Below, piece by piece: positions 1 to 45,046 of a DNA stretch of 45,046 nucleotides. Each line of letters starts with the position of its first letter. Position 1 is the first letter of the stretch. The notes beneath the pieces were generated by a model. It saw only the letters and a list, made by a program, of their open reading frames with translations. It made no database searches and had not been told where the DNA came from. Source of the DNA: a virus; IMG/VR virus record IMGVR_UViG_3300025896_000004, positions 1 to 45,046 of that record, one strand, 5' to 3'. A program made the translations under genes and the position numbers.

Positions 1-127
1 GGCCACTTTGAACGAGTATGTCTTCTTCTCGCCCTTCGGCTCATCGCCGAGCAGTGCCAGTGCATACGGCTTCATCGCGGGGGTCATCAGCTTCTCGCTG
101 ATCATGCCTTCGACTTCCTTCTCGAGA
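1..127. repeat. Terminal direct repeat, copy 1 (circularisation overlap)
   Basis: These 127 bases are identical to 44920-45046. The repeat lies inside one open reading frame (the protease/scaffold gene), which reads through without interruption when the ends are joined. A 127-base exact overlap is the usual signature of an assembler k-mer on a circular or circularly permuted molecule. It is therefore most likely an assembly overlap and not a biological terminal repeat. Confidence 0.95.
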
Positions 128-306
128 GCGATCTGACGCTTCTCGTTCTCAGTCGCGAAGACCTTCTTCTCGGCTTCAATCTTGTCAGCTTCGGCCTTAT
201 CCGCGCGCTCCTTCTCAGCTTTGAGATCCGAAGCGAACTTCGTCTTCTCGGCTTCGAGTGCTGCGGTCTTTGCCTTCTCTGCTGCAAGCTGTTCTTCGAG
301 ATTCAT
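1..306 (-). CDS. Nested scaffold protein from internal start (continues at 44919)
   Basis: Inside the protease gene an ATG at 304-306 is preceded, eight bases upstream, by AGGGGG, the ribosome binding site seen before many genes of this genome. Translation from it in the same frame gives 180 residues, ending at 44683 after circularisation. The product begins MNLEEQLAAEKAK and is a highly charged helical protein, as expected of a scaffold. Phage lambda (C/Nu3) and Mu (I/Z) encode scaffold as an in-frame nested gene in the same way. The internal start is seen in the sequence; its use is inferred. Confidence 0.6.
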   Translation of the reverse strand, partial: MNLEEQLAAEKAKTAALEAEKTKFASDLKAEKERADKAEADKIEAEKKVFATENEKRQIALEKEVEGMISEKLMTPAMKPYALALLGDEPKGEKKTYSFKVA

Positions 307-861
307 GCGGTCATCCCCCTGCGTGTCAGTTGTGTTGTCGAATGAGTAAATTCTGGCATCGCTTTGCGCGTCTGCATAGGACTTTATTTCACCCACGTTC
401 TTAAGTCCGTATAGTGCGAGGATGTCTGACAGGTTGCCGACTCCCGGGGTCTCCGCTCCCAGCAAGGCGATCGCGCCCAACATATATCGATACTTCTTGT
501 CAGCGATCTTGACGTTCCAATACACCTCGCTGCTCACCTTGCGATACGCCTTCTTCTCGACGAGGGTCGCAACCTTCTCGGGAATGTCCACGAGATCAGC
601 CTTCAGCTTGTCACCGTCTCGATACAAGCGCTTCGCTACTCCCAGCGCGGGAAGACCTTCTTCGGCTTTGATCAGCTTCTGATCTTCATCGTGCGAGATC
701 TTCAGGAAGGGCGCGAGGTGGTGCTTGTGATTCTCGAAGGCGTCGACCATCTGATCGAGATCCGCCGGCGTGTACTCGTCGCCGTTCCATGTGCCGGCGC
801 TGAACACTTCAACTCCATCGATCGCGTAGAGACCATCTTCCTGCTTGCGAATCTTCTTCAT
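1..861 (-). CDS. Prohead protease with C-terminal scaffold domain (N-terminal part, continues at 44919)
   Basis: The gene starts at ATG 861, overlaps the upstream stop by four bases, and runs off the window start. Joined to 44919-44683 it encodes 365 residues. Residues 1-150 resemble the Mu-gpI-type prohead protease/scaffold family: VFSAGTWNG near 20-27, KISH with His57, KVSSEVYW with Ser110/111, then a conserved LGAIALLGAETPGV segment. His57 and one of the serines are the likely catalytic residues by family analogy. Residues 186-265 are a charged Glu/Lys/Ala coiled coil typical of scaffolds. The protease should process scaffold and possibly capsid during prohead maturation. An in-frame internal start at 306 is annotated separately. 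The gene lies between portal and decoration/capsid genes, the expected order. Confidence 0.88.
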   Translation of the reverse strand, partial: MKKIRKQEDGLYAIDGVEVFSAGTWNGDEYTPADLDQMVDAFENHKHHLAPFLKISHDEDQKLIKAEEGLPALGVAKRLYRDGDKLKADLVDIPEKVATLVEKKAYRKVSSEVYWNVKIADKKYRYMLGAIALLGAETPGVGNLSDILALYGLKNVGEIKSYADAQSDARIYSFDNTTDTQGDDRMNLEEQLAAEKAKTAALEAEKTKFASDLKAEKERADKAEADKIEAEKKVFATENEKRQIALEKEVEGMISEKLMTPAMKPYALALLGDEPKGEKKTYSFKVA

Positions 862-1094
862 CGCCTTCTCCCATCTAATGCTTTGTCGAGCTTATCTTCG
901 ATGCGGTTGAGCCGCTCGCGAACTCCATCTTCGTACTTGTCTTGTGACTTCTGCGTCGAGAACGTCGAGTGCATGTAGCTGAAGCTGATGATCGAGTATG
1001 CCAGCCCGCCTACGATCATCGTGATGAGCGTCGTCCAGTACTCGCCAGAAGAGATGTGTTGCGGTTGCTGGCGTTCGATTCTGTCAGGCATCAT
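858..1094 (-). CDS. Small membrane protein, function unknown
   Basis: A 78-residue protein with one hydrophobic segment (about residues 20-42, YWTTLITMIVGGLAYSIISF) and a charged C-terminal helix containing RLNRIEDKLDKAL, a probable coiled coil. It starts at ATG 1094 or the adjacent ATG 1091; the AGGGGG upstream favours the second. It lies between portal and protease and overlaps the protease start by four bases. The topology would fit a holin or a spanin-like protein, but a lysis role is not supported by position, so no function is assigned. Confidence 0.7.
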   Translation of the reverse strand: MMPDRIERQQPQHISSGEYWTTLITMIVGGLAYSIISFSYMHSTFSTQKSQDKYEDGVRERLNRIEDKLDKALDGRRR

Positions 1095-1099
1095 GCCCC

Positions 1100-3457
1100 C
1101 TATCGAGTACTGAACCCGTCGCCCTTGTTCTCGTCGATGAACTTCTCGATCGGCTCGCCGGCGACTTCCTTATCGACGGTGAACTCCTCAAAGACAGTTA
1201 TAGGCACTAGCACTGAGCGACAGTTAAAGTGCATCGGCGGTATTGGTTCTGTGCCTATGGCAAAGACTTTACCATGAAGTCCCGCGCAGATGTCACTGGT
1301 TCGATCGTCCAGAATAGCGGAGTACTGGAACGCCTTGACCACGCCACTCACATAGAATTCGTTGATGCGCGCGCGGTTCATCACCTCGGTGAACTTCGTG
1401 CGAGCGTATCTCTCAAGAGATGCATCGGCCTTCTCACGCGTGTCCTGATCGATCATCTCAATGACCGACGAGATCGGCTTGCCATCTTTGATCGCGTTGC
1501 GCACGGCTTGCTTCGCGCCTTCGGTGACGATGTATTCCCAGCGCCCGATGTAGTCGAATGTCTCTGCCTCGAGCATGTTAAGGAACTGTTCCGACGGGAG
1601 CGACGGCTTTGCGAAGTTGCCCTTGATCAATTCGTTGCGCGCGATCAGGCCCGACTCGCTGAAGCCTTCGCGCAAGGACTTCTTGAGAAGGACTTGCATC
1701 TGCTTCAGGCTCTTAAGCTTCACCGACTCCAGGCGATCGGGATTGTTCATCACCTTCTTCTTCTGAAGCTGATCGATGAGATCCTCGAAGATCATGTCGA
1801 TGATCGGATCCGCTTGCGCCTTCAGCTTGTTCTCGGAGTTGTCGAGTTGCGTCTTGATGCGAGCGAAGTCGACCTTCTTGCCGTAGTCTAACGCCGGCGC
1901 ATCGTACGAGAAGGACTTCTTCTCGCCGGCCGCGGGCTTGTCATTCGCCTTTGCAGGCTGAGCGCCTTTGCCCGCCGGCTTCTTGCCACTTCCCTTATCA
2001 GCTCCTTTGTTAGGATCTGACTCAGCTTCCTTGCCAGCTTGATCTGCATTCTCAGCGTTCGGATCCTTGCCGTCTCCATCTTCGTTCACCTCTAACGGGT
2101 TCGGTTGACCGGGCAAGCCCAGCGCCTGCACGGGTTCGTGGAACTCGACGGGGCCTTCGGGGAACTTGATCAGTGCGCGGAAGTGGTTGATCTCTTCCGG
2201 CGTCGGCTTGTACATCTTGCCGCGCATCGCCTCAGCGAACATCTTCGCGTACTTCTCGGCGTCGTCCTCGGAGATCGGGAGCAGCTCGAACTTCGGATAC
2301 GACTCCATCATGCCGTAGTTCCAGGTGCACATCGGTTGCACGATGTGACGGTTCACGATGCGCTCGAGCTTGCGCCGGCGACGCTTGATGTACTGCATGA
2401 ACACGTTGATCTGTTCGCGGCCGAGGGCTTGTGAGCCCCCGGTCTGCGACTCGGATCCAGAGAAGCCGAGCAGATCGGGAAGAATCAGCCCGCGGCCGAT
2501 GAACATGTTGAACAGGTTGAGGCCCTTGATGTACGCCTCGCCGTTCGACTTCGCTTCCAGGAAGTCCACTTCGATCTCTTTGGGGATCACGATCGCGGTC
2601 TTCGCCTGGAACTTCTTGAGGATGTCGAGCAGCTCGCGGCGCTTATCCTTCGGCGTCTTCTGATCGTACTTGCCCACCGGTGTCGGCGAGGCGTTCTTCT
2701 CCAGGAAGATCGAGTAGAAGCGGATCACATGGCGCTTCACAAGCCACGCATCGTATACAGCTTTGAGGTCGCTGCGGCCGTACGGGTTCTGGAAGGCGCG
2801 CGAATTGATCGAGTGAATGAGAGACTTCGGGTTGATGTTGACTGACGACTTCGACCCGCGCTGTTCGTAGCGCTCGATGTTCCCATGCTCGTCGGTGTGT
2901 ATCAGCCAGGATGCAGGATGCCGGGTCTTCAGCTCCTTGAACGTCAGCGTGTTGTCGTCGCGGATCTTGAAGATCTTCTCGGCCAGGGCAAAGCCGTACG
3001 AGTGCTCGGCGTCGATGAACTCCTCGAGCTGCTCATCAAGGGCTACATCCATGTCTTCTTCCAGGCGGTTGAAGATGTCCTTCGCGATCTTCGTGGCGCT
3101 GTCCTTCTCGGCCTCGCCCACGTCATCAGCGCAGTCGGATGCGATCTTCCAGCCGGCGCCCACCACAAGGTCCTTCTTGAGCTGCATGGCGACCGTGATC
3201 TGATCGTCCTTCTTCATCTCTTCGTAGATGCGATAGTCGCCCGTCTTCTGAACAATCTCGTCCGGGTTGTACGGGCGAAGCATCGAGGCGGGAACGTACG
3301 AGCTGACCGCGATCGTCTTCTCTGCAGTGCCGTAGTAGTGCTCGGCGATCAGGTTCTGGCCGGCGGCGGCTTCCATGATGTCGTCTTTGCGTTCGACTGG
3401 TTCAGTGGTGGTCGGTGCTTCTTCCGCCGCAGCTTCTGACTTCTTTGCACGAGCCAC
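1100..3457 (-). CDS. Portal protein fused to Mu-F/SPP1-gp7-like minor head protein
   Basis: This 785-residue protein has two parts. Residues 1 to about 470 are a DUF935 (Mu gp29-like) portal: a dodecameric ring at the capsid vertex that passes DNA and docks terminase and the tail connector. A hydrophilic, low-complexity linker rich in Asp, Lys, Gly and Ala spans about 465-535. The C-terminal part carries the Mu F/SPP1 gp7 signature near 695-760: RTKFTEVMNRARINEF, then a D-R-T-S-D-I-C block and PPMHFNCRSVLVPI. Portal and MuF proteins are usually separate genes, and fusions are known. The gene follows the large terminase directly (nine-base gap). Confidence 0.93.
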   Translation of the reverse strand: MARAKKSEAAAEEAPTTTEPVERKDDIMEAAAGQNLIAEHYYGTAEKTIAVSSYVPASMLRPYNPDEIVQKTGDYRIYEEMKKDDQITVAMQLKKDLVVGAGWKIASDCADDVGEAEKDSATKIAKDIFNRLEEDMDVALDEQLEEFIDAEHSYGFALAEKIFKIRDDNTLTFKELKTRHPASWLIHTDEHGNIERYEQRGSKSSVNINPKSLIHSINSRAFQNPYGRSDLKAVYDAWLVKRHVIRFYSIFLEKNASPTPVGKYDQKTPKDKRRELLDILKKFQAKTAIVIPKEIEVDFLEAKSNGEAYIKGLNLFNMFIGRGLILPDLLGFSGSESQTGGSQALGREQINVFMQYIKRRRRKLERIVNRHIVQPMCTWNYGMMESYPKFELLPISEDDAEKYAKMFAEAMRGKMYKPTPEEINHFRALIKFPEGPVEFHEPVQALGLPGQPNPLEVNEDGDGKDPNAENADQAGKEAESDPNKGADKGSGKKPAGKGAQPAKANDKPAAGEKKSFSYDAPALDYGKKVDFARIKTQLDNSENKLKAQADPIIDMIFEDLIDQLQKKKVMNNPDRLESVKLKSLKQMQVLLKKSLREGFSESGLIARNELIKGNFAKPSLPSEQFLNMLEAETFDYIGRWEYIVTEGAKQAVRNAIKDGKPISSVIEMIDQDTREKADASLERYARTKFTEVMNRARINEFYVSGVVKAFQYSAILDDRTSDICAGLHGKVFAIGTEPIPPMHFNCRSVLVPITVFEEFTVDKEVAGEPIEKFIDENKGDGFSTR

Positions 3458-3466
3458 TATGTCACC

Positions 3467-4963
3467 TCACAGCAGTATAGATTCTTGAAGGTCGTCGTAT
3501 AAGTGTAGATCACGGGACGCTACGATGCACATCTGAATGCCGATAGCACATGAGATGATACAGTCGTCGTTCTCTCCGTCTTCGGCCTCAATCTTCCCGT
3601 TGTTATCAATTAGCGTCAAGCACTCGCCCAGAGTGTCCCGGCTGTTCAGTCTGATCGTCGAGTTGTCGACACCATCAACGAAGGCGTCGAGCATGAGCGG
3701 CCTTGTAACTAGATCGGTCTTCCAGCCGGCGACATCTTCCGGATCTCCGTTCGCTGTCGACTTATACTTGTACAAGTTCGGATAGCCGATGTGCTCTTCG
3801 AGTTCGAGCAGGACCGCGTGCCCGTGGTTGTTACGCTCGACTCCGAGTAGAGGCGGAATGCGGCCACTCTTCTGATACATGTTGCAAAGGGCATTCAGTT
3901 GAATAGCGAACTCGCGCGGCTTCCACTTGTTCGATCGGATCTGCGCGACTTCTTCCCGGGTCTGCACATCGAACATCGTGCCCACCGAGTAGTCCTTGCC
4001 CACGCCTTCCGCGGTATCGGCCCCGCACGCGTACAAGCGCGAGCTGTCGTATTCCTTGAAGATCTTCATCTGACCGTCGTCTGCGATCGGCTCGGGCGAG
4101 TTGTCGATCAGGCGCTTGATGAGCTGCAGATCCAGCACGGCCCCGCCGGTTGCCAGGAAGCAAGAGATGTCGTCCTCGGGATACTCCTGCAGGAATAGCT
4201 CCTGCTGATCTTCCTGCTTCGCCCGGCGGAATGCGATCTGATCGTTGTCGATCACCATGCCGTTGTACTTCTTGAACACGCGGCACTTGAACTCGAACTC
4301 TTCCTGCGTGAGCTGCTTGATGTTGCGGCCGTCGATGCGGTTCGCGGGATCCATGAACCACGGGAAGAAGAGCTTCGCCGTGTTCGACGACGGCGTGATC
4401 CATCGCCTGTAGTAGTGGTTCCCCATGCCGTTCGCGGTGGTCTCCCAGGTGACGACGCCCGTGTTGATTGGCACGGCTTCGAGAGTTGCCTTGATGCGAT
4501 CGGGCTGCGCGAACGCCGCCTCGGAGATGTGTAGCCAGTGGATCGTGTCACCGCGGCCTTGTAGCGCGCAGTAGATGCGGCCGTTGATGTCGGGGAAGCG
4601 CAGCTCGTACTTCGAGCCGCCCCCGCGATCCAGCCGCGGCTTGAACTTCGGATGCATGTTGTTATAGAGATCGCGCGCCTTCGAGAAGATCTTCTCCATG
4701 TTCTCGTCCTTGTCGGCCATGATGCACGCGTTCTTGTTCATGCCGAAGGCGACGAAGTCGAGCTGCTTCTTGATCTCGTTCGTGGTCACTCCCGCCTGGC
4801 GATACTTGAGGACCATCTTCCGGCGCTTCTTGCAGTCGTTGATCTGCTTCTGAATGCCGTTCTCGATGAACCTGACCCGGCGGCCATCCTTGTTCACGAT
4901 CGTATAGAGGTTGTTTATACGCCAGCGCCAGTCACGCAGCCGCGGATCCAGCTCGGTGCTCAT
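3467..4963 (-). CDS. terL: Terminase large subunit (packaging ATPase/nuclease)
   Basis: A 498-residue protein. The ATPase has a deviant Walker A, KYRQAGVTT (residues 53-61), a Walker B ending in a hydrophobic strand plus SE (LHISEAAF), and a coupling motif TWETTANG. The C-terminal RNase-H-like nuclease shows GADTAEGVGKDYS, GVERNNHG and NDDCIISCAIG, which supply the acidic metal ligands. The complex docks on the portal, translocates DNA with ATP and cuts the concatemer. It overlaps the upstream membrane-protein gene by four bases and precedes the portal. Ser in place of Asp before the catalytic Glu is found in other terminases and need not impair function. Confidence 0.95.
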   Translation of the reverse strand: MSTELDPRLRDWRWRINNLYTIVNKDGRRVRFIENGIQKQINDCKKRRKMVLKYRQAGVTTNEIKKQLDFVAFGMNKNACIMADKDENMEKIFSKARDLYNNMHPKFKPRLDRGGGSKYELRFPDINGRIYCALQGRGDTIHWLHISEAAFAQPDRIKATLEAVPINTGVVTWETTANGMGNHYYRRWITPSSNTAKLFFPWFMDPANRIDGRNIKQLTQEEFEFKCRVFKKYNGMVIDNDQIAFRRAKQEDQQELFLQEYPEDDISCFLATGGAVLDLQLIKRLIDNSPEPIADDGQMKIFKEYDSSRLYACGADTAEGVGKDYSVGTMFDVQTREEVAQIRSNKWKPREFAIQLNALCNMYQKSGRIPPLLGVERNNHGHAVLLELEEHIGYPNLYKYKSTANGDPEDVAGWKTDLVTRPLMLDAFVDGVDNSTIRLNSRDTLGECLTLIDNNGKIEAEDGENDDCIISCAIGIQMCIVASRDLHLYDDLQESILL

Positions 4964-5280
4964 AGGCGGTTCTGCGCCTTCGCGTTGTAGAGATCGCTCT
5001 TTAGTGACTTTATCTCACGCTCTTGCGCTTCGATGGCGGACTTCTGATCATCCAGCCGGCGGCTCAGATACTCCCACTTGCCGGCCTTATCCAGCAGGTG
5101 CTCGAGACGGTGACAGTTCGGCATGATCTTGCCGTAGTACTCTTCGATCAGGCGCGCGCGATCCAGTCCCTTGCTGATCACTTCATCGGCGTTCACAAGC
5201 CTGCGCCACCACCGCCACCATATGCGTAGAATCAAAGAGCCGAGGATACCGACGGCAAGGCCGACAACTAGATTCTCCAT
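4960..5280 (-). CDS. Membrane-anchored coiled-coil protein, unknown
   Basis: A 106-residue protein with an N-terminal hydrophobic segment (residues 2-22, VVGLAVGILGSLILRIWW) followed by Trp/Arg residues and a long charged helix (about 60-100) with heptad-like spacing. It starts at ATG 5280 behind GGGAG. It sits between HNH and terminase genes, with which it overlaps. A membrane anchor plus periplasmic or cytoplasmic coiled coil recalls i-spanins, but no o-spanin partner is adjacent. No function is assigned. Confidence 0.7.
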   Translation of the reverse strand: MENLVVGLAVGILGSLILRIWWRWWRRLVNADEVISKGLDRARLIEEYYGKIMPNCHRLEHLLDKAGKWEYLSRRLDDQKSAIEAQEREIKSLKSDLYNAKAQNRL

Positions 5281-5609
5281 CAGTCAATCTCCCAGGGATA
5301 AGGTGTGCGATCGCAGACGCCGATCGGCACGGTTAAGTTCGATGTATCAGTAGCGGCCGCAAGTGGCGGATCCCATCCGTCCAGGCGGTTGCCCTTCTGT
5401 TCGTTGCACGAGCGGTGCGCGATCTGCAGGTTGTCGAGCGCATCGGATCCGCCGCGGCTCTTCGGTATGATGTGATCGACCGAGGCGTCCTTCATGTCGG
5501 TGATGTGGTCGCCGCAGAGCGAGCACTTCGTCGACTGACGGAGCAGGTGCCGCTTCGTCTCCCGGGTCGAGTTGCGCTTGATGTGCTTGCGTAACTTCAC
5601 CTTGCCCAC
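5280..5609 (-). CDS. HNH endonuclease of the terminase cluster
   Basis: A 109-residue protein starting with GTG 5609 behind GAGGTGA. It holds a compact zinc-HNH fold: CSLC, then VDHIIPKSRGG, NLQIAH and CNEQKGN. The DHI His is the catalytic base and the two Cys pairs bind zinc. HNH proteins encoded next to the large terminase are known to assist terminase cutting at cos sites in several siphoviruses, so a packaging role is more likely than a homing function. Only a short membrane-protein gene separates it from terL. Confidence 0.9.
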   Translation of the reverse strand: MGKVKLRKHIKRNSTRETKRHLLRQSTKCSLCGDHITDMKDASVDHIIPKSRGGSDALDNLQIAHRSCNEQKGNRLDGWDPPLAAATDTSNLTVPIGVCDRTPYPWEID

Positions 5610-5612
5610 AGC

Positions 5613-6068
5613 TCACCTCATCTTCTTGATGATGCGCAGGATCCGCCGGCGCACGATCGGTGTCCACCAGAAGAACCACCAGTGACGGCCTTCGCGCTTC
5701 CACTCCGCGAACGCATCCTCGATCGTCCAGCCCTCAAAGAGCACGCGATGAAGGACGGCGCCGATGCCTGTGCGATCGACCCCAGAGTGACAGTGCATGT
5801 ACGTCTTGATGTTGTTCTGAATGCCGGCGGCGAACAGGAACACGAGCGCCAGCATCTCCGACTCGGTCGGCGGGAAGAAGTTCGACATCTTGATCCGGAT
5901 CAGCTCGATGCCGCAGGCTTCAGGCTTCTGATGCTCGAGCAGTGAATCGGTGAAGAAGTCCTCAGCTCCCGACTGCAGTGAGATGCAGCGCTTGAACCCC
6001 AGGTTGCGCAAGCCCACGTACGACTTCGGGCGAGGCCCGCGGAACAGATGCTCGGAGATCTTCTTCAT
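5613..6068 (-). CDS. Dual-specificity/tyrosine-phosphatase-like protein
   Basis: A 151-residue protein with the cysteine phosphatase loop HCHSGVDRTG; Cys93 and Arg99 fit the C-X5-R signature, with nucleophilic Cys and phosphate-binding Arg. The N-terminal segment (ISEHLFRGPRPKS and FKRCISLQS) matches the start of the dual-specificity phosphatase fold. A general-acid Asp is not obvious. The C-terminus is rich in Trp and Arg (HWWFFWWTPIVRRRILRII), which suggests membrane or nucleic-acid contact. Substrate is unknown; it lies between a lipoprotein and the HNH gene in the packaging cluster, an unusual place for a signalling enzyme. Confidence 0.82.
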   Translation of the reverse strand: MKKISEHLFRGPRPKSYVGLRNLGFKRCISLQSGAEDFFTDSLLEHQKPEACGIELIRIKMSNFFPPTESEMLALVFLFAAGIQNNIKTYMHCHSGVDRTGIGAVLHRVLFEGWTIEDAFAEWKREGRHWWFFWWTPIVRRRILRIIKKMR

Positions 6069-6071
6069 CCA

Positions 6072-6362
6072 TCACTCCTTGATGTTGTTTAGACCCATGC
6101 AGATGCTGATGCTCTCAACGGCGCACTTCACTCCCTCGAAGTGCGCGTCGGTGCCGTCCATGTCCTCGTATCCAGAACTCGATTCTGCGCATAGATCGCC
6201 GTAGAGATCGAGCTGATCGTTAACGCAGTCCAGGATCTCGACTTGATGGCGCCAGGTGCTTTGCAGCTTGAGCGCTTCCATCGCCGGGTTCTGCTGCTTC
6301 ACATCTCGGTGAGCGCAGGCGGCGACGAAGACGAGTATCAGGATAGCGTCAACGAACTTCAC
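6072..6362 (-). CDS. Small lipoprotein, unknown
   Basis: Starting at GTG 6362, which overlaps the upstream stop by four bases, the product has 96 residues and an N-terminal lipoprotein signal: VKF, a hydrophobic core ILILVFVAAC, with VAAC as lipobox. The mature part contains several Cys residues. A longer frame is open upstream but lacks a good start and would hide the signal. Possible roles are superinfection exclusion or an outer-membrane lysis factor (o-spanin); nothing in the sequence decides. Confidence 0.72.
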   Translation of the reverse strand: MKFVDAILILVFVAACAHRDVKQQNPAMEALKLQSTWRHQVEILDCVNDQLDLYGDLCAESSSGYEDMDGTDAHFEGVKCAVESISICMGLNNIKE

Positions 6363-6622
6363 TGCGCGGCCTCGAAGTTCGCGCGCATCTTCTCCAGCTC
6401 CGCTTCCTTCTTCGGGATCAGGAGCTTGAGGCATTCCTTGCAGGTGACGTTCGCGGCGACTGTCACGTAGCCGGCCGGCCGAGGCGTGTGCCACGGCCCC
6501 ATCTTGTTATACTTCTCGCTCTTCGCCCACTGACCATCGCAGAGCTTCTTGAACTCATCGCTCTTGAACTTGCGCGACGTGTACATGTGAATCGGAATAG
6601 TAGCTGTGTCTTCGGTGTTCAT
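6359..6622 (-). CDS. Conserved phage protein, unknown
   Basis: An 87-residue protein beginning MNTEDTATIPIHMYTS, with start ATG 6622 chosen because AGGGGG lies four bases upstream. It contains a single CKEC pair near the C-terminus followed by a charged helix. It lies directly downstream of the small terminase gene. Function is unknown. Confidence 0.65.
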   Translation of the reverse strand: MNTEDTATIPIHMYTSRKFKSDEFKKLCDGQWAKSEKYNKMGPWHTPRPAGYVTVAANVTCKECLKLLIPKKEAELEKMRANFEAAQ

Positions 6623-6630
6623 GTGACCCC

Positions 6631-7086
6631 CTAGTCTTCCCACCTATCGTCTTCAATCGCATCGAGCTGGCGGGCGACGAACGCGTTCACGCTGTCGCCT
6701 TCAAAGGCACTGTCTTGCGGCTTCGTGTCGGGCGACTCTTCCTTGATGATCTCGCGGCGGCCGTATCTCTTCGGGAACTTCCGCTCGAGCGTCCATGCCG
6801 ATGCACGCCAGTCGACCTTCGACTTCTCGTAGATATTGTTCAGATGCACGGCCTCGCCCTCGTCGATCGCTATCTCTACTGCGTGCAAGAACTCGCGATA
6901 CGGGCCGCTCTTCTGCTTGTGCCCACGCTCCATCCAGTTGTAGACCGTGCGCTTGTGAATGCCGGCGTACGCGGCCGCTCCCTCAATGTAGCAGCCGATC
7001 CTGAGAGCTTCGCAGATCTTATCCTGTATCTCTTTAGTAATGCGAGACGGAGCGCCCACGCGCCCCCGCTTGAATGCCGCCGACAA
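6631..7086 (-). CDS. terS: Terminase small subunit
   Basis: The preferred start is TTG 7086, with AGGGGGG seven bases upstream, giving 151 residues; an in-frame ATG at 7131 would put the AT-rich promoter-like tract inside the gene. The N-terminal half is a helix-turn-helix (KICEALRIGCYIEGAAAYAGIHKRTVYNWMERG), the DNA-recognition domain of small terminases that binds the packaging site. KRYGRRE follows a conserved Trp-rich helix (ASAWTLERKFP), typical of this family. It begins the packaging and head operon and should hand DNA to the large subunit. Confidence 0.85.
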   Translation of the reverse strand: MSAAFKRGRVGAPSRITKEIQDKICEALRIGCYIEGAAAYAGIHKRTVYNWMERGHKQKSGPYREFLHAVEIAIDEGEAVHLNNIYEKSKVDWRASAWTLERKFPKRYGRREIIKEESPDTKPQDSAFEGDSVNAFVARQLDAIEDDRWED

Positions 7087-7164
7087 CTCGCGACCCCCCT
7101 GTGTTTTACAATTTTGATCAATTTTAACCAATTTTTTACGATCGCGTCGACTTATCGTTCACTG
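7087..7164 (-). promoter_or_regulatory. AT-rich intergenic region, candidate late promoter before terS
   Basis: The 78 bases between parB-like and terS include an almost G/C-free tract (7105-7138), unlike the rest of the genome. On the minus strand TTGGTT and TAAAAC are separated by 17 bases, a weak sigma70-like pair, and a TTGATCAA palindrome lies between them. The ATTGTAAAAC element resembles ATTGTAAAC and ATTATAAAC in the tandem repeat upstream of the gene at 41146. It is inferred to drive the late operon. Confidence 0.5.
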
Positions 7165-7683
7165 CTACGACTTAGAGCGGGCCTTCAACGCATCCTTCGC
7201 ATCGAACTCCGCGCGACAGTGCGGACACTCAATGTATACAGGATCACGTTCCTGCTTCTCGTCGGTGTTCGCGATGCGCGTGTGCTCTGCAACTCTCTCG
7301 ATGCCTTTGATCCCGAGCAGGTTGATGTTCAGCTTCGGCATCTCTTTGATGTCGAGCTTGATCGCGGGGATGTCGAGCTGCGCTTGAAGTGCGATCGCGT
7401 TGTCGGCCTGCACGTCGGCGTACTCCTGCTCTTCGCTGTCGTAGTCTTGCAGGTCGACAGGGAACTCAGTCCAGCCGTTGAGCTTTGCGGCCTGAAGAGT
7501 GCCGTGACCTGCGGTGATGAAGCTGCTCTGATTCGACACACGTATCGCCTTGCGGACACCGGTCTCGCGCATGATCTCGGCCAGGCGCTCGATCTGCTTC
7601 TTCGGATGCTTGTTACGGTTCTTCGGATGCGGCTTGAGCTCGTCGATAGGAACGAGCTTGTCGAACGAGCAGCGGACGTTCAT
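7165..7683 (-). CDS. ParB/sulfiredoxin-fold protein
   Basis: A 172-residue protein with an N-terminal ParB-like nuclease domain: PIDELKPHPKNRNKHPKKQI, then VRKAIRVS, ITAGHGTLQAAKLNG (the G-H-G box) and an acidic ALQAQLDI region. The C-terminus adds one CPHC pair. Phage ParB-like proteins of this length commonly stand next to the small terminase and may act on DNA as nucleases or CTP-dependent clamps. There is no ParA or centromere array, so plasmid partition is unlikely. It overlaps the Fis-like gene start by four bases. Confidence 0.85.
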   Translation of the reverse strand: MNVRCSFDKLVPIDELKPHPKNRNKHPKKQIERLAEIMRETGVRKAIRVSNQSSFITAGHGTLQAAKLNGWTEFPVDLQDYDSEEQEYADVQADNAIALQAQLDIPAIKLDIKEMPKLNINLLGIKGIERVAEHTRIANTDEKQERDPVYIECPHCRAEFDAKDALKARSKS

Positions 7684-7859
7684 GCGCCCACCGCCTTGTA
7701 GCTCTTAGGATCCAGGTTGAACTTCCTGAGCTTCTCGTAGAGCCCTTGTCGGGAGATGCCGAGAACCTCGGCCGAGCGCGTGACGTGCCCGCGCGTCGCA
7801 CGTAGCGCCTTAATGATCGCTTCTCGTTCCGCGGCCTCTAAAGTACACGTCTTCGTCAT
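7680..7859 (-). CDS. Fis/NtrC-type helix-turn-helix protein
   Basis: From ATG 7859 (GGGGCGG upstream) the product has 59 residues and is almost wholly a Fis-type HTH: TLEAAEREAIIKALRATRG, SAEVLGISRQGLYEKLRKF. It is the DNA-binding part found at the end of NtrC-family activators, without the ATPase. It may bend DNA or regulate the switch to the terS operon just downstream; this is inference. Confidence 0.8.
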   Translation of the reverse strand: MTKTCTLEAAEREAIIKALRATRGHVTRSAEVLGISRQGLYEKLRKFNLDPKSYKAVGA

Positions 7860-8067
7860 CGTCCGCCCCATCTTCAAGTGATTGAACGAATGTCACCACG
7901 TTCTGATCAGGATCGTCAATTCTCGTGACGACTTTGCGTGTATCGAAGCCGTGCTTGTATAGGATGTCTTCTATGATCGGTGCGTTGCCAGCGAAGAAGT
8001 CGATCGACATCACGAGATAGCGATGTCCATCGGCTATAAAATACTTCGGCTCGTTGACTTGTGACAC
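7810..8067 (-). CDS. Small conserved protein, unknown
   Basis: Starting at GTG 8067, with GAGGAG eight bases upstream inside the preceding gene, this 85-residue protein reads VSQVNEPKYFIADGHRYL and ends in a strongly acidic tract (EDGADDDEDV). It overlaps the RusA-like gene by 34 bases and the Fis-like gene by about 50. The ordered N-terminal part looks like a small alpha/beta domain. No family recognised. Confidence 0.6.
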   Translation of the reverse strand: MSQVNEPKYFIADGHRYLVMSIDFFAGNAPIIEDILYKHGFDTRKVVTRIDDPDQNVVTFVQSLEDGADDDEDVYFRGRGTRSDH

Positions 8068-8561
8068 CCGGTGATCTCCTCGACAACTTGTACGTCTGAG
8101 ATGATCGTAGCAGGTTCCATCACGATAAGAGTGTACGGCTCGACTTCGGTTAGGCATTTTTCGGCGTTGCCAACGGAGAAATGACGATCGTCAAGACCTA
8201 AGACTGTCGAGAGCGCATCGTGCGTTGCCTTGATCCGGTTCGATGCATCCCACTTCTGAAACACCGACTTCGCTGACTTCGTCGAAGTGAATATCATGTG
8301 ATGCGGGAGACAGAAGAAGGTGTGAACGCGGATCCACTGCTTGCGCGCGATCACGAGAGAGAGTTCTTGATAGATGCGATCGAGGAGCGGCTGTCGCTTG
8401 TCGGCCCAGCTCGCCACCGCCCGCTCGAACTGCTTGTACTCGGTCGACTTCGCGCGGCCGCCGGCGAAGACCATCTTGCCGCGCACGAACTTCGGCGGCA
8501 CGTTCTTGTACATGTTGTTCGACTGCGGTGCCATCGGGAACTCGTCGAGCACGAATCTCAT
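8034..8561 (-). CDS. RusA-like Holliday junction resolvase
   Basis: Start ATG 8561 gives 175 residues; the longer open frame upstream overlaps real genes and is not used. It shows the RusA pattern: PMAPQSNNMYKN near the N-terminus, FFCLPH, then KWDASNRIKATHDAL and LGLDDRHF, whose aspartates bind the catalytic metal. RusA resolves four-way junctions made during recombination and replication, which clears branches before packaging. The C-terminal 40 residues beyond the usual RusA length are poorly conserved. It belongs to the same operon as recT and the RecE-like nuclease. Confidence 0.85.
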   Translation of the reverse strand: MRFVLDEFPMAPQSNNMYKNVPPKFVRGKMVFAGGRAKSTEYKQFERAVASWADKRQPLLDRIYQELSLVIARKQWIRVHTFFCLPHHMIFTSTKSAKSVFQKWDASNRIKATHDALSTVLGLDDRHFSVGNAEKCLTEVEPYTLIVMEPATIISDVQVVEEITGCHKSTSRSIL

Positions 8562-8878
8562 GGCATGTTCTCGCTGTAGCCCGGGAAGATTCGATACCAC
8601 TCGGGCGGATAGTAGTCGCAGTACTTGTCGCCAGGGGCGCCGAGCAGCCACTCCCTGAATGCCTTGATATACCAGTCGTCCATAGTGAGCCATCCCGCAC
8701 AGAACGCGGTCGTAGAGAAGTCGCCGTACAGCTCGTCGATCTGCAGATCCGTCATGTCCTTGATCTCTTCGACGCTCGAGCGCAAGCGCGCCACATCTTC
8801 GGGAAAGCTGACGCAGTCTGCGAATTCGCTGTATGTGCGGGTCTCGAGATACTTGCGGAAGGCTTCGAGGCGCGTCAC
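8558..8878 (-). CDS. Hypothetical protein
   Basis: A 106-residue acidic protein, MTRLEAFRKYLETRTYS onward, overlapping its neighbours by four bases on each side. It is rich in Tyr and Trp in the C-terminal third (YCDYYPPEWYRIFPGY). No motif or family is recognised. Coding is supported by tight operon packing. Confidence 0.65.
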   Translation of the reverse strand: MTRLEAFRKYLETRTYSEFADCVSFPEDVARLRSSVEEIKDMTDLQIDELYGDFSTTAFCAGWLTMDDWYIKAFREWLLGAPGDKYCDYYPPEWYRIFPGYSENMP

Positions 8879-9321
8879 GGGTGAGCCGGCCCCAGGAGTG
8901 GCGGCATGTTGCCGGTCTTGTATGACTGCTCGATCTGCGGAAGGATCGCGTTGCCGATCGTCTGACCGTTCGGGAGCACGATGTGAGCCATGAACTCTTC
9001 TTCAAAGGTCGAGATGCCGGAAGCCACGCACTCGAGCTTTGCCTTAATCGCAAGCAGGAGACATCGCCAGGCTGAGCGCTCACGTTGCGCGCACTGATCC
9101 TTCCCCATGATGTGTCCCTTGTCTGTCTTCGCCTTGCCGTACACAGGGATAGGTATCACGAACTTCACGCGACGGCTCTTCATCTCGAATGCGCAAAGGG
9201 CCGACCCGTTCGATTCGCCGAACATAAAGCCCGTTGCATCGTACTTCTCAAGTGTGTGACGGATCTCGGCCTGCGAATTCGCAACCGGAACCGAGGTTGT
9301 CTTTGCGTATGACGACTTCAT
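8875..9321 (-). CDS. Conserved phage protein, unknown
   Basis: Start ATG 9321 gives 148 residues. The pattern ATGFMFGESNGSALCAFEMKSRRVKFVIPIP followed by a basic linker and AWRCLLLAIKAKLECV recurs, in my recollection, in many phage hypothetical proteins of replication regions, without known function. It looks like a beta-rich N-terminal domain followed by one helix. It overlaps the next gene by four bases. Confidence 0.7.
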   Translation of the reverse strand: MKSSYAKTTSVPVANSQAEIRHTLEKYDATGFMFGESNGSALCAFEMKSRRVKFVIPIPVYGKAKTDKGHIMGKDQCAQRERSAWRCLLLAIKAKLECVASGISTFEEEFMAHIVLPNGQTIGNAILPQIEQSYKTGNMPPLLGPAHP

Positions 9322-9322
9322 C

Positions 9323-9643
9323 TCAATGTCTCTTCCCGAAGTGACCTTCGTAGTGATCGATGATCTGCGTGAGGTGCTCAGCCAGGCCACGCATCTCTGA
9401 CGGGTTGTGGAAGGCGGCCACGTCGATCGCGAAGCGGCGGCCGAAGATCTGCGCGTACATTCCGATCAGGATCGAGTTCCCGCGGCGCTCGAGCATGAGC
9501 CCGCGGGGAACCGGCGGAAGATACAAGACCGTGCCGATCAACTCCATGATGTAGAAGCAAAGGCGAATGAGCTGATACGGCACGGCACCTAACAGGATCT
9601 GAAGGTAACTAGGGTTCGCTACGAACTGCGGCCTCGGCGCCAT
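9323..9643 (-). CDS. Probable membrane-associated protein, unknown
   Basis: A 106-residue protein with a hydrophobic N-terminal half (LQILLGAVPYQLIRLCFYIMELIGTVLYL, about residues 14-42) that could span or dip into the membrane. Start ATG 9643 has AGGAAG seven bases upstream. It overlaps the end of the Acb2-like gene by 35 bases. Function unknown. Confidence 0.62.
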   Translation of the reverse strand: MAPRPQFVANPSYLQILLGAVPYQLIRLCFYIMELIGTVLYLPPVPRGLMLERRGNSILIGMYAQIFGRRFAIDVAAFHNPSEMRGLAEHLTQIIDHYEGHFGKRH

Positions 9644-9947
9644 CTGTACTTCCTTGTGAGGGGGCTTCAGGGGGGCACTCGTTGCGCGCGATCGCAGCGT
9701 TCGCCCACATCATAGCTTCTTCAATCTTCGTCAGAGCCAGCGACTTCTCGCGGCTGTTCGGACATGCAACGTCCACGGCCGCGGCCACACCACAGAAGTG
9801 TGTGCGCAGGGCTGCGAACTTCTTCTTCGCCTCGGTCGTCGGCGCGTGATAGGTGAAGTTGTTATGCAGCTTCTCCATCGACTCCCTGATCTTCTCGAGC
9901 GGGAGAACTTCCGCGATGATCGCGGCCAGCCGTTCAATTGAGGTCAT
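9609..9947 (-). CDS. acb2: Acb2/Tad1-hairpin family cyclic-nucleotide sponge (anti-CBASS)
   Basis: From ATG 9947 the product has 112 residues (GTG 9953 is an alternative). Residues 28-90 match the Acb2 (DUF7681; T4 Vs.4-like) pattern closely: NNFTYHAP, then ACPNSREKSLALTKIEEA and MMWANAAIARN. Acb2 forms a hexamer that binds cyclic di- and trinucleotides made by CBASS, and some family members also bind Thoeris signals, so defence effectors are not triggered. The last 22 residues are a flexible tail not usual for the family. It sits in the early operon, fitting a need for early expression. Family assignment is by motif; ligand range is unknown. Confidence 0.85.
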   Translation of the reverse strand: MTSIERLAAIIAEVLPLEKIRESMEKLHNNFTYHAPTTEAKKKFAALRTHFCGVAAAVDVACPNSREKSLALTKIEEAMMWANAAIARNECPPEAPSQGSTDGAEAAVRSEP

Positions 9948-10455
9948 AGGCACCGTCCACGCTCGAGCGCTTCGTCCTGCGCGAAGTCTCTTCCTTGATC
10001 ACATCTGCGACGTCTTCTTGAGGCGTCTGCGAAGCCAGGACCTCGAGCTGTGTCTTGCGCTTCTTCTTGCCAGGCTTTGCGTCCTTGTAGTCGCTCTGCT
10101 GTGCTTCGAGATCGAGCTGACGATCTTCCGCGGTCATCTCGCGGCGATCGACGATCTCGTCGTTGAGCCACCACTGAATCTCGTTCGCATCGTAGTCCTT
10201 GACCATGATGCACTCTTCGGAACGCTCTTCGGATCCGGCGTTCACTTCGCGCGCGAGCTTGTTCAGCGACTTCACGATCGTCTTGATCCGAGTGGTGAAG
10301 CCAGACGTCGCCGCCTTCTTCTCCTCCTCGATCGCTGTCTTCTCGAGCTGCAGCTCCGCAAGCAGATCGGCCTTCTTCGCCTTCTCCGCGTCGCTGAGCT
10401 TTACTGTTACTGTACGAATGACCTTCTCGCCTTCAGGCGTTGTCTTCTTTGCCAC
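9934..10455 (-). CDS. Coiled-coil phage protein, unknown
   Basis: Starting at GTG 10455 with AAGGGAG five bases upstream, the product has 173 residues. Residues 12-75 form a long charged helix (KLSDAEKAKKADLLAELQLEK). A beta segment follows (ECIMVKDYDANEIQWWLNDEIVDRREMTAEDRQLDL), an arrangement common in phage early proteins of unknown role. The C-terminus is basic then acidic. It is directly upstream of acb2 and overlaps it. Confidence 0.72.
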   Translation of the reverse strand: MAKKTTPEGEKVIRTVTVKLSDAEKAKKADLLAELQLEKTAIEEEKKAATSGFTTRIKTIVKSLNKLAREVNAGSEERSEECIMVKDYDANEIQWWLNDEIVDRREMTAEDRQLDLEAQQSDYKDAKPGKKKRKTQLEVLASQTPQEDVADVIKEETSRRTKRSSVDGAYDLN

Positions 10456-10508
10456 AAGAACTCCCTTAAGATGTTGAATAGTAAAACCGTAGCCAGCGTC
10501 AGGAATCT

Positions 10509-10742
10509 TTACAAGCGCTTCATGTGAAGATCGAAGCCTTGACGCGCGTGCTTGATCCACATGCGCATCACCTTTGCGGCCGTTCCGGTATAGTAGCCGA
10601 TCCGGTATTCGAGTCGCTTGATGAGATCCGCGTGTTGCGCCATACGTGCACGCCTGCGCGCCTTCGACATCTGATGGCGCCGGCGGGCGCGCGCTCTTCT
10701 TTGCTTCGAGTTCAACGGCTTGTTAACAGTCTGCGGGTCCAA
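10509..10742 (-). CDS. Highly basic small protein
   Basis: Start TTG 10742 is chosen because AAAGGAGA lies just upstream. The 77 residues include a very Arg-rich stretch (KQRRARARRRHQMSKARRRARM, about 13-34), so nucleic-acid binding is likely. It overlaps the end of the sugar dehydrogenase gene by 20 bases. No known family. Confidence 0.62.
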   Translation of the reverse strand: MDPQTVNKPLNSKQRRARARRRHQMSKARRRARMAQHADLIKRLEYRIGYYTGTAAKVMRMWIKHARQGFDLHMKRL

Positions 10743-11622
10743 CGAGATCTCCTTTGTTTAGATCGGTTTTAAGTTCGGTGTTCTGATCGAAGATCTTGTC
10801 GTTCTTCGCGGCGCCGGTCTCGAAGTCCTTCTCGCCTCTATAGAATCGATTGAGGCACAGAACGTCCTTCAAGAAGTAGTGCTCGGCGTACGAGCCCACG
10901 AAGCCGATGAATGCTTCCAGGTCCTTCGGGAAGCACGCGCCGCCGAAGCCCTTCTTGCCATCCGGCCCGGGCACATGCGTGTGCGCGTCGTTGATGTGAC
11001 CCGACATCTGCATGAGCTGTCGGACGTTCGAGTACTTCACACCGTGCTGATCGCACAGCCGGGCGATCCCGTTGAAGTACGTGACCTTCACGGCGCCGAA
11101 CACGTTGTGCGCGTACTTCGTCATCTCGGCCGTCTTGTTCGAGCAGAAGTTGATGTGCTTCTTATCTTCGGTCACTTCACGCATGAAGCGACAGACGCTG
11201 TCCATGAACTGATCCTTGAGCGGGCTGTCCATCTGACACTGCGGGATCCCGATCAGCATCGGTTGCTGAATCAGATCCTCGTCCGCGCGCCGCTCGGTCA
11301 GGAACTCAGGCATAGCGTGAACCTGCAGGCCGTATCTGCGCATGAGATCATCGCATGTGCCAGGAAGGACAGTGCTTCGCAAGAAGACGAGGCCATCTGA
11401 ATCGGTGTTGATCTGTGAGAGCGCCTCAGTGACGATCGACAGATCCTGCTTGAAGCCCTTCGTCGGCACGGGCACGCTGATGAAGTACGCGTCCGCGCTG
11501 TCATCGAACGCATCGTGACCCTGAGGCGGATCGTAGATCGTCACCTCGTGCTTCGTGTTCTGAATGAGCCAGCGCCTGAGCGCGCCGCCCACCACTCCGT
11601 TGCCTACAATACTGATTCGCAT
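10723..11622 (-). CDS. Short UDP-sugar dehydrogenase (WbpA/TviB-like, lacks C-terminal domain)
   Basis: A 299-residue protein of the UDP-glucose/GDP-mannose dehydrogenase family. Residues 5-14 (IVGNGVVGGA) form the NAD-binding loop; EMTKYAHNVFGAVKV (166-180) carries the conserved Lys/Asn; GFGGACFPKD contains the catalytic Cys230. These enzymes oxidise a UDP-hexose twice, to the uronic acid. Full-length members have about 420 residues with a C-terminal UDP-binding domain, which is absent here; the gene ends soon after residue 265 with a charged tail. It lies directly downstream of a 4-epimerase gene with overlap, recalling the WbpA/WbpP and TviB/TviC pairs of host polysaccharide loci. Confidence 0.88.
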   Translation of the reverse strand: MRISIVGNGVVGGALRRWLIQNTKHEVTIYDPPQGHDAFDDSADAYFISVPVPTKGFKQDLSIVTEALSQINTDSDGLVFLRSTVLPGTCDDLMRRYGLQVHAMPEFLTERRADEDLIQQPMLIGIPQCQMDSPLKDQFMDSVCRFMREVTEDKKHINFCSNKTAEMTKYAHNVFGAVKVTYFNGIARLCDQHGVKYSNVRQLMQMSGHINDAHTHVPGPDGKKGFGGACFPKDLEAFIGFVGSYAEHYFLKDVLCLNRFYRGEKDFETGAAKNDKIFDQNTELKTDLNKGDLVGPADC

Positions 11623-12560
11623 GTTAGTTCTACTCCTTGTCTCCAGTTGTGCGTCGGCTCGTAGCCGAGCAGTTGCTTTGCTTTAGTTATGTCCGCACCG
11701 CTCACTCGGATGTCGCCTTCGCGCATGCTCCGATGCTCAAGCGGTGCAACCTTGTATCCCATCTTGACCGCGTGAACGCAGATCTCGTTCCACATCCCAC
11801 CGAGCGAGACCTGCTCGCCGGCGCCGATGTTGAACACCTCGTGCTGCGTATCGAGCTTCGCATCCGCGGCCAGAAGATTCGCATAGGTCACGTTGTCGAC
11901 GTACGTGAAGTCGCGCGTGATCTCGACCCATCCGTTCATCACCGCCTGGCGGCCGGTCTTGATGCAGTCGAGCCACTCAGGAACCACGGCCGCGTACGGG
12001 CCGACCCTTTGCCGCGGGCCGAACACGTTGAAGTAGCGAAGCCCGACTAAGGTTGTCTCGCCGCCGGCGGCCGCGCAGATCTCAGCATCTAGCTCGTTCA
12101 GCCGCTTCGAGACGGCGTACGGGCTGAGCGGACGACCCATGCGATCCTCGGCCTTGAGTGTGTCTTCGATGTTGCCGTACACGCTGCTCGACGAGGCGTA
12201 GACCACGCGCGGAACCTTGTGATCGAGCGCGCTCAAGAACAGGTGTCGTGTTGCGATCACGTTGTTCGTGATGTACAGGTGCGGCTCTTTGCGCGATCGC
12301 GGAACGGATCCCAGGGCTGCGTTGTGGAAGATCACATCGAAGCGGCCGCCGGCGATCAGTTCTTCACTCGCATCAATGTCGGCGAGATCGACTTGCGAGA
12401 AGACGAACTTGCCAGGCAAGGAAGCCAGGATCGGCTCGACGTTGTACGGCGTGCCAGTGATGAAGCTGTCGATGCCCACCACGTCGTGACCTATCTTCAC
12501 AAGACGCTCCGCAAGATGAGATCCGATGAAGCCGGCGGCACCGGTAACAAGACACCTCAC
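11604..12560 (-). CDS. NAD-dependent nucleotide-sugar 4-epimerase (WbpP/TviC-like)
   Basis: A 318-residue extended short-chain dehydrogenase. TGAAGFIGSH (residues 6-15) binds NAD, YASSSSVYG gives the catalytic Ser and SPYAVSK the Tyr/Lys pair. The LGSVPRS segment after HNAA is typical of UDP-N-acetylhexosamine C4-epimerases. Likely reaction: interconversion of UDP-GlcNAc and UDP-GalNAc, or their uronic acids. With the downstream dehydrogenase it could supply a modified sugar for phage or host surface glycans. Exact substrate is inferred. Confidence 0.9.
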   Translation of the reverse strand: MRCLVTGAAGFIGSHLAERLVKIGHDVVGIDSFITGTPYNVEPILASLPGKFVFSQVDLADIDASEELIAGGRFDVIFHNAALGSVPRSRKEPHLYITNNVIATRHLFLSALDHKVPRVVYASSSSVYGNIEDTLKAEDRMGRPLSPYAVSKRLNELDAEICAAAGGETTLVGLRYFNVFGPRQRVGPYAAVVPEWLDCIKTGRQAVMNGWVEITRDFTYVDNVTYANLLAADAKLDTQHEVFNIGAGEQVSLGGMWNEICVHAVKMGYKVAPLEHRSMREGDIRVSGADITKAKQLLGYEPTHNWRQGVELTCESVL

Positions 12561-12910
12561 GGGAGACCTTCCTTCCTGCGCTGCTCGCGCCGCGCCTTAA
12601 GGACCGTCATCGACTCGTTGAACACGTCGGCCGCGGCCCTGACGAAGTCGACCTTGAGCTTCTCGTGGTCTTCGCAGTCGAAGAACATCCCGACATAGTG
12701 GCTGACCGTTAAATTCAAGAGCGCCGCGTTCGCAAGCGAATGCACACGCTCCGGCTCGGCGGATCCGGCGGCGATGTGACCGCGAATGATCGTGTCGATC
12801 GCGCTCTTCATCTGCTGCTGAAGCTGACCCCTGACTTCCATGTTCCTCTCGAACTCCTCGCGCGACATGCCGATCAGTTCTAGTGCTGTATCTAAGCTGT
12901 TACCCTTCAC
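12557..12910 (-). CDS. Hypothetical protein
   Basis: A 117-residue mostly helical protein starting with one of two adjacent GTG codons (12913 or 12910) behind AAGGAG. It overlaps the epimerase start by four bases. The middle reads NAALLNLTVSHYVGMFFDCEDHEKLKVDFV. No family recognised. Confidence 0.65.
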   Translation of the reverse strand: MKGNSLDTALELIGMSREEFERNMEVRGQLQQQMKSAIDTIIRGHIAAGSAEPERVHSLANAALLNLTVSHYVGMFFDCEDHEKLKVDFVRAAADVFNESMTVLKARREQRRKEGLP

Positions 12911-12937
12911 CACTGACTCCTTGTTCCTCGTGGAACT

Positions 12938-13648
12938 CTACTTGAGAACCGTTGTCTTGAACTGCAATCCCTTGACAGCCTCATCAACCTTCGACGCCGG
13001 CAACTTCTTGAACCAGATCCTGAGCTGCGGGTCCCACTTGAAGCCGGCGGCCTTTGCCAGCGCGTTGTTCGAGTAGCTGACCTCGGCCTTGAGCGTGACC
13101 TTCGGCTCGCTGGCGAGCTGATAGATCTCTTCCCAGTTGAGCTTCGGCATCCGCTCGATGACGGCCGCCATCGTCGAGACGTCACCGAACGCCCGGTGCG
13201 CGAAGTGATTCAAGATCCCGTGGTCGGCGGCGATGTGCGAGACCGAGCGGCCCTTGATGAGCGGGCTGAACGGAAGCTCGAGGAAGTCAATCCACACGCG
13301 CGGGTTCGATTCGATCCCGAGCAGCCCGATCTCGCGCAAGCACATCGTCTTATCGAAGTCGACGAACGCGCACATGATCGCGTGACACTGCTGCAGCTTA
13401 TCGGCGAACTTGACCCACACCTCGCGCGGCGAGTATCCGAACTCGCGCAACATCTCGGTCGTGATCCCGGTGATCGCTATGATCTCCTCTGTCAGTTCCT
13501 CGCCAGGCTTCAGCGGGTTGATCAACACCGACTTCGAGCGGATCGCGCCGTGCTCGGTGTCGTAGATCATGTACGCCAGCTCGATGACCCGGGCGTTCGG
13601 ATCCTGGCTGAGGCCCGTCGTCTCTGTATCCAGCATTAGAATTCTCAT
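12938..13648 (-). CDS. DnaQ-like 3'-5' exonuclease with C-terminal DUF5710-like domain
   Basis: A 236-residue DEDDh exonuclease: Asp7/Glu9 in MLDTETTGL, Asp99 in FVDFDK, and His151/Asp156 in HRAFGD. The last 55 residues (NNALAKAAGFKWDPQLRIWFKKLP) resemble the small domain found at the end of many phage and plasmid proteins that matches G-A-K-W-D-P-x-x-x-x-W-Y. No polymerase is encoded, so the enzyme probably trims DNA ends or RNA, or degrades host nucleic acid, and is not a proofreading subunit of a phage polymerase. Start ATG 13648 follows TAGGGGG. Confidence 0.9.
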   Translation of the reverse strand: MRILMLDTETTGLSQDPNARVIELAYMIYDTEHGAIRSKSVLINPLKPGEELTEEIIAITGITTEMLREFGYSPREVWVKFADKLQQCHAIMCAFVDFDKTMCLREIGLLGIESNPRVWIDFLELPFSPLIKGRSVSHIAADHGILNHFAHRAFGDVSTMAAVIERMPKLNWEEIYQLASEPKVTLKAEVSYSNNALAKAAGFKWDPQLRIWFKKLPASKVDEAVKGLQFKTTVLK

Positions 13649-13656
13649 GCATCCCC

Positions 13657-13794
13657 CTATTCAGTGACTTCGTCGATCAGTTGCTTGATCGACTTGTCGG
13701 TGTAGCGACCATACGCGAAGCCGATCAGGAACCCGAAGCCGATAGCTCCAATGCCCGCGATCCAGCCGAAGACAATCCCAAAGGCGATCCACAC
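13657..13794 (-). CDS. Small membrane protein (45 aa)
   Basis: A short gene from GTG 13794, with AGGTGAG just upstream, to TAG at 13657. It encodes VWIAFGIVFGWIAGIGAIGF, then FLIGFAYGRY and a polar tail DKSIKQLIDEVTE. It has one or two glycine-rich transmembrane stretches. It fills the gap between two genes exactly. Function is unknown; small glycine-rich membrane proteins can be holin-like or block superinfection. Confidence 0.65.
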   Translation of the reverse strand: MWIAFGIVFGWIAGIGAIGFGFLIGFAYGRYTDKSIKQLIDEVTE

Positions 13795-13797
13795 GAC

Positions 13798-14067
13798 TCA
13801 CCTCACCTTCTCGTACAGGTGAAGCGTCGTCTCGCGCGTGCGGCCGGCGATCGTCTTGCAGAACTTGAAGTCGAGATCGATAGGCTCGTCCGGGCCGTAG
13901 AGCCTGAACGAACGCAACTCGATCTCGGTCTTGTGCTCGACCTCGAACCACACGATGTCGCGGTCGAGATCGCAGTGAAGGAATACAGAGCCGCGCGGAA
14001 CCTTGATGTCGAACTTCCGATGTTCCTGAAGTGTTCGCCCTAAATTGAAGCTTTGCGCGCGTCGCAT
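13798..14067 (-). CDS. Hypothetical beta-rich protein (possibly DUF7352-like)
   Basis: An 89-residue protein, EHRKFDIKVPRGSVFLHCDL onward, alternating hydrophobic residues as in a small beta barrel and ending TLHLYEKVR. The layout resembles small phage proteins of the DUF7352 type, but I cannot confirm this. It overlaps the RNase H gene end by 28 bases. Confidence 0.6.
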   Translation of the reverse strand: MRRAQSFNLGRTLQEHRKFDIKVPRGSVFLHCDLDRDIVWFEVEHKTEIELRSFRLYGPDEPIDLDFKFCKTIAGRTRETTLHLYEKVR

Positions 14068-14618
14068 CCGTACATCCTCTCTAGTTCCTGCTTGACCATG
14101 TCTCTGAACTGAACATGATCGTCGAGCACCGATGAGTGCTCGTCAACCTTCAGCATCAGCAGCTCACGGCGTCCGAGTGCAGCAAGTCGGTCAGCCTGTT
14201 CGTTGCCGGACTTGCCCGAGTGCCCGCGGATCCACTGGAAGGTCACGGTCATCTCGAGCTGTGCGCGGTGAATGCGCTGAACGAGATCTAGGTTCTTGAT
14301 CTCGCCCCCGTCGAACTTGCGCCAGCCCCGGCGCTTCCATCCGTTGATCCACTGCGTGAACGTCTTCACGATGAGCTGCGAGTCGGTGATGATGGTGATC
14401 TCGTCATCCCATGCGCCCTCAAGCGCTTCAGCGACCGCAGTGAGTTCCATGCGGTTGTTCGTAGCCTGGCGGACGCCCCCGTACTTGTACTCGCGGGCGT
14501 CGTCTTGCGTGTCGATGATAAGGTATCCCCAGCCGCCCACGCCCGGGTTCGGGTCGCAGGCGCCGTCGGTGAACGCGATAAGCCGCGTATCGCTAGGACG
14601 ATCATGTGTTCGTGTCAT
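14040..14618 (-). CDS. rnhA: Ribonuclease HI
   Basis: A 192-residue protein with all four acidic active-site residues: Asp18 (FTDGACDPNPG), Glu58 (NNRMEL), Asp79 (ITDSQ) and Asp143 (NEQAD), plus the RGHSG loop. It cuts RNA in RNA-DNA hybrids, removing primers and R-loops. About 40 residues follow the standard fold as a helical tail. It overlaps recT by 17 bases and belongs to the replication operon. Confidence 0.95.
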   Translation of the reverse strand: MTRTHDRPSDTRLIAFTDGACDPNPGVGGWGYLIIDTQDDAREYKYGGVRQATNNRMELTAVAEALEGAWDDEITIITDSQLIVKTFTQWINGWKRRGWRKFDGGEIKNLDLVQRIHRAQLEMTVTFQWIRGHSGKSGNEQADRLAALGRRELLMLKVDEHSSVLDDHVQFRDMVKQELERMYGCDARKASI

Positions 14619-15420
14619 CGAGGAAGTCCTTGTTCACGTCGTCGGCTGTCGCCAGCCGCGGCGTACTCCCGTGCGCATCCGACACGTCCTTCATGTTGTC
14701 GAGGCGATCCAGCTCCTCGGGGAAGTGATACTCGAGCACGTTCAAGCCCTGCATCACGTCGGGGAAGCAGTCGAGCAGGTTGCGCGTGCGGGCGCGATAC
14801 TTGAGCATGTCCTTCAAGTACTTGCCGTAGAGCTTCTTCGGGTTCGTCAGAAGCCCCGCGCGCTCGGCGTCCTTCACCGTGAAGTGCGACTCTTTGCCGG
14901 CGAGTTCCCAGAGCTTCTCTTGCGGCACGAAGTCCTTCAGCACCTGCAGATCAGCCATGCGCCAGGTCTTCGTGATCGCGCCGAACACTTCGGCGTTCAG
15001 ATTCTTGTTCGTCGAGTTGATCGCGATGTACTCCTTATCGACGAGATACTCTTCGATGTGCACGAGCTGGCCGCTGCGCTTGACGATCGCCAGCGGGAAC
15101 TCGCCCCAGAAGGACGGTGATCCATTGACGACATAGATCCGGCGAAGCGACTGGATGGCGTTGAAGCCGTACGCGGCGCCGTACTGGATCGCGATGATCG
15201 CCTTCGACATCGTGTCGAAGTGCTCGGGGATCAGCTTCGAGCGAATCAAGTACTCGACGTATGCCTTGAGCTGCGTCTCGTTCTTCGGCGTCATCAACCC
15301 GTGCTCGTCGATCGGGATCAGCTCGCGCGGAACGTGCGGGCCGGGCGTCGCCGGCACAGTCTGAAGCGGTGGGGGCGGGGCCGCGGATCCCGCGGCGCCC
15401 TCGTTGTTCTCTTCTTGCAT
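14602..15420 (-). CDS. recT: RecT-family single-strand annealing protein
   Basis: Start ATG 15420 with TAGGAG eight bases upstream gives 272 residues. The order of motifs is that of RecT: an N-terminal Pro-rich region, IIAIQYGAAYGFNAIQSLRRI, VVNGSPSFWGE, SGQLVHIEE, then TVKDAERAGLL and YGKYLKDMLKYRARTRNLLDCFPD. It coats single-stranded DNA and anneals complementary strands, working with the RecE-like nuclease encoded just upstream. The pair probably forms concatemers for packaging. Confidence 0.9.
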   Translation of the reverse strand: MQEENNEGAAGSAAPPPPLQTVPATPGPHVPRELIPIDEHGLMTPKNETQLKAYVEYLIRSKLIPEHFDTMSKAIIAIQYGAAYGFNAIQSLRRIYVVNGSPSFWGEFPLAIVKRSGQLVHIEEYLVDKEYIAINSTNKNLNAEVFGAITKTWRMADLQVLKDFVPQEKLWELAGKESHFTVKDAERAGLLTNPKKLYGKYLKDMLKYRARTRNLLDCFPDVMQGLNVLEYHFPEELDRLDNMKDVSDAHGSTPRLATADDVNKDFLDDTNT

Positions 15421-15430
15421 ATAAATACTC

Positions 15431-16399
15431 CTAGTAGATCTTCTCGTACGACTTGTAGTCGATCGTTTCAACTTGCGTCTGGAACCCAGGATAGGCCCCC
15501 GACTCCTTCGTCTTCTTGAATACCTCGAGTGCTTCGCGGAAGCCGACCGGCGCGTCCTCACCATCCCAACCGAACTCGCCGGCGGACAGCAGGCTCTCGT
15601 CGGGCGTGTAGCACGCAACACTGAACGGCCGCTTCGTCTCAACGACCATCCACACGTAGCCCTTCGGCTCGCGGTTCATCAGCTTCTTATAGCCACGCAC
15701 ATACCATGCCGCACCGATGTCGTAGCGCATGTCTTTGATCTTGTAGAAGAACTTGCGCTTGCGCGCGTCCGTCGTCGACTTCAGCTCGACGATGTAGCCC
15801 TTCTCATTGATCCAGTCCGTGCGGAACTTGCAGTCGATACCGAACTCGTCGTCGTGCCAGTAGCCCGAGACCTCGGGGATCCCCGCCTTGATCAGCTTGA
15901 GCGCAACCGGATGCGTCTTCACAGCATCAAAGATCTCGAGGAGCATGTGCTGGCGTTCGACCGTGATCGCTTCTTTGCCCTCGGTTAATTCGGTGATGTA
16001 GCGATCCCAGATCAGGATGTCGCTGTTCACTTCCAGGATCCGCTCGCACAACTCAGCCTTCGTGCCGCTCGACTTCAACTCCATCTCTTTGCACTTTGCC
16101 TTGAGATCCTCGAGCGTGAAGAGCGCCTTCTTGAACCGCTCGTCGGCCTTGTCGGGCAAGAAGGCGTACTTCTCGCGGAAGACTTCCGGCTCGAGCAGAT
16201 AGAAGTGAATCATGCGACCCAGGCGCATCGACAGCGTCGGCTCGTCGTCCTCGGTGTCGATCACGATCTGATCGAGATACATCTTCTTGTAGTGACGGGC
16301 TGACTGCGCAAGCAGCTTGAGCTGCGTGGCTGACATGTGATCCTTCTTCGCGTGATAGATGTTCGCATCTTCGATGACCCACGGCGTGGTGTCGCTCAT
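15431..16399 (-). CDS. RecE/Cas4-like PD-(D/E)XK exonuclease with inserted SAP domain
   Basis: A 322-residue protein. GRMIHFYLLEP (61-71) is the RecE-type N-terminal motif with His65; the catalytic core is Asp189, Glu205 and Lys207 (GIDCKFRTDW, IVELKST). Residues 96-122 (LEDLKAKCKEMELKSSGTKA, ELCERIL) match a SAP DNA-binding motif inserted between the His motif and the core. The enzyme should resect double-stranded ends 5'-3' for RecT. The SAP insert is unusual and may add DNA affinity. Start ATG 16399 follows GAGGGGG. Confidence 0.9.
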   Translation of the reverse strand: MSDTTPWVIEDANIYHAKKDHMSATQLKLLAQSARHYKKMYLDQIVIDTEDDEPTLSMRLGRMIHFYLLEPEVFREKYAFLPDKADERFKKALFTLEDLKAKCKEMELKSSGTKAELCERILEVNSDILIWDRYITELTEGKEAITVERQHMLLEIFDAVKTHPVALKLIKAGIPEVSGYWHDDEFGIDCKFRTDWINEKGYIVELKSTTDARKRKFFYKIKDMRYDIGAAWYVRGYKKLMNREPKGYVWMVVETKRPFSVACYTPDESLLSAGEFGWDGEDAPVGFREALEVFKKTKESGAYPGFQTQVETIDYKSYEKIY

Positions 16400-16581
16400 A
16401 CCGCAGCCCCCTCTACTTCATGCGAAGGTTCACGCTTCAACGCGGCCTTCAGATCGTCGATCATGTTGATCAATTCAACGACGTCGCCCACCGGCGGATC
16501 GTAGTTCAGGTCGCCGTTCAGCGCGCCCTGCGCGCGCCGACGGATCTCTTCTAGTCTCTGCTCACTGTGTGCGCTCAACAT
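16396..16581 (-). CDS. Small hypothetical protein
   Basis: A 61-residue protein from ATG 16581 with AAGGAG seven bases upstream, MLSAHSEQRLEEIRRRAQG onward. It is helical and charged, with no recognised family. It overlaps the RecE-like gene start and the end of the upstream gene. Confidence 0.6.
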   Translation of the reverse strand: MLSAHSEQRLEEIRRRAQGALNGDLNYDPPVGDVVELINMIDDLKAALKREPSHEVEGAAV

Positions 16582-16795
16582 CGCCCACTCCTTCAGCCTG
16601 ACCCACCGATCCCGTGCGTGCGCCAGGTTCAAACGTCGCCGGCGTCGTGGTCTTCTGCATAACCAGACCGGTCACGATGCCGAGCTGATACGACAGATCG
16701 GCCGCGAGAGCGTCCTGTCCAGCTTTGCGCAGTTGCTGAGCCGATCGCATCGACACCGAGCGAAGCTTATCAAGCTGTTCCATTAGTTGACTCAT
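16562..16795 (-). CDS. Small hypothetical protein
   Basis: A 77-residue protein with a helical N-terminal half (MSQLMEQLDKLRSVSMRSAQ) and a Gly/Thr-rich C-terminus. It overlaps genes on both sides. Function unknown. Confidence 0.58.
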   Translation of the reverse strand: MSQLMEQLDKLRSVSMRSAQQLRKAGQDALAADLSYQLGIVTGLVMQKTTTPATFEPGARTGSVGQAEGVGDVERTQ

Positions 16796-17105
16796 TGTTC
16801 TCTTCTCCTATGACGAGCTGTCTTCCGTCGGAATGACGGGCCGTGACTCGTCGATACGGCTCTAAACTAAATTCAACATAGCTTCCTTCGCCCCAGCACT
16901 CGCGCACCGACTCCTCGATCATCACTCGCGTCTCGTCGAGCTTTGCCTTGATCTCGATAGAAGTCGGCTTCACGAGACACCACGCTTCCGCCAGGTCGCG
17001 GACGTGCTCGAGCATCAGACGCGCGCGCCGATCATTCGCGCGCGTCTCTTCGAGCCGCTCCTCAACCATCTGTTCGCCGGTCTGCTGGCGCCGATAGTTC
17101 TTCAT
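16770..17105 (-). CDS. Hypothetical protein
   Basis: A 111-residue protein from ATG 17105, overlapping the helicase stop by four bases. It is rich in Arg and Glu at the N-terminus (MKNYRRQQTGEQMVEERLEE), probably helical. No recognised family. Confidence 0.62.
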   Translation of the reverse strand: MKNYRRQQTGEQMVEERLEETRANDRRARLMLEHVRDLAEAWCLVKPTSIEIKAKLDETRVMIEESVRECWGEGSYVEFSLEPYRRVTARHSDGRQLVIGEENNESTNGTA

Positions 17106-18316
17106 GTCTTGAACCCCCGTGGTTTTAAGTTGTTCGGAATAGCTTCTGTCATCGTGTTCTTCGATGCGTCGAACAAGATGTCGCACTTGAAGCCGCGCTT
17201 GCCGTAGCGGTTCTTCTTTGCGGTCAGCGTCAGGCGTTCGCCTTCGCCCTCGATGTGCAAGTGCGCCTTCGCGCTTTGGATCGTGCGCCTGGACGCCTTC
17301 ACGTTCCCTTCCTCGTCGGCTTGCGCGAACAAGATGACGTTCGAGCCAGATGCCTTCGCCGCTTCCTCAAGCATCTGTACGGCTGCGTGCAAAGCCTTCC
17401 ACTCGTCGTATCCGTCCGGTGTTGCGATCTTCTGATCGTAGTCGACGAGCGCCAGGCCCGGGCCGCGGTTCTGCGCATCGTGCAAGATCGCCGAGCAGAT
17501 CTGATCGATCGTCAGCGTGAAGCCGCGGCTGACCCGAAGACCTTTGCCTTCCTTCAGCTTCTCGATCATCTCACCGACCTTAAGCATGTCGATCTTGCCC
17601 TTCACGTAGTCAACGTACGAGACGCCGGTGCCGACGCCGACGAGCTTGCCCCCCATGTCTTTGTTCGGCATCTCCATGTTGAAGTAGTTCACTGGCATCT
17701 CACGAGCGGCCGCGATCGCGATCGTCACACCGAAGGTCGTCTTCCCGATGCCGGTCTCCGCGGTCACGATCTCGACCTGGCCGGGATTGAAGCCGCCGAT
17801 CCCGCGGGACAGATACGACCATCCAGGGATCTCGACAAGATCGCGCTTCTGCTCGATGTCGCGTTCAACTTCTTCAAGCGAGGAGTTGATCATCTCGACC
17901 GCGTCGACAAGGATCGTGCGATCGAGTTCGGCCATGCGCGCTTCGGTGATCAGCTCAGGCCCGCGCTGCGGATCCTTGATGATCGTTCGCGCGAGCTGCG
18001 TGTAGAACTCGTCGGTGATCAGCCGCTGATAGCGGGCGCGGAACTCAAGTTCATCGCGCGGCGGAACCTCGGTCTGCTGACCCTGCAGGTGCTGAACGAC
18101 AGCGAAGCGAGTGGCGTCCGAAGGCTTGCGCTCAAAGGCCATCACGAGACCCTTCAGCTTCGACGCCGGCCACTTGCGCGGATCCACGCCGAGCACTTGC
18201 CACTTCGCGCGGATCTGATCGGACGTGACCCACTCCTCGGCGATGTAGTTCAGCCACCGCTCGATCAGGAGAGTGTCAAGGGTCTGGCGGCCGGCCAGGT
18301 TGATGTCTTCGCTCAT
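17102..18316 (-). CDS. DnaB-type replicative helicase
   Basis: From ATG 18316 the product has 404 residues. The RecA-like core has AETGIGKTT as Walker A (about 186-194), LALVDYD as Walker B (about 291-294) and later FAQADEEG and KNRYGKRG, the sensor and arginine-finger regions of DnaB. The core is introduced by PGWSYLSRGIGGFNPGQVEIV. The N-terminal 160 residues are helical but not clearly a standard DnaB N-domain. It should unwind the fork as a hexamer with the host polymerase, as no phage polymerase is seen. It follows the initiator/loader gene. Confidence 0.9.
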   Translation of the reverse strand: MSEDINLAGRQTLDTLLIERWLNYIAEEWVTSDQIRAKWQVLGVDPRKWPASKLKGLVMAFERKPSDATRFAVVQHLQGQQTEVPPRDELEFRARYQRLITDEFYTQLARTIIKDPQRGPELITEARMAELDRTILVDAVEMINSSLEEVERDIEQKRDLVEIPGWSYLSRGIGGFNPGQVEIVTAETGIGKTTFGVTIAIAAAREMPVNYFNMEMPNKDMGGKLVGVGTGVSYVDYVKGKIDMLKVGEMIEKLKEGKGLRVSRGFTLTIDQICSAILHDAQNRGPGLALVDYDQKIATPDGYDEWKALHAAVQMLEEAAKASGSNVILFAQADEEGNVKASRRTIQSAKAHLHIEGEGERLTLTAKKNRYGKRGFKCDILFDASKNTMTEAIPNNLKPRGFKT

Positions 18317-18594
18317 ACTCGATACCACTTGCTGATCTTGCGTCGATGCATGCGCATCGGTCGCAAGTGAGAGACATCACGGCCCTTGATCGTGTGCTTC
18401 AAGAACAACCACTCTTCGGCTTCTTCCCGTGTCTCAAAGACACGCGGGGAATAGCAGCCGGGGAACGAGTTCATCAGCGATAGCGAAGTGCATAAGAACG
18501 GCCACTTCGACCGACTCGATACAAGCGATCGGCCGAAGAAACTGCAGGTCTCGGATCGCTGCGAACGTATGACCCAGAACATCATTCGCTTCAT
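18313..18594 (-). CDS. Small hypothetical protein
   Basis: A 93-residue basic protein from ATG 18594, which overlaps the upstream stop as ATGA; its own stop overlaps the helicase start. It contains FETREEAEEWLFLKHTIKG, a segment resembling small domains of phage proteins that carry an F-x-T-x-E-E-A motif. Role unknown. Confidence 0.6.
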   Translation of the reverse strand: MKRMMFWVIRSQRSETCSFFGRSLVSSRSKWPFLCTSLSLMNSFPGCYSPRVFETREEAEEWLFLKHTIKGRDVSHLRPMRMHRRKISKWYRV

Positions 18595-19280
18595 TGAACA
18601 GCCTCGCCGATGAAGGCATTCAAAGCGTAGCGCATCGCCTCGGTCTCGTTGCGACCGGTTGTCTTTGCGTGCTTGTACTTCGAGCTGATGAACTCTCTGA
18701 TCGCTTCGTCGTCCTTCTTCCACTCGGTGTATGCAGTTGCGAGCTTGCGACGTTGAGCCGGGGTCGGCTTGAAGCCTTCCGATTCAAGTGCCTTCACGAA
18801 GTTCTGATACTCCTGGCTGAAGCTGACGTCGAAGACCTTCGTTGACGATGCTCGCTTCTGATCCGGGGCCTGATTTTGAACCTGATCACGCCCTACTACG
18901 TTCGTTCGTTCGTTCGTTCGTTCGTTCGTGCTGTTCGTCGCCGCGGTGCTCGGTGCCGTTACGTTCGCGTGATTCTCACGTTCTTTGAACGTCAGAATTT
19001 CTTCTACTTTGAGCTTCCGAAGGCTCTCGATCACTTGCACTTCGGATAGCCCGCGGCTCGCATACACCTGGCGGAAGTTGATCTTTGCGGTCTCTCGTTG
19101 CCGGCGAGAGCAGTTCGACAGAGCGATGATCAGCACAGTTATGTCGTCGCTCGTGAGGTGCGCGAGATCAGGATTATCCCAGAAGTCGTTCTCGAATCTG
19201 AACCAAGTGTGCTTCTTGACGTCCTTGCGCGGGTTATACTTCTTCCAGTTTAGAACCGTAACTTCGATGAACTCTTGCAT
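18591..19280 (-). CDS. Putative replication initiator/helicase loader
   Basis: ATG 19280 with GAGAGGGG upstream gives 229 residues; the longer open frame above it lies in the control region. The N-terminal 115 residues (NPRKDVKKHTWFRFENDFW, LTSDDITVLIIALSNCSRRQ) resemble the winged-helix domain of phage replisome organisers. A Thr/Asn/Arg linker follows, containing an N-E-R-T repeat encoded by seven TTCG units, then a helical C-terminal domain (FSQEYQNFVKALESEGFKPT) like those that contact helicase. Position directly before the helicase supports the assignment. Specific family is not certain. Confidence 0.72.
   Translation of the reverse strand: MQEFIEVTVLNWKKYNPRKDVKKHTWFRFENDFWDNPDLAHLTSDDITVLIIALSNCSRRQRETAKINFRQVYASRGLSEVQVIESLRKLKVEEILTFKERENHANVTAPSTAATNSTNERTNERTNVVGRDQVQNQAPDQKRASSTKVFDVSFSQEYQNFVKALESEGFKPTPAQRRKLATAYTEWKKDDEAIREFISSKYKHAKTTGRNETEAMRYALNAFIGEAVQ
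18901..18928. repeat. Tetranucleotide microsatellite (TTCG)x7
   Basis: Seven perfect tandem TTCG units lie within the putative initiator gene, where the minus strand encodes a repeated N-E-R-T peptide in the interdomain linker. A change of one unit shifts the reading frame; a change of three units adds or removes four residues. Such tracts are prone to strand slippage. Confidence 0.95.
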
Positions 19281-19361
19281 GAGCGCTATCCCCTCTCGTC
19301 GTTGCCCCGTCGGTTGTGCCGTTGCGTGGCGCATTGTTCTTGACGATAAGAGAGTGCCTGC

Positions 19362-19379
19362 GATACTCGGAAGAGTATC
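19362..19379. promoter_or_regulatory. Operator-like palindrome
   Basis: GATACTC and GAGTATC form a perfect 7-base inverted repeat around GGAA. A rightward TTGACG (19340-19345) with GATACT 16 bases later overlaps the left arm. Size and symmetry suit an XRE-type repressor, and an XRE gene lies in the operon to the right. Binding is inferred. Confidence 0.5.
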
Positions 19380-19587
19380 AGCGATGTCTACTCCATCGTC
19401 TGATCCGATCGGTGCCGGGTCGCCACAACCCATCCGATCACAAGTCCGGGGCGCCATCCGCCCCCGAGACTTCTGTCTGAATCTAACAAAGCTGTAAAAG
19501 ATGCAAGCGCCGCCATCCATGACTGGCTGCATATATATAGACGCTGAGCGCCGATGCCCTAAAACGTCACCGCCATAACGAATAGGC

Positions 19588-19617
19588 TTGACTTGAGTGT
19601 CTCAGAAGTGGTCTTAT
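19588..19617 (+). promoter_or_regulatory. Candidate sigma70-like promoter
   Basis: TTGACT at 19588-19593 and TCTTAT at 19612-19617 are 18 bases apart and face the plus-strand operon. The -35 matches consensus at five of six positions, the -10 at four. Confidence 0.45.
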
Positions 19618-19651
19618 CCGCGCCGATTCTAAACTAATTCAACTCAATATA

Positions 19652-19660
19652 TGCTATACT
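19652..19660 (+). promoter_or_regulatory. Candidate extended -10 promoter of the plus operon
   Basis: TGCTATACT is an extended -10 element (TG, one base, TATACT) 24 bases before the first start codon of the operon. AGGAG at 19671-19675 then lies in a short leader. No good -35 is present, as is usual for extended -10 promoters. Confidence 0.6.
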
Positions 19661-19683
19661 GAATCAATAGAGGAGACTTGTAC

Positions 19684-19929
19684 ATGAGACTACTGATCGC
19701 CCTATCTCTCGCTCTGGCCGCGTGTTCTAAGGAAGAACAGGACCGCGCTCGTGAAGACTATCTGAACAACTGTCGCTACGAGAAGACCGAAGAGCGTGAG
19801 TGGCCGACGGTCGGCCGCCGCATGACGAACTTCTACGCGTGCCATCAAAGCACGTTCCCTTGCCATGTGTTCGTAACAACCGACGGATCGCTCACCGCGA
19901 GCGACTGTCAGAACGGGAGTTTACAGTGA
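19684..19929 (+). CDS. Small Cys-containing lipoprotein
   Basis: ATG 19684, eight bases after AGGAG, gives 81 residues. MRLLIALSLALAAC is a short lipoprotein signal with lipobox LAAC (Cys14). The mature part has four more Cys, which could form two disulfides in the periplasm. It is the first gene of the plus operon and overlaps the next by four bases (GTGA). Superinfection exclusion or host-envelope modification are possible roles. Confidence 0.75.
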   Translation: MRLLIALSLALAACSKEEQDRAREDYLNNCRYEKTEEREWPTVGRRMTNFYACHQSTFPCHVFVTTDGSLTASDCQNGSLQ

Positions 19930-20675
19930 AGACGCTACTATCAACTATCGTGTGCCTGCTCGCACTTGTCGGCTGCTCCGAGGATAAGAAGGGCGATGAC
20001 CGCGCCGCGATCGTGGCCCTGGCGAACGAGGTGACGACGTACGCACCGAAGCGAGATCAGTTCGCGAACGACTTCGAGTTCGCAAAGGCTCTCACGAACT
20101 TCGTACACGTCAGCTCGGTTCACGACGCCCGCCCGCGGCCGTCCGAGTGGGGCTACTTGAATACGAAGCTCTATCTGACGGTCATGTTGTCGTACTTTAA
20201 GGGCGAAGGTGAGCTTCCCTATCTTCAGTGCGGCGATCGCTCGAGCGTGCTGATCGAGCTGTTCAAAGCACAAGGCATCGATGCGCGCCTTCTGAACTTT
20301 GAGGGAACCGATTCGCTCGGCCACGTCGTGATGGACTGGTTCTATGCGGCCGAGAACAAGTATGTCCTCGCGGATCCCGACTACAACGTCCTATATGTGA
20401 AGCACTCGAACGGAAGCCCGCTGTCGCTTGCGGAGATCATTCATCTCGACTGGACAGCAGACTATGAGCCGATCGGTGGTGCCGCCGGCGCCGGCCAGGG
20501 ATGGCTGTACACGAACAAAGATGGTGTCAGCGTAGAGACGCTTCGCTCAAGCAACTTCTTATCAGCCGGCATCTACTGGACGAACAATGATGGAGAAGTG
20601 AACCCGGCGCGCGCGCGGGCCGGATGGCAAGCGTGGCCTAAATTCAGAACCCGTAACGTGAGAACGTCACTCTAA
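19926..20675 (+). CDS. Transglutaminase-like lipoprotein
   Basis: GTG 19926 (GGGAG upstream) gives 249 residues. The signal peptide ends in LVGC (Cys17), a lipobox. Cys102 (LQCGDRSSVLIELFKAQGI), His133 (SLGHVVMDWF) and Asp150/152 (LADPDYNVLY) fit the Cys-His-Asp triad of the transglutaminase/protease fold. Such domains act as peptidases or amide-forming enzymes on periplasmic or surface proteins. A phage lipoprotein of this type could modify the host envelope after infection. The upstream open frame from 19800 is not used, since it lacks the signal. Confidence 0.8.
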   Translation: MKTLLSTIVCLLALVGCSEDKKGDDRAAIVALANEVTTYAPKRDQFANDFEFAKALTNFVHVSSVHDARPRPSEWGYLNTKLYLTVMLSYFKGEGELPYLQCGDRSSVLIELFKAQGIDARLLNFEGTDSLGHVVMDWFYAAENKYVLADPDYNVLYVKHSNGSPLSLAEIIHLDWTADYEPIGGAAGAGQGWLYTNKDGVSVETLRSSNFLSAGIYWTNNDGEVNPARARAGWQAWPKFRTRNVRTSL

Positions 20676-20690
20676 ACAAAGGAGAATAGT

Positions 20691-20969
20691 ATGACACGAA
20701 GAGCACTAGGACAGTTCATCGCGCAGAAGCGAGAGGCGGCTGGCAAGAGCCAGCGTGAGGTTGCCGAGGAACTCGGCTATCAGACGAGCCAGTTCGTCTC
20801 GAATGTCGAACAGGGCAAGGCGCCGCTTCCGATCGACAAGATCAAGGCGTGGGCAAGATCCATCAAGGCCGATAGCCGCGAGATCTTCCAGATGGTCGAT
20901 CGTGTGAGAAGCGCCGAAGATCGCGAAGTATTCAACGCATCACGGGCGGTGTCGAATGAGCAGTCGTAA
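20691..20969 (+). CDS. XRE-family HTH regulator
   Basis: A 92-residue protein with a Cro/CI-type HTH: GQFIAQKREAAGKSQREVAEEL, QTSQFVSNVEQGKAPLP. AAAGGAGA precedes ATG 20691. It is the probable repressor of its own operon and perhaps of the divergent one, with the palindrome at 19362-19379 as candidate operator. No cleavable C-terminal domain is present, so SOS-type induction is not indicated. Confidence 0.88.
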   Translation: MTRRALGQFIAQKREAAGKSQREVAEELGYQTSQFVSNVEQGKAPLPIDKIKAWARSIKADSREIFQMVDRVRSAEDREVFNASRAVSNEQS

Positions 20970-21231
20970 ATCGAACAAGACGCCGGCCGGGACAGCAACC
21001 GTAGAACTGAAGGGCGAAATATCGCCTGACGGTCGTGGCTTCATGGCGATATCCGGATGGCATCAGAACTACAACGAGTTCACCGATGAGGAGAAGAACC
21101 TGAGTGGCACCATCGTCTACGTCAATGGCAACTTGAACATCGTTCTGAATCACAAAGCTTCGTATACGATCGATCTCAGCCCAGTTATTCAAGCTGCGAT
21201 CGAACACTTCTGCAAGGAAGTGAAGCGATGA
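20956..21231 (+). CDS. Hypothetical protein
   Basis: A 91-residue protein, MSSRKSNKTPAGTATVELKG onward, overlapping both neighbours. It has alternating strands and a C-terminal helix (VIQAAIEHFCKEVKR). No recognised family. Confidence 0.65.
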   Translation: MSSRKSNKTPAGTATVELKGEISPDGRGFMAISGWHQNYNEFTDEEKNLSGTIVYVNGNLNIVLNHKASYTIDLSPVIQAAIEHFCKEVKR

Positions 21232-21614
21232 AGTTCGAGAGATGTATCATGTGCGAGAAGCAGTTTATCAAGGGCATCAACGTCTTCACGCCGGCCGGCG
21301 AAGCCGAGACGCAGATCTCGGGTTACTGCGAGACGTGCTTCGACATGCTGTTCGCCGACAAGGAAGAAGACGTTCTTGCGCACACCGAGTCGGCCGATGA
21401 AGTGCTGGCGCGCGCAACACCTAAGACGTTGCTTGACGCGTGCATCGACATCGTCCAGACGGAAGCGCACGCGAGCCCTGAGCACGCCCGTGCGATCGTT
21501 AAGGACTTCCTATCCCAAAGGTTCGGCGCATCTCTCTTAGGCGCCCAGAATGAGCGAGAAGAGCAGCTCCTGCGAGATCTGTGGCTGGCGATCACCGGCG
21601 AGAAGTTACCGTGA
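21228..21614 (+). CDS. Zinc-ribbon-like small protein
   Basis: A 128-residue protein with two Cys pairs, CIMC near the N-terminus and CETC about 28 residues later, flanking a short strand region: a treble-clef or zinc-ribbon pattern. The rest is helical and acidic (TPKTLLDACIDIVQTEA). It overlaps neighbours by four bases on each side. Function unknown. Confidence 0.68.
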   Translation: MKFERCIMCEKQFIKGINVFTPAGEAETQISGYCETCFDMLFADKEEDVLAHTESADEVLARATPKTLLDACIDIVQTEAHASPEHARAIVKDFLSQRFGASLLGAQNEREEQLLRDLWLAITGEKLP

Positions 21615-22243
21615 AGGACGGTGACAGCGACGTCATTCTCGGCGTCACCGAGAACCTGAAGATGCACTTGCAGCAGCGGCCGGACCTGTTCAACGAGGTC
21701 AAGGCTTGCATCCAGCACTACGTCGATGAATACCGCCGGGTCGGAGCGATCACCAAAGATCGGAAGTCACTCGCGCATTCGTTCCACAACGCGATGAACA
21801 AGCTGATCGAGGAAGGCACGCGCGGGGTCGAGAGTCAGTTGAGCTGCAAGGCCGGCTGCGCGCACTGCTGCTACGTGAACGTCGACATCACCGAGGATGA
21901 AGCCGAGCTGCTGCTGTACGCGATCGCCGAGAAGGGGATCGTGCTCGACGAGCAGAAGCTGATTCATCAGGCAAAGGCTGAGCGCTGGAACCAGATCGCG
22001 TACAAGGATCGCCGGTGCCCACTACTCGGCCAGAACAACGAGTGCATGGTCTACGAACACCGGCCGATGTCGTGTCGGAAGTACTTCGTCAGAAGCCCGC
22101 CCGAGAAGTGCAACTCACAGAAGTATCCCGCCGGCGACGTGGAAGTGCTCTCGATGAACTTCGCGGAATGCATGGCAAGCGCGCTGTTCAGCACAGTGCC
22201 GACTGACCGTCTATCTAGAATGTTACTGAAGAAGATGAAGTAG
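21611..22243 (+). CDS. YkgJ-type Cys-cluster (zinc/iron-chelating) protein
   Basis: GTG 21611, overlapping the upstream stop as GTGA, gives 210 residues. CKAGCAHCCYVN, then CPLLGQNNECMVYEHRPMSC and a later Cys cluster, match the YkgJ family, which binds zinc or an iron-sulfur cluster through about eight Cys. The family's chemistry is unknown in general; members occur beside radical-SAM and envelope genes. It ends the plus operon just before a strong hairpin. Confidence 0.85.
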   Translation: MKDGDSDVILGVTENLKMHLQQRPDLFNEVKACIQHYVDEYRRVGAITKDRKSLAHSFHNAMNKLIEEGTRGVESQLSCKAGCAHCCYVNVDITEDEAELLLYAIAEKGIVLDEQKLIHQAKAERWNQIAYKDRRCPLLGQNNECMVYEHRPMSCRKYFVRSPPEKCNSQKYPAGDVEVLSMNFAECMASALFSTVPTDRLSRMLLKKMK

Positions 22244-22245
22244 AA

Positions 22246-22266
22246 GCGCCCCCAGACCGGGGGCGC
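22246..22266. terminator. Hairpin between convergent operons
   Basis: GCGCCCCC, loop AGACC, GGGGGCGC form a perfect 8-base-pair stem in the 36 bases between the plus operon (ends 22243) and the minus gene ending at 22280. No long T tract follows, but the minus-strand exit is T-rich. It is a likely bidirectional terminator. Confidence 0.75.
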
Positions 22267-22279
22267 AAAGATCCAGAAA

Positions 22280-22756
22280 TTACTCTTGCGGAACAGAGTT
22301 GCCGGCGGACAGTTCGATGACCGCGGCCTCAAGCGGAATGATCTCGACTTCGAGTTCGCCGAGGATCTCCTTCACGCCTTCGCCCAGGTCGGCGTCGGCC
22401 TTCACCTGAACCTTGAGAGTGCCCACGGTGCCCGAGGGAACCAGTGTTGCGCTCATTCCATCTTCAGCGACTTGCAGCTTCGCCAGGCTCTCGTCGGTCA
22501 CGGCCCACGCGGGAGCACCATCGACCTTTGCTGCGTTACCTTTGCGATCTTTGATCGCGATCGCCAGCGGGAGATTTTCGTCGCTCTTTAGGAACATACT
22601 TGCCACCTTTTCTTTGACCCCGTTGATAGTTGCGTAGAACTCAATCGCAGTTGCAGTGATCTCGGGTCGTAGATGCTGCTCGATGTGATTGAGTGTTCTT
22701 CGGATGTCGCCGAGTATGTCGGCGATCCGCTCTAAGATTAAGCGTTCAGATGACAT
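22280..22756 (-). CDS. Small protein with Ig-like (Big2-type) C-terminal domain
   Basis: A 158-residue protein. Residues 1-45 are helical (LERIADILGDIRRTLNHIEQ); residues 65-155 form an Ig-like domain: LAIAIKDRKGNAAKVDGAPA, then WAVTDESLAKLQ and GMSATLVPSGTVGTLKVQVKA. Such proteins are common next to phage lysis and tail genes, and may decorate virions or bind the cell surface. It is the last gene of the leftward accessory operon. Confidence 0.75.
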   Translation of the reverse strand: MSSERLILERIADILGDIRRTLNHIEQHLRPEITATAIEFYATINGVKEKVASMFLKSDENLPLAIAIKDRKGNAAKVDGAPAWAVTDESLAKLQVAEDGMSATLVPSGTVGTLKVQVKADADLGEGVKEILGELEVEIIPLEAAVIELSAGNSVPQE

Positions 22757-22769
22757 TGTCTACACCTTT

Positions 22770-23789
22770 CTAAGAGAGGAAGAGCTTCTTCTCTGCGGCG
22801 CGCCGACGGATGAGACCCTTCAGCGGCCGGCCGCCGGCATTGATCCAGCGGTCGAATTCGTTCGCAACCACCGCCCGCTTCTCGCCGGCGTTGAGCTTCC
22901 GAAGCAGAGTCGACTTCGACAGAGCGCCGGATCCCAGGTTGTAGCAGAAGGACACGAGAGCGCAGAACTCATTCGTCGAGAGGGATACTCTCACGAGCGA
23001 CTTCACGTCACGGGCGAACTTGTTAACCTCGTGCAGCAGCCAGGCTTCGGCTTCGCTTTGAGTGCACCTGTCTCCCATCTTGACCTTGCGGCCGTCGGGA
23101 TAGCGGATCGTGCCCCAGCCGATCGTCGGAATGCCGACCGGATCTAGATACGCCTTCAAGTACAATCCCTCGAACTCCTTGATGACGGCCAGCGCGGGGC
23201 CGAGGTCTTCGCTCACGGGCTTCTTCTCTTCTGTGGCGGGCGCGTCATCCTTCATGCTGTCATCCCAGGCGTACAGCAAGCAGCCGCCGATCTTGTGACC
23301 GATCTCGCCGGCGGTCTTCTCGCTCACGCCGAAGCATCCCAGCGTATCGCCGATCGGCTGACCTTCGACATCATTCACGTACTTCGTCGAGTGGAACAGG
23401 ATCTCGCGCGCGCGGATCTTGTCGTTCAATCCCTTCTCTAGACCTTCCAGCAGACGCACGTACTTCCACTTCGGGTTCTTGAACTCAGAGCCCACGACGA
23501 CCGCGCCCAGCGACGACTGATAGGATCCCGACACGTTCGAGAAGCCGTCGGGCATACCGTCCTTGTTCTTGTCGGAGTTCTTGCCGTGAGCCACCTTGTA
23601 CGAGTTCGACTCGAGCGTTGTCATGCTGATCATGTGCAGACGCTTCTGCGACTCATTCAGAGAGAAGTCGACGATCACGATGTAGTTCTTGTTCTTGACG
23701 GCCGTATGGTCGGCCCACTTGAGCGCGCGCGCGAGCGCCTTAGGGTTGATTCGGGGGTTGCGCTTGAGAATCTCCTGCAGTCTGTCCAT
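22770..23789 (-). CDS. Endolysin: L,D-transpeptidase-like domain fused to GH24 lysozyme
   Basis: A 339-residue protein with two enzymatic domains. Residues 35-177 match the YkuD_2-type murein L,D-transpeptidase family: YIVIVDFSLNESQKRL, HGKNS, GFSNVSGSYQSSLG, LLEGLEKGLND, then His133 (ILFHST) and Cys152 (LGCFGVS) as catalytic pair. Residues 198-339 are a GH24 lysozyme with Glu207, Asp216 and Thr222 in EFEGLYLKAYLDPVGIPTIG spacing, as in T4 lysozyme. The second half cuts glycan strands; the first would act on peptide cross-links or stem peptides. No signal peptide is present, so export needs a holin. GAGGAG lies before ATG 23789. Confidence 0.9.
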   Translation of the reverse strand: MDRLQEILKRNPRINPKALARALKWADHTAVKNKNYIVIVDFSLNESQKRLHMISMTTLESNSYKVAHGKNSDKNKDGMPDGFSNVSGSYQSSLGAVVVGSEFKNPKWKYVRLLEGLEKGLNDKIRAREILFHSTKYVNDVEGQPIGDTLGCFGVSEKTAGEIGHKIGGCLLYAWDDSMKDDAPATEEKKPVSEDLGPALAVIKEFEGLYLKAYLDPVGIPTIGWGTIRYPDGRKVKMGDRCTQSEAEAWLLHEVNKFARDVKSLVRVSLSTNEFCALVSFCYNLGSGALSKSTLLRKLNAGEKRAVVANEFDRWINAGGRPLKGLIRRRAAEKKLFLS

Positions 23790-23976
23790 GCTTCAGCTCC
23801 TCGTCTTGCCGGTTGAATTCATCGCGCTGATCGATGGCGATCTTGCCGTCGTCCTTCGCGCTCTGAACCTTGTTAATGAACGCTTGCTGATTCTCCTTCG
23901 AGACCTTGAACTTATCAAGTATCCAGAGAATCACCGGCATAGCGATCTGCAGCAGAGAGAGGATAGTTCCAAGCAT
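23740..23976 (-). CDS. Holin-like single-span membrane protein
   Basis: A 78-residue protein with one N-terminal hydrophobic span (LGTILSLLQIAMPVILWIL, residues 2-20) and a charged, then Gln/Pro-rich, tail. It overlaps the endolysin gene by 50 bases and lies directly upstream. Position and topology suggest a class III-type holin or a related lysis protein. Sequence alone does not prove it. Confidence 0.68.
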   Translation of the reverse strand: MLGTILSLLQIAMPVILWILDKFKVSKENQQAFINKVQSAKDDGKIAIDQRDEFNRQDEELKHGQTAGDSQAQPPNQP

Positions 23977-24776
23977 TATTCACCACCTCGAACGAGGATC
24001 TCGTCGTAGCCCAGCAGTACAAGCCGATGCGTGTCCTTGCCATCGGTGAATGTAGCTAAACAGAAGCCCTTGCCCGCGCGTACGCGGAAGTCGCGATCGG
24101 AGCGGGCGTCGATTCTGCAAAGAGAGTTCGACGTGAACTTCACCGGGCGATCAAAGGTGATCCGCTGCTCAAAGCCTGACCGACTCTGACAGACGGAGAT
24201 GCCGGCGAATCGGTTCCACACAACACCGTTGCACTCGGTCTTCGCGGGGAGATTCTCGTTCGTGCGGAAGGCGACGTAGCCCCAGGCGGCCAGGCCCGAG
24301 ACCTGGAACGCTTGAATGTAGAGCGGACAGAAGCTCTCGCGCTCGATGTCGCTCGGCTTGAACGTGTAAACAAACTTCGTAGCCGAGGATCCGCCGAGCC
24401 CGAACCATCCCGACTTGTAGTCCACACGTTCTTGCGTGAACTCTCGGTGGCAAGAAGAGATCGTCAGAAGATCGAGCTTCGCCTTGCTTCTGATGGTGAT
24501 GGTCTTCGTGCCCTCGATAGACGTGACAGCCATACCGTCGAAGGTGCCGCCGTCCACGCTGATCTCAATGTCGGCCTTGTACGTGTAGAGAGGGAGCTTC
24601 GTTGCCTTCTGCTGAACAGTGGCGCATCCGAGGAAGATGGTCGCGATCATCGCGATCACACAGAACAGGAAGAGCGCGAGACCCAGCTTCTTGTGCCGCT
24701 TGAAGAACGGCTCTGCGCTCGGCCACGACTTGAGGCCGATCGCAGACAAGAACTGGATCAACGCGAACTTCCACAT
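23976..24776 (-). CDS. Membrane lipoprotein of the lysis cluster
   Basis: From ATG 24776 the product has 266 residues. A hydrophobic segment (LGLALFLFCVIAMIATIFLGC) ends in FLGC, a possible lipobox preceded by a long basic N-terminus. The large exported part contains several Cys and beta-type segments (KADIEISVDGGTFDGMAV, TKTITIRSKAKLDLL) reminiscent of PEGA-like surface domains. Next to holin-like and endolysin genes it could be an o-spanin-like or outer-membrane factor, but it is longer than known o-spanins. The alternative start at 24818 would overlap the upstream gene. Confidence 0.65.
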   Translation of the reverse strand: MWKFALIQFLSAIGLKSWPSAEPFFKRHKKLGLALFLFCVIAMIATIFLGCATVQQKATKLPLYTYKADIEISVDGGTFDGMAVTSIEGTKTITIRSKAKLDLLTISSCHREFTQERVDYKSGWFGLGGSSATKFVYTFKPSDIERESFCPLYIQAFQVSGLAAWGYVAFRTNENLPAKTECNGVVWNRFAGISVCQSRSGFEQRITFDRPVKFTSNSLCRIDARSDRDFRVRAGKGFCLATFTDGKDTHRLVLLGYDEILVRGGE

Positions 24777-24780
24777 GGCG

Positions 24781-25044
24781 TTACTTGCCCGCCAAAGCCT
24801 TCGCGACGTCGGCGACAAGCAGACCGTACAGGTTGTACGACTCCTTCGCCTTCGCTTCGTCGTCCAGCTTCTCGAAGCCGTCGACCGCGGTGATCAATCC
24901 AGGAAGAGAGCCGGCGGCGATCTCGGTGATCGACTTCTTCGCCTTGATGTCTTCAAGCAACTTCACGAGGAAGTCCTTCACATCCTTCATCTCTTTAGGA
25001 ACCTGAACGGTTACGTCGACGAGCTGTACTTGCTGTTCATCCAT
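24781..25044 (-). CDS. Hypothetical protein
   Basis: An 87-residue protein from ATG 25044, with AAGGGGG seven bases upstream. It begins MDEQQVQLVDVTVQVPKEMK and continues as helices (DFLVKLLEDIKAKKSITEIA). Similar small proteins accompany phage lysis genes. No function is assigned. Confidence 0.68.
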   Translation of the reverse strand: MDEQQVQLVDVTVQVPKEMKDVKDFLVKLLEDIKAKKSITEIAAGSLPGLITAVDGFEKLDDEAKAKESYNLYGLLVADVAKALAGK

Positions 25045-26356
25045 GCGTGCCCCCTTCATGTGGCGTTGGTATCATTGAGTTGTCTTTGTAGATCCAGTTT
25101 ACAGCGTCGTTCCGGCTCTGCAAGTCTATATCCCGCAAGTAGCGGACGCAGTCGCGACTCTCGACGAACATCTTGAGCTTGTCGGCCGGGTCTGTAGCTC
25201 TCAAGGCTATCTCGCGGAAGCAGTGAGAGAGAGCCATCAAGAACGAGGCGTTGTTCGGCCGCAGCTCGAGCGCCTTCTGTATATACTTAGCAGCATCCTG
25301 ATACTTGTCGTATCGCATGCACACGTCGCCGGCGAGACGTAGCGGCTCGAGAGAGGTCGGGCAAGCCTTCAGCATGGGAGCGACGAAGTTCTCCATCACC
25401 CACTCGAACGGCGGCTGCGTGTCCCGCGCGGCGTGTGCCTTCTGGCGCGACTGCTCGTACGCGTTCACCCAGGCGGCCGGGAAGTTCGAGAACTCGCGCA
25501 GAGCTTCCTCGAACTTCGTCTCGCCATAGAGGATCGCGGCCGTCTTGATCCGCTTCATCACGGCCTTCAACTTCTCAGGGTCGATCTTCGGGATCTTCGC
25601 ATCGGCCATCAGCGCGTCGTTGCGCTTGCACAAGTACGTGTTGTCGTACAAGTAGAGATCCTTCTTCACGATCTCAAGGCCCACCTTCGCAAGCAGATAC
25701 TCGAAGTGCGCCGGATGCCATACGTTGATGTGGTGTGGATCGTAGTAGAACTCAAGGTCGAAGCCGTCGGTTCCCGGGTTCACCATCTTCTCGTGCCAGA
25801 TCGGAACAGAGATGTACATGAAGCCGTCTTCGTGAAGGCACTCGACGTATTCACGCAAGCGAAGATCCACGTCGAGCTGATGCTCGGCCACCTTGAACGA
25901 CGAGATCAGGTGATACTTCTTCGATCGATCGAAGTCGAGATCGAGTCGGATCCCGTACTCGTGCCAGGCGTTGCGCCGATACGCGAGCGCCCACTCGGTG
26001 CCGCTGATGTCGGCCTCAGGGAAGTGCGACTTGATCCAGTTTAGGAACTGACCGTACGCCGCTCCGATGTCGCACACGACCGGGTTCTTGAGGCCACGAT
26101 CCATCCAGCTCTTCAGCGTGTCGGTGAGGAACGCCGAGTGGATGTGCAGCTTCTTCTGTCCGGTGAATGCGTTCTGAACGCTCGGGCACTTGCGATAGTC
26201 TTCCTTGTAGTGTGCCTTGATCTCCGCTTCGGTCTTGTACATGCCCGGATACGAGATGAACCCGCAGCCCCCGCACATCATCATGCCCTTCTTCGTCATC
26301 CTGAACTGATCGACGTTCTCCCACTTGTCGGTCGAATCACACACTATGCAACGCAT
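25037..26356 (-). CDS. Zinc-ribbon SAM methyltransferase with C-terminal TPR region
   Basis: A 439-residue protein in three parts. Residues 1-35 are a zinc ribbon (Cys3, Cys6, Cys28, Cys31). Residues 75-240 are a class I methyltransferase with VVCDIGAAYGQFL as the SAM-binding loop and YISVPIWHE after the acidic strand, of the Methyltransf_23 kind found in sugar O- or C-methyltransferases. The C-terminal 150 residues are helical repeats with one clear TPR (AAKYIQKALELRPNNASFLM). The zinc ribbon plus methyltransferase plan occurs in C-methyltransferases of deoxysugars. It overlaps the aldolase gene, supporting a joint pathway. Confidence 0.82.
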   Translation of the reverse strand: MRCIVCDSTDKWENVDQFRMTKKGMMMCGGCGFISYPGMYKTEAEIKAHYKEDYRKCPSVQNAFTGQKKLHIHSAFLTDTLKSWMDRGLKNPVVCDIGAAYGQFLNWIKSHFPEADISGTEWALAYRRNAWHEYGIRLDLDFDRSKKYHLISSFKVAEHQLDVDLRLREYVECLHEDGFMYISVPIWHEKMVNPGTDGFDLEFYYDPHHINVWHPAHFEYLLAKVGLEIVKKDLYLYDNTYLCKRNDALMADAKIPKIDPEKLKAVMKRIKTAAILYGETKFEEALREFSNFPAAWVNAYEQSRQKAHAARDTQPPFEWVMENFVAPMLKACPTSLEPLRLAGDVCMRYDKYQDAAKYIQKALELRPNNASFLMALSHCFREIALRATDPADKLKMFVESRDCVRYLRDIDLQSRNDAVNWIYKDNSMIPTPHEGGTHG

Positions 26357-27158
26357 TCTGAACCCCCTTAACCTTTAACATTAATTGATTGAACGCCTGG
26401 AAGCTGATCGCCTGATCCGCGTCGGACAGGCTGTTAACCGGATCGGGATGCACTTCAACGAGGCATCCGTTCGCGCCGGCGGCGACGCCGGCCAAAGTCA
26501 TCGGCTCAACGAGATCGCGCCGGCCGGTGCCGTGAGATCCATCGACGAGAATCGGGATCCGCGTGATCGCCTGAACCGCAGGGATCATCGAGATCGAGAG
26601 ATCCCAGCGTACATGTGTCGCGTTGCCGGCGGATCCGCGCTCGATCAAGTACAGCTCTTCGACGCCGCCGGCGAGGAGATGCTCGGCTGCGCCCAGCAGC
26701 TCGTCGATCGTGGTGCCCGGGTTGCGCTTCAAGAAGACCGGCTTCTTGTAGCAGCCCAGAACCCGAAGCAGCGTGTAGTTCTGCATCTGACGGCAACCGA
26801 CCTGGAAGCAGTCAGCGTACGCGCTCACGAGATCCATCGCGTACTCGTTGTAGTCCAGAACCTCGATGATGTTCTGAAGCCCGTTGTCGAAGGCCGCTTG
26901 ATGATACGCGCGCAGCAGCTCCTTCTCGACAAGACCGAAGTTCTTGCCAGGATAGGTGCCGGCGCGGAAGACACCGCCGCGCAAGTGCGTTGCGCCCGCG
27001 GCCGCGACGTGAATAGCGATCCGTTTGATCTGCTCTTCGTTCTCGACCGAGCAGGGTCCGGCGATCACGGTGAATGTTCGCCGGCGCGGGGAATAGTTCT
27101 CGACGCGATCGTAGCGCGGAGTCGGACCCCACGAGCGACGCTTTGCGAACTCGTTCAT
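26337..27158 (-). CDS. DAHP/KDO8P/NulO-synthase-like PEP aldolase
   Basis: A 273-residue protein of the type I-beta DAHP synthase fold. Conserved: AGPCSVE (Cys36), QVGCRQMQN, KPVFLKRN, LIERG, DGSHGTGRRDLV (His209), CLVEVHPDP (Glu235) and SLSDADQ (Asp246); the four metal ligands are present. The loop that reads K-P-R-T in DAHP synthases is here R-A-G-T (65-68), followed by YPGKNFG, so the acceptor sugar may not be erythrose 4-phosphate. The family condenses PEP with an aldose to give a 3-deoxy-2-keto acid. The neighbouring methyltransferase and cytidylyltransferase-GT genes suggest a glycan role, not aromatic amino-acid supply. Confidence 0.85.
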   Translation of the reverse strand: MNEFAKRRSWGPTPRYDRVENYSPRRRTFTVIAGPCSVENEEQIKRIAIHVAAAGATHLRGGVFRAGTYPGKNFGLVEKELLRAYHQAAFDNGLQNIIEVLDYNEYAMDLVSAYADCFQVGCRQMQNYTLLRVLGCYKKPVFLKRNPGTTIDELLGAAEHLLAGGVEELYLIERGSAGNATHVRWDLSISMIPAVQAITRIPILVDGSHGTGRRDLVEPMTLAGVAAGANGCLVEVHPDPVNSLSDADQAISFQAFNQLMLKVKGVQNALHSV

Positions 27159-27160
27159 GT

Positions 27161-27364
27161 TTATTTACTCCTGTAAGATTTAACGTATGCGAATGCGAGA
27201 CGCCAGTAGATGACGTCGGTGATCGTGAACACAAGGATGAGCGGCGACAACCGGATGATCTGATCCCAGTTGCCGGCCGCCGCCCAGGTGACGGTCGACT
27301 CCCACACGCAGTACGTGAGGAAGTTGTAACCGATGAATAGCGCCGCGAAGATCAGCTCGAACAT
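27161..27364 (-). CDS. Small two-span membrane protein
   Basis: A 67-residue protein with two hydrophobic segments (LIFAALFIGYNFLTYCVW and LSPLILVFTITDVIYWRLAF) and a basic end. It lies between the aldolase and a hypothetical gene. Two-span topology fits a holin, though a holin-like gene already lies beside the endolysin. Function unknown. Confidence 0.65.
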   Translation of the reverse strand: MFELIFAALFIGYNFLTYCVWESTVTWAAAGNWDQIIRLSPLILVFTITDVIYWRLAFAYVKSYRSK

Positions 27365-27741
27365 CAGTAGCTTCCCTTCTTGCGCAAGTACGCCTCGAAC
27401 TCGGCATCGCGCTGGCGCTTTGCTTCCAGACTGTCCGCGGTGCCGAGTGCGTTGACTCGGTCGTTCAGCATAGGGTTGCGAGCCTTGAGAATGCGACGAA
27501 GGGTCTTGTCGATCGAGCCGATCCAGCGACAGTACGTCTCTGCGATCTGCTCGGTCACGAGCCCCTTCTTCTGGATCGTGTGCATGCCGATCTGAATGCC
27601 CTTGCGGACGTTGATCAGTTCATCCATCTTCTGATCATTAAGACAGCGAGTCAGCCAGGCGTTCCACTTCTTCGAGTTCTCGAAGCCTTTGATCTGGCCG
27701 GCGAACAGCTTCAACACGTCGATCTCAAGGTTCGCCTTCAC
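27364..27741 (-). CDS. Hypothetical helical protein
   Basis: A 125-residue protein, MKANLEIDVLKLFAGQIKG onward, helical and basic. It overlaps the next upstream gene by four bases. No recognised family. Confidence 0.65.
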   Translation of the reverse strand: MKANLEIDVLKLFAGQIKGFENSKKWNAWLTRCLNDQKMDELINVRKGIQIGMHTIQKKGLVTEQIAETYCRWIGSIDKTLRRILKARNPMLNDRVNALGTADSLEAKRQRDAEFEAYLRKKGSY

Positions 27742-27983
27742 TTCTTCTTGCCCTTCTTCTGGCGCTTGCCGTTCGCGTACATCGCCATCAGCATCGGATG
27801 CGCGATGAAGTTCGGGCCGTGCGGAAGCTTCTCGCCGCCCTCAAGCCAGGCTTGTGCACCTTCGGAGAAGAGCTTCTTGCTGAGCAGCTTCCAGATCCGG
27901 CGCGCGCGGGCCGCGGTGATCTCTTTGCCGCCCACATCTTCACTCGTGATCCATGTCACGAATTCGTTCATGTTCTTGATCAT
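27738..27983 (-). CDS. Hypothetical basic protein
   Basis: An 81-residue protein with a Lys-rich end (NGKRQKKGKKK). AGGGGG lies seven bases before ATG 27983. No recognised family. Confidence 0.63.
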   Translation of the reverse strand: MIKNMNEFVTWITSEDVGGKEITAARARRIWKLLSKKLFSEGAQAWLEGGEKLPHGPNFIAHPMLMAMYANGKRQKKGKKK

Positions 27984-29296
27984 GGTGTTCCCCCTTGATC
28001 GATAGAGTGTTTAATTCGCTCGCGTTCTGCGAGATTCGTCTTCGACATCGAGCCATCATGCTGGCGATACATGAAGATCGGGCGGCTTAAGTAGCCGATC
28101 TTCAGCGACTTCTGCGCGCGCTTGAATAGATCGTAACCTTCGTAGCCGCGAAGTCCATCGGTGAACTTGATGTGATTCAACGCGCGTGTGCGGAAGAGCG
28201 CGCCGCCCACATGGTGCGAATCTTTGCCGTGCTGAACGAAGTCCATCTTCCCGAAGTAGTTGTTCGGATATATGACGTCGCAGCCTTGAACGGCGATCGC
28301 CTTCAGGAGATCGCTCAACGCCTGCGTGGTGGTGAAGTAGTCGTCGGCATCGAGCCGGACGATGAACTTCCCCCGGGCGTTCTCAAGCGCCACGTTCGAC
28401 GACGAGGCCAGGCCCACGTTCTTCGAGTTGCGGATATAGGTCACGTTCGGATAGAGCGCCGCGAACTTCGCCATCAAGAGCGCCGTGCGATCGGTCGAGC
28501 AGTCGTCCACAAGGACGTACTCGTGATCGCGGAAGCCGCTTTGCGCGCTGACGGATCCCATACACTTCTCGATCCACTTCTCCGCGTTGTACGCACAAGT
28601 GTAGATCGTGGTCATCGGCATGCGGTTGATGCGGGTCAGCCAGGGCTGATCGACGAGCAGGCGAAGGACGTCATCCAGCGTGCAGTCGTTGCCCAGTATC
28701 CCGAAGATCCGCTTCATCAGCTCGATGTCCTCGGGGAAGTCGATCAGCAGGCGGACGTCTTCAAAGTCTGCGTGCACCGCCGGCCGCGCATCGAGCTTGC
28801 GCTCGGTCACGTTGCGGATCGCATACGAGACGTGCTCGACGTTGCGATACTTCTTCGCCGCTTCTTCCAGAGCCCAGAGCGCGATGATCTCAAAGCCGGA
28901 TCCAGGCGTGAGTGCCGAGCCGTACACATAGTGCAACTGGTTGCGCCAGTACTCGTCGAGGAAGCGGAAGATCGCGTCGGTATCAACGAAGATCTTGTCG
29001 TGCGTGATCCGGATGATCGTGTCGACGTCGTGAGCCTTTGCCGCCCAGAACATCCGCCGAAGCGGATCCTCGTCGTCGCCGGCGTACACGTTGAACGAGC
29101 CAGAGAACTCGCTGAAGATCTCCATGAACTGCGACGACTCTTCTTGTGGAACTGCGTAGATGATCTGCAGGCCAGTCTTGAGCAGGCGATCGTGCAGATG
29201 CTGCAGGATCGGCTTGCCATTGATCTCGGTCACACACTTGTTCGGAACGCGCCGGCTCTTCAGCCTGGCGCATACGATGATCGCGGCTCGCATCAT
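27980..29296 (-). CDS. SpsF-like cytidylyltransferase fused to GT2 glycosyltransferase
   Basis: A 438-residue bifunctional protein. Residues 1 to about 215 are a nucleotidyltransferase of the SpsF/KdsB/NeuA group: IIVCARLKSRRVPNKCVTEI, NGKPILQHLHDRL and the sugar-side IDFPEDIELMK. Residues from about 228 are a family 2 glycosyltransferase: TTIYTCAYNAEKWIEK, YVLVDDCSTDRT and the metal motif RLDADDYF. One polypeptide could thus activate a sugar (acid) with CTP and transfer a sugar to an acceptor. It overlaps both neighbours by four bases, in one transcription unit with the PEP aldolase. Target and sugar are unknown. Confidence 0.88.
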   Translation of the reverse strand: MMRAAIIVCARLKSRRVPNKCVTEINGKPILQHLHDRLLKTGLQIIYAVPQEESSQFMEIFSEFSGSFNVYAGDDEDPLRRMFWAAKAHDVDTIIRITHDKIFVDTDAIFRFLDEYWRNQLHYVYGSALTPGSGFEIIALWALEEAAKKYRNVEHVSYAIRNVTERKLDARPAVHADFEDVRLLIDFPEDIELMKRIFGILGNDCTLDDVLRLLVDQPWLTRINRMPMTTIYTCAYNAEKWIEKCMGSVSAQSGFRDHEYVLVDDCSTDRTALLMAKFAALYPNVTYIRNSKNVGLASSSNVALENARGKFIVRLDADDYFTTTQALSDLLKAIAVQGCDVIYPNNYFGKMDFVQHGKDSHHVGGALFRTRALNHIKFTDGLRGYEGYDLFKRAQKSLKIGYLSRPIFMYRQHDGSMSKTNLAERERIKHSIDQGGTP

Positions 29297-29529
29297 ACGG
29301 CTTGTTCGGTGCCTTCGTCTGCGGCCGACTTCAGCACGGTCTCATCCAAAGCATCGAGCGAGAAGGCGAGCTTCTTTGCGATACGGATGGCTGTGTTCAG
29401 GTGAGGCAACTGCGCCCCGCTCGCGTAGCGGTTAACCGCGATGCGCGAGATCTGGCACTCCCGAGCGAGTGCACTTTGCGACATGCCCTGATCCTTCAGA
29501 GCTTGTGTCATGGCTTCTGCGAATGTCAT
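29293..29529 (-). CDS. XRE-family HTH protein
   Basis: A 78-residue protein with an XRE HTH: MTQALKDQGMSQSALAREC, SRIAVNRYASGAQLPHL. It starts at ATG 29529 behind TGGGGG and overlaps the GT gene start as ATGA. It may regulate the sugar/lysis operon. It is the second XRE gene of the genome and differs from the one at 20691. Confidence 0.85.
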   Translation of the reverse strand: MTFAEAMTQALKDQGMSQSALARECQISRIAVNRYASGAQLPHLNTAIRIAKKLAFSLDALDETVLKSAADEGTEQAV

Positions 29530-30495
29530 CTATGACCCCCATGGTTGTTTATAGCCTTTGTATGATTCAAAGGAACTGCAAGTACGGCACGGGTTCTCCT
29601 CGAAGGCTTGCCCGTTCTTGAGATCCGCACGCAGCGATCGCGCGAATTCTCCGTTGAAGATGTCGTAGAGCTTCTCGGTTCTGATGTCGCCGAGTTCGAG
29701 CTGCTCCTTGATGTCCGGGCAACACGGGAACGCGCGCCCTTCGTGGTTGAAGATCAATCGTACGTGCGCCTGAATGCACGACTGTCGGTTGTCGACGTCG
29801 CGCCGGCGGGCTTCCATCTGGCCGACCTTCTCGCTCTCTACGCGGCCGGCGACCATGTCCCTGATAGATGCCTTCGCTTCCGGCCAGCGCTTCTTGATCT
29901 CGCCGGCGATGTCCTCGTCAGCGTTGAGGCGCGTGCGCACCGCTTGAATCACGAGCTGTGTCTCCGACTTGATGCGCGCGGGATGGTTATAGAACAGATC
30001 GACGTTCTCGGTCGTGAGATCGTGATCGCCGCCGGTTCGCTGCTTCTCAAAAACGAACTTCCGGAAGCTGTCATACGAGACTTTAACCTTCGTCAGAGAG
30101 GCGAGACCGTGGAACACGTCTTCACGCTTCTGCGGAATGATCTTGAAGTTCGAGTTCGCGATGCGATCGATGAACGTGGATCCACGCGCGAGTGATCGCG
30201 CATGCTCGGTGATCAGTCTGTAGTTCGGGTTGAGCGTGCCCTCGCCCTTCCAGTTGAACTTGAGAGAGTGGACGCCCAGGAGCGCCGCCTGCTCGATGAT
30301 CGAGAACGCGATCTCTCTCGACATGAAGCCCTGTTTGAACGGGAGCTTCTTCTTATCTGAATGATAGCAGTACGAGCATCCCATATTGCAAGCGCTTGAC
30401 AGCTCAAGTGACACATCAACAGGAACACGAAGAGGCAAAATGCGACCATAGTTGTACTTCACCCTGTACTTGAAGAGAGACATAAATTGTAGCAT
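29530..30495 (-). CDS. Radical SAM/SPASM-like protein
   Basis: A 321-residue radical SAM protein with the cluster motif CNMGCSYC (Cys36, Cys40, Cys43) after SLELSSA. Later Cys residues (QSCIQAHVRLIF, FPCCPD, NPCRTCSSFE) bind an auxiliary cluster as in SPASM or twitch domains. The FNHEGRAFPCC sequence is typical of the SPASM group found in polysaccharide and peptide-modifying loci. Substrate unknown; in an operon with sugar enzymes it may modify a sugar or glycan. Start ATG 30495 is uncertain; ATG 30483 is an alternative. Confidence 0.85.
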   Translation of the reverse strand: MLQFMSLFKYRVKYNYGRILPLRVPVDVSLELSSACNMGCSYCYHSDKKKLPFKQGFMSREIAFSIIEQAALLGVHSLKFNWKGEGTLNPNYRLITEHARSLARGSTFIDRIANSNFKIIPQKREDVFHGLASLTKVKVSYDSFRKFVFEKQRTGGDHDLTTENVDLFYNHPARIKSETQLVIQAVRTRLNADEDIAGEIKKRWPEAKASIRDMVAGRVESEKVGQMEARRRDVDNRQSCIQAHVRLIFNHEGRAFPCCPDIKEQLELGDIRTEKLYDIFNGEFARSLRADLKNGQAFEENPCRTCSSFESYKGYKQPWGS

Positions 30496-30501
30496 GAGAG
30501 A

Positions 30502-30531
30502 ATCACATCAAGCGGACTGAAGTTCTGTCAA
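30502..30531 (-). promoter_or_regulatory. Candidate promoter of the accessory/lysis operon
   Basis: On the minus strand a perfect TTGACA (30531-30526) is followed, after 18 bases, by TGTGAT (30507-30502), a four-of-six -10. Transcripts would begin at or very near ATG 30495, so a leaderless message or use of ATG 30483 would be needed. It is the only good -35 between the fibre gene and the radical SAM gene. Confidence 0.45.
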
Positions 30532-30546
30532 GAAAACTTCCGAACG

Positions 30547-30598
30547 GTCGAGTGTCATCGATTCAGTAGCGATCGTCATCGAATCGATAGCACTCGAC
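30547..30598. terminator. Long hairpin after the tail-fibre operon
   Basis: Bases 30547-30564 and 30581-30598 pair over 18 positions with two adjacent mismatches; the loop is 16 bases. It lies 24 bases after the stop of the glycine-rich fibre gene. On the minus strand GTTTTC follows about ten bases later. It probably ends the late operon; an operator role for the promoter just downstream is also possible. Confidence 0.6.
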
Positions 30599-30621
30599 GA
30601 CGATACAGCTACTTCCGTTGT

Positions 30622-31689
30622 TTACTTGATGTAGTAGACGATCACGATCCCCGTTCCGCCGTTGCCGCCGTTGTTACCGGTTCCGGATCCCGGGCCGTTA
30701 CCACCGCCACCGCCACCGCCCGCAGATCTTCCGCCGGCGGATCCTGCGCCGGCTTGCCCGTTGTTACCACCATCGCCGCCTTCACCGCCGGATCCGTATC
30801 CGGCGCCACCGCCACCGCCACCGCCGCCAGTGTTCGTGCCCCCGCCTTTGTTACCGGTTCCGCCAGTAGCGTAGCGGCCGCGCGTTCCTGAGATGCTGAC
30901 GTTGCCGAAGCCGCCGGCGCCACCTGCGCCGCCCGAGCAGTATTCACCCATCGTTCCCCAGCCGCCGGATCCGCCGGCGCCACCTGCGCCGCCAGCGACC
31001 CCCGGGCTTCCGCCGGCCGCGCCCGCGACCGTAAACAAGTTCGAGAAGCTCGAGGATCCACCGCTGCTACCGGCAAAGCCGTTCGATGCAGATCCGCCGG
31101 TTCCAAAGCCGCCGCCGGTGCCGACGGTGATCGAGTACGCTGTGCCCGGCGTAACTTCGACGAATGTGAAGACGGGCTGACAGCCAGCCCCACCGCCACC
31201 ACCGCCAGAGTCGACAGCCGATCCAGAGTCAGCGCCACCACCGCCACCACCGCCACCGCCCGCCATCAGGAGACCAATGCGGAAGACGCCAGCAGGACAT
31301 GTCCACGTCTGGTTAGAGGTGAATGTCTGCGCGACGAAGTTGTGCGTGCCTGGCGCCATGAATGCACCATCGAAGCCCGCGGGGATGATCTTCGCAACGG
31401 TTGTCGAGCCGATCTTGAAGAGCATCGCGCCGGCGGTTGCCGACGGATCCCCGAAGATCTCAACCGCGGCCGTGGTCGTAGACGATCGCAAGTCGATGCC
31501 ATCAAGGAAGGCCGTCTTCCATCGGTGCTCGCTCGAGCCCAGGTTGTGAGTCAGGTGCGATGCCGACGCCGTGTTCACGTTGATCGGGAGAAGCGTGCCG
31601 CGATAGTTGTTGAAGTTGTCGTTCACTTCACTCGAGCGCGCCTTCGTTCCCGCCTGGAACGTGTTGTATGTGGTTATGGTATCTGGCAT
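30622..31689 (-). CDS. Glycine-rich tail fibre/adhesin
   Basis: A 355-residue protein. Residues 1-75 form a module shared with the fibre gene at 33803-34522 (SSEVNDNFNNYRG, LGSSEHRWKTAFLDG). Residues 128-150 (TFTSNQTWTCPAGVFRIGLL) start the glycine-rich domain typical of phage adhesins, followed by about 200 residues of Gly-rich turns that likely form polyglycine-II helices, as in T2-type gp38. Loops between Gly tracts would contact the receptor. It is the last late gene, a usual position for a host-range determinant. AGGGGGG precedes ATG 31689. Confidence 0.88.
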   Translation of the reverse strand: MPDTITTYNTFQAGTKARSSEVNDNFNNYRGTLLPINVNTASASHLTHNLGSSEHRWKTAFLDGIDLRSSTTTAAVEIFGDPSATAGAMLFKIGSTTVAKIIPAGFDGAFMAPGTHNFVAQTFTSNQTWTCPAGVFRIGLLMAGGGGGGGGGADSGSAVDSGGGGGGAGCQPVFTFVEVTPGTAYSITVGTGGGFGTGGSASNGFAGSSGGSSSFSNLFTVAGAAGGSPGVAGGAGGAGGSGGWGTMGEYCSGGAGGAGGFGNVSISGTRGRYATGGTGNKGGGTNTGGGGGGGGAGYGSGGEGGDGGNNGQAGAGSAGGRSAGGGGGGGNGPGSGTGNNGGNGGTGIVIVYYIK

Positions 31690-31698
31690 CGTGCCCCC

Positions 31699-33801
31699 CT
31701 ATTGAAGTCGTTCTGCGCTGAATTTAGCTGTGAGCCTCGCGTTCGCGGCCGTCGTGAGATTGCAGAAGCTCGAGAGATATACGGTCACGTCTTTAGTTAC
31801 ACGAACGATGACCGGCGGCGCAGCCAAAGTTCCGCCGGCACTCGCTGGCGAGTTTATATAAGCATCAAGGCCAGTGGTGCCATCTGTCCCGATCTGCGTG
31901 AGAACGGTCAACCCTGACAGCGTCGTGAGCAGCGCGGGGATCGAGGCTGAATCACCACCGTTCGCGCCATAGTAACCCACTCCGAGAGTCGTATATGCGG
32001 GCGAAGATCCAGAGTTCCCAAAGAGAACGACACCGGTGAGGCGCCAGGTTCCGGGCGTTAACGTGAGAGAGTTGCCACTGTACGCGTGATACCGGCCGTC
32101 CGCACTCGGGGTCTTAACCGATGAAGTTGTGCTCAGGATCTCGAATGTGCCGTACGTGCCGAAGTGCTTCTCCGGCTGAGACATCTCGATGTCGAGCTTC
32201 GTGTATCGAATAGTCGCATCGGCGAAGACCTCGTACGATGTGTCGGCTGAGGATTGAATGTACAGCTCTATGTAGTCGTTCACCGCAAGCTCAAGAGATG
32301 CGCTGACCTCAATCGACGGTGAGTTCGATCCGATATAGCGAGTTGCGATCGCAGAGCCGTTCTTGTAGATGCGCAGATACCAGAATTCGTCGGACCCGGC
32401 ATTGATGGTCGCCGCACCGGTGATGTTGTAGCGTCCGGCCTTCTTGACCACGTATCGGTTGTTCGACGAATCGAACCCGCTCATGTTGTCGGTGGTCGGA
32501 GTGGTCGGCCAGGTGATCTTCGTTGCCGACGTAGAAGCCACGGCCTGATTAGAAGTCTTGTATGTGGAGAACTTCGCAAGATTGAGCAGCCGTTCGGACG
32601 TGCTCGTGAGCGCAGTCTCCTTCCAGCCGTTGACGATCCACTTTGCCTTGAAAGAGATTGAGTCGCCGCTCGCCCAGGTGTGCGGAGTCGTTGAACTGAT
32701 CGAGTTCAAACTGTCGAGCGTGATCTCGATATTCGTGCCAGCGAAATAAGCGAAGCCGTTGTCGATCGAGGTGCCGGCGTCGCGCAAGATCACGTCAGTG
32801 CCGAACAGGTATCGCTGCGAACTTCCGGTCGAATAGATTGTAGTATCGGGAGTGTATGCCGCCGGGATTGTGATCGTGAAGGCGCCGGACTGCGCGCCGG
32901 TGTACGTGACGAGACCCTCTACGAAGAGCCACTTGCCGTCACGCGTGAGGTTGACCGAGGTCGTTGCGTTGCCTTGGTTGTCGGCCCACGCCTCGGTTCC
33001 CAGGTCGACAGCGTACGGTGTCGGGTGAACGGTCTCGGGTCCCGCCCGGATGTTGTCGATATAAACGCTATACGCGGTCGCGCTCGAGGTCGCGATGTGC
33101 CAGACAAGCCGATAGTCGTCGTTGTTCTGAGTGGTGAAGAAGACGCCGATGAATCGGCCGGGCGTCGTCGATGCGAGAAGCCCGCCGTTCTCGGTGTTCA
33201 ACACGCTCAGAAGCGTAGTGCCATCCTTGTCATACACGAATAGCACGATGTCGTTCGCAACGTATCCAGACGTCGTCATGTAGTCGAACGAGATCACGAC
33301 GGCCTTCGAGCCGTTCAGCTCGTCCTGCGGATCGACGCTGAAGTCATAACTGCAGCCTTCACCCTGTTCGTTAGAGGCCGGCTTGTCGATCTTCAGCGAT
33401 CCCGTTCCGCGCAGCACCTGGCCGGCGGTTGTCGTGCGCGTGCACGTAGAGGTCGCCGAGCCGCCAGTTCCATCGGCCGGCGTTGCGGCCGCAGCGTCAG
33501 CATAGGCGACATAACCAGTCGCCGAACTCTCGATGTCGGTGTTGTCTTCCAGATAGTTGATGCCGCCGGATCCGCCGCCGCCGGCGATCAGTTCCCACGC
33601 AGCATTCGCGGTCGAGTACTTCTTCAGGTTGCCATCGGCCGAGTCGATGCGCAGCTCACCGTTCGCGCCGGTGCTCGGCAACGTGCCCGGACGAATACGG
33701 ACCCAGTCGAAGGTTGAACCGGCGGCCGCACCGATCAAGAAGATCGTCAAGAAGAACAGCAGTCCGAGCCTGTTCTGATTCATCCAGCTACGCATATACA
33801 C
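31699..33801 (-). CDS. Tail fibre/receptor-binding protein with N-terminal signal-like segment
   Basis: A 700-residue protein. Residues 10-28 (RLGLLFFLTIFLIGAAAG) look like a signal peptide or membrane anchor. Then come a short strand module (GELRIDSADGNLKKYS), a beta-sandwich domain of about 190 residues beginning INYLEDNTDIESSATGY, common in phage tail proteins and probably carbohydrate-binding, a second beta region, and a C1q/TNF-like trimeric domain (about 465-540, KKAGRYNITGAATINAG, LRIYKNGSAIA). A virion fibre does not need secretion, so the signal-like start is odd. Position among fibre genes supports receptor binding. Confidence 0.82.
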   Translation of the reverse strand: MYMRSWMNQNRLGLLFFLTIFLIGAAAGSTFDWVRIRPGTLPSTGANGELRIDSADGNLKKYSTANAAWELIAGGGGSGGINYLEDNTDIESSATGYVAYADAAAATPADGTGGSATSTCTRTTTAGQVLRGTGSLKIDKPASNEQGEGCSYDFSVDPQDELNGSKAVVISFDYMTTSGYVANDIVLFVYDKDGTTLLSVLNTENGGLLASTTPGRFIGVFFTTQNNDDYRLVWHIATSSATAYSVYIDNIRAGPETVHPTPYAVDLGTEAWADNQGNATTSVNLTRDGKWLFVEGLVTYTGAQSGAFTITIPAAYTPDTTIYSTGSSQRYLFGTDVILRDAGTSIDNGFAYFAGTNIEITLDSLNSISSTTPHTWASGDSISFKAKWIVNGWKETALTSTSERLLNLAKFSTYKTSNQAVASTSATKITWPTTPTTDNMSGFDSSNNRYVVKKAGRYNITGAATINAGSDEFWYLRIYKNGSAIATRYIGSNSPSIEVSASLELAVNDYIELYIQSSADTSYEVFADATIRYTKLDIEMSQPEKHFGTYGTFEILSTTSSVKTPSADGRYHAYSGNSLTLTPGTWRLTGVVLFGNSGSSPAYTTLGVGYYGANGGDSASIPALLTTLSGLTVLTQIGTDGTTGLDAYINSPASAGGTLAAPPVIVRVTKDVTVYLSSFCNLTTAANARLTAKFSAERLQ

Positions 33802-33802
33802 C

Positions 33803-34522
33803 TCACGGCAAGATTGATGTTTTAACCCAGACGGTCAGTTGACCTTGTGTCAGTGCAGATAGATTAGCGCCCACCGCTTCGACTGTCCACGCAACCGCGG
33901 TCGTCGCTCCCATGTTCTGCAGATCAAAGTCCTGGCCGGCGAAGAAGGCCGTGTTCGTCACGGCTTGCTTGATGTCGAAGCCCGAGACCCAGCGATCGCG
34001 CTCGGTTGCAAGACCCACTTTGAACGTCAGCGCGGTGATCGAACCCGCGGTCGAAGTGAAGTCCGTCGTATGCTTCACAACATATGCTTCTATGATCTCG
34101 CGCGGGTTCAGGTTGAATAGAGTGCCGGTGTTCGTGAGGCCGGCCGTCGAGAATGCGCCCGAGGTCATCAGGAACTTCTTCCAGCCACCGCCCGGGCCGA
34201 TAGGCAAGTCCTCGCCGGCGCTGTTACGCGCAACGATCAGACCTTCCTTGTTCCAGATGTGATACGACCCGGAAGACGGTGTCACGTTCGCGGTCATGGA
34301 GAGTGAATCGAGAGAGATGCCGTCATCGATGAACGCTGACTTCCAGCGGTGCCCTTCGGATCCGAGGTTGTATGCGCCATCGACCGCGGCCGCGCCCAGG
34401 GATCCATCGATCGGAAGGAAGTTGCCTCGGATCGCCGAGAAGTTCTCGTTCATCTTCGCACTCTCGATCACGGTGCGAGTCACGAACACATTGAAGGCGG
34501 TGATAGTATTAGAACTCGGCAT
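33803..34522 (-). CDS. Tail fibre protein, paralogous N-terminus
   Basis: A 239-residue protein whose first 75 residues (MNENFSAIRGNFLPIDG, LGSEGHRWKSAFIDDG) are similar to the start of the glycine-rich fibre. Both probably use this part to dock on the tail tip. The C-terminal 140 residues are beta-rich without a known family (TAGSITALTFKVGLATERDR). It lies between tail-tip and main fibre genes. Confidence 0.78.
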   Translation of the reverse strand: MPSSNTITAFNVFVTRTVIESAKMNENFSAIRGNFLPIDGSLGAAAVDGAYNLGSEGHRWKSAFIDDGISLDSLSMTANVTPSSGSYHIWNKEGLIVARNSAGEDLPIGPGGGWKKFLMTSGAFSTAGLTNTGTLFNLNPREIIEAYVVKHTTDFTSTAGSITALTFKVGLATERDRWVSGFDIKQAVTNTAFFAGQDFDLQNMGATTAVAWTVEAVGANLSALTQGQLTVWVKTSILP

Positions 34523-34524
34523 CG

Positions 34525-35928
34525 TTACGTCTCCCTTGCTGTGATCTTAGTATCGAGCTTGTCGAGATCGAGTTCAATCTGCACGATCTTCATCTCTTCC
34601 TGATTCAAGTAGAACGAGTCGCCGATCGCGAGATCCCAGACTAGATCATCGGATAGGATCGCGGTGCCGGTATCACCCCAGTTGTTTAGATCCCAGAGCG
34701 ACTCTTCGGCCGCCTGCGAGGGGTCGTAGTTGACCGAGATCTTGTCGCTGACATTTAGCCCGGGCAAGAACACGGTCGTCATCTTCACTTCACGCTTCAA
34801 GGCGTTGACGTTGTCGTAGATGTTCTGCGCGAGGATCTGCGCCGTAGTTGCGCTCGGGATCCAGTAGTTCGCGATCTCCAGCGTGCGGTGCCCGTAGATC
34901 CATGGGGAGCTCAATCCCGACACGGTCAGGGAAGTCTCCACGATCGCGTACGAGGTCGTGGTGTCTTCCTTCGACCACTGCACACTCACGCGCGAGTAGT
35001 ACTTCGAGAACTTGCGGCCGAACTGATCGATCGACTTGATCGAGTGACCCCACTCTCGGCTGACGGATCCGAGCCCGTGGAACTCATAGGCGGCCGTCGA
35101 AGTAACCGCATCCTTGTCGCGGAAGTAGAACTGTCCATCGCCAGAGACGAAGCACACGAAGTCCTCGGCTTCCGCCAGGCGCTCGAGCACTTCCCAGGTG
35201 TTCATGCTGATGATGTCCTGCGCGGTCGAGGTATTGAGCTGCGTGTAAATAGAAGTAGTAGATTGTATGTTCCATGCCGCCGTCGTGTCGTTCAGGAAGG
35301 GCCTGAACAAGAAGTTGCCGGCGCCGTCGGTCTGATCGCGGAGCAGCTCGCAGAACTGCGAAGCGGTCAGGCCCGTAGAGGTGAAGCCGGTTAGGTTGCG
35401 CGCCGGGAAGGACCTAAAGACCTCGAGGATCGGCATCACCGTGAGCGCCACCTCGTACTTATCCGAGAACATGATGTCGCCGCTGATGATCCCGGTGAAG
35501 ATCACCGGACGCAGATCGAAGGTGTCGGCCGGGTCATCCCAGTGAGCGACATCCCACTGAACGCCAGGCGTCTCGCCCACATTCCAGATACCGTCTTCGC
35601 CGAGTTCCTTCTCGCTGTAGCCGGCTTCAATGCGAAGCAAGGTGCGTTGCTGAGATGCGTATCCATACCAGAACGAGCGCGTGTCGTCCTCGGCCAGATA
35701 CGAGCCGTCTTCGTTGTTAACGGTCATGTTGAGCGAGTTGAAGTTGAACTTCGAGTAGCGATCGGCATCGACCGATTGAACCACGCGGCCCCAGCGCTTC
35801 ACGTCGTCAGTGATCTCTTGCCACTCTGACTCGAAGATGCCGGTCGAGAGCATGCGCTTCACATAGGCCCGTCGGAACACCGAGGACTTATCGCGCACAA
35901 CCTGCTTCTTGAGTGACTCTGGTATCAC
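34525..35928 (-). CDS. Tail tip/hub protein
   Basis: A 467-residue protein downstream of the tape measure and the probable distal tail gene. It is beta-rich with many Trp and Asp residues; the middle part (ASQFCELLRDQTDG, TWEVLERLAEAEDFVCFVSG, GQFYFRDKD) resembles hub proteins, in which a domain reads out a short sequence of helix and strands repeated in gp27/gpD-type folds. It likely closes the tail tube and carries the fibres. Assignment rests on order and general resemblance. Confidence 0.72.
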   Translation of the reverse strand: MIPESLKKQVVRDKSSVFRRAYVKRMLSTGIFESEWQEITDDVKRWGRVVQSVDADRYSKFNFNSLNMTVNNEDGSYLAEDDTRSFWYGYASQQRTLLRIEAGYSEKELGEDGIWNVGETPGVQWDVAHWDDPADTFDLRPVIFTGIISGDIMFSDKYEVALTVMPILEVFRSFPARNLTGFTSTGLTASQFCELLRDQTDGAGNFLFRPFLNDTTAAWNIQSTTSIYTQLNTSTAQDIISMNTWEVLERLAEAEDFVCFVSGDGQFYFRDKDAVTSTAAYEFHGLGSVSREWGHSIKSIDQFGRKFSKYYSRVSVQWSKEDTTTSYAIVETSLTVSGLSSPWIYGHRTLEIANYWIPSATTAQILAQNIYDNVNALKREVKMTTVFLPGLNVSDKISVNYDPSQAAEESLWDLNNWGDTGTAILSDDLVWDLAIGDSFYLNQEEMKIVQIELDLDKLDTKITARET

Positions 35929-36698
35929 GTCGGCGTCTCCCTCAGGCGGATCATTCCCTCAAAGCCGGCCGCCGGTGAGTTGTCGCTGTGCTTATAGAAG
36001 TCGAAGTCACCTTCCCATACGCAGGGGAAGATCATCTCATCCCAGGCTGTCATGGTCGGGAAGGCTACGAAGACGAAGCTGTCGTCGCGATCGTGGATGT
36101 CGCGAAGCTCTTCCCTGAACTCGCGCGACACGTACTTGATCTTAACATCGGCGTAGCGCTTGATCGACTTGCGGTTGATCTTAATGCCGCCGTCAGACAT
36201 CTTGTGAACGACCTCGTCGCTGTCCAGGCGGGGCGTGTAGCCCGAAGCCGCCGGCACCTTCTCGAAGTCCACGAGGTCTTTGCCCACGTACAAGTAGCCG
36301 ATCGCCTTCTCTGAGTTAGCGAGCTGCGTCTTCTTCATCTCTATCGTGATCGACGTACACTGCACCTCGGTGGTGCGGAAGAACATCGCAGTCTCGCTGT
36401 TCGTTGCGAAGTCGGTCACGGTGGTGGCGCCTTCTTGAATAGCGAACGTGTTCGCGGTGACGCCGTTGTAGTACATCTTGAACTCTTTGAGGTTCATCGC
36501 GCAAAGAGCCAGCCGGCTGACCGGCATCGTCTCGTCGAAGCTGATCGTCATCACCGAGGTGGCCGAGTCGTCGTTGTAGTTCTGCGAGATCCACTGGCGG
36601 GTCTCGTCGCGATCCATGACCCGCTCAGCCAGCAGCGTGTTCGAGTTCACCGCGAACTGCGTCGACGTCTGCAAGTAGTTCTTCTCTAGGAACTCCAT
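35925..36698 (-). CDS. Probable distal tail/baseplate protein
   Basis: A 257-residue beta-rich protein immediately after the tape measure, with a galactose-binding-like first half (MTISFDETMPVSRLALC, NLKEFKMYYNG, SITIEMKKTQ) recalling discoidin-type folds. It likely forms a ring at the tail end or binds surface glycans. Start ATG 36698 overlaps the tape-measure stop; GAGGGGG is upstream. Confidence 0.7.
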   Translation of the reverse strand: MEFLEKNYLQTSTQFAVNSNTLLAERVMDRDETRQWISQNYNDDSATSVMTISFDETMPVSRLALCAMNLKEFKMYYNGVTANTFAIQEGATTVTDFATNSETAMFFRTTEVQCTSITIEMKKTQLANSEKAIGYLYVGKDLVDFEKVPAASGYTPRLDSDEVVHKMSDGGIKINRKSIKRYADVKIKYVSREFREELRDIHDRDDSFVFVAFPTMTAWDEMIFPCVWEGDFDFYKHSDNSPAAGFEGMIRLRETPT

Positions 36699-38494
36699 TA
36701 AATGACCCCCTCGTCGAACGATACGCTCTCGTTACGCTGACGTAGCTTGAGCAGCTCTCTGTCGATCTTGATCGCGAACTCGCGCGCCTGCTCGTCGTTG
36801 CCCAGAACCGGGCCAGTGAACACGACGCTGACGCCGCCCCCACCACCGCCCAGGCCACTGTTCGGGTCGAAGTCGTCGGGCAAGGGGATGACGGCTTCTG
36901 CGCGTCCGCCCTCACCGATCGTCGCGTTGATCCCGCCATGTACGGCCGGCACGATACCGCCCTCGGCGAGCTTGATGCCCGACACGCGCGCGGCCTGAAC
37001 CGCCATCGCTGCGCCCACGAGCCCCGCGGCCGCGAAGTTGAACGGCGGCGGGAATGCGCTCAATGCCTTTGCGATCGCCACCGGCGTCTCAATCGCGATC
37101 TGCGTGAGAGCTGCGGCCTTCCCGATCGCGGCCAGTACTGAGTTGTTAGACGACTGCATCGTTGCGATCGTGTTCAAGGTCGCCTGCTGATCCTGTTCGC
37201 GTTGCTTATCCAGCACCTTCTGCTGTTCCACGCGCATCGCCTGGCGCTGCAGATCGACCATGTCGGAGCGCTGCTTGACGAGCTTCATCTTGTTCTGATG
37301 GTTCTCTTCCGCCTTGATCTTCTCGTCCAGGAAGCGGATCTGAGTCGCAAGCTTCTGCGCCTCGGTCATCGACTCCATCTCTTGTTCTACAAGCCGGCGG
37401 TTCTGATCCTCGATCTCCTGCTGCAGCTTCTTCTCGTCCATGACCATCTTGTGCTCGTCGGCGATCACGGCCTTGCGCTCGTTAGAGGCGCGCATCAGCT
37501 CTTCTTCTTTGAGCAGGTTGCCTTCTTTAGTAGCGAGATAGTTCATGTCCATCTCTTGAAGGCGCGCCATCGTACGCTCGGAAGTCGCGGCCCAGTCGTC
37601 CATCGAGATCTTGACGATGTCCTTTGCGTTCTGCCATGCGGCCTTGAAGTTGCCCTGCACCATGTTCGTGACAGCTTCGGCGATCCCGCCGAGCACCGTG
37701 CCGGCAACGCCGCCGAGCTTCTCGAGCAGCCCGCTGAACACGACCACGATCGAAGAGAGTGTGTGGAAGCCGAGGCCGATTGAATCGACGAGCGAGCCCC
37801 CCATGTTCATCGCATTGAAGAGACCCATCACCGCTTGCGCGGCCGCGGTGAACCCGGGCGCGATCCGCTGACCGACGTTCTCCAGGAAGTCCGACCACTG
37901 GTTCTTCATCTGCTCGATCGAGCCGAGACCTTGAGCCATAGCCGCGGCCTGGCCGCCGAACTTCCCATTGAGTGCTTCGATCACGTTCGCGAGCTGCTGC
38001 GTCTTATCCTTCGACATCTGCACTTCGATGCCGTAGCGCTGAAGCGCATTCGTCTCCGACGCGATCGACTTGCCCACGAGCTGCGATGCCGTATCGAGAT
38101 CCATGCCCTTTGCGGCCGCCAGATCCAGCGTTGCTTGCACAAGCTCCTGAGTGACCTCACGTTGCCCGACGAACGCCTGCAGCGTCGCTTGCGCGGCTTG
38201 AATCTGCTCGTCGCCGAAGGTTGTGACCTTCTGAAGCGATGCCGCCATCTCGTCGTACTTGCCTTTGAGTTCGGTGGTGTACACACCTTGCTGCACCATC
38301 GCTTGCGCGAGCTGATTCGACGCAAGCTCCTGCTCGCGCCAGGACTTCAATGCCAGATAGCCGAAGCCCAGGACCGCGGCGCCGGCGGCCGCGATCAGCG
38401 TGGTCATGTTCGTGAACTTGTCACTGATCTCGTCGAGAACTTCTTCGCCGGCCTTCTTGATCCTGAGGAGTAGCGTTGCTTCCTGCTGTGCCAT
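36698..38494 (-). CDS. Tape-measure protein
   Basis: A 598-residue, strongly helical protein. Residues 25-50 are hydrophobic (LIAAAGAAVLGFGYLALK), as are parts of 225-290; a long coiled coil rich in Gln, Glu and Lys spans about 330-440. The C-terminus has the typical KLAEGGIVPAVHGGINATIGE, GGRAEAVIPL motif of tape measures. Its length would correspond to a tail of roughly 90 nm if fully helical (1.5 angstrom per residue). It follows the G/GT chaperones. GGGAG precedes ATG 38494. Confidence 0.92.
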   Translation of the reverse strand: MAQQEATLLLRIKKAGEEVLDEISDKFTNMTTLIAAAGAAVLGFGYLALKSWREQELASNQLAQAMVQQGVYTTELKGKYDEMAASLQKVTTFGDEQIQAAQATLQAFVGQREVTQELVQATLDLAAAKGMDLDTASQLVGKSIASETNALQRYGIEVQMSKDKTQQLANVIEALNGKFGGQAAAMAQGLGSIEQMKNQWSDFLENVGQRIAPGFTAAAQAVMGLFNAMNMGGSLVDSIGLGFHTLSSIVVVFSGLLEKLGGVAGTVLGGIAEAVTNMVQGNFKAAWQNAKDIVKISMDDWAATSERTMARLQEMDMNYLATKEGNLLKEEELMRASNERKAVIADEHKMVMDEKKLQQEIEDQNRRLVEQEMESMTEAQKLATQIRFLDEKIKAEENHQNKMKLVKQRSDMVDLQRQAMRVEQQKVLDKQREQDQQATLNTIATMQSSNNSVLAAIGKAAALTQIAIETPVAIAKALSAFPPPFNFAAAGLVGAAMAVQAARVSGIKLAEGGIVPAVHGGINATIGEGGRAEAVIPLPDDFDPNSGLGGGGGGVSVVFTGPVLGNDEQAREFAIKIDRELLKLRQRNESVSFDEGVI

Positions 38495-38704
38495 CTATCG
38501 ACGTCTCCCTTGCATGCGCGCGCGATCCGCGGCCTTCTTCTGCGCCTTGTACTCCTCGTTCGTGCCCAGTCGGAATACGAGCAGGTCGAACTGCAGGTCG
38601 GCGATTGATCTGTTCTTGATCTCTGAGGGAAGTTTACCATAGCGCTGTGCGAGTCTGTCGAGTTCGACGAGCTTGCCCCGCGCCAGTTGTCTAGTGTCTA
38701 GAGT
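38495..38704 (-). CDS. Tail-assembly chaperone GT extension (-1 frameshift product)
   Basis: After the A9 run of gene G, the -1 frame is open for 69 codons, from ACT 38704 to TAG 38495, ending just before the tape-measure start. It encodes TLDTRQLARGKLVELDRLAQ and continues through LPSEIKNRSIADLQFDLLVF to a basic end (RARMQGRRR). It has no good start of its own, and otherwise the 200 bases between G and tape measure would be empty. A G-GT fusion of 202 residues fits the lambda-like scheme, in which GT binds tape measure and tail-tube subunits. Confidence 0.85.
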   Translation of the reverse strand, partial: TLDTRQLARGKLVELDRLAQRYGKLPSEIKNRSIADLQFDLLVFRLGTNEEYKAQKKAADRARMQGRRR

Positions 38705-39102
38705 TTTTTTTTACCGTTCGCGTACGCCATGATCTGAACGTACAGGTCATTCGCCAGACCCATGTCTGTGAAGAGATGCTCTACGGGGATGGCCGCGGGA
38801 TCCGCCGGCTGATCTTTGCTGATCTCCCTGACTATCTTCGGATGCACAACGGCGTTCACGAAGACGTCGCGGAAGTGCGCGCGCATCTTCTTGACGGTCG
38901 AGTCGCTGAGTTGACCTTCGCCCTTCACCTGCTTCTTGTACTCGTCGTAGTACTGAAGCATCACTTGTGAGCCATCCAGATAGTCGAGGGGGGAGATCTT
39001 CTTGATCGTGAAGACCACGCCGTGCACGCGCACTTTGCGGGTCTCGTTGAGGACCGCGCCTAGATCGCGGCCCCGGAATAGGCGGGATAGGAAGCTGATC
39101 AT
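38698..39102 (-). CDS. Tail-assembly chaperone G
   Basis: A 134-residue protein, MISFLSRLFRGRDLGAVLNE onward, ending NGKKKL at a stop directly after nine A residues. It lies between the tail-tube and tape-measure genes, the fixed position of gene G-type chaperones. The final AAA AAA AAA codons form the slippery site. It overlaps the tail-tube stop. The protein would keep tape measure soluble until tube assembly. Confidence 0.85.
   Translation of the reverse strand: MISFLSRLFRGRDLGAVLNETRKVRVHGVVFTIKKISPLDYLDGSQVMLQYYDEYKKQVKGEGQLSDSTVKKMRAHFRDVFVNAVVHPKIVREISKDQPADPAAIPVEHLFTDMGLANDLYVQIMAYANGKKKL
38704..38712 (-). promoter_or_regulatory. Programmed -1 frameshift site (A9)
   Basis: Nine consecutive A residues on the minus strand contain the heptamer A AAA AAA in the right phase, followed one codon later by the zero-frame TAG. 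Slipping back one base joins G to the GT frame. Confidence 0.82.
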
Positions 39103-40139
39103 CAGTAACTCGAGATCGCGTTCCGGATGAAGAGTCGCATCGCATAGCCGAGCGTCACATCACGAAGGACGTTGAAGGCCACTTCGGAAGTGAGGAACTC
39201 GTCCGGCCCGCCGATCTCGGGATCGCCGGAGTCGGAGACCTTGAGCTTCGGCACCACGATCTTGATCCGCTTGCGCAGAGAAGATCCGGTGATCGTAGAG
39301 CCCAGGAACTCGAATTCACCCGCCAGGCGAGTGCCGGCCAGCATCGCGTCGTACGCGGTGGTGGTGTCGAAGCGCATCGTCACGTTGAACGTGAAGGAAG
39401 CGATCCCCGGGGGAAGAACATCGAGCAGCTCCGAGCCGATTCGACCGGAAGCCGAGTCGCTCTTGATCGAGTTGCTGATGCCGATCTCGGCCGCTTGCAC
39501 ATGCCAGTACGAAGTGGTGGTCAGAGATCCAACGCTGTCTGCGATCGAGATCCGGCCACCGACGAAGCTCAAAGGCTCGAAGTCCATCGAACCCAAAGCG
39601 CCCGACACATCGTTAGATCCGACTGTCGAGTCGATGCCGACGATCGAAGTCGAGTACTTGAGAGCTTCATCCATCTCTGCGGAGAAGGTCAGCTCGTTGA
39701 TGCGCACGCCGTTGTATTGGAAGACTTTGCCAGTTGCCGAGTCACCTTTGCGGTGATTCAAGCAGATCGAGGAGATCGATTGATCGAAGTTGCCGATGTC
39801 GATCTGATGGTCGAAGGCGGTGCCGCCGGCCGTCTCACCGGTTGCGGTTGCCGAGGTGATCGTTCCGCCGAACGCGTTCTGCAGCAAGTACGCCATGCCC
39901 GTCGCTTCTGCGAAGGCGTATCCCTCGAACTCGCCTTCGATCTTCTTCTGCAGTTGAATGTCGTGTGAGTGAGTGCGATGTCCAGAGATCTGCTCGATCG
40001 TCTTCGACTCGCGCATCGTCTTCAGTGCGCAAGAGATGAACGGAAGTCCCGCGGTGCAAGTGTTGTACGTCTTGAAGACATTCTCGCGGCCCACCGCCAG
40101 ATAGCTGAGACCCGAGATCACTGCGCCTTGTCCGACCAT
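39102..40139 (-). CDS. Major tail (tube) protein
   Basis: A 345-residue protein: MVGQGAVISGLSYLAVGREN, then LKTMRESKTIEQISGHRTHS and later GEFEFLGSTITGSSLRKRIKIV. The layout of beta strands with a central EFEGYAF and a C-terminal helix-strand segment fits tail-tube proteins of siphoviruses (TTP family with an extra domain). It polymerises as hexamer rings round the tape measure. TAGGGGG precedes ATG 40139. Confidence 0.85.
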   Translation of the reverse strand: MVGQGAVISGLSYLAVGRENVFKTYNTCTAGLPFISCALKTMRESKTIEQISGHRTHSHDIQLQKKIEGEFEGYAFAEATGMAYLLQNAFGGTITSATATGETAGGTAFDHQIDIGNFDQSISSICLNHRKGDSATGKVFQYNGVRINELTFSAEMDEALKYSTSIVGIDSTVGSNDVSGALGSMDFEPLSFVGGRISIADSVGSLTTTSYWHVQAAEIGISNSIKSDSASGRIGSELLDVLPPGIASFTFNVTMRFDTTTAYDAMLAGTRLAGEFEFLGSTITGSSLRKRIKIVVPKLKVSDSGDPEIGGPDEFLTSEVAFNVLRDVTLGYAMRLFIRNAISSY

Positions 40140-40150
40140 GCGTTAACCCC

Positions 40151-41146
40151 CTAGAGTGAGCCCACCATCTCGTAGTAGTGCTCGGTTCCGATGCGAATGA
40201 CGTTCTGCTCTATATCCTGAGCTTCCTTAAGTAGTTTGTCACGCCTCGCAAGTTCGGCGCGAACAAAATCAGCGTCATCAGGACGAAAGCTGTACTGCAT
40301 CTGCTGAGCGAGATCGCCGTTCTTCTTCAGGCCCAGCACTGTCTCTTGCGAGCACTGGACGACGGGCAAGTTGAAGCCATTGATATACTGCTCAAGCCAC
40401 TGCGCGGAGAAGATCAGATTCGACGACGAGTACGCGTATGACCCGGCCTTCGTCACGCAGTAGACGTGCTTCATGTAGTGCTTCTTCCCATCGGCCGCAT
40501 CGTCGAAGGCGTAGTACTTCCCGTTATGGCGCCAGGAATAGTCGTAGCCGATGAGCAGGAGCTTGTCGTAGCCGAAGAAGTTCTTGCGGCCAGAGTTGTC
40601 GCTCTGTGTGAGGAAGACGACCATCGCGTTCGACACGTTCGTGCCCGCGGGGATCGTGTTGCTGCATCCACTCAGTTGCATGAACTCAAGCTCGGTGCGG
40701 ATCACGTCGCGGTTCACGAAGAAGTACTTATCCTTCCAGTTGCCGAGCGCGGCCCACTTCGGGTTGCCGCAGATGTTTGAGAATAGGATCGTGTCTTGAA
40801 GCTGATCCTTCCACGGCGCCATGTACTTCTCGTAGTTCACCATCGCGTCGGCCACGAGACAGAACGTCGGCTTGATCCCATGATTCAGCAGGTGTCCGAG
40901 CGTCTTGTCACAGCAGAGAATGTCGACCTTGCCCTGATGAGCTTTGATGACCTCGATGTTCTCCTCGAGGGAGTAGCCGTTCGCTACTAGAAGGCACGCC
41001 TTGCCCACGCCGATGTTCGCGAAGTCGGTCAGCGGCTTGAAGGGGGCGTGGCGGGAGTTGATCTTCGCGTGCTCTTGCCAAAGCTCAGCCCACTGCTTGT
41101 ATGCGCCCTTCGACTGCGCGACGACCTTCTTCTCGCTGAGACCCAT
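40151..41146 (-). CDS. MptE/DUF115-like (Maf-type) glycosyltransferase homologue
   Basis: A 331-residue protein with the DUF115 core: KACLLVANGYSLEENIEVIK, VDILCCDKTLGHLLNHGIKP and TFCLVADAMVNYEKY, then a second half with KLLLIGYDYSW and AGSYAYSSSNLIFSAQWLEQ. In bacteria this fold occurs in flagellar Maf proteins, which transfer nonulosonic acids to flagellin, and in an archaeal pterin kinase. A sugar transfer role is more likely here because the phage also encodes a PEP aldolase and cytidylyltransferase. It sits between tail-terminator and tail-tube genes, just behind a tandem repeat. Confidence 0.82.
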   Translation of the reverse strand: MGLSEKKVVAQSKGAYKQWAELWQEHAKINSRHAPFKPLTDFANIGVGKACLLVANGYSLEENIEVIKAHQGKVDILCCDKTLGHLLNHGIKPTFCLVADAMVNYEKYMAPWKDQLQDTILFSNICGNPKWAALGNWKDKYFFVNRDVIRTELEFMQLSGCSNTIPAGTNVSNAMVVFLTQSDNSGRKNFFGYDKLLLIGYDYSWRHNGKYYAFDDAADGKKHYMKHVYCVTKAGSYAYSSSNLIFSAQWLEQYINGFNLPVVQCSQETVLGLKKNGDLAQQMQYSFRPDDADFVRAELARRDKLLKEAQDIEQNVIRIGTEHYYEMVGSL

Positions 41147-41153
41147 CTATCCC

Positions 41154-41215
41154 CCAGGTTTACAATGCCCAGCTTTGTTAACTTCGCCAGGGTTTATAAT
41201 GTCATTTTTGTTAAC
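41154..41215 (-). promoter_or_regulatory. Tandem 29-base direct repeats upstream of the Maf-like gene
   Basis: On the minus strand two similar 29-base copies, at 41215-41187 and 41182-41154, both begin GTTAACAAA and end in CCTGG, with ATTATAAAC or ATTGTAAAC inside. Their starts are 33 bases apart, about three helical turns. They are AT-rich compared with the surroundings. This looks like a promoter or operator for the tail genes. Confidence 0.6.
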
Positions 41216-41225
41216 GATAGTCAGA

Positions 41226-41729
41226 TCAGTAGAAGGCGGTCAACTCGAGATCCAGGAACCCGACCCGCAGATGCGTCTCCTCGTCGAAGCTGGCCGCGTG
41301 ATAAGTGACGTCCGTCGGGAACTGCCACTTCACACCGTCGATCTGCGGATAGTTGCGCAGCAACTCCTCGATGTTCTCCATCAGGTGTTCAAGATCAGAG
41401 TCAGCCGGGTCGTTCTCTTTGTTCGAGAGATAGTTCGCGTTCCACACGATGCCGGCGATCTGAATGATGATCTTGCCCTGTCTCTTCACCGTGGTCTGGT
41501 TCGGGCCGATCGACTTCGGCTGCGGGCGCTTGTTCAGAACATATACACATATGGCCGGCAAGTTGTTCGCGAGCGGCTTGATGTTCTCAGGGTTCACCGT
41601 GAGCACGCGCTTCACCCGCTTCGTCATGCCAGTCGAGATGTCGAAGAACGGCGAAGCTCCTTCCACGTTGTTCGCGTCCAGTGCGGTCTTGATGGCGGTC
41701 TTCAGTGATACAAGGTCAACCTTCGACAT
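41226..41729 (-). CDS. Probable tail terminator protein
   Basis: A 167-residue protein, MSKVDLVSLKTAIKTALDAN onward, with IIIQIAGIVWNANYL and ENIEELLRNYPQI, matching the pattern of helix, strands and a long loop of tail terminators and Mu gp37-like proteins. It follows the Mu-G-like protein and precedes the tail-tube gene, as expected. It would cap the finished tube. Confidence 0.7.
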   Translation of the reverse strand: MSKVDLVSLKTAIKTALDANNVEGASPFFDISTGMTKRVKRVLTVNPENIKPLANNLPAICVYVLNKRPQPKSIGPNQTTVKRQGKIIIQIAGIVWNANYLSNKENDPADSDLEHLMENIEELLRNYPQIDGVKWQFPTDVTYHAASFDEETHLRVGFLDLELTAFY

Positions 41730-41732
41730 GCT

Positions 41733-42209
41733 CTATATTCCCTTCGTCATATACGCCGCTGTCAACTGCGAGATGCGTTGCAGGGCTTTGGTTGATAGCC
41801 ACATGAAGTCGCGCTTCGGGAGAACGTCACCGCCCTCGTTGTGCCCGGCCGCGTACGGGAAGCCGCCCTTCGTCTTCGCCGGGTTGAACCACTGAATGCC
41901 GTATGACTTCGCCCGATAGCTGCGCGGAGTGAACGACTGTCGTAGCCGGCCACTGTCCTGCAGGATCTTGTTGCCGCCCTTGCCCGTGCGAACCATGCGC
42001 TCCTTGTAGAGATCCGACCACTTCTTCCACTTGCCCGAGGATCCACGCTCTTGCTTGAAGTGGTCGAGCACATCCTGGAAGACGAAAACGGAGATCGAGT
42101 CGACGTACGCGCGGTTCGCTTCCGAGATCTCTTCCACGTTCTCGTAGATCTGACGGAAGAATGCCTTCGCCTTCTCTGAATCGAAATGTATGCCTTGTTC
42201 AGCGGCCAT
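41733..42209 (-). CDS. Mu gpG-like virion morphogenesis protein
   Basis: A 158-residue protein with the virion-morphogenesis (PF05069-type) pattern: VYVFQ-like helix SVFVFQDVLDHFKQERGS, SGKWKKWSDLYKERM and ILQDSGRLRQSF, then YAAGHNEGG and PKRDFMWLS. It acts in head-tail joining. It overlaps nothing and follows the 32-residue membrane gene. Confidence 0.85.
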   Translation of the reverse strand: MAAEQGIHFDSEKAKAFFRQIYENVEEISEANRAYVDSISVFVFQDVLDHFKQERGSSGKWKKWSDLYKERMVRTGKGGNKILQDSGRLRQSFTPRSYRAKSYGIQWFNPAKTKGGFPYAAGHNEGGDVLPKRDFMWLSTKALQRISQLTAAYMTKGI

Positions 42210-42218
42210 CGTTCGGCC

Positions 42219-42317
42219 TCACATGTGATCTACGAAGAGTTTTGAGACTATGACGGTGAAGATCATCAGCGCGATGAACTTTAGAATCAGTTGAATGTCG
42301 ATCTGCTTGCGGCCCAC
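42219..42317 (-). CDS. Very small membrane protein (32 aa)
   Basis: GTG 42317, with GGGGG seven bases upstream, opens a 32-codon frame: VGRKQIDIQLILKFIALMIF, then TVIVSKLFVDHM. It is one transmembrane helix. The gene fills the space between the DUF1320-like and Mu-G-like genes. Its role is unknown, and its coding status rests on the ribosome binding site and hydrophobic pattern. Confidence 0.55.
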   Translation of the reverse strand: MGRKQIDIQLILKFIALMIFTVIVSKLFVDHM

Positions 42318-42341
42318 AGAGTTGCCCCCGTATGCGCATAA

Positions 42342-42830
42342 TTATGCGTCTCGTTCGTCCGAGATGTCGTCGAGCTTGTCGTGATCCGGCCCCCACTCAA
42401 GCGGTGAGCCTTCGTCGAACGTATCGTGATAGTCCTTCGTATTCGAGTCGACCATGTACGCGTCGGTGCGCTCACCCAGGATGTCACCGCTCTGATCCAC
42501 TACATCAGCTTCGCGATCGACGATCTTCTTGAGCATCTCCTCGCCACGCTTCTTGTAGCGATCGGCGCGGACGAAGGCGTCTTTGCCCCCGCGGGACAGT
42601 GCTTCGTGCACATGCCCCAGGGCGAGCTGCTTGCAGATTGTAGAGATGATCGGCGGTGTTGATGTCGAGGTCTGGAAGTAGTCCGAGCTGACGTCGTATC
42701 GCGGCGCCAGCGCGGTGCGGATCTGATCTTCTGCTTCGGCCACAGCCTCGTCCAGAGTCGCCGTCATGTCAGTGACAGTGAGGTCGGTCAGGAACGGTGT
42801 TAAGGCTGTGATCGTGCAGAACTTCCCCAT
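42342..42830 (-). CDS. DUF1320/Mu gp36-like head-completion protein
   Basis: A 162-residue protein: helical, with DEAVAEAEDQIRTALAPRYD, a TPPIISTICKQLALGHVHEA segment and KKRGEEMLKKIVDRE, the standard DUF1320 order. It is thought to join the head-tail connector. The last 50 residues are acidic. GGGAG precedes ATG 42830. Confidence 0.85.
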   Translation of the reverse strand: MGKFCTITALTPFLTDLTVTDMTATLDEAVAEAEDQIRTALAPRYDVSSDYFQTSTSTPPIISTICKQLALGHVHEALSRGGKDAFVRADRYKKRGEEMLKKIVDREADVVDQSGDILGERTDAYMVDSNTKDYHDTFDEGSPLEWGPDHDKLDDISDERDA

Positions 42831-42833
42831 GGT

Positions 42834-43232
42834 CTACTGCTCCCGTTGCCCCTTCTTGAAGGGCCGTCCGTTAACGTAACGCAACTCCAGCTTCGATGCC
42901 GGCTTGCCTTCTTCGGTCGAGGGCATCGGCCAGAAGCCTTGTGTCTTGAGCTGATTCAGCTCGTTCTCGTAGCGCTTGCCGTTGAAGAAGTACTGAGAGT
43001 AGACCGAGCCGGCGCGGTTCTTCGACTTGATCATAACCTTCTTGCCTTCGATCTCGATCCAGCGATCGACGCGCTCGAGGGCCTTCTTCCCCTGCTCGTT
43101 CTCTAACTTGATGCGCTTGAGATACTGATCCCGTCGCTCAGGCGAATCGGCCTTCGCGGGATCGGTGATGATGTTGTTCTTGTCGGCGGTATGGACCGTC
43201 TGGTCCTTCTGAGACTTGCTTCCCGTATCCAC
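42834..43232 (-). CDS. Hypothetical protein of the head cluster
   Basis: A 132-residue charged protein from GTG 43232 behind AAGGAG. A middle segment (RWIEIEGKKVMIKSKNRAGS) and YFFNGKRYENELNQLKTQGF precede a basic end. Position after the capsid gene suggests a connector or head accessory role, without sequence support. Confidence 0.68.
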   Translation of the reverse strand: MDTGSKSQKDQTVHTADKNNIITDPAKADSPERRDQYLKRIKLENEQGKKALERVDRWIEIEGKKVMIKSKNRAGSVYSQYFFNGKRYENELNQLKTQGFWPMPSTEEGKPASKLELRYVNGRPFKKGQREQ

Positions 43233-43279
43233 TGTGCACTCCTTCGGGTTGATTTAGATGTGTAGACCTTCTGATGCGA

Positions 43280-43305
43280 CGAAGGCCCGGTTGCCCGAGC
43301 CTTCG
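43280..43305 (-). terminator. Hairpin after the capsid gene
   Basis: On the minus strand CGAAGGCTCGG, a GCAA tetraloop and CCGGGCCTTCG form an 11-pair stem with one U-G wobble, in the 96-base gap after the capsid gene. GCAA is a stable GNRA loop. No T tract follows, so it may attenuate transcription or protect the capsid mRNA 3' end rather than stop all transcription. Confidence 0.65.
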
Positions 43306-43328
43306 CTTCACGAACCGTTGATGACTAC

Positions 43329-44243
43329 TTAGTACGCTCCCGAGACATCCTTCAGCAGGTAGCCTGCGAGGGATGCAACCACGCGCGGTTGATAGAGCAT
43401 TCCGCACTCGATCGCCTCGGCCGAGCGCTTCTCTTCGCGCCAGCGCTTCGTCAAGGCTTTGTTCGAGCGGAACACGTATCCGGCGGACGGCTTCAAGGGA
43501 CCGGCCTTCTCAGCGCGGTATCCGACGAAGACGTTGTCGCCCCACACGGGAACGATCGAGGAAGACACGCCCTGTGCGGCCGTATCTACAACCGCCTTCG
43601 GCACGATCATCTTCGGGCTATCGAAGAGTCCGGCCAGCATCGCGGGAGTGATCTCGATCGAGGTGTACTTGATGCGATCGATGATCGAAGAGTGGTTCTT
43701 CGCATTGATCATCACGCGGTGAGGAACGATCGAGATGTTCGGCGCGAAGCCAGAATTCTCGAGGACGGTCGTTGCCGCGGTATCCATCAAGGGGATCGGG
43801 TTCGAGGTTGTCGTATCCAGAGACCACTGTTGAGCGGCGCTCAGGGACACGTTCTGAGACCACGAAGTCGACGTGAACAAGCTCGCCACGCTCTTCTCGA
43901 GACGGAGCAGGATCTTGTCGGTCAACTCTTCGGTGGTGTCAGCGCGGAGATCAGCGATGTCATAGTTCTCGGCATCGCGATCCGATACATAGTCCACGAG
44001 AGCGTGCTCTTCGAGAACGTACGTTGCGGTCGAGACGGAGAAGCTGTGTTGACGTGCCTCGCCTTTGTTCGCGCGCGCCGTCTCGGGGAGACGGAAGTCG
44101 CGATCGTAGACGCGGAACTTATCGCTGTCCTTCTTGACGGGAAGCTCTGGAAACACTTCCATCGCAACAAAGTTGTTGTTGCGATACTTGATCGAAATGT
44201 TCGAGAGCAACTGATCAACATGCACTACTGCTGAGTTATTCAT
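43329..44243 (-). CDS. Major capsid protein
   Basis: A 304-residue protein: VDQLLSNISIKYRNNNFVAM, EVFPELPVKKDSDKFRVYDR, then HALVDYVSDRDAENY, FVGYRAEKAGPLKPSAGYVF. This start is typical of a large group of phage capsid proteins with an HK97-type fold. The product should form the icosahedral shell after scaffold removal. It follows the decoration gene and is followed by a strong hairpin. Confidence 0.92.
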   Translation of the reverse strand: MNNSAVVHVDQLLSNISIKYRNNNFVAMEVFPELPVKKDSDKFRVYDRDFRLPETARANKGEARQHSFSVSTATYVLEEHALVDYVSDRDAENYDIADLRADTTEELTDKILLRLEKSVASLFTSTSWSQNVSLSAAQQWSLDTTTSNPIPLMDTAATTVLENSGFAPNISIVPHRVMINAKNHSSIIDRIKYTSIEITPAMLAGLFDSPKMIVPKAVVDTAAQGVSSSIVPVWGDNVFVGYRAEKAGPLKPSAGYVFRSNKALTKRWREEKRSAEAIECGMLYQPRVVASLAGYLLKDVSGAY

Positions 44244-44256
44244 GTGTCAGCCGCCT

Positions 44257-44640
44257 TTACTTCACTAGCCCGGGCATGATCAGGATGTTCTGCACCGTTC
44301 CGGTCAGGGCGACCGCGGGTCCGATGTTAACACCGCCGTATGCTGCGGGGAGTGTGAGAGAGGTTGTCGTAGCCGCGAGTACGTGAGGTACTCCGCGACC
44401 GCTCGAATCAGAGGCAACGAGCGCGCCCGAGGCAACCGTGTCGTCGAACAGGAGAGGTGCTATCTCTCCAGGCATCGCCACGGGGATCGCCTGATTCGTG
44501 TCCTTCACAGTGTCGATCGTGATCCCGATAGGAAGAACAGCGCCCGAGCCAGGATAGGCTACGGTCTCTGCGGTTCCGTTCGGTGCCACGAAGCGCTGTG
44601 CGGCCAGCGTAGAGGCGACTTTGAATGACTTCACCTTCAT
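44257..44640 (-). CDS. Capsid decoration/stabilising protein
   Basis: A 127-residue small beta-rich protein: KVASTLAAQRFVAPNGTAET, VLPIGITIDTVKD, VAMPGEIAPLLFDDTVASGA, resembling the DUF2190/lambda-gpD-type head proteins encoded between scaffold and capsid. GGAG precedes ATG 44640. It likely binds the outer shell at three-fold sites. Confidence 0.82.
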   Translation of the reverse strand: MKVKSFKVASTLAAQRFVAPNGTAETVAYPGSGAVLPIGITIDTVKDTNQAIPVAMPGEIAPLLFDDTVASGALVASDSSGRGVPHVLAATTTSLTLPAAYGGVNIGPAVALTGTVQNILIMPGLVK

Positions 44641-44682
44641 GTGTGAATCTCCAAAGGGTTAAGGGTTAAAGTTCAGAGACAG

Positions 44683-45046
44683 TTACTTCTTGTCGGCCGC
44701 TTCGCGGCGCTCCTTCGCAAGAGCAGTGTACGCCGCGCGGAATTCCATCTTCTTCTCGGCTGCGTACTTCTCGACTTCGGCGACTGTCAGATCGCCTTCA
44801 CCCTGCTTGCCAGTCTCGCCCGCCGTCGAACGCTCTTCTAGGTTAACGTCGGCCTTAGCTTTGAACAGCTTGCAAAGTTCCTTCACGATCTCGGTCTTGC
44901 TGTGCTCGACATCCTTGTCGGCCACTTTGAACGAGTATGTCTTCTTCTCGCCCTTCGGCTCATCGCCGAGCAGTGCCAGTGCATACGGCTTCATCGCGGG
45001 GGTCATCAGCTTCTCGCTGATCATGCCTTCGACTTCCTTCTCGAGA
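44683..45046 (-). CDS. Prohead protease/scaffold (C-terminal part)
   Basis: This frame enters the window at its right edge and ends at TAA 44683. It is the C-terminal part of the gene that starts at 861 once the circle is closed; 44920-45046 repeats 1-127. The last 79 residues after the repeat (DKDVEHSKTEIVKELCKLFK, EVEKYAAEKKMEFRAAYTAL) are helical and charged, as in scaffolds. The ATG at 45024 is an internal Met and not a start. Confidence 0.88.
   Translation of the reverse strand, partial: LEKEVEGMISEKLMTPAMKPYALALLGDEPKGEKKTYSFKVADKDVEHSKTEIVKELCKLFKAKADVNLEERSTAGETGKQGEGDLTVAEVEKYAAEKKMEFRAAYTALAKERREAADKK
44920..45046. repeat. Terminal direct repeat, copy 2
   Basis: Exact copy of 1-127 at the right end of the window. 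It marks the join of a circular molecule of 44,919 bp. Confidence 0.95.

Follow-up and report, generated by a model that had tools for sequence, protein, structure and literature searches.

The locus raised the question of what a virus would do with enzymes that make and activate a sugar acid, and of which molecule would carry the product. The window, that is, the whole stretch of 45,046 nucleotides analyzed here (IMG/VR record IMGVR_UViG_3300025896_000004), had been read in the initial annotation as an operon for a CMP-activated keto-sugar acid, with glycosylation of the tail as its purpose. Analysis of the open reading frames with Pfam confirmed all the genes named there, each in its place with an intact frame and a matching domain. 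All of the window features described below were encoded on the minus strand.

The aldolase (26337..27158), whose ATG was preceded by a Shine-Dalgarno-like AGGAGT, matched PF00793 with 148.3 bits against a cut-off of 25.5 (E 2.6e-43). Its sequence match in the PDB was the DAHP synthase 1zco (E 2.9e-56), and the structure nearest to the predicted model (pLDDT 88.5) was 1VS1 (Foldseek E 1e-27). It had been called a DAHP/KDO8P/NulO-type aldolase, which held for a PEP-dependent, DAHP-synthase-like enzyme, but in both sequence and fold the protein was nearest to DAHP synthase class I-beta and not to KDO8P synthase or NeuB. The KANRS motif of KDO8P synthase was absent from it (TIGR01362, 53.8 bits against 314), and it gave no match to the NeuB domain PF03102. 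The alignment revealed that the metal and PEP residues C36, R60, R123, K144, R174, H209, and E235 were retained (equivalent to C61, R92, R165, K186, R234, H268, and E302 of AroG, respectively), and the catalytic and PEP residues were kept in 21 of the 21 enzymes of its clade. The KPRT(S) motif for erythrose 4-phosphate was absent, and the window aldolase read RAGTY. Residue R99 in the KPRT of AroG, the arginine which in DAHP synthases is known to bind the sugar phosphate, was equivalent to G67, and glycine occupied this position throughout the 21-member clade and in all 24 sequences of alignment A7. Position 65 was still basic (Arg for Lys97 of AroG), so some phosphate binding may remain. Confidence in the model was among its lowest in the RAGT loop (pLDDT 60-69). 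The DAHP synthase cut-offs of NCBIfam were not reached by the window aldolase (TIGR01361, 239.1 against 267.75; PRK08673, 266.5 against 335). We assigned the enzyme to a "RAGT" subfamily of the DAHP-synthase I-beta superfamily, as a proposed ulosonic-acid synthase.

The annotated fusion of a cytidylyltransferase to a GT2 glycosyltransferase (CTT-GT2, 27980..29296) was borne out by matches to both PF02348 (54.9 bits against a cut-off of 22.6, E 1.4e-14) and PF00535 (102.5 bits, E 3e-29). The motifs of the KdsB/SpsF-like cytidylyltransferase domain were complete and conserved (RLxSxRxPxK, RITHDKIFVD, LIDFPED, and DADD; alignment A3), and the fusion combined PF02348 with the RxxSxRxPxK, metal Asp, and DxPED of CMP-ulosonate cytidylyltransferases; the equivalog cut-off for KdsB was missed (TIGR00466, 30.1 against 155.2). 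The GT2 domain resembled O-antigen enzymes (phrog_841, GtrB-like; chain 6p61, annotated only as "Glycosyltransferase"). No characterized GT2 enzyme is known to use a CMP-ulosonic donor, and the fusion is therefore no proof that the GT2 domain uses the product of the cytidylyltransferase. The methyltransferase (25037..26356) had been described as a zinc-ribbon sugar-type enzyme. An N-terminal CxxC...CxxC with invariant cysteines (C3, C6, C28, and C31; alignment A5) was followed by a class I SAM domain (PF13489, E 4.5e-9) and a TPR-like tail (TPR_2, E 3.9e-5), but the zinc-binding sugar methyltransferase domain PF08421 gave no match up to E 0.01. The initial annotation listed these three genes correctly but omitted a fourth core member, a radical SAM/SPASM enzyme (29530..30495; PF13186, E 2e-9; PF04055, E 9e-4), which was found in 36 of the 36 CTT-GT2 loci. 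The CxxxCxxC and SPASM cysteines of this protein were invariant (alignment A4). A viperin-like identity was rejected, since the PADLOC match was weak (2e-8), a SPASM domain was present, and the gene was fixed in a sugar cassette. A Cro/C1-type HTH protein (29293..29529; PF01381, E 1.1e-9) was encoded between the radical SAM and CTT-GT2 genes, and a small conserved protein (27364..27741), with homologues at the same position in most relatives and no match in Pfam, PHROG, or NCBIfam, lay between CTT-GT2 and the aldolase.

Comparison with other viruses revealed that, in a lineage of uncultured tailed phages, these genes traveled together and were not scattered among related phages. The aldolase was present on 19 viral contigs, and a second scan, whose loci overlapped these contigs, found 36 loci with the order of radical SAM and CTT-GT2. 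In the readable ones, the order of radical SAM, fusion, a slot for the synthase, and methyltransferase was kept, a recurrence far beyond chance. The slot contained a PEP-dependent synthase in 32 of the 33 loci where it could be read; the exception was locus L107. Its occupant was the RAGT type of the window, another relative of DAHP synthase, or a relative of the sialic-acid synthase NeuB, with a PF03102 match in the slot of seven relatives scanned. The arginine equivalent to R99 was retained in one slot enzyme (L106). On the CTT-GT2 tree, the slot type changed at least eight times, and the nearest relative of the window with a readable slot carried NeuB. These swaps argue for a 2-keto-3-deoxy sugar acid as the product and against a supply to the shikimate pathway.

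The Maf/DUF115-like protein (40151..41146), a proposed protein O-glycosyltransferase, matched PF01973 with 61.7 bits against a cut-off of 34.6 (E 9.5e-17), and its profile matched 5mu5 at E 1.5e-5. The best Foldseek match of its model (pLDDT 70) was the Maf structure 5MU5 (E 1.2e-7, prob 1.00), followed by archaeal pterin kinases (MptE/HPPK), which are also covered by PF01973. At 331 aa, this protein does not have the full-length architecture of flagellin-type Maf, and it scored 26.7 bits with the PseD model, for which the cut-off is 670. A Maf of Clostridium has been reported to accept both CMP-KDO and CMP-Neu5Ac (PMC11339370). The tail tube gene (39102..40139; PF18906 Phage_tube_2, E 3e-21), whose product contained 20% Ser and Thr and was the proposed acceptor, directly followed the Maf gene in 88 of the 88 testable loci. 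Maf was found in 21 of the 28 cassette-bearing records tested, including phages with NeuB in the slot. Thirteen of 16 Maf-bearing contigs contained no CTT-GT2; as judged from the contig ends, nearly all of them stopped before the expected position of the cassette and hence were not taken as counter-examples.

The cassette, Maf included, recurred in an unrelated marine phage lineage with a P22-like portal. Its Maf, included in the count of 21 records, gave a weak profile match; Pfam assigned it to PF01973 with E 1.2e-28. Since no tail tube was identified in the marine relatives, the acceptor may differ there; Maf and the cassette flanked a fibre-like protein with 29% Ser/Thr. No Maf relative was found in the isolate phages searched, and all aldolase matches among isolate phages were below 46% identity; for the records of Listeria, Enterococcus, and Staphylococcus, these matches seemed to be unannotated fragments carrying the DAHP synthase of the host. 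A survey of plasmids and of 299 genomes from a single bacterial phylum (that of Terrisporobacter) yielded DAHP synthase matches, all weaker than those of the phage members. KPRTS was present in the four top loci that were fetched and readable, and a cellular origin of the RAGT form was thus not found among the plasmids and this phylum. A search of the literature yielded no description of this gene set.

The compact UDP-sugar dehydrogenase-like protein (10723..11622; PF00984, E 1.3e-17, with a GFGGACFPKD motif) and the NDP-sugar epimerase (11604..12560; PF01370, E 7e-50), which had been suggested to supply other nucleotide sugars, did exist but were optional accessories: the former was found in eight of 17 relatives and the latter in 10 of 19. 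With a presence in about half of the relatives, the pair was rejected as part of the cassette core. The best NCBIfam match of the epimerase was TviC, below the cut-off (206 bits against 760).

If the aldolase were simply a DAHP synthase, an auxiliary metabolic gene that boosts aromatic amino acids beside unrelated neighbors, its closest solved structures, which are class I-beta DAHP synthases, would be explained. This reading is very improbable given the missed family cut-offs and the fixed linkage to CTT-GT2, and the exchange of the slot with NeuB together with the loss of KPRT throughout the clade led us to discard a shikimate role. It is scarcely more probable that the sugar acid decorates phage DNA as a base hypermodification. 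Virus-encoded glycosyltransferases do hypermodify DNA according to Pyle 2024, as cited in PMC12619734, but the genes surrounding the cassette were structural ones, the window proteins scanned included no recognizable base-modification enzyme, and Maf enzymes glycosylate protein.

Two other readings keep the pathway and change its target. Phage LPS genes are usually proposed to act in superinfection exclusion or receptor change, and the sugar acid could in the same way be destined for the host surface (LPS or capsule). The O-antigen-like GT2 domain is consistent with this, as are the LPS-like gene cluster around the aldolase of L030 and the same interpretation given to a NeuA- and KdsA-encoding marine virus (PMC5332604). 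We consider it unlikely, because the set sat among virion structural genes in both the window and the marine lineage, co-occurred with a soluble Maf-like protein encoded directly before the tail tube, and was accompanied by no recognizable flippase or polymerase in the subset of ORFs scanned. Somewhat less unlikely is an acceptor at the distal end of the tail, either its fibre or a different protein located there. The cassette directly followed the gene of a Gly-rich tail fibre-like protein (30622..31689; PF21722, E 1.5e-13; PHROG tail fibre matches), homologues of which sat upstream of the cassette in relatives, and the Ser/Thr-rich fibre-like protein of the marine lineage was flanked by Maf and the cassette. 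The adjacency of Maf and tail tube genes in all the testable loci argues against this acceptor. The annotated tail-tube target is consistent with that adjacency, but given the P22-like portal of the marine relatives and no tail tube identified in them, the fibre is a live alternative to it.

The joint pathway of the initial annotation was well supported by comparative genomics, through the fixed order, the replacement of the aldolase by NeuB, the lost arginine, and the co-occurrence with Maf. Together with the domains and folds, these observations point to a phage-encoded CMP-ulosonic-acid pathway that probably feeds O-glycosylation of the virion, with the tail tube as the most likely target; the chemical steps, order of transfer, and acceptor are what we infer from them. 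The aldolase would form a 2-keto-3-deoxy (ulosonic) acid by condensing PEP and an aldose. The binding of this aldose would differ from that of erythrose 4-phosphate in DAHP synthase, and the substrate is probably a sugar with no phosphate or with a different phosphorylation. Activation of the acid with CTP would be the task of the cytidylyltransferase domain, and the Maf-like protein would attach the activated sugar, by a chemistry so far known from bacterial flagella, to Ser/Thr residues in a tail protein of the virion, for which the product of the adjoining tail tube gene is the most likely candidate. Extension or tailoring of the sugar may fall to the GT2 domain of the fusion together with the methyltransferase and radical SAM enzyme. 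More tentatively, the aldolase could belong to a new ulosonic-acid synthase subfamily that arose from DAHP synthase, is interchangeable with NeuB within the phage cassette, and acts on a different, perhaps unphosphorylated aldose, the product being an undescribed CMP-activated sugar acid put on tail tubes by a flagellin-type Maf. If the proposed pathway is correct, phages carry their own sugar-acid synthesis and activation for flagellin-type O-glycosylation of virions, a testable new specificity is added to the DAHP/KDO8P synthase superfamily, and sugar genes so far unexplained in uncultured phages can be assigned concretely to the chemistry of the tail, and hence possibly to adsorption or to the escape of the tail tube from host recognition.

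The window aldolase shares the TIM-barrel, metal ligands, and PEP-binding residues of class I-beta DAHP synthases (AroA-beta/AroF; P. furiosus 1zco, A. pernix 1vs1, and T. maritima 1rzm), with about 40% identity over the barrel, but differs from them by RAGT[YF] in place of KPRTS, by the lack of a regulatory domain, and by its location in a phage operon with CTT and GT2. KdsA and KdsB, which join PEP to an aldose and then activate the product with CMP, served as a working analogy, and the window cytidylyltransferase has KdsB-like motifs, whereas the aldolase lacks KANRS and shows far lower similarity to KdsA, and no phosphatase (KdsC) was identified in the cassette. The nonulosonic-acid pathway (NeuB-NeuA/SpsE-SpsF) follows the same logic of PEP synthase and cytidylyltransferase, and NeuB homologues occupy the slot in sister phages, whereas the window synthase falls outside the NeuB family. 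With the Maf flagellin O-glycosyltransferases, the phage protein has in common PF01973, its best fold match, and a link to a CMP-ulosonic-type pathway, although it has 331 aa against 666 aa in the 5MU5 chain and its gene adjoins that of the tail tube. Phage-encoded glycosylation of the capsid and tail tube has been reported in mycobacteriophages (Freeman 2023, as cited in PMC12619734); compared with that system, the lineage of the window carries a whole putative set for sugar-acid synthesis and CMP activation together with a Maf-type enzyme.

Analysis of the window, which extended over one complete IMG/VR virus record carrying major head protein, portal-MuF, terminase, tail and endolysin genes, confirmed every gene named in the initial annotation (aldolase, methyltransferase, cytidylyltransferase (CTT)-GT2 fusion, Maf-like protein and epimerase/dehydrogenase pair) at its locus. 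The cassette, Maf-like, tail tube and epimerase/dehydrogenase genes of the window were on the minus strand. In transcription order, a Gly-rich tail fibre-like protein (30622-31689) came first, followed by a radical SAM/SPASM protein (29530-30495), a Cro/C1-type HTH small protein within the cassette (29293-29529), the CTT-GT2 fusion (27980-29296), a small protein (27738-27983), a small conserved protein of no known family (27364-27741), an apparent membrane protein of 67 codons with hydrophobic stretches (27161-27364), the aldolase immediately downstream of it (26337-27158) and, as the last cassette gene before the lysis region, a methyltransferase with CxxC..CxxC and a TPR-like tail (25037-26356).

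The search for the same gene set in related phages, suggested by the initial annotation, found the aldolase on 19 viral contigs, and scanning with the CTT-GT2 alignment recovered 36 loci with the fusion, partly overlapping those contigs. Radical SAM was present in all 36 loci and the methyltransferase in 32 (not seen in L080, L081, L103 and L110). The slot between fusion and methyltransferase held a PF00793-type enzyme in 24 loci and a short NeuB-type protein in eight, seven of which were checked and matched PF03102 (E 1e-11 to 1e-34); it was unreadable in three, and the readable slot of L107 had no synthase. Mapped on the CTT-GT2 tree, slot types had switched no fewer than eight times, and among relatives with a readable slot the one nearest to the window carried NeuB. 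This same-place swap of a PEP-dependent synthase for one with known ulosonic-acid chemistry is the strongest evidence for the suggested role. A third, shorter DAHPS-like slot type (about 235 aa, GGT[RM] motif) occurred in L095, L100, L101, L102 and L105, adjoined by an NDP-sugar epimerase in all of these except L102. HTH-like small genes also adjoined the slot in L094, L097 and L099. Homologues of the 27364-27741 protein kept their place between fusion and slot in most relatives, NeuB-slot ones included, and this protein is a possible structural or regulatory partner of the cassette.

The aldolase belonged to PF00793; its solved relatives are class I-beta DAHP synthases, and its model (pLDDT 88.5) was nearest in fold to 1VS1, with KDO8P synthases ranked behind. 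Alignment with the DAHP synthase AroG showed that C36, R60, R123, K144, R174, H209 and E235 were kept (AroG C61, R92, R165, K186, R234, H268 and E302). In AroG, Arg99 and Thr100 bind the phosphate group of the sugar substrate, erythrose 4-phosphate; the K97-P98-R99-T100 segment was replaced by R-A-G-T, whose Gly and Thr were invariant across an alignment of 24 sequences. More distant slot enzymes had GGGT or similar, except L106, which retained the arginine. The second-substrate motifs of DAHP and KDO8P synthases were both absent from the window's aldolase, so it should be named neither. Twenty-one phage enzymes formed a single clade (support 98/100) separate from the bacterial enzymes sampled. 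Within the lineage the aldolase ranks with the more conserved proteins: its identity was 58-70% in close relatives, in most of which the terminase reached 43-55%. Unannotated isolate records assigned by name to Listeria, Enterococcus or Staphylococcus phages (OR846630, OR848333, OR844993 and similar) contained what appear to be normal DAHP synthase genes of the host, probably through contamination with host DNA.

The gene set recurred independently on contigs called marine from their sequence make-up, such as G343 with a P22-like portal. These carried the methyltransferase and radical SAM genes, CTT and GT2 as unfused genes, an aldolase whose motif read VYGT and a PF01973 protein (E 1e-28), placed among structural genes and flanking a fibre-like protein with 29% Ser/Thr. 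On the 57 kb viral contig L030, radical SAM, aldolase, CTT and GT2 were adjacent separate genes within an LPS-like cluster, which also contained several epimerases and PfkB kinases, one of the kinases carrying a fused CTP_transf_like domain.

The Maf-like protein (40151-41146, PF01973) gave a model of moderate quality (pLDDT 70) whose top fold match was Maf 5MU5 (E 1.2e-7), with MptE-type HPPK in second place; 5MU5 was also found by sequence with the family profile. The tail tube gene (39102-40139 in the window, PF18906) lay immediately downstream in 87 of the 88 Maf loci with downstream room, and in the remaining one it started earlier, overlapping Maf by 65 bases. Of 28 tested records with the cassette, 21 had a Maf homologue, NeuB-slot phages among them, and some of the other seven were short fragments; marine-type records matched the profile only weakly. 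Residues 91-110 of the tail tube form a Ser/Thr-rich loop, TITSATATGETAGG, kept among relatives, and this loop is a candidate glycosylation site.

The proposed joint sugar-acid pathway with a tail target was partly supported. Its core was strengthened by the slot replacement, the conserved gene order of the fusion loci and the co-occurrence of Maf. The NDP-sugar epimerase, found in 10 of 19 relatives, and the UDP-sugar dehydrogenase, found in 8 of 17, were accessory (10723-12560 for the pair). The compact dehydrogenase-like protein (10723-11622) had a GFGGACFPKD motif and no match to the C-terminal domain of its family; its homologue in locus L006 was an ORF of 593 aa. In the proposed mechanism, the aldolase would condense PEP with an aldose to an ulosonic acid, which the cytidylyltransferase would convert with CTP to a CMP-sugar; the Maf-like protein would transfer this to a tail protein, and GT2, methyltransferase and radical SAM would tailor the sugar. 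No phosphatase was recognised in the cassette, and one would be dispensable if the aldose were unphosphorylated. A Clostridium Maf accepts both CMP-KDO and CMP-Neu5Ac (PMC11339370). Overall, the cassette appears to work in the manner of a Maf-coupled nonulosonic/KDO pathway.

Follow-up and report, generated by a model that had tools for sequence, protein, structure and literature searches.

A DAHP-synthase-family aldolase with an altered acceptor loop in a candidate glycan cassette of uncultured phages

The 45,046 bases of DNA analyzed here, referred to below as the window, make up a virus record from IMG/VR. It encodes a PEP aldolase of the DAHP synthase family on the reverse strand (26337..27158) that lies in a conserved cassette of genes, has an acceptor loop changed in the same way throughout its phage clade, and in closely related phages is exchanged for a NeuB-like enzyme. 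We propose that this protein is likely a metal-dependent PEP aldolase of a phage glycan cassette, making an ulosonic acid that would be CMP-activated and transferred, rather than DAHP for aromatic compounds. The loss of the residue that grips erythrose 4-phosphate (E4P), the setting among sugar genes, and the NeuB-like alternative together point to a product that is probably an unusual acidic sugar decorating a surface or a protein.

The window record has matches to portal, terminase, major head, tape measure, RecT-like, and helicase proteins. Portal and head-morphogenesis profile matches fall within one 785-aa ORF (1100-3457, reverse strand), and another single ORF (22770-23789, reverse strand) is a predicted endolysin with both an L,D-transpeptidase-type domain (YkuD_2) and a phage lysozyme domain. 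The aldolase gene begins with ATG and encodes 273 amino acids that match PF00793 (E=2.6e-43), with no regulatory domain. The AF2 model (pLDDT 85.8, pTM 0.87) is a complete eight-strand (beta/alpha)8 barrel whose least certain part is the loop at residues 65-74, with pLDDT below 50. Foldseek ranked DAHP synthases first, the nearest being the Aeropyrum enzyme 1vs1, and KDO8P synthases next; the best solved relatives by fold match, 1vs1 and 1zco, are DAHP synthases with 42-43% identity to the window protein. Nonetheless, the protein scored below the NCBIfam cut-offs for DAHP synthases (239.1 versus 267.75 for TIGR01361; 266.5 versus 335 for PRK08673), and far below that for KDO8P_synth (53.8 versus 314 bits). 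Pfam NeuB (PF03102) did not match the aldolase at E 0.01, nor anything else in the window record, and this profile weakly cross-matches some other members of the same phage clade. An earlier note on this DNA had described a PEP aldolase in a phage as unusual; such genes are indeed rare, but the remark was overstated, as PHROGs already contains a DAHP aldolase family, phrog_5045. In what follows, "window-type" denotes the PF00793 protein of the window with its R-A-G-T loop, together with its phage clade.

Active-site residues were compared among 24 phage proteins including that of the window, 26 DAHP synthases (14 from Elusimicrobiota, 11 plasmid-borne, and one in a record labelled as phage), and 13 KDO8P synthases (12 of Elusimicrobiota plus one encoded by a huge phage), the reference enzymes being classed by sequence and not by assay. 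Residue roles were taken from PMC6362186, in which the numbering is nearly the same as that of the window protein, Lys65 of DAHP synthases binds PEP, and R67 binds E4P. The four metal ligands that the earlier note had recognized (Cys36, His209, Glu235, and Asp246) were confirmed in the ORF; across the clade the first three are present in 24/24 proteins and Asp246 in 23/23, one contig stopping before that residue. Arg60, Arg123, Lys144, and Arg174, which contact PEP, are likewise kept in 24/24. The loop reads G-G-V-F-R-A-G-T, bearing out the earlier reading of R-A-G-T where K-P-R-T would be expected, and within the clade it is RAGT in 22 of 24 members and SAGT in the other two. The loop was invariant, far beyond chance, across a 19-sequence alignment reaching down to 44% identity to the window protein; this alignment omitted L008, whose coordinates and scores are the same as those of L007, the partial L010, and L011, which equals the window. 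Position 67 is Gly in every one of the 24 window-type proteins, versus Arg in all 26 DAHP synthases and all 13 KDO8P synthases. Position 65 is Arg (22 proteins) or Ser (2) in the clade and Lys in each of the 26 DAHP synthases.

Because nearly all of the PEP and metal residues are intact while Arg67 has become Gly, the main change appears to be on the acceptor side. The suggestion that the substrate may differ from E4P is thereby supported, and the acceptor of the window aldolase is probably another compound. This loop Arg binds phosphate in both the DAHP and the KDO8P synthase families, and on the strength of that role the acceptor probably carries no phosphate at the point where those enzymes hold one. 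Since the Lys normally found at position 65 is a PEP ligand in DAHP synthases, the substitution there could also alter catalysis itself. The DPSH motif does read DGSH in the window protein, as had been stated, but it does not bear the weight placed on it. Position 207 varies both within the clade (Gly 3, Pro 1, Ala 20) and among the 26 canonical DAHP synthases (Pro 23, Val 2, Ala 1); the change is therefore uninformative, and we discarded it as evidence for an altered substrate.

Two scans of IMG/VR identified 19 contigs with a relative of the window aldolase. Two short patterns of the window-type clade, which more distant members could escape, were run against 84,980 genomes of bacteria and archaea and returned 66 pattern matches and one relative, L021. 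A terminase-like ORF adjoins the cassette on the L021 contig, which is therefore probably of phage origin. When 149 genomes from the phylum of L021 were searched with a profile, the L021 contig scored 414 bits and nothing else exceeded 255. Matches from the phage and plasmid collections did not exceed 46% identity to the window aldolase, and those that were read carry canonical loops. Phage records labelled Listeria, Enterococcus, and Staphylococcus gave matches at 37-44% identity that look like host DNA inside phage assemblies; the loop reads KPRT in L138, the only one inspected. On a phylogenetic tree, the window-type proteins formed a single clade with support of 100/100 and a stem of 1.04 changes per site, positioned near the I-beta DAHP synthases with no exact sister picked out, and not grouping with KDO8P synthases. 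The idea of an altered acceptor thus withstood phylogeny as well: the window protein lies outside any sampled AroF clade with the same loop, and its one relative among the genomes scanned is on a phage-type contig. We also noted a KDO8P-synthase-like gene with a K-A-N-R-S loop at 4001-4762 of L137 (LR756500.1, a 462-kb uncultured phage).

Examination of the window revealed that the aldolase gene belongs to a set of tightly packed genes on one strand, following the tail and glycine-rich protein genes. The conserved order is radical SAM/SPASM protein, cytidylyltransferase-GT2 fusion, small conserved protein, PEP aldolase, and methyltransferase-TPR protein, and all coordinates given here are on the reverse strand. 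The first gene (29530..30495) encodes a radical SAM protein with a SPASM domain (PF13186, 2.2e-09; PF04055 below cut-off), with a PDB match to BtrN over the SPASM part only. It is followed by a gene for a small Cro/C1-type HTH protein (29293..29529; PF01381, 1.1e-09) that had no homologue in the other cassette loci compared. The fusion (27980..29296) joins a cytidylyltransferase at approximately residues 1-225 (PF02348, 1.4e-14), nearest in the PDB to the cytidylyltransferase 6oew and several KdsB structures, to a GT2 glycosyltransferase at approximately residues 226-438 (PF00535, 3.1e-29), nearest to the glycosyltransferase 6p61 and matching phrog_841, a family of GtrB-like O-antigen conversion proteins. 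Next come an 81-aa protein (27738..27983) found by locus comparison to be specific to the window among the loci compared, the small conserved protein (27364..27741), which has homologues at the equivalent place in most loci and no Pfam match, and a 67-aa hydrophobic protein (27161..27364), also specific to the window among those loci and with no Pfam match. On the other side of the aldolase, and overlapping its end by 20 bases, starts the gene for a SAM methyltransferase (25037..26356) with a Cys-rich N-terminus, a PF13489 match (4.5e-09), and C-terminal TPR-like repeats (TPR_2, 3.9e-05, below the Pfam cut-off).

At the domain level, the PEP aldolase, CMP-sugar synthetase, and transferase of a CMP-ulosonate-type gene set are all present. 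The acceptor argument of the earlier note is supported, but that note overlooked both the sugar cassette and the replacement by NeuB-like genes, and these provide the stronger argument. The sole bacterial match to the cytidylyltransferase domain of the fusion at E<1e-35 in 149 genomes lies near genes for PseB and PseC, both of which score above their NCBIfam cut-offs. In a genome of the L021 phylum (L141, 6627-8690, reverse strand), a cytidylyltransferase domain is fused to a glutamate-1-semialdehyde-aminomutase-like domain close to PseB and PseC genes.

No enzyme of the NeuC, LegG, or PseG types, which make acceptors, was found among the window proteins scanned. Elsewhere in the window, the only candidates for acceptor synthesis (which would call for a dehydratase, an aminotransferase, and an NDP-sugar hydrolase) among the ORFs scanned were the genes of a short UDP-glucose/GDP-mannose dehydrogenase-like protein (10723..11622, reverse strand; PF00984, 1.3e-17, with a partial PF03721 match lacking much of the N-terminal domain) and an NAD-dependent sugar epimerase/dehydratase (11604..12560, reverse strand; PF01370, 7.2e-50), which overlap. 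PF00984 occurred in 16 of 32 cassette-bearing records, with both aldolase types, and epimerase relatives in 12/21 and 4/14 records. We therefore rejected a tie between this pair and one aldolase type, and the two enzymes may or may not supply a nucleotide sugar or acceptor to the cassette.

A search of IMG/VR with the fusion protein yielded 35 cassette contigs, the aldolase being visible in 33. The slot held a window-type aldolase in 19 contigs, a NeuB-like protein in 10, both in two, and a third PF00793 type in two; the remaining two contigs stop short of a full slot, in one case after the first 24 residues of a window-type protein. The aldolase of L052 was read from the opposite end of the same contig (L006), and the set includes two pairs resembling near-copies (L059/L060 and L069/L070). 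Conservation and collinearity of the cassette extended to contigs whose fusion proteins are as little as 29-33% identical. Among loci with enough flank, the exception in order was L020, in which the aldolase gene is directly followed by individual genes for the cytidylyltransferase and the GT2. The NeuB-like slot proteins are about 225 amino acids long, without the C-terminal domain of longer NeuB proteins, and Pfam NeuB scored above cut-off in 7/7 tested. The model of one is a compact eight-strand barrel (pLDDT 94.7) with a fold nearest to NeuB and PseI. No window-type aldolase was found elsewhere in the 10 records with only the NeuB-like gene, which may be fragments. Two contigs carry both, so the two types are not strictly alternatives; in L013, however, an intact window-type aldolase sits beside a NeuB-like protein (6827-7513) that has lost both His metal ligands.

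The third PF00793 type is very divergent and was found in the slot of L080 (10721-11455), L083 (1512-2249), and L171 and L172 (5282-5989). It too has Gly in place of Arg67 (4/4), and independent loss of this Arg in the two types was not established, as a constraint placing them in one clade was not rejected (p-AU 0.31). The last two loci came from a scan with the methyltransferase, which returned 27 contigs, four of them new: L171, L172, L161, which is cut at its start, and L170. In L170, the 1.36 kb visible upstream of the methyltransferase has a TnpB-like ORF and no aldolase, which counts against the reading proposed below. As read from the sequence, L170 56-4074 places the methyltransferase between the TnpB-like ORF and a separate NeuA-like cytidylyltransferase with a radical-SAM-like ORF; a terminase-like ORF lies downstream.

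The closest comparison is between the window and L054, its sister on the fusion-protein tree (71% identity, support 100/100), which has a NeuB-like gene in the slot. The DNA of the two is collinear on both flanks at 67-75% identity, and the replaced block spans approximately positions 26345-27503 of the window. Over this tree, the window-type label required 13 changes, versus a mean of 11.7 for shuffled labels, and was thus scattered much as shuffled labels are; well-supported branches force at least six changes. A second fusion-protein tree of 30 rows, nine of NeuB type, was built without L080, L083, L057, L021, and L070 and with the two both-aldolase contigs counted as window type; here, well-supported branches force at least three. 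Making the NeuB type a single clade on the 30-row tree cost 252.65 log-likelihood units (p-AU 1.1e-196), and a single origin of the NeuB-like slot on the fusion-protein tree was rejected. We also looked for columns of the fusion, radical SAM, and methyltransferase proteins that track the aldolase type, leaving out third-type, unresolved, and near-copy rows and again counting the both-aldolase contigs as window type. None rose above the permutation maximum, in a test with little power given nine NeuB-type rows. Since no partner column tracks the aldolase type, the other cassette enzymes apparently tolerate whichever product they are given.

The above considerations suggest that an aldolase of the DAHP synthase family was recruited into a phage glycan cassette. 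There, it would join PEP to a sugar acceptor by aldol condensation, yielding a 3-deoxy-2-keto acid (3-deoxy-2-ulosonic acid) and doing the job of the NeuB-like enzyme in sister phages. The cytidylyltransferase domain would then convert the ulosonic acid to a CMP sugar, which the fused GT2 domain would transfer, while the radical SAM protein and the methyltransferase may tailor the sugar or its target. The order of the cassette genes, the residue pattern, and the aldolase exchange are directly observed; we infer the catalysis, the order of steps, the CMP activation, and the non-phosphorylated acceptor from sequence and gene context. To our knowledge, CMP-ulosonates are not typical donors for GT2 enzymes, and the GT2 domain may therefore use another donor. 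Our best guess for the target, made by analogy with FlmG and flagellin glycosylation, is a protein of the virion to which the TPR-like region would bind. A broader formulation, for and against which we are evenly divided, is that these proteins form an apparently phage-confined class of the DAHP synthase fold that acts on an unphosphorylated acceptor and takes the place of sialic acid synthase in making a phage-specific CMP-ulosonic acid, with three PEP aldolase classes interchangeable in one slot. The literature searched, which included few subscription papers and no preprints, contained no published account of the cassette or of the aldolase exchange.

Three other views of the enzyme itself appear improbable. 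It would be quite surprising if this were an auxiliary metabolic gene for a standard DAHP synthase, raising the supply of aromatic amino acids in infection. The nearest PDB relatives, the annotation of phrog_5045, and the retention of PEP and metal residues other than position 65 would fit such a role, but the E4P-binding Arg is gone from the entire clade, the NCBIfam scores fall short, the cassette has no other shikimate gene, and NeuB-like genes replace the aldolase at the same place. Nor is it likely that arabinose 5-phosphate is the acceptor and KDO (KDO8P) or a similar sugar the product, destined for an LPS-type glycan after activation by the KdsB-like domain. The first domain of the fusion does match KdsB structures, and a KDO8P synthase with the usual loop is known in another, huge phage (L137). 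Nevertheless, the K-A-N-R-S loop and its Arg are absent from the window aldolase, the KDO8P_synth score is very low, the tree gives no grouping with KDO8P synthases, and there is no KDO8P-phosphatase-like gene among the cassette genes of the window. The NeuB-like protein of L013, with its lost metal ligands, indicates that decay does occur in the aldolase slot, and position 65 is changed in the window protein itself; even so, a catalytically dead aldolase kept for some other role is very hard to reconcile with metal and other PEP ligands that are invariant over 24 divergent members.

Two further possibilities concern what the cassette is for, and we lean against each without dismissing it. The window-type and NeuB-like enzymes might make different acidic sugars, so that the swap acts as a serotype-like switch of decoration with tolerant later enzymes. 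Repeated exchange among close relatives, the different pockets of the two enzyme classes, and the presence of a third aldolase class are all in keeping with such a switch, as against the lack of compensating change in the partners (by the low-power test above). NeuB enzymes use unphosphorylated sugars and the window type has lost the phosphate-binding Arg, so that a common unphosphorylated acceptor for both types would be simpler. It is also possible, if somewhat doubtful, that the cassette modifies the host envelope, in superinfection exclusion or receptor masking, and not a virion protein. Many phages carry GtrB-like O-antigen conversion genes, and the GT2 domain matches the corresponding family; however, the conserved cassette is without a flippase or a polytopic Gtr-type membrane protein, the methyltransferase partner has TPR-like repeats, and the genes come after those for tail and glycine-rich proteins.

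The kinship of DAHP synthase, KDO8P synthase, and NeuB, each with its own acceptor, is textbook knowledge, and here members of these PEP aldolase classes were exchanged several times at what would be one pathway step in closely related phages. The window and L054 offer a matched pair for asking how acceptor choice evolves. The cassette suggests a group of uncultured phages that make their own acidic sugar for decoration, which, if so, would bear on receptor recognition, defence evasion, and the annotation of auxiliary metabolic genes; automatic pipelines would label the window aldolase as aromatic amino acid synthesis.

Several known systems resemble the proposed pathway in part. With the type I-beta DAHP synthases (AroF/AroA; Pyrococcus 1zco, Aeropyrum 1vs1, Thermotoga 1rzm), the window aldolase has in common the fold, the metal site, R60, R123, K144, R174, and approximately 40% identity, and it differs from them in having RAGT for KPRT and Gly for the E4P Arg, in its scores under the NCBIfam cut-offs, and in its place in a phage cassette. 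In the pairing of KDO8P synthase (KdsA) with KdsB, too, a PEP aldolase goes together with a CMP-transferase from the KdsB/SpsF superfamily, yet the window protein departs from KdsA in loop, score, and tree position and lacks the phosphate Arg. The sialic-type acid synthases NeuB, PseI, and SpsE are represented by the NeuB-like proteins in the same slot of sister phages and would perform the same step, although the window protein is of another sequence family, PF00793. Phage genes acting on a nonulosonic acid have a precedent in the phage-encoded EpaA/EpaB, which convert pseudaminic acid in the Acinetobacter capsule; these modify a sugar made by the host, and the available part of that account describes no PEP aldolase cassette (PMC12053666). 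In Caulobacter, flagellin glycosylation involves NeuB together with FlmG, whose TPR part binds flagellins, and the likeness to the cassette lies in a PEP-dependent sugar acid synthase feeding cytoplasmic protein glycosylation with a TPR region; according to that work (PMC7591256), the TPR region of FlmG is fused to a GT-B transferase, whereas the TPR-like repeats of the window are fused to a methyltransferase.
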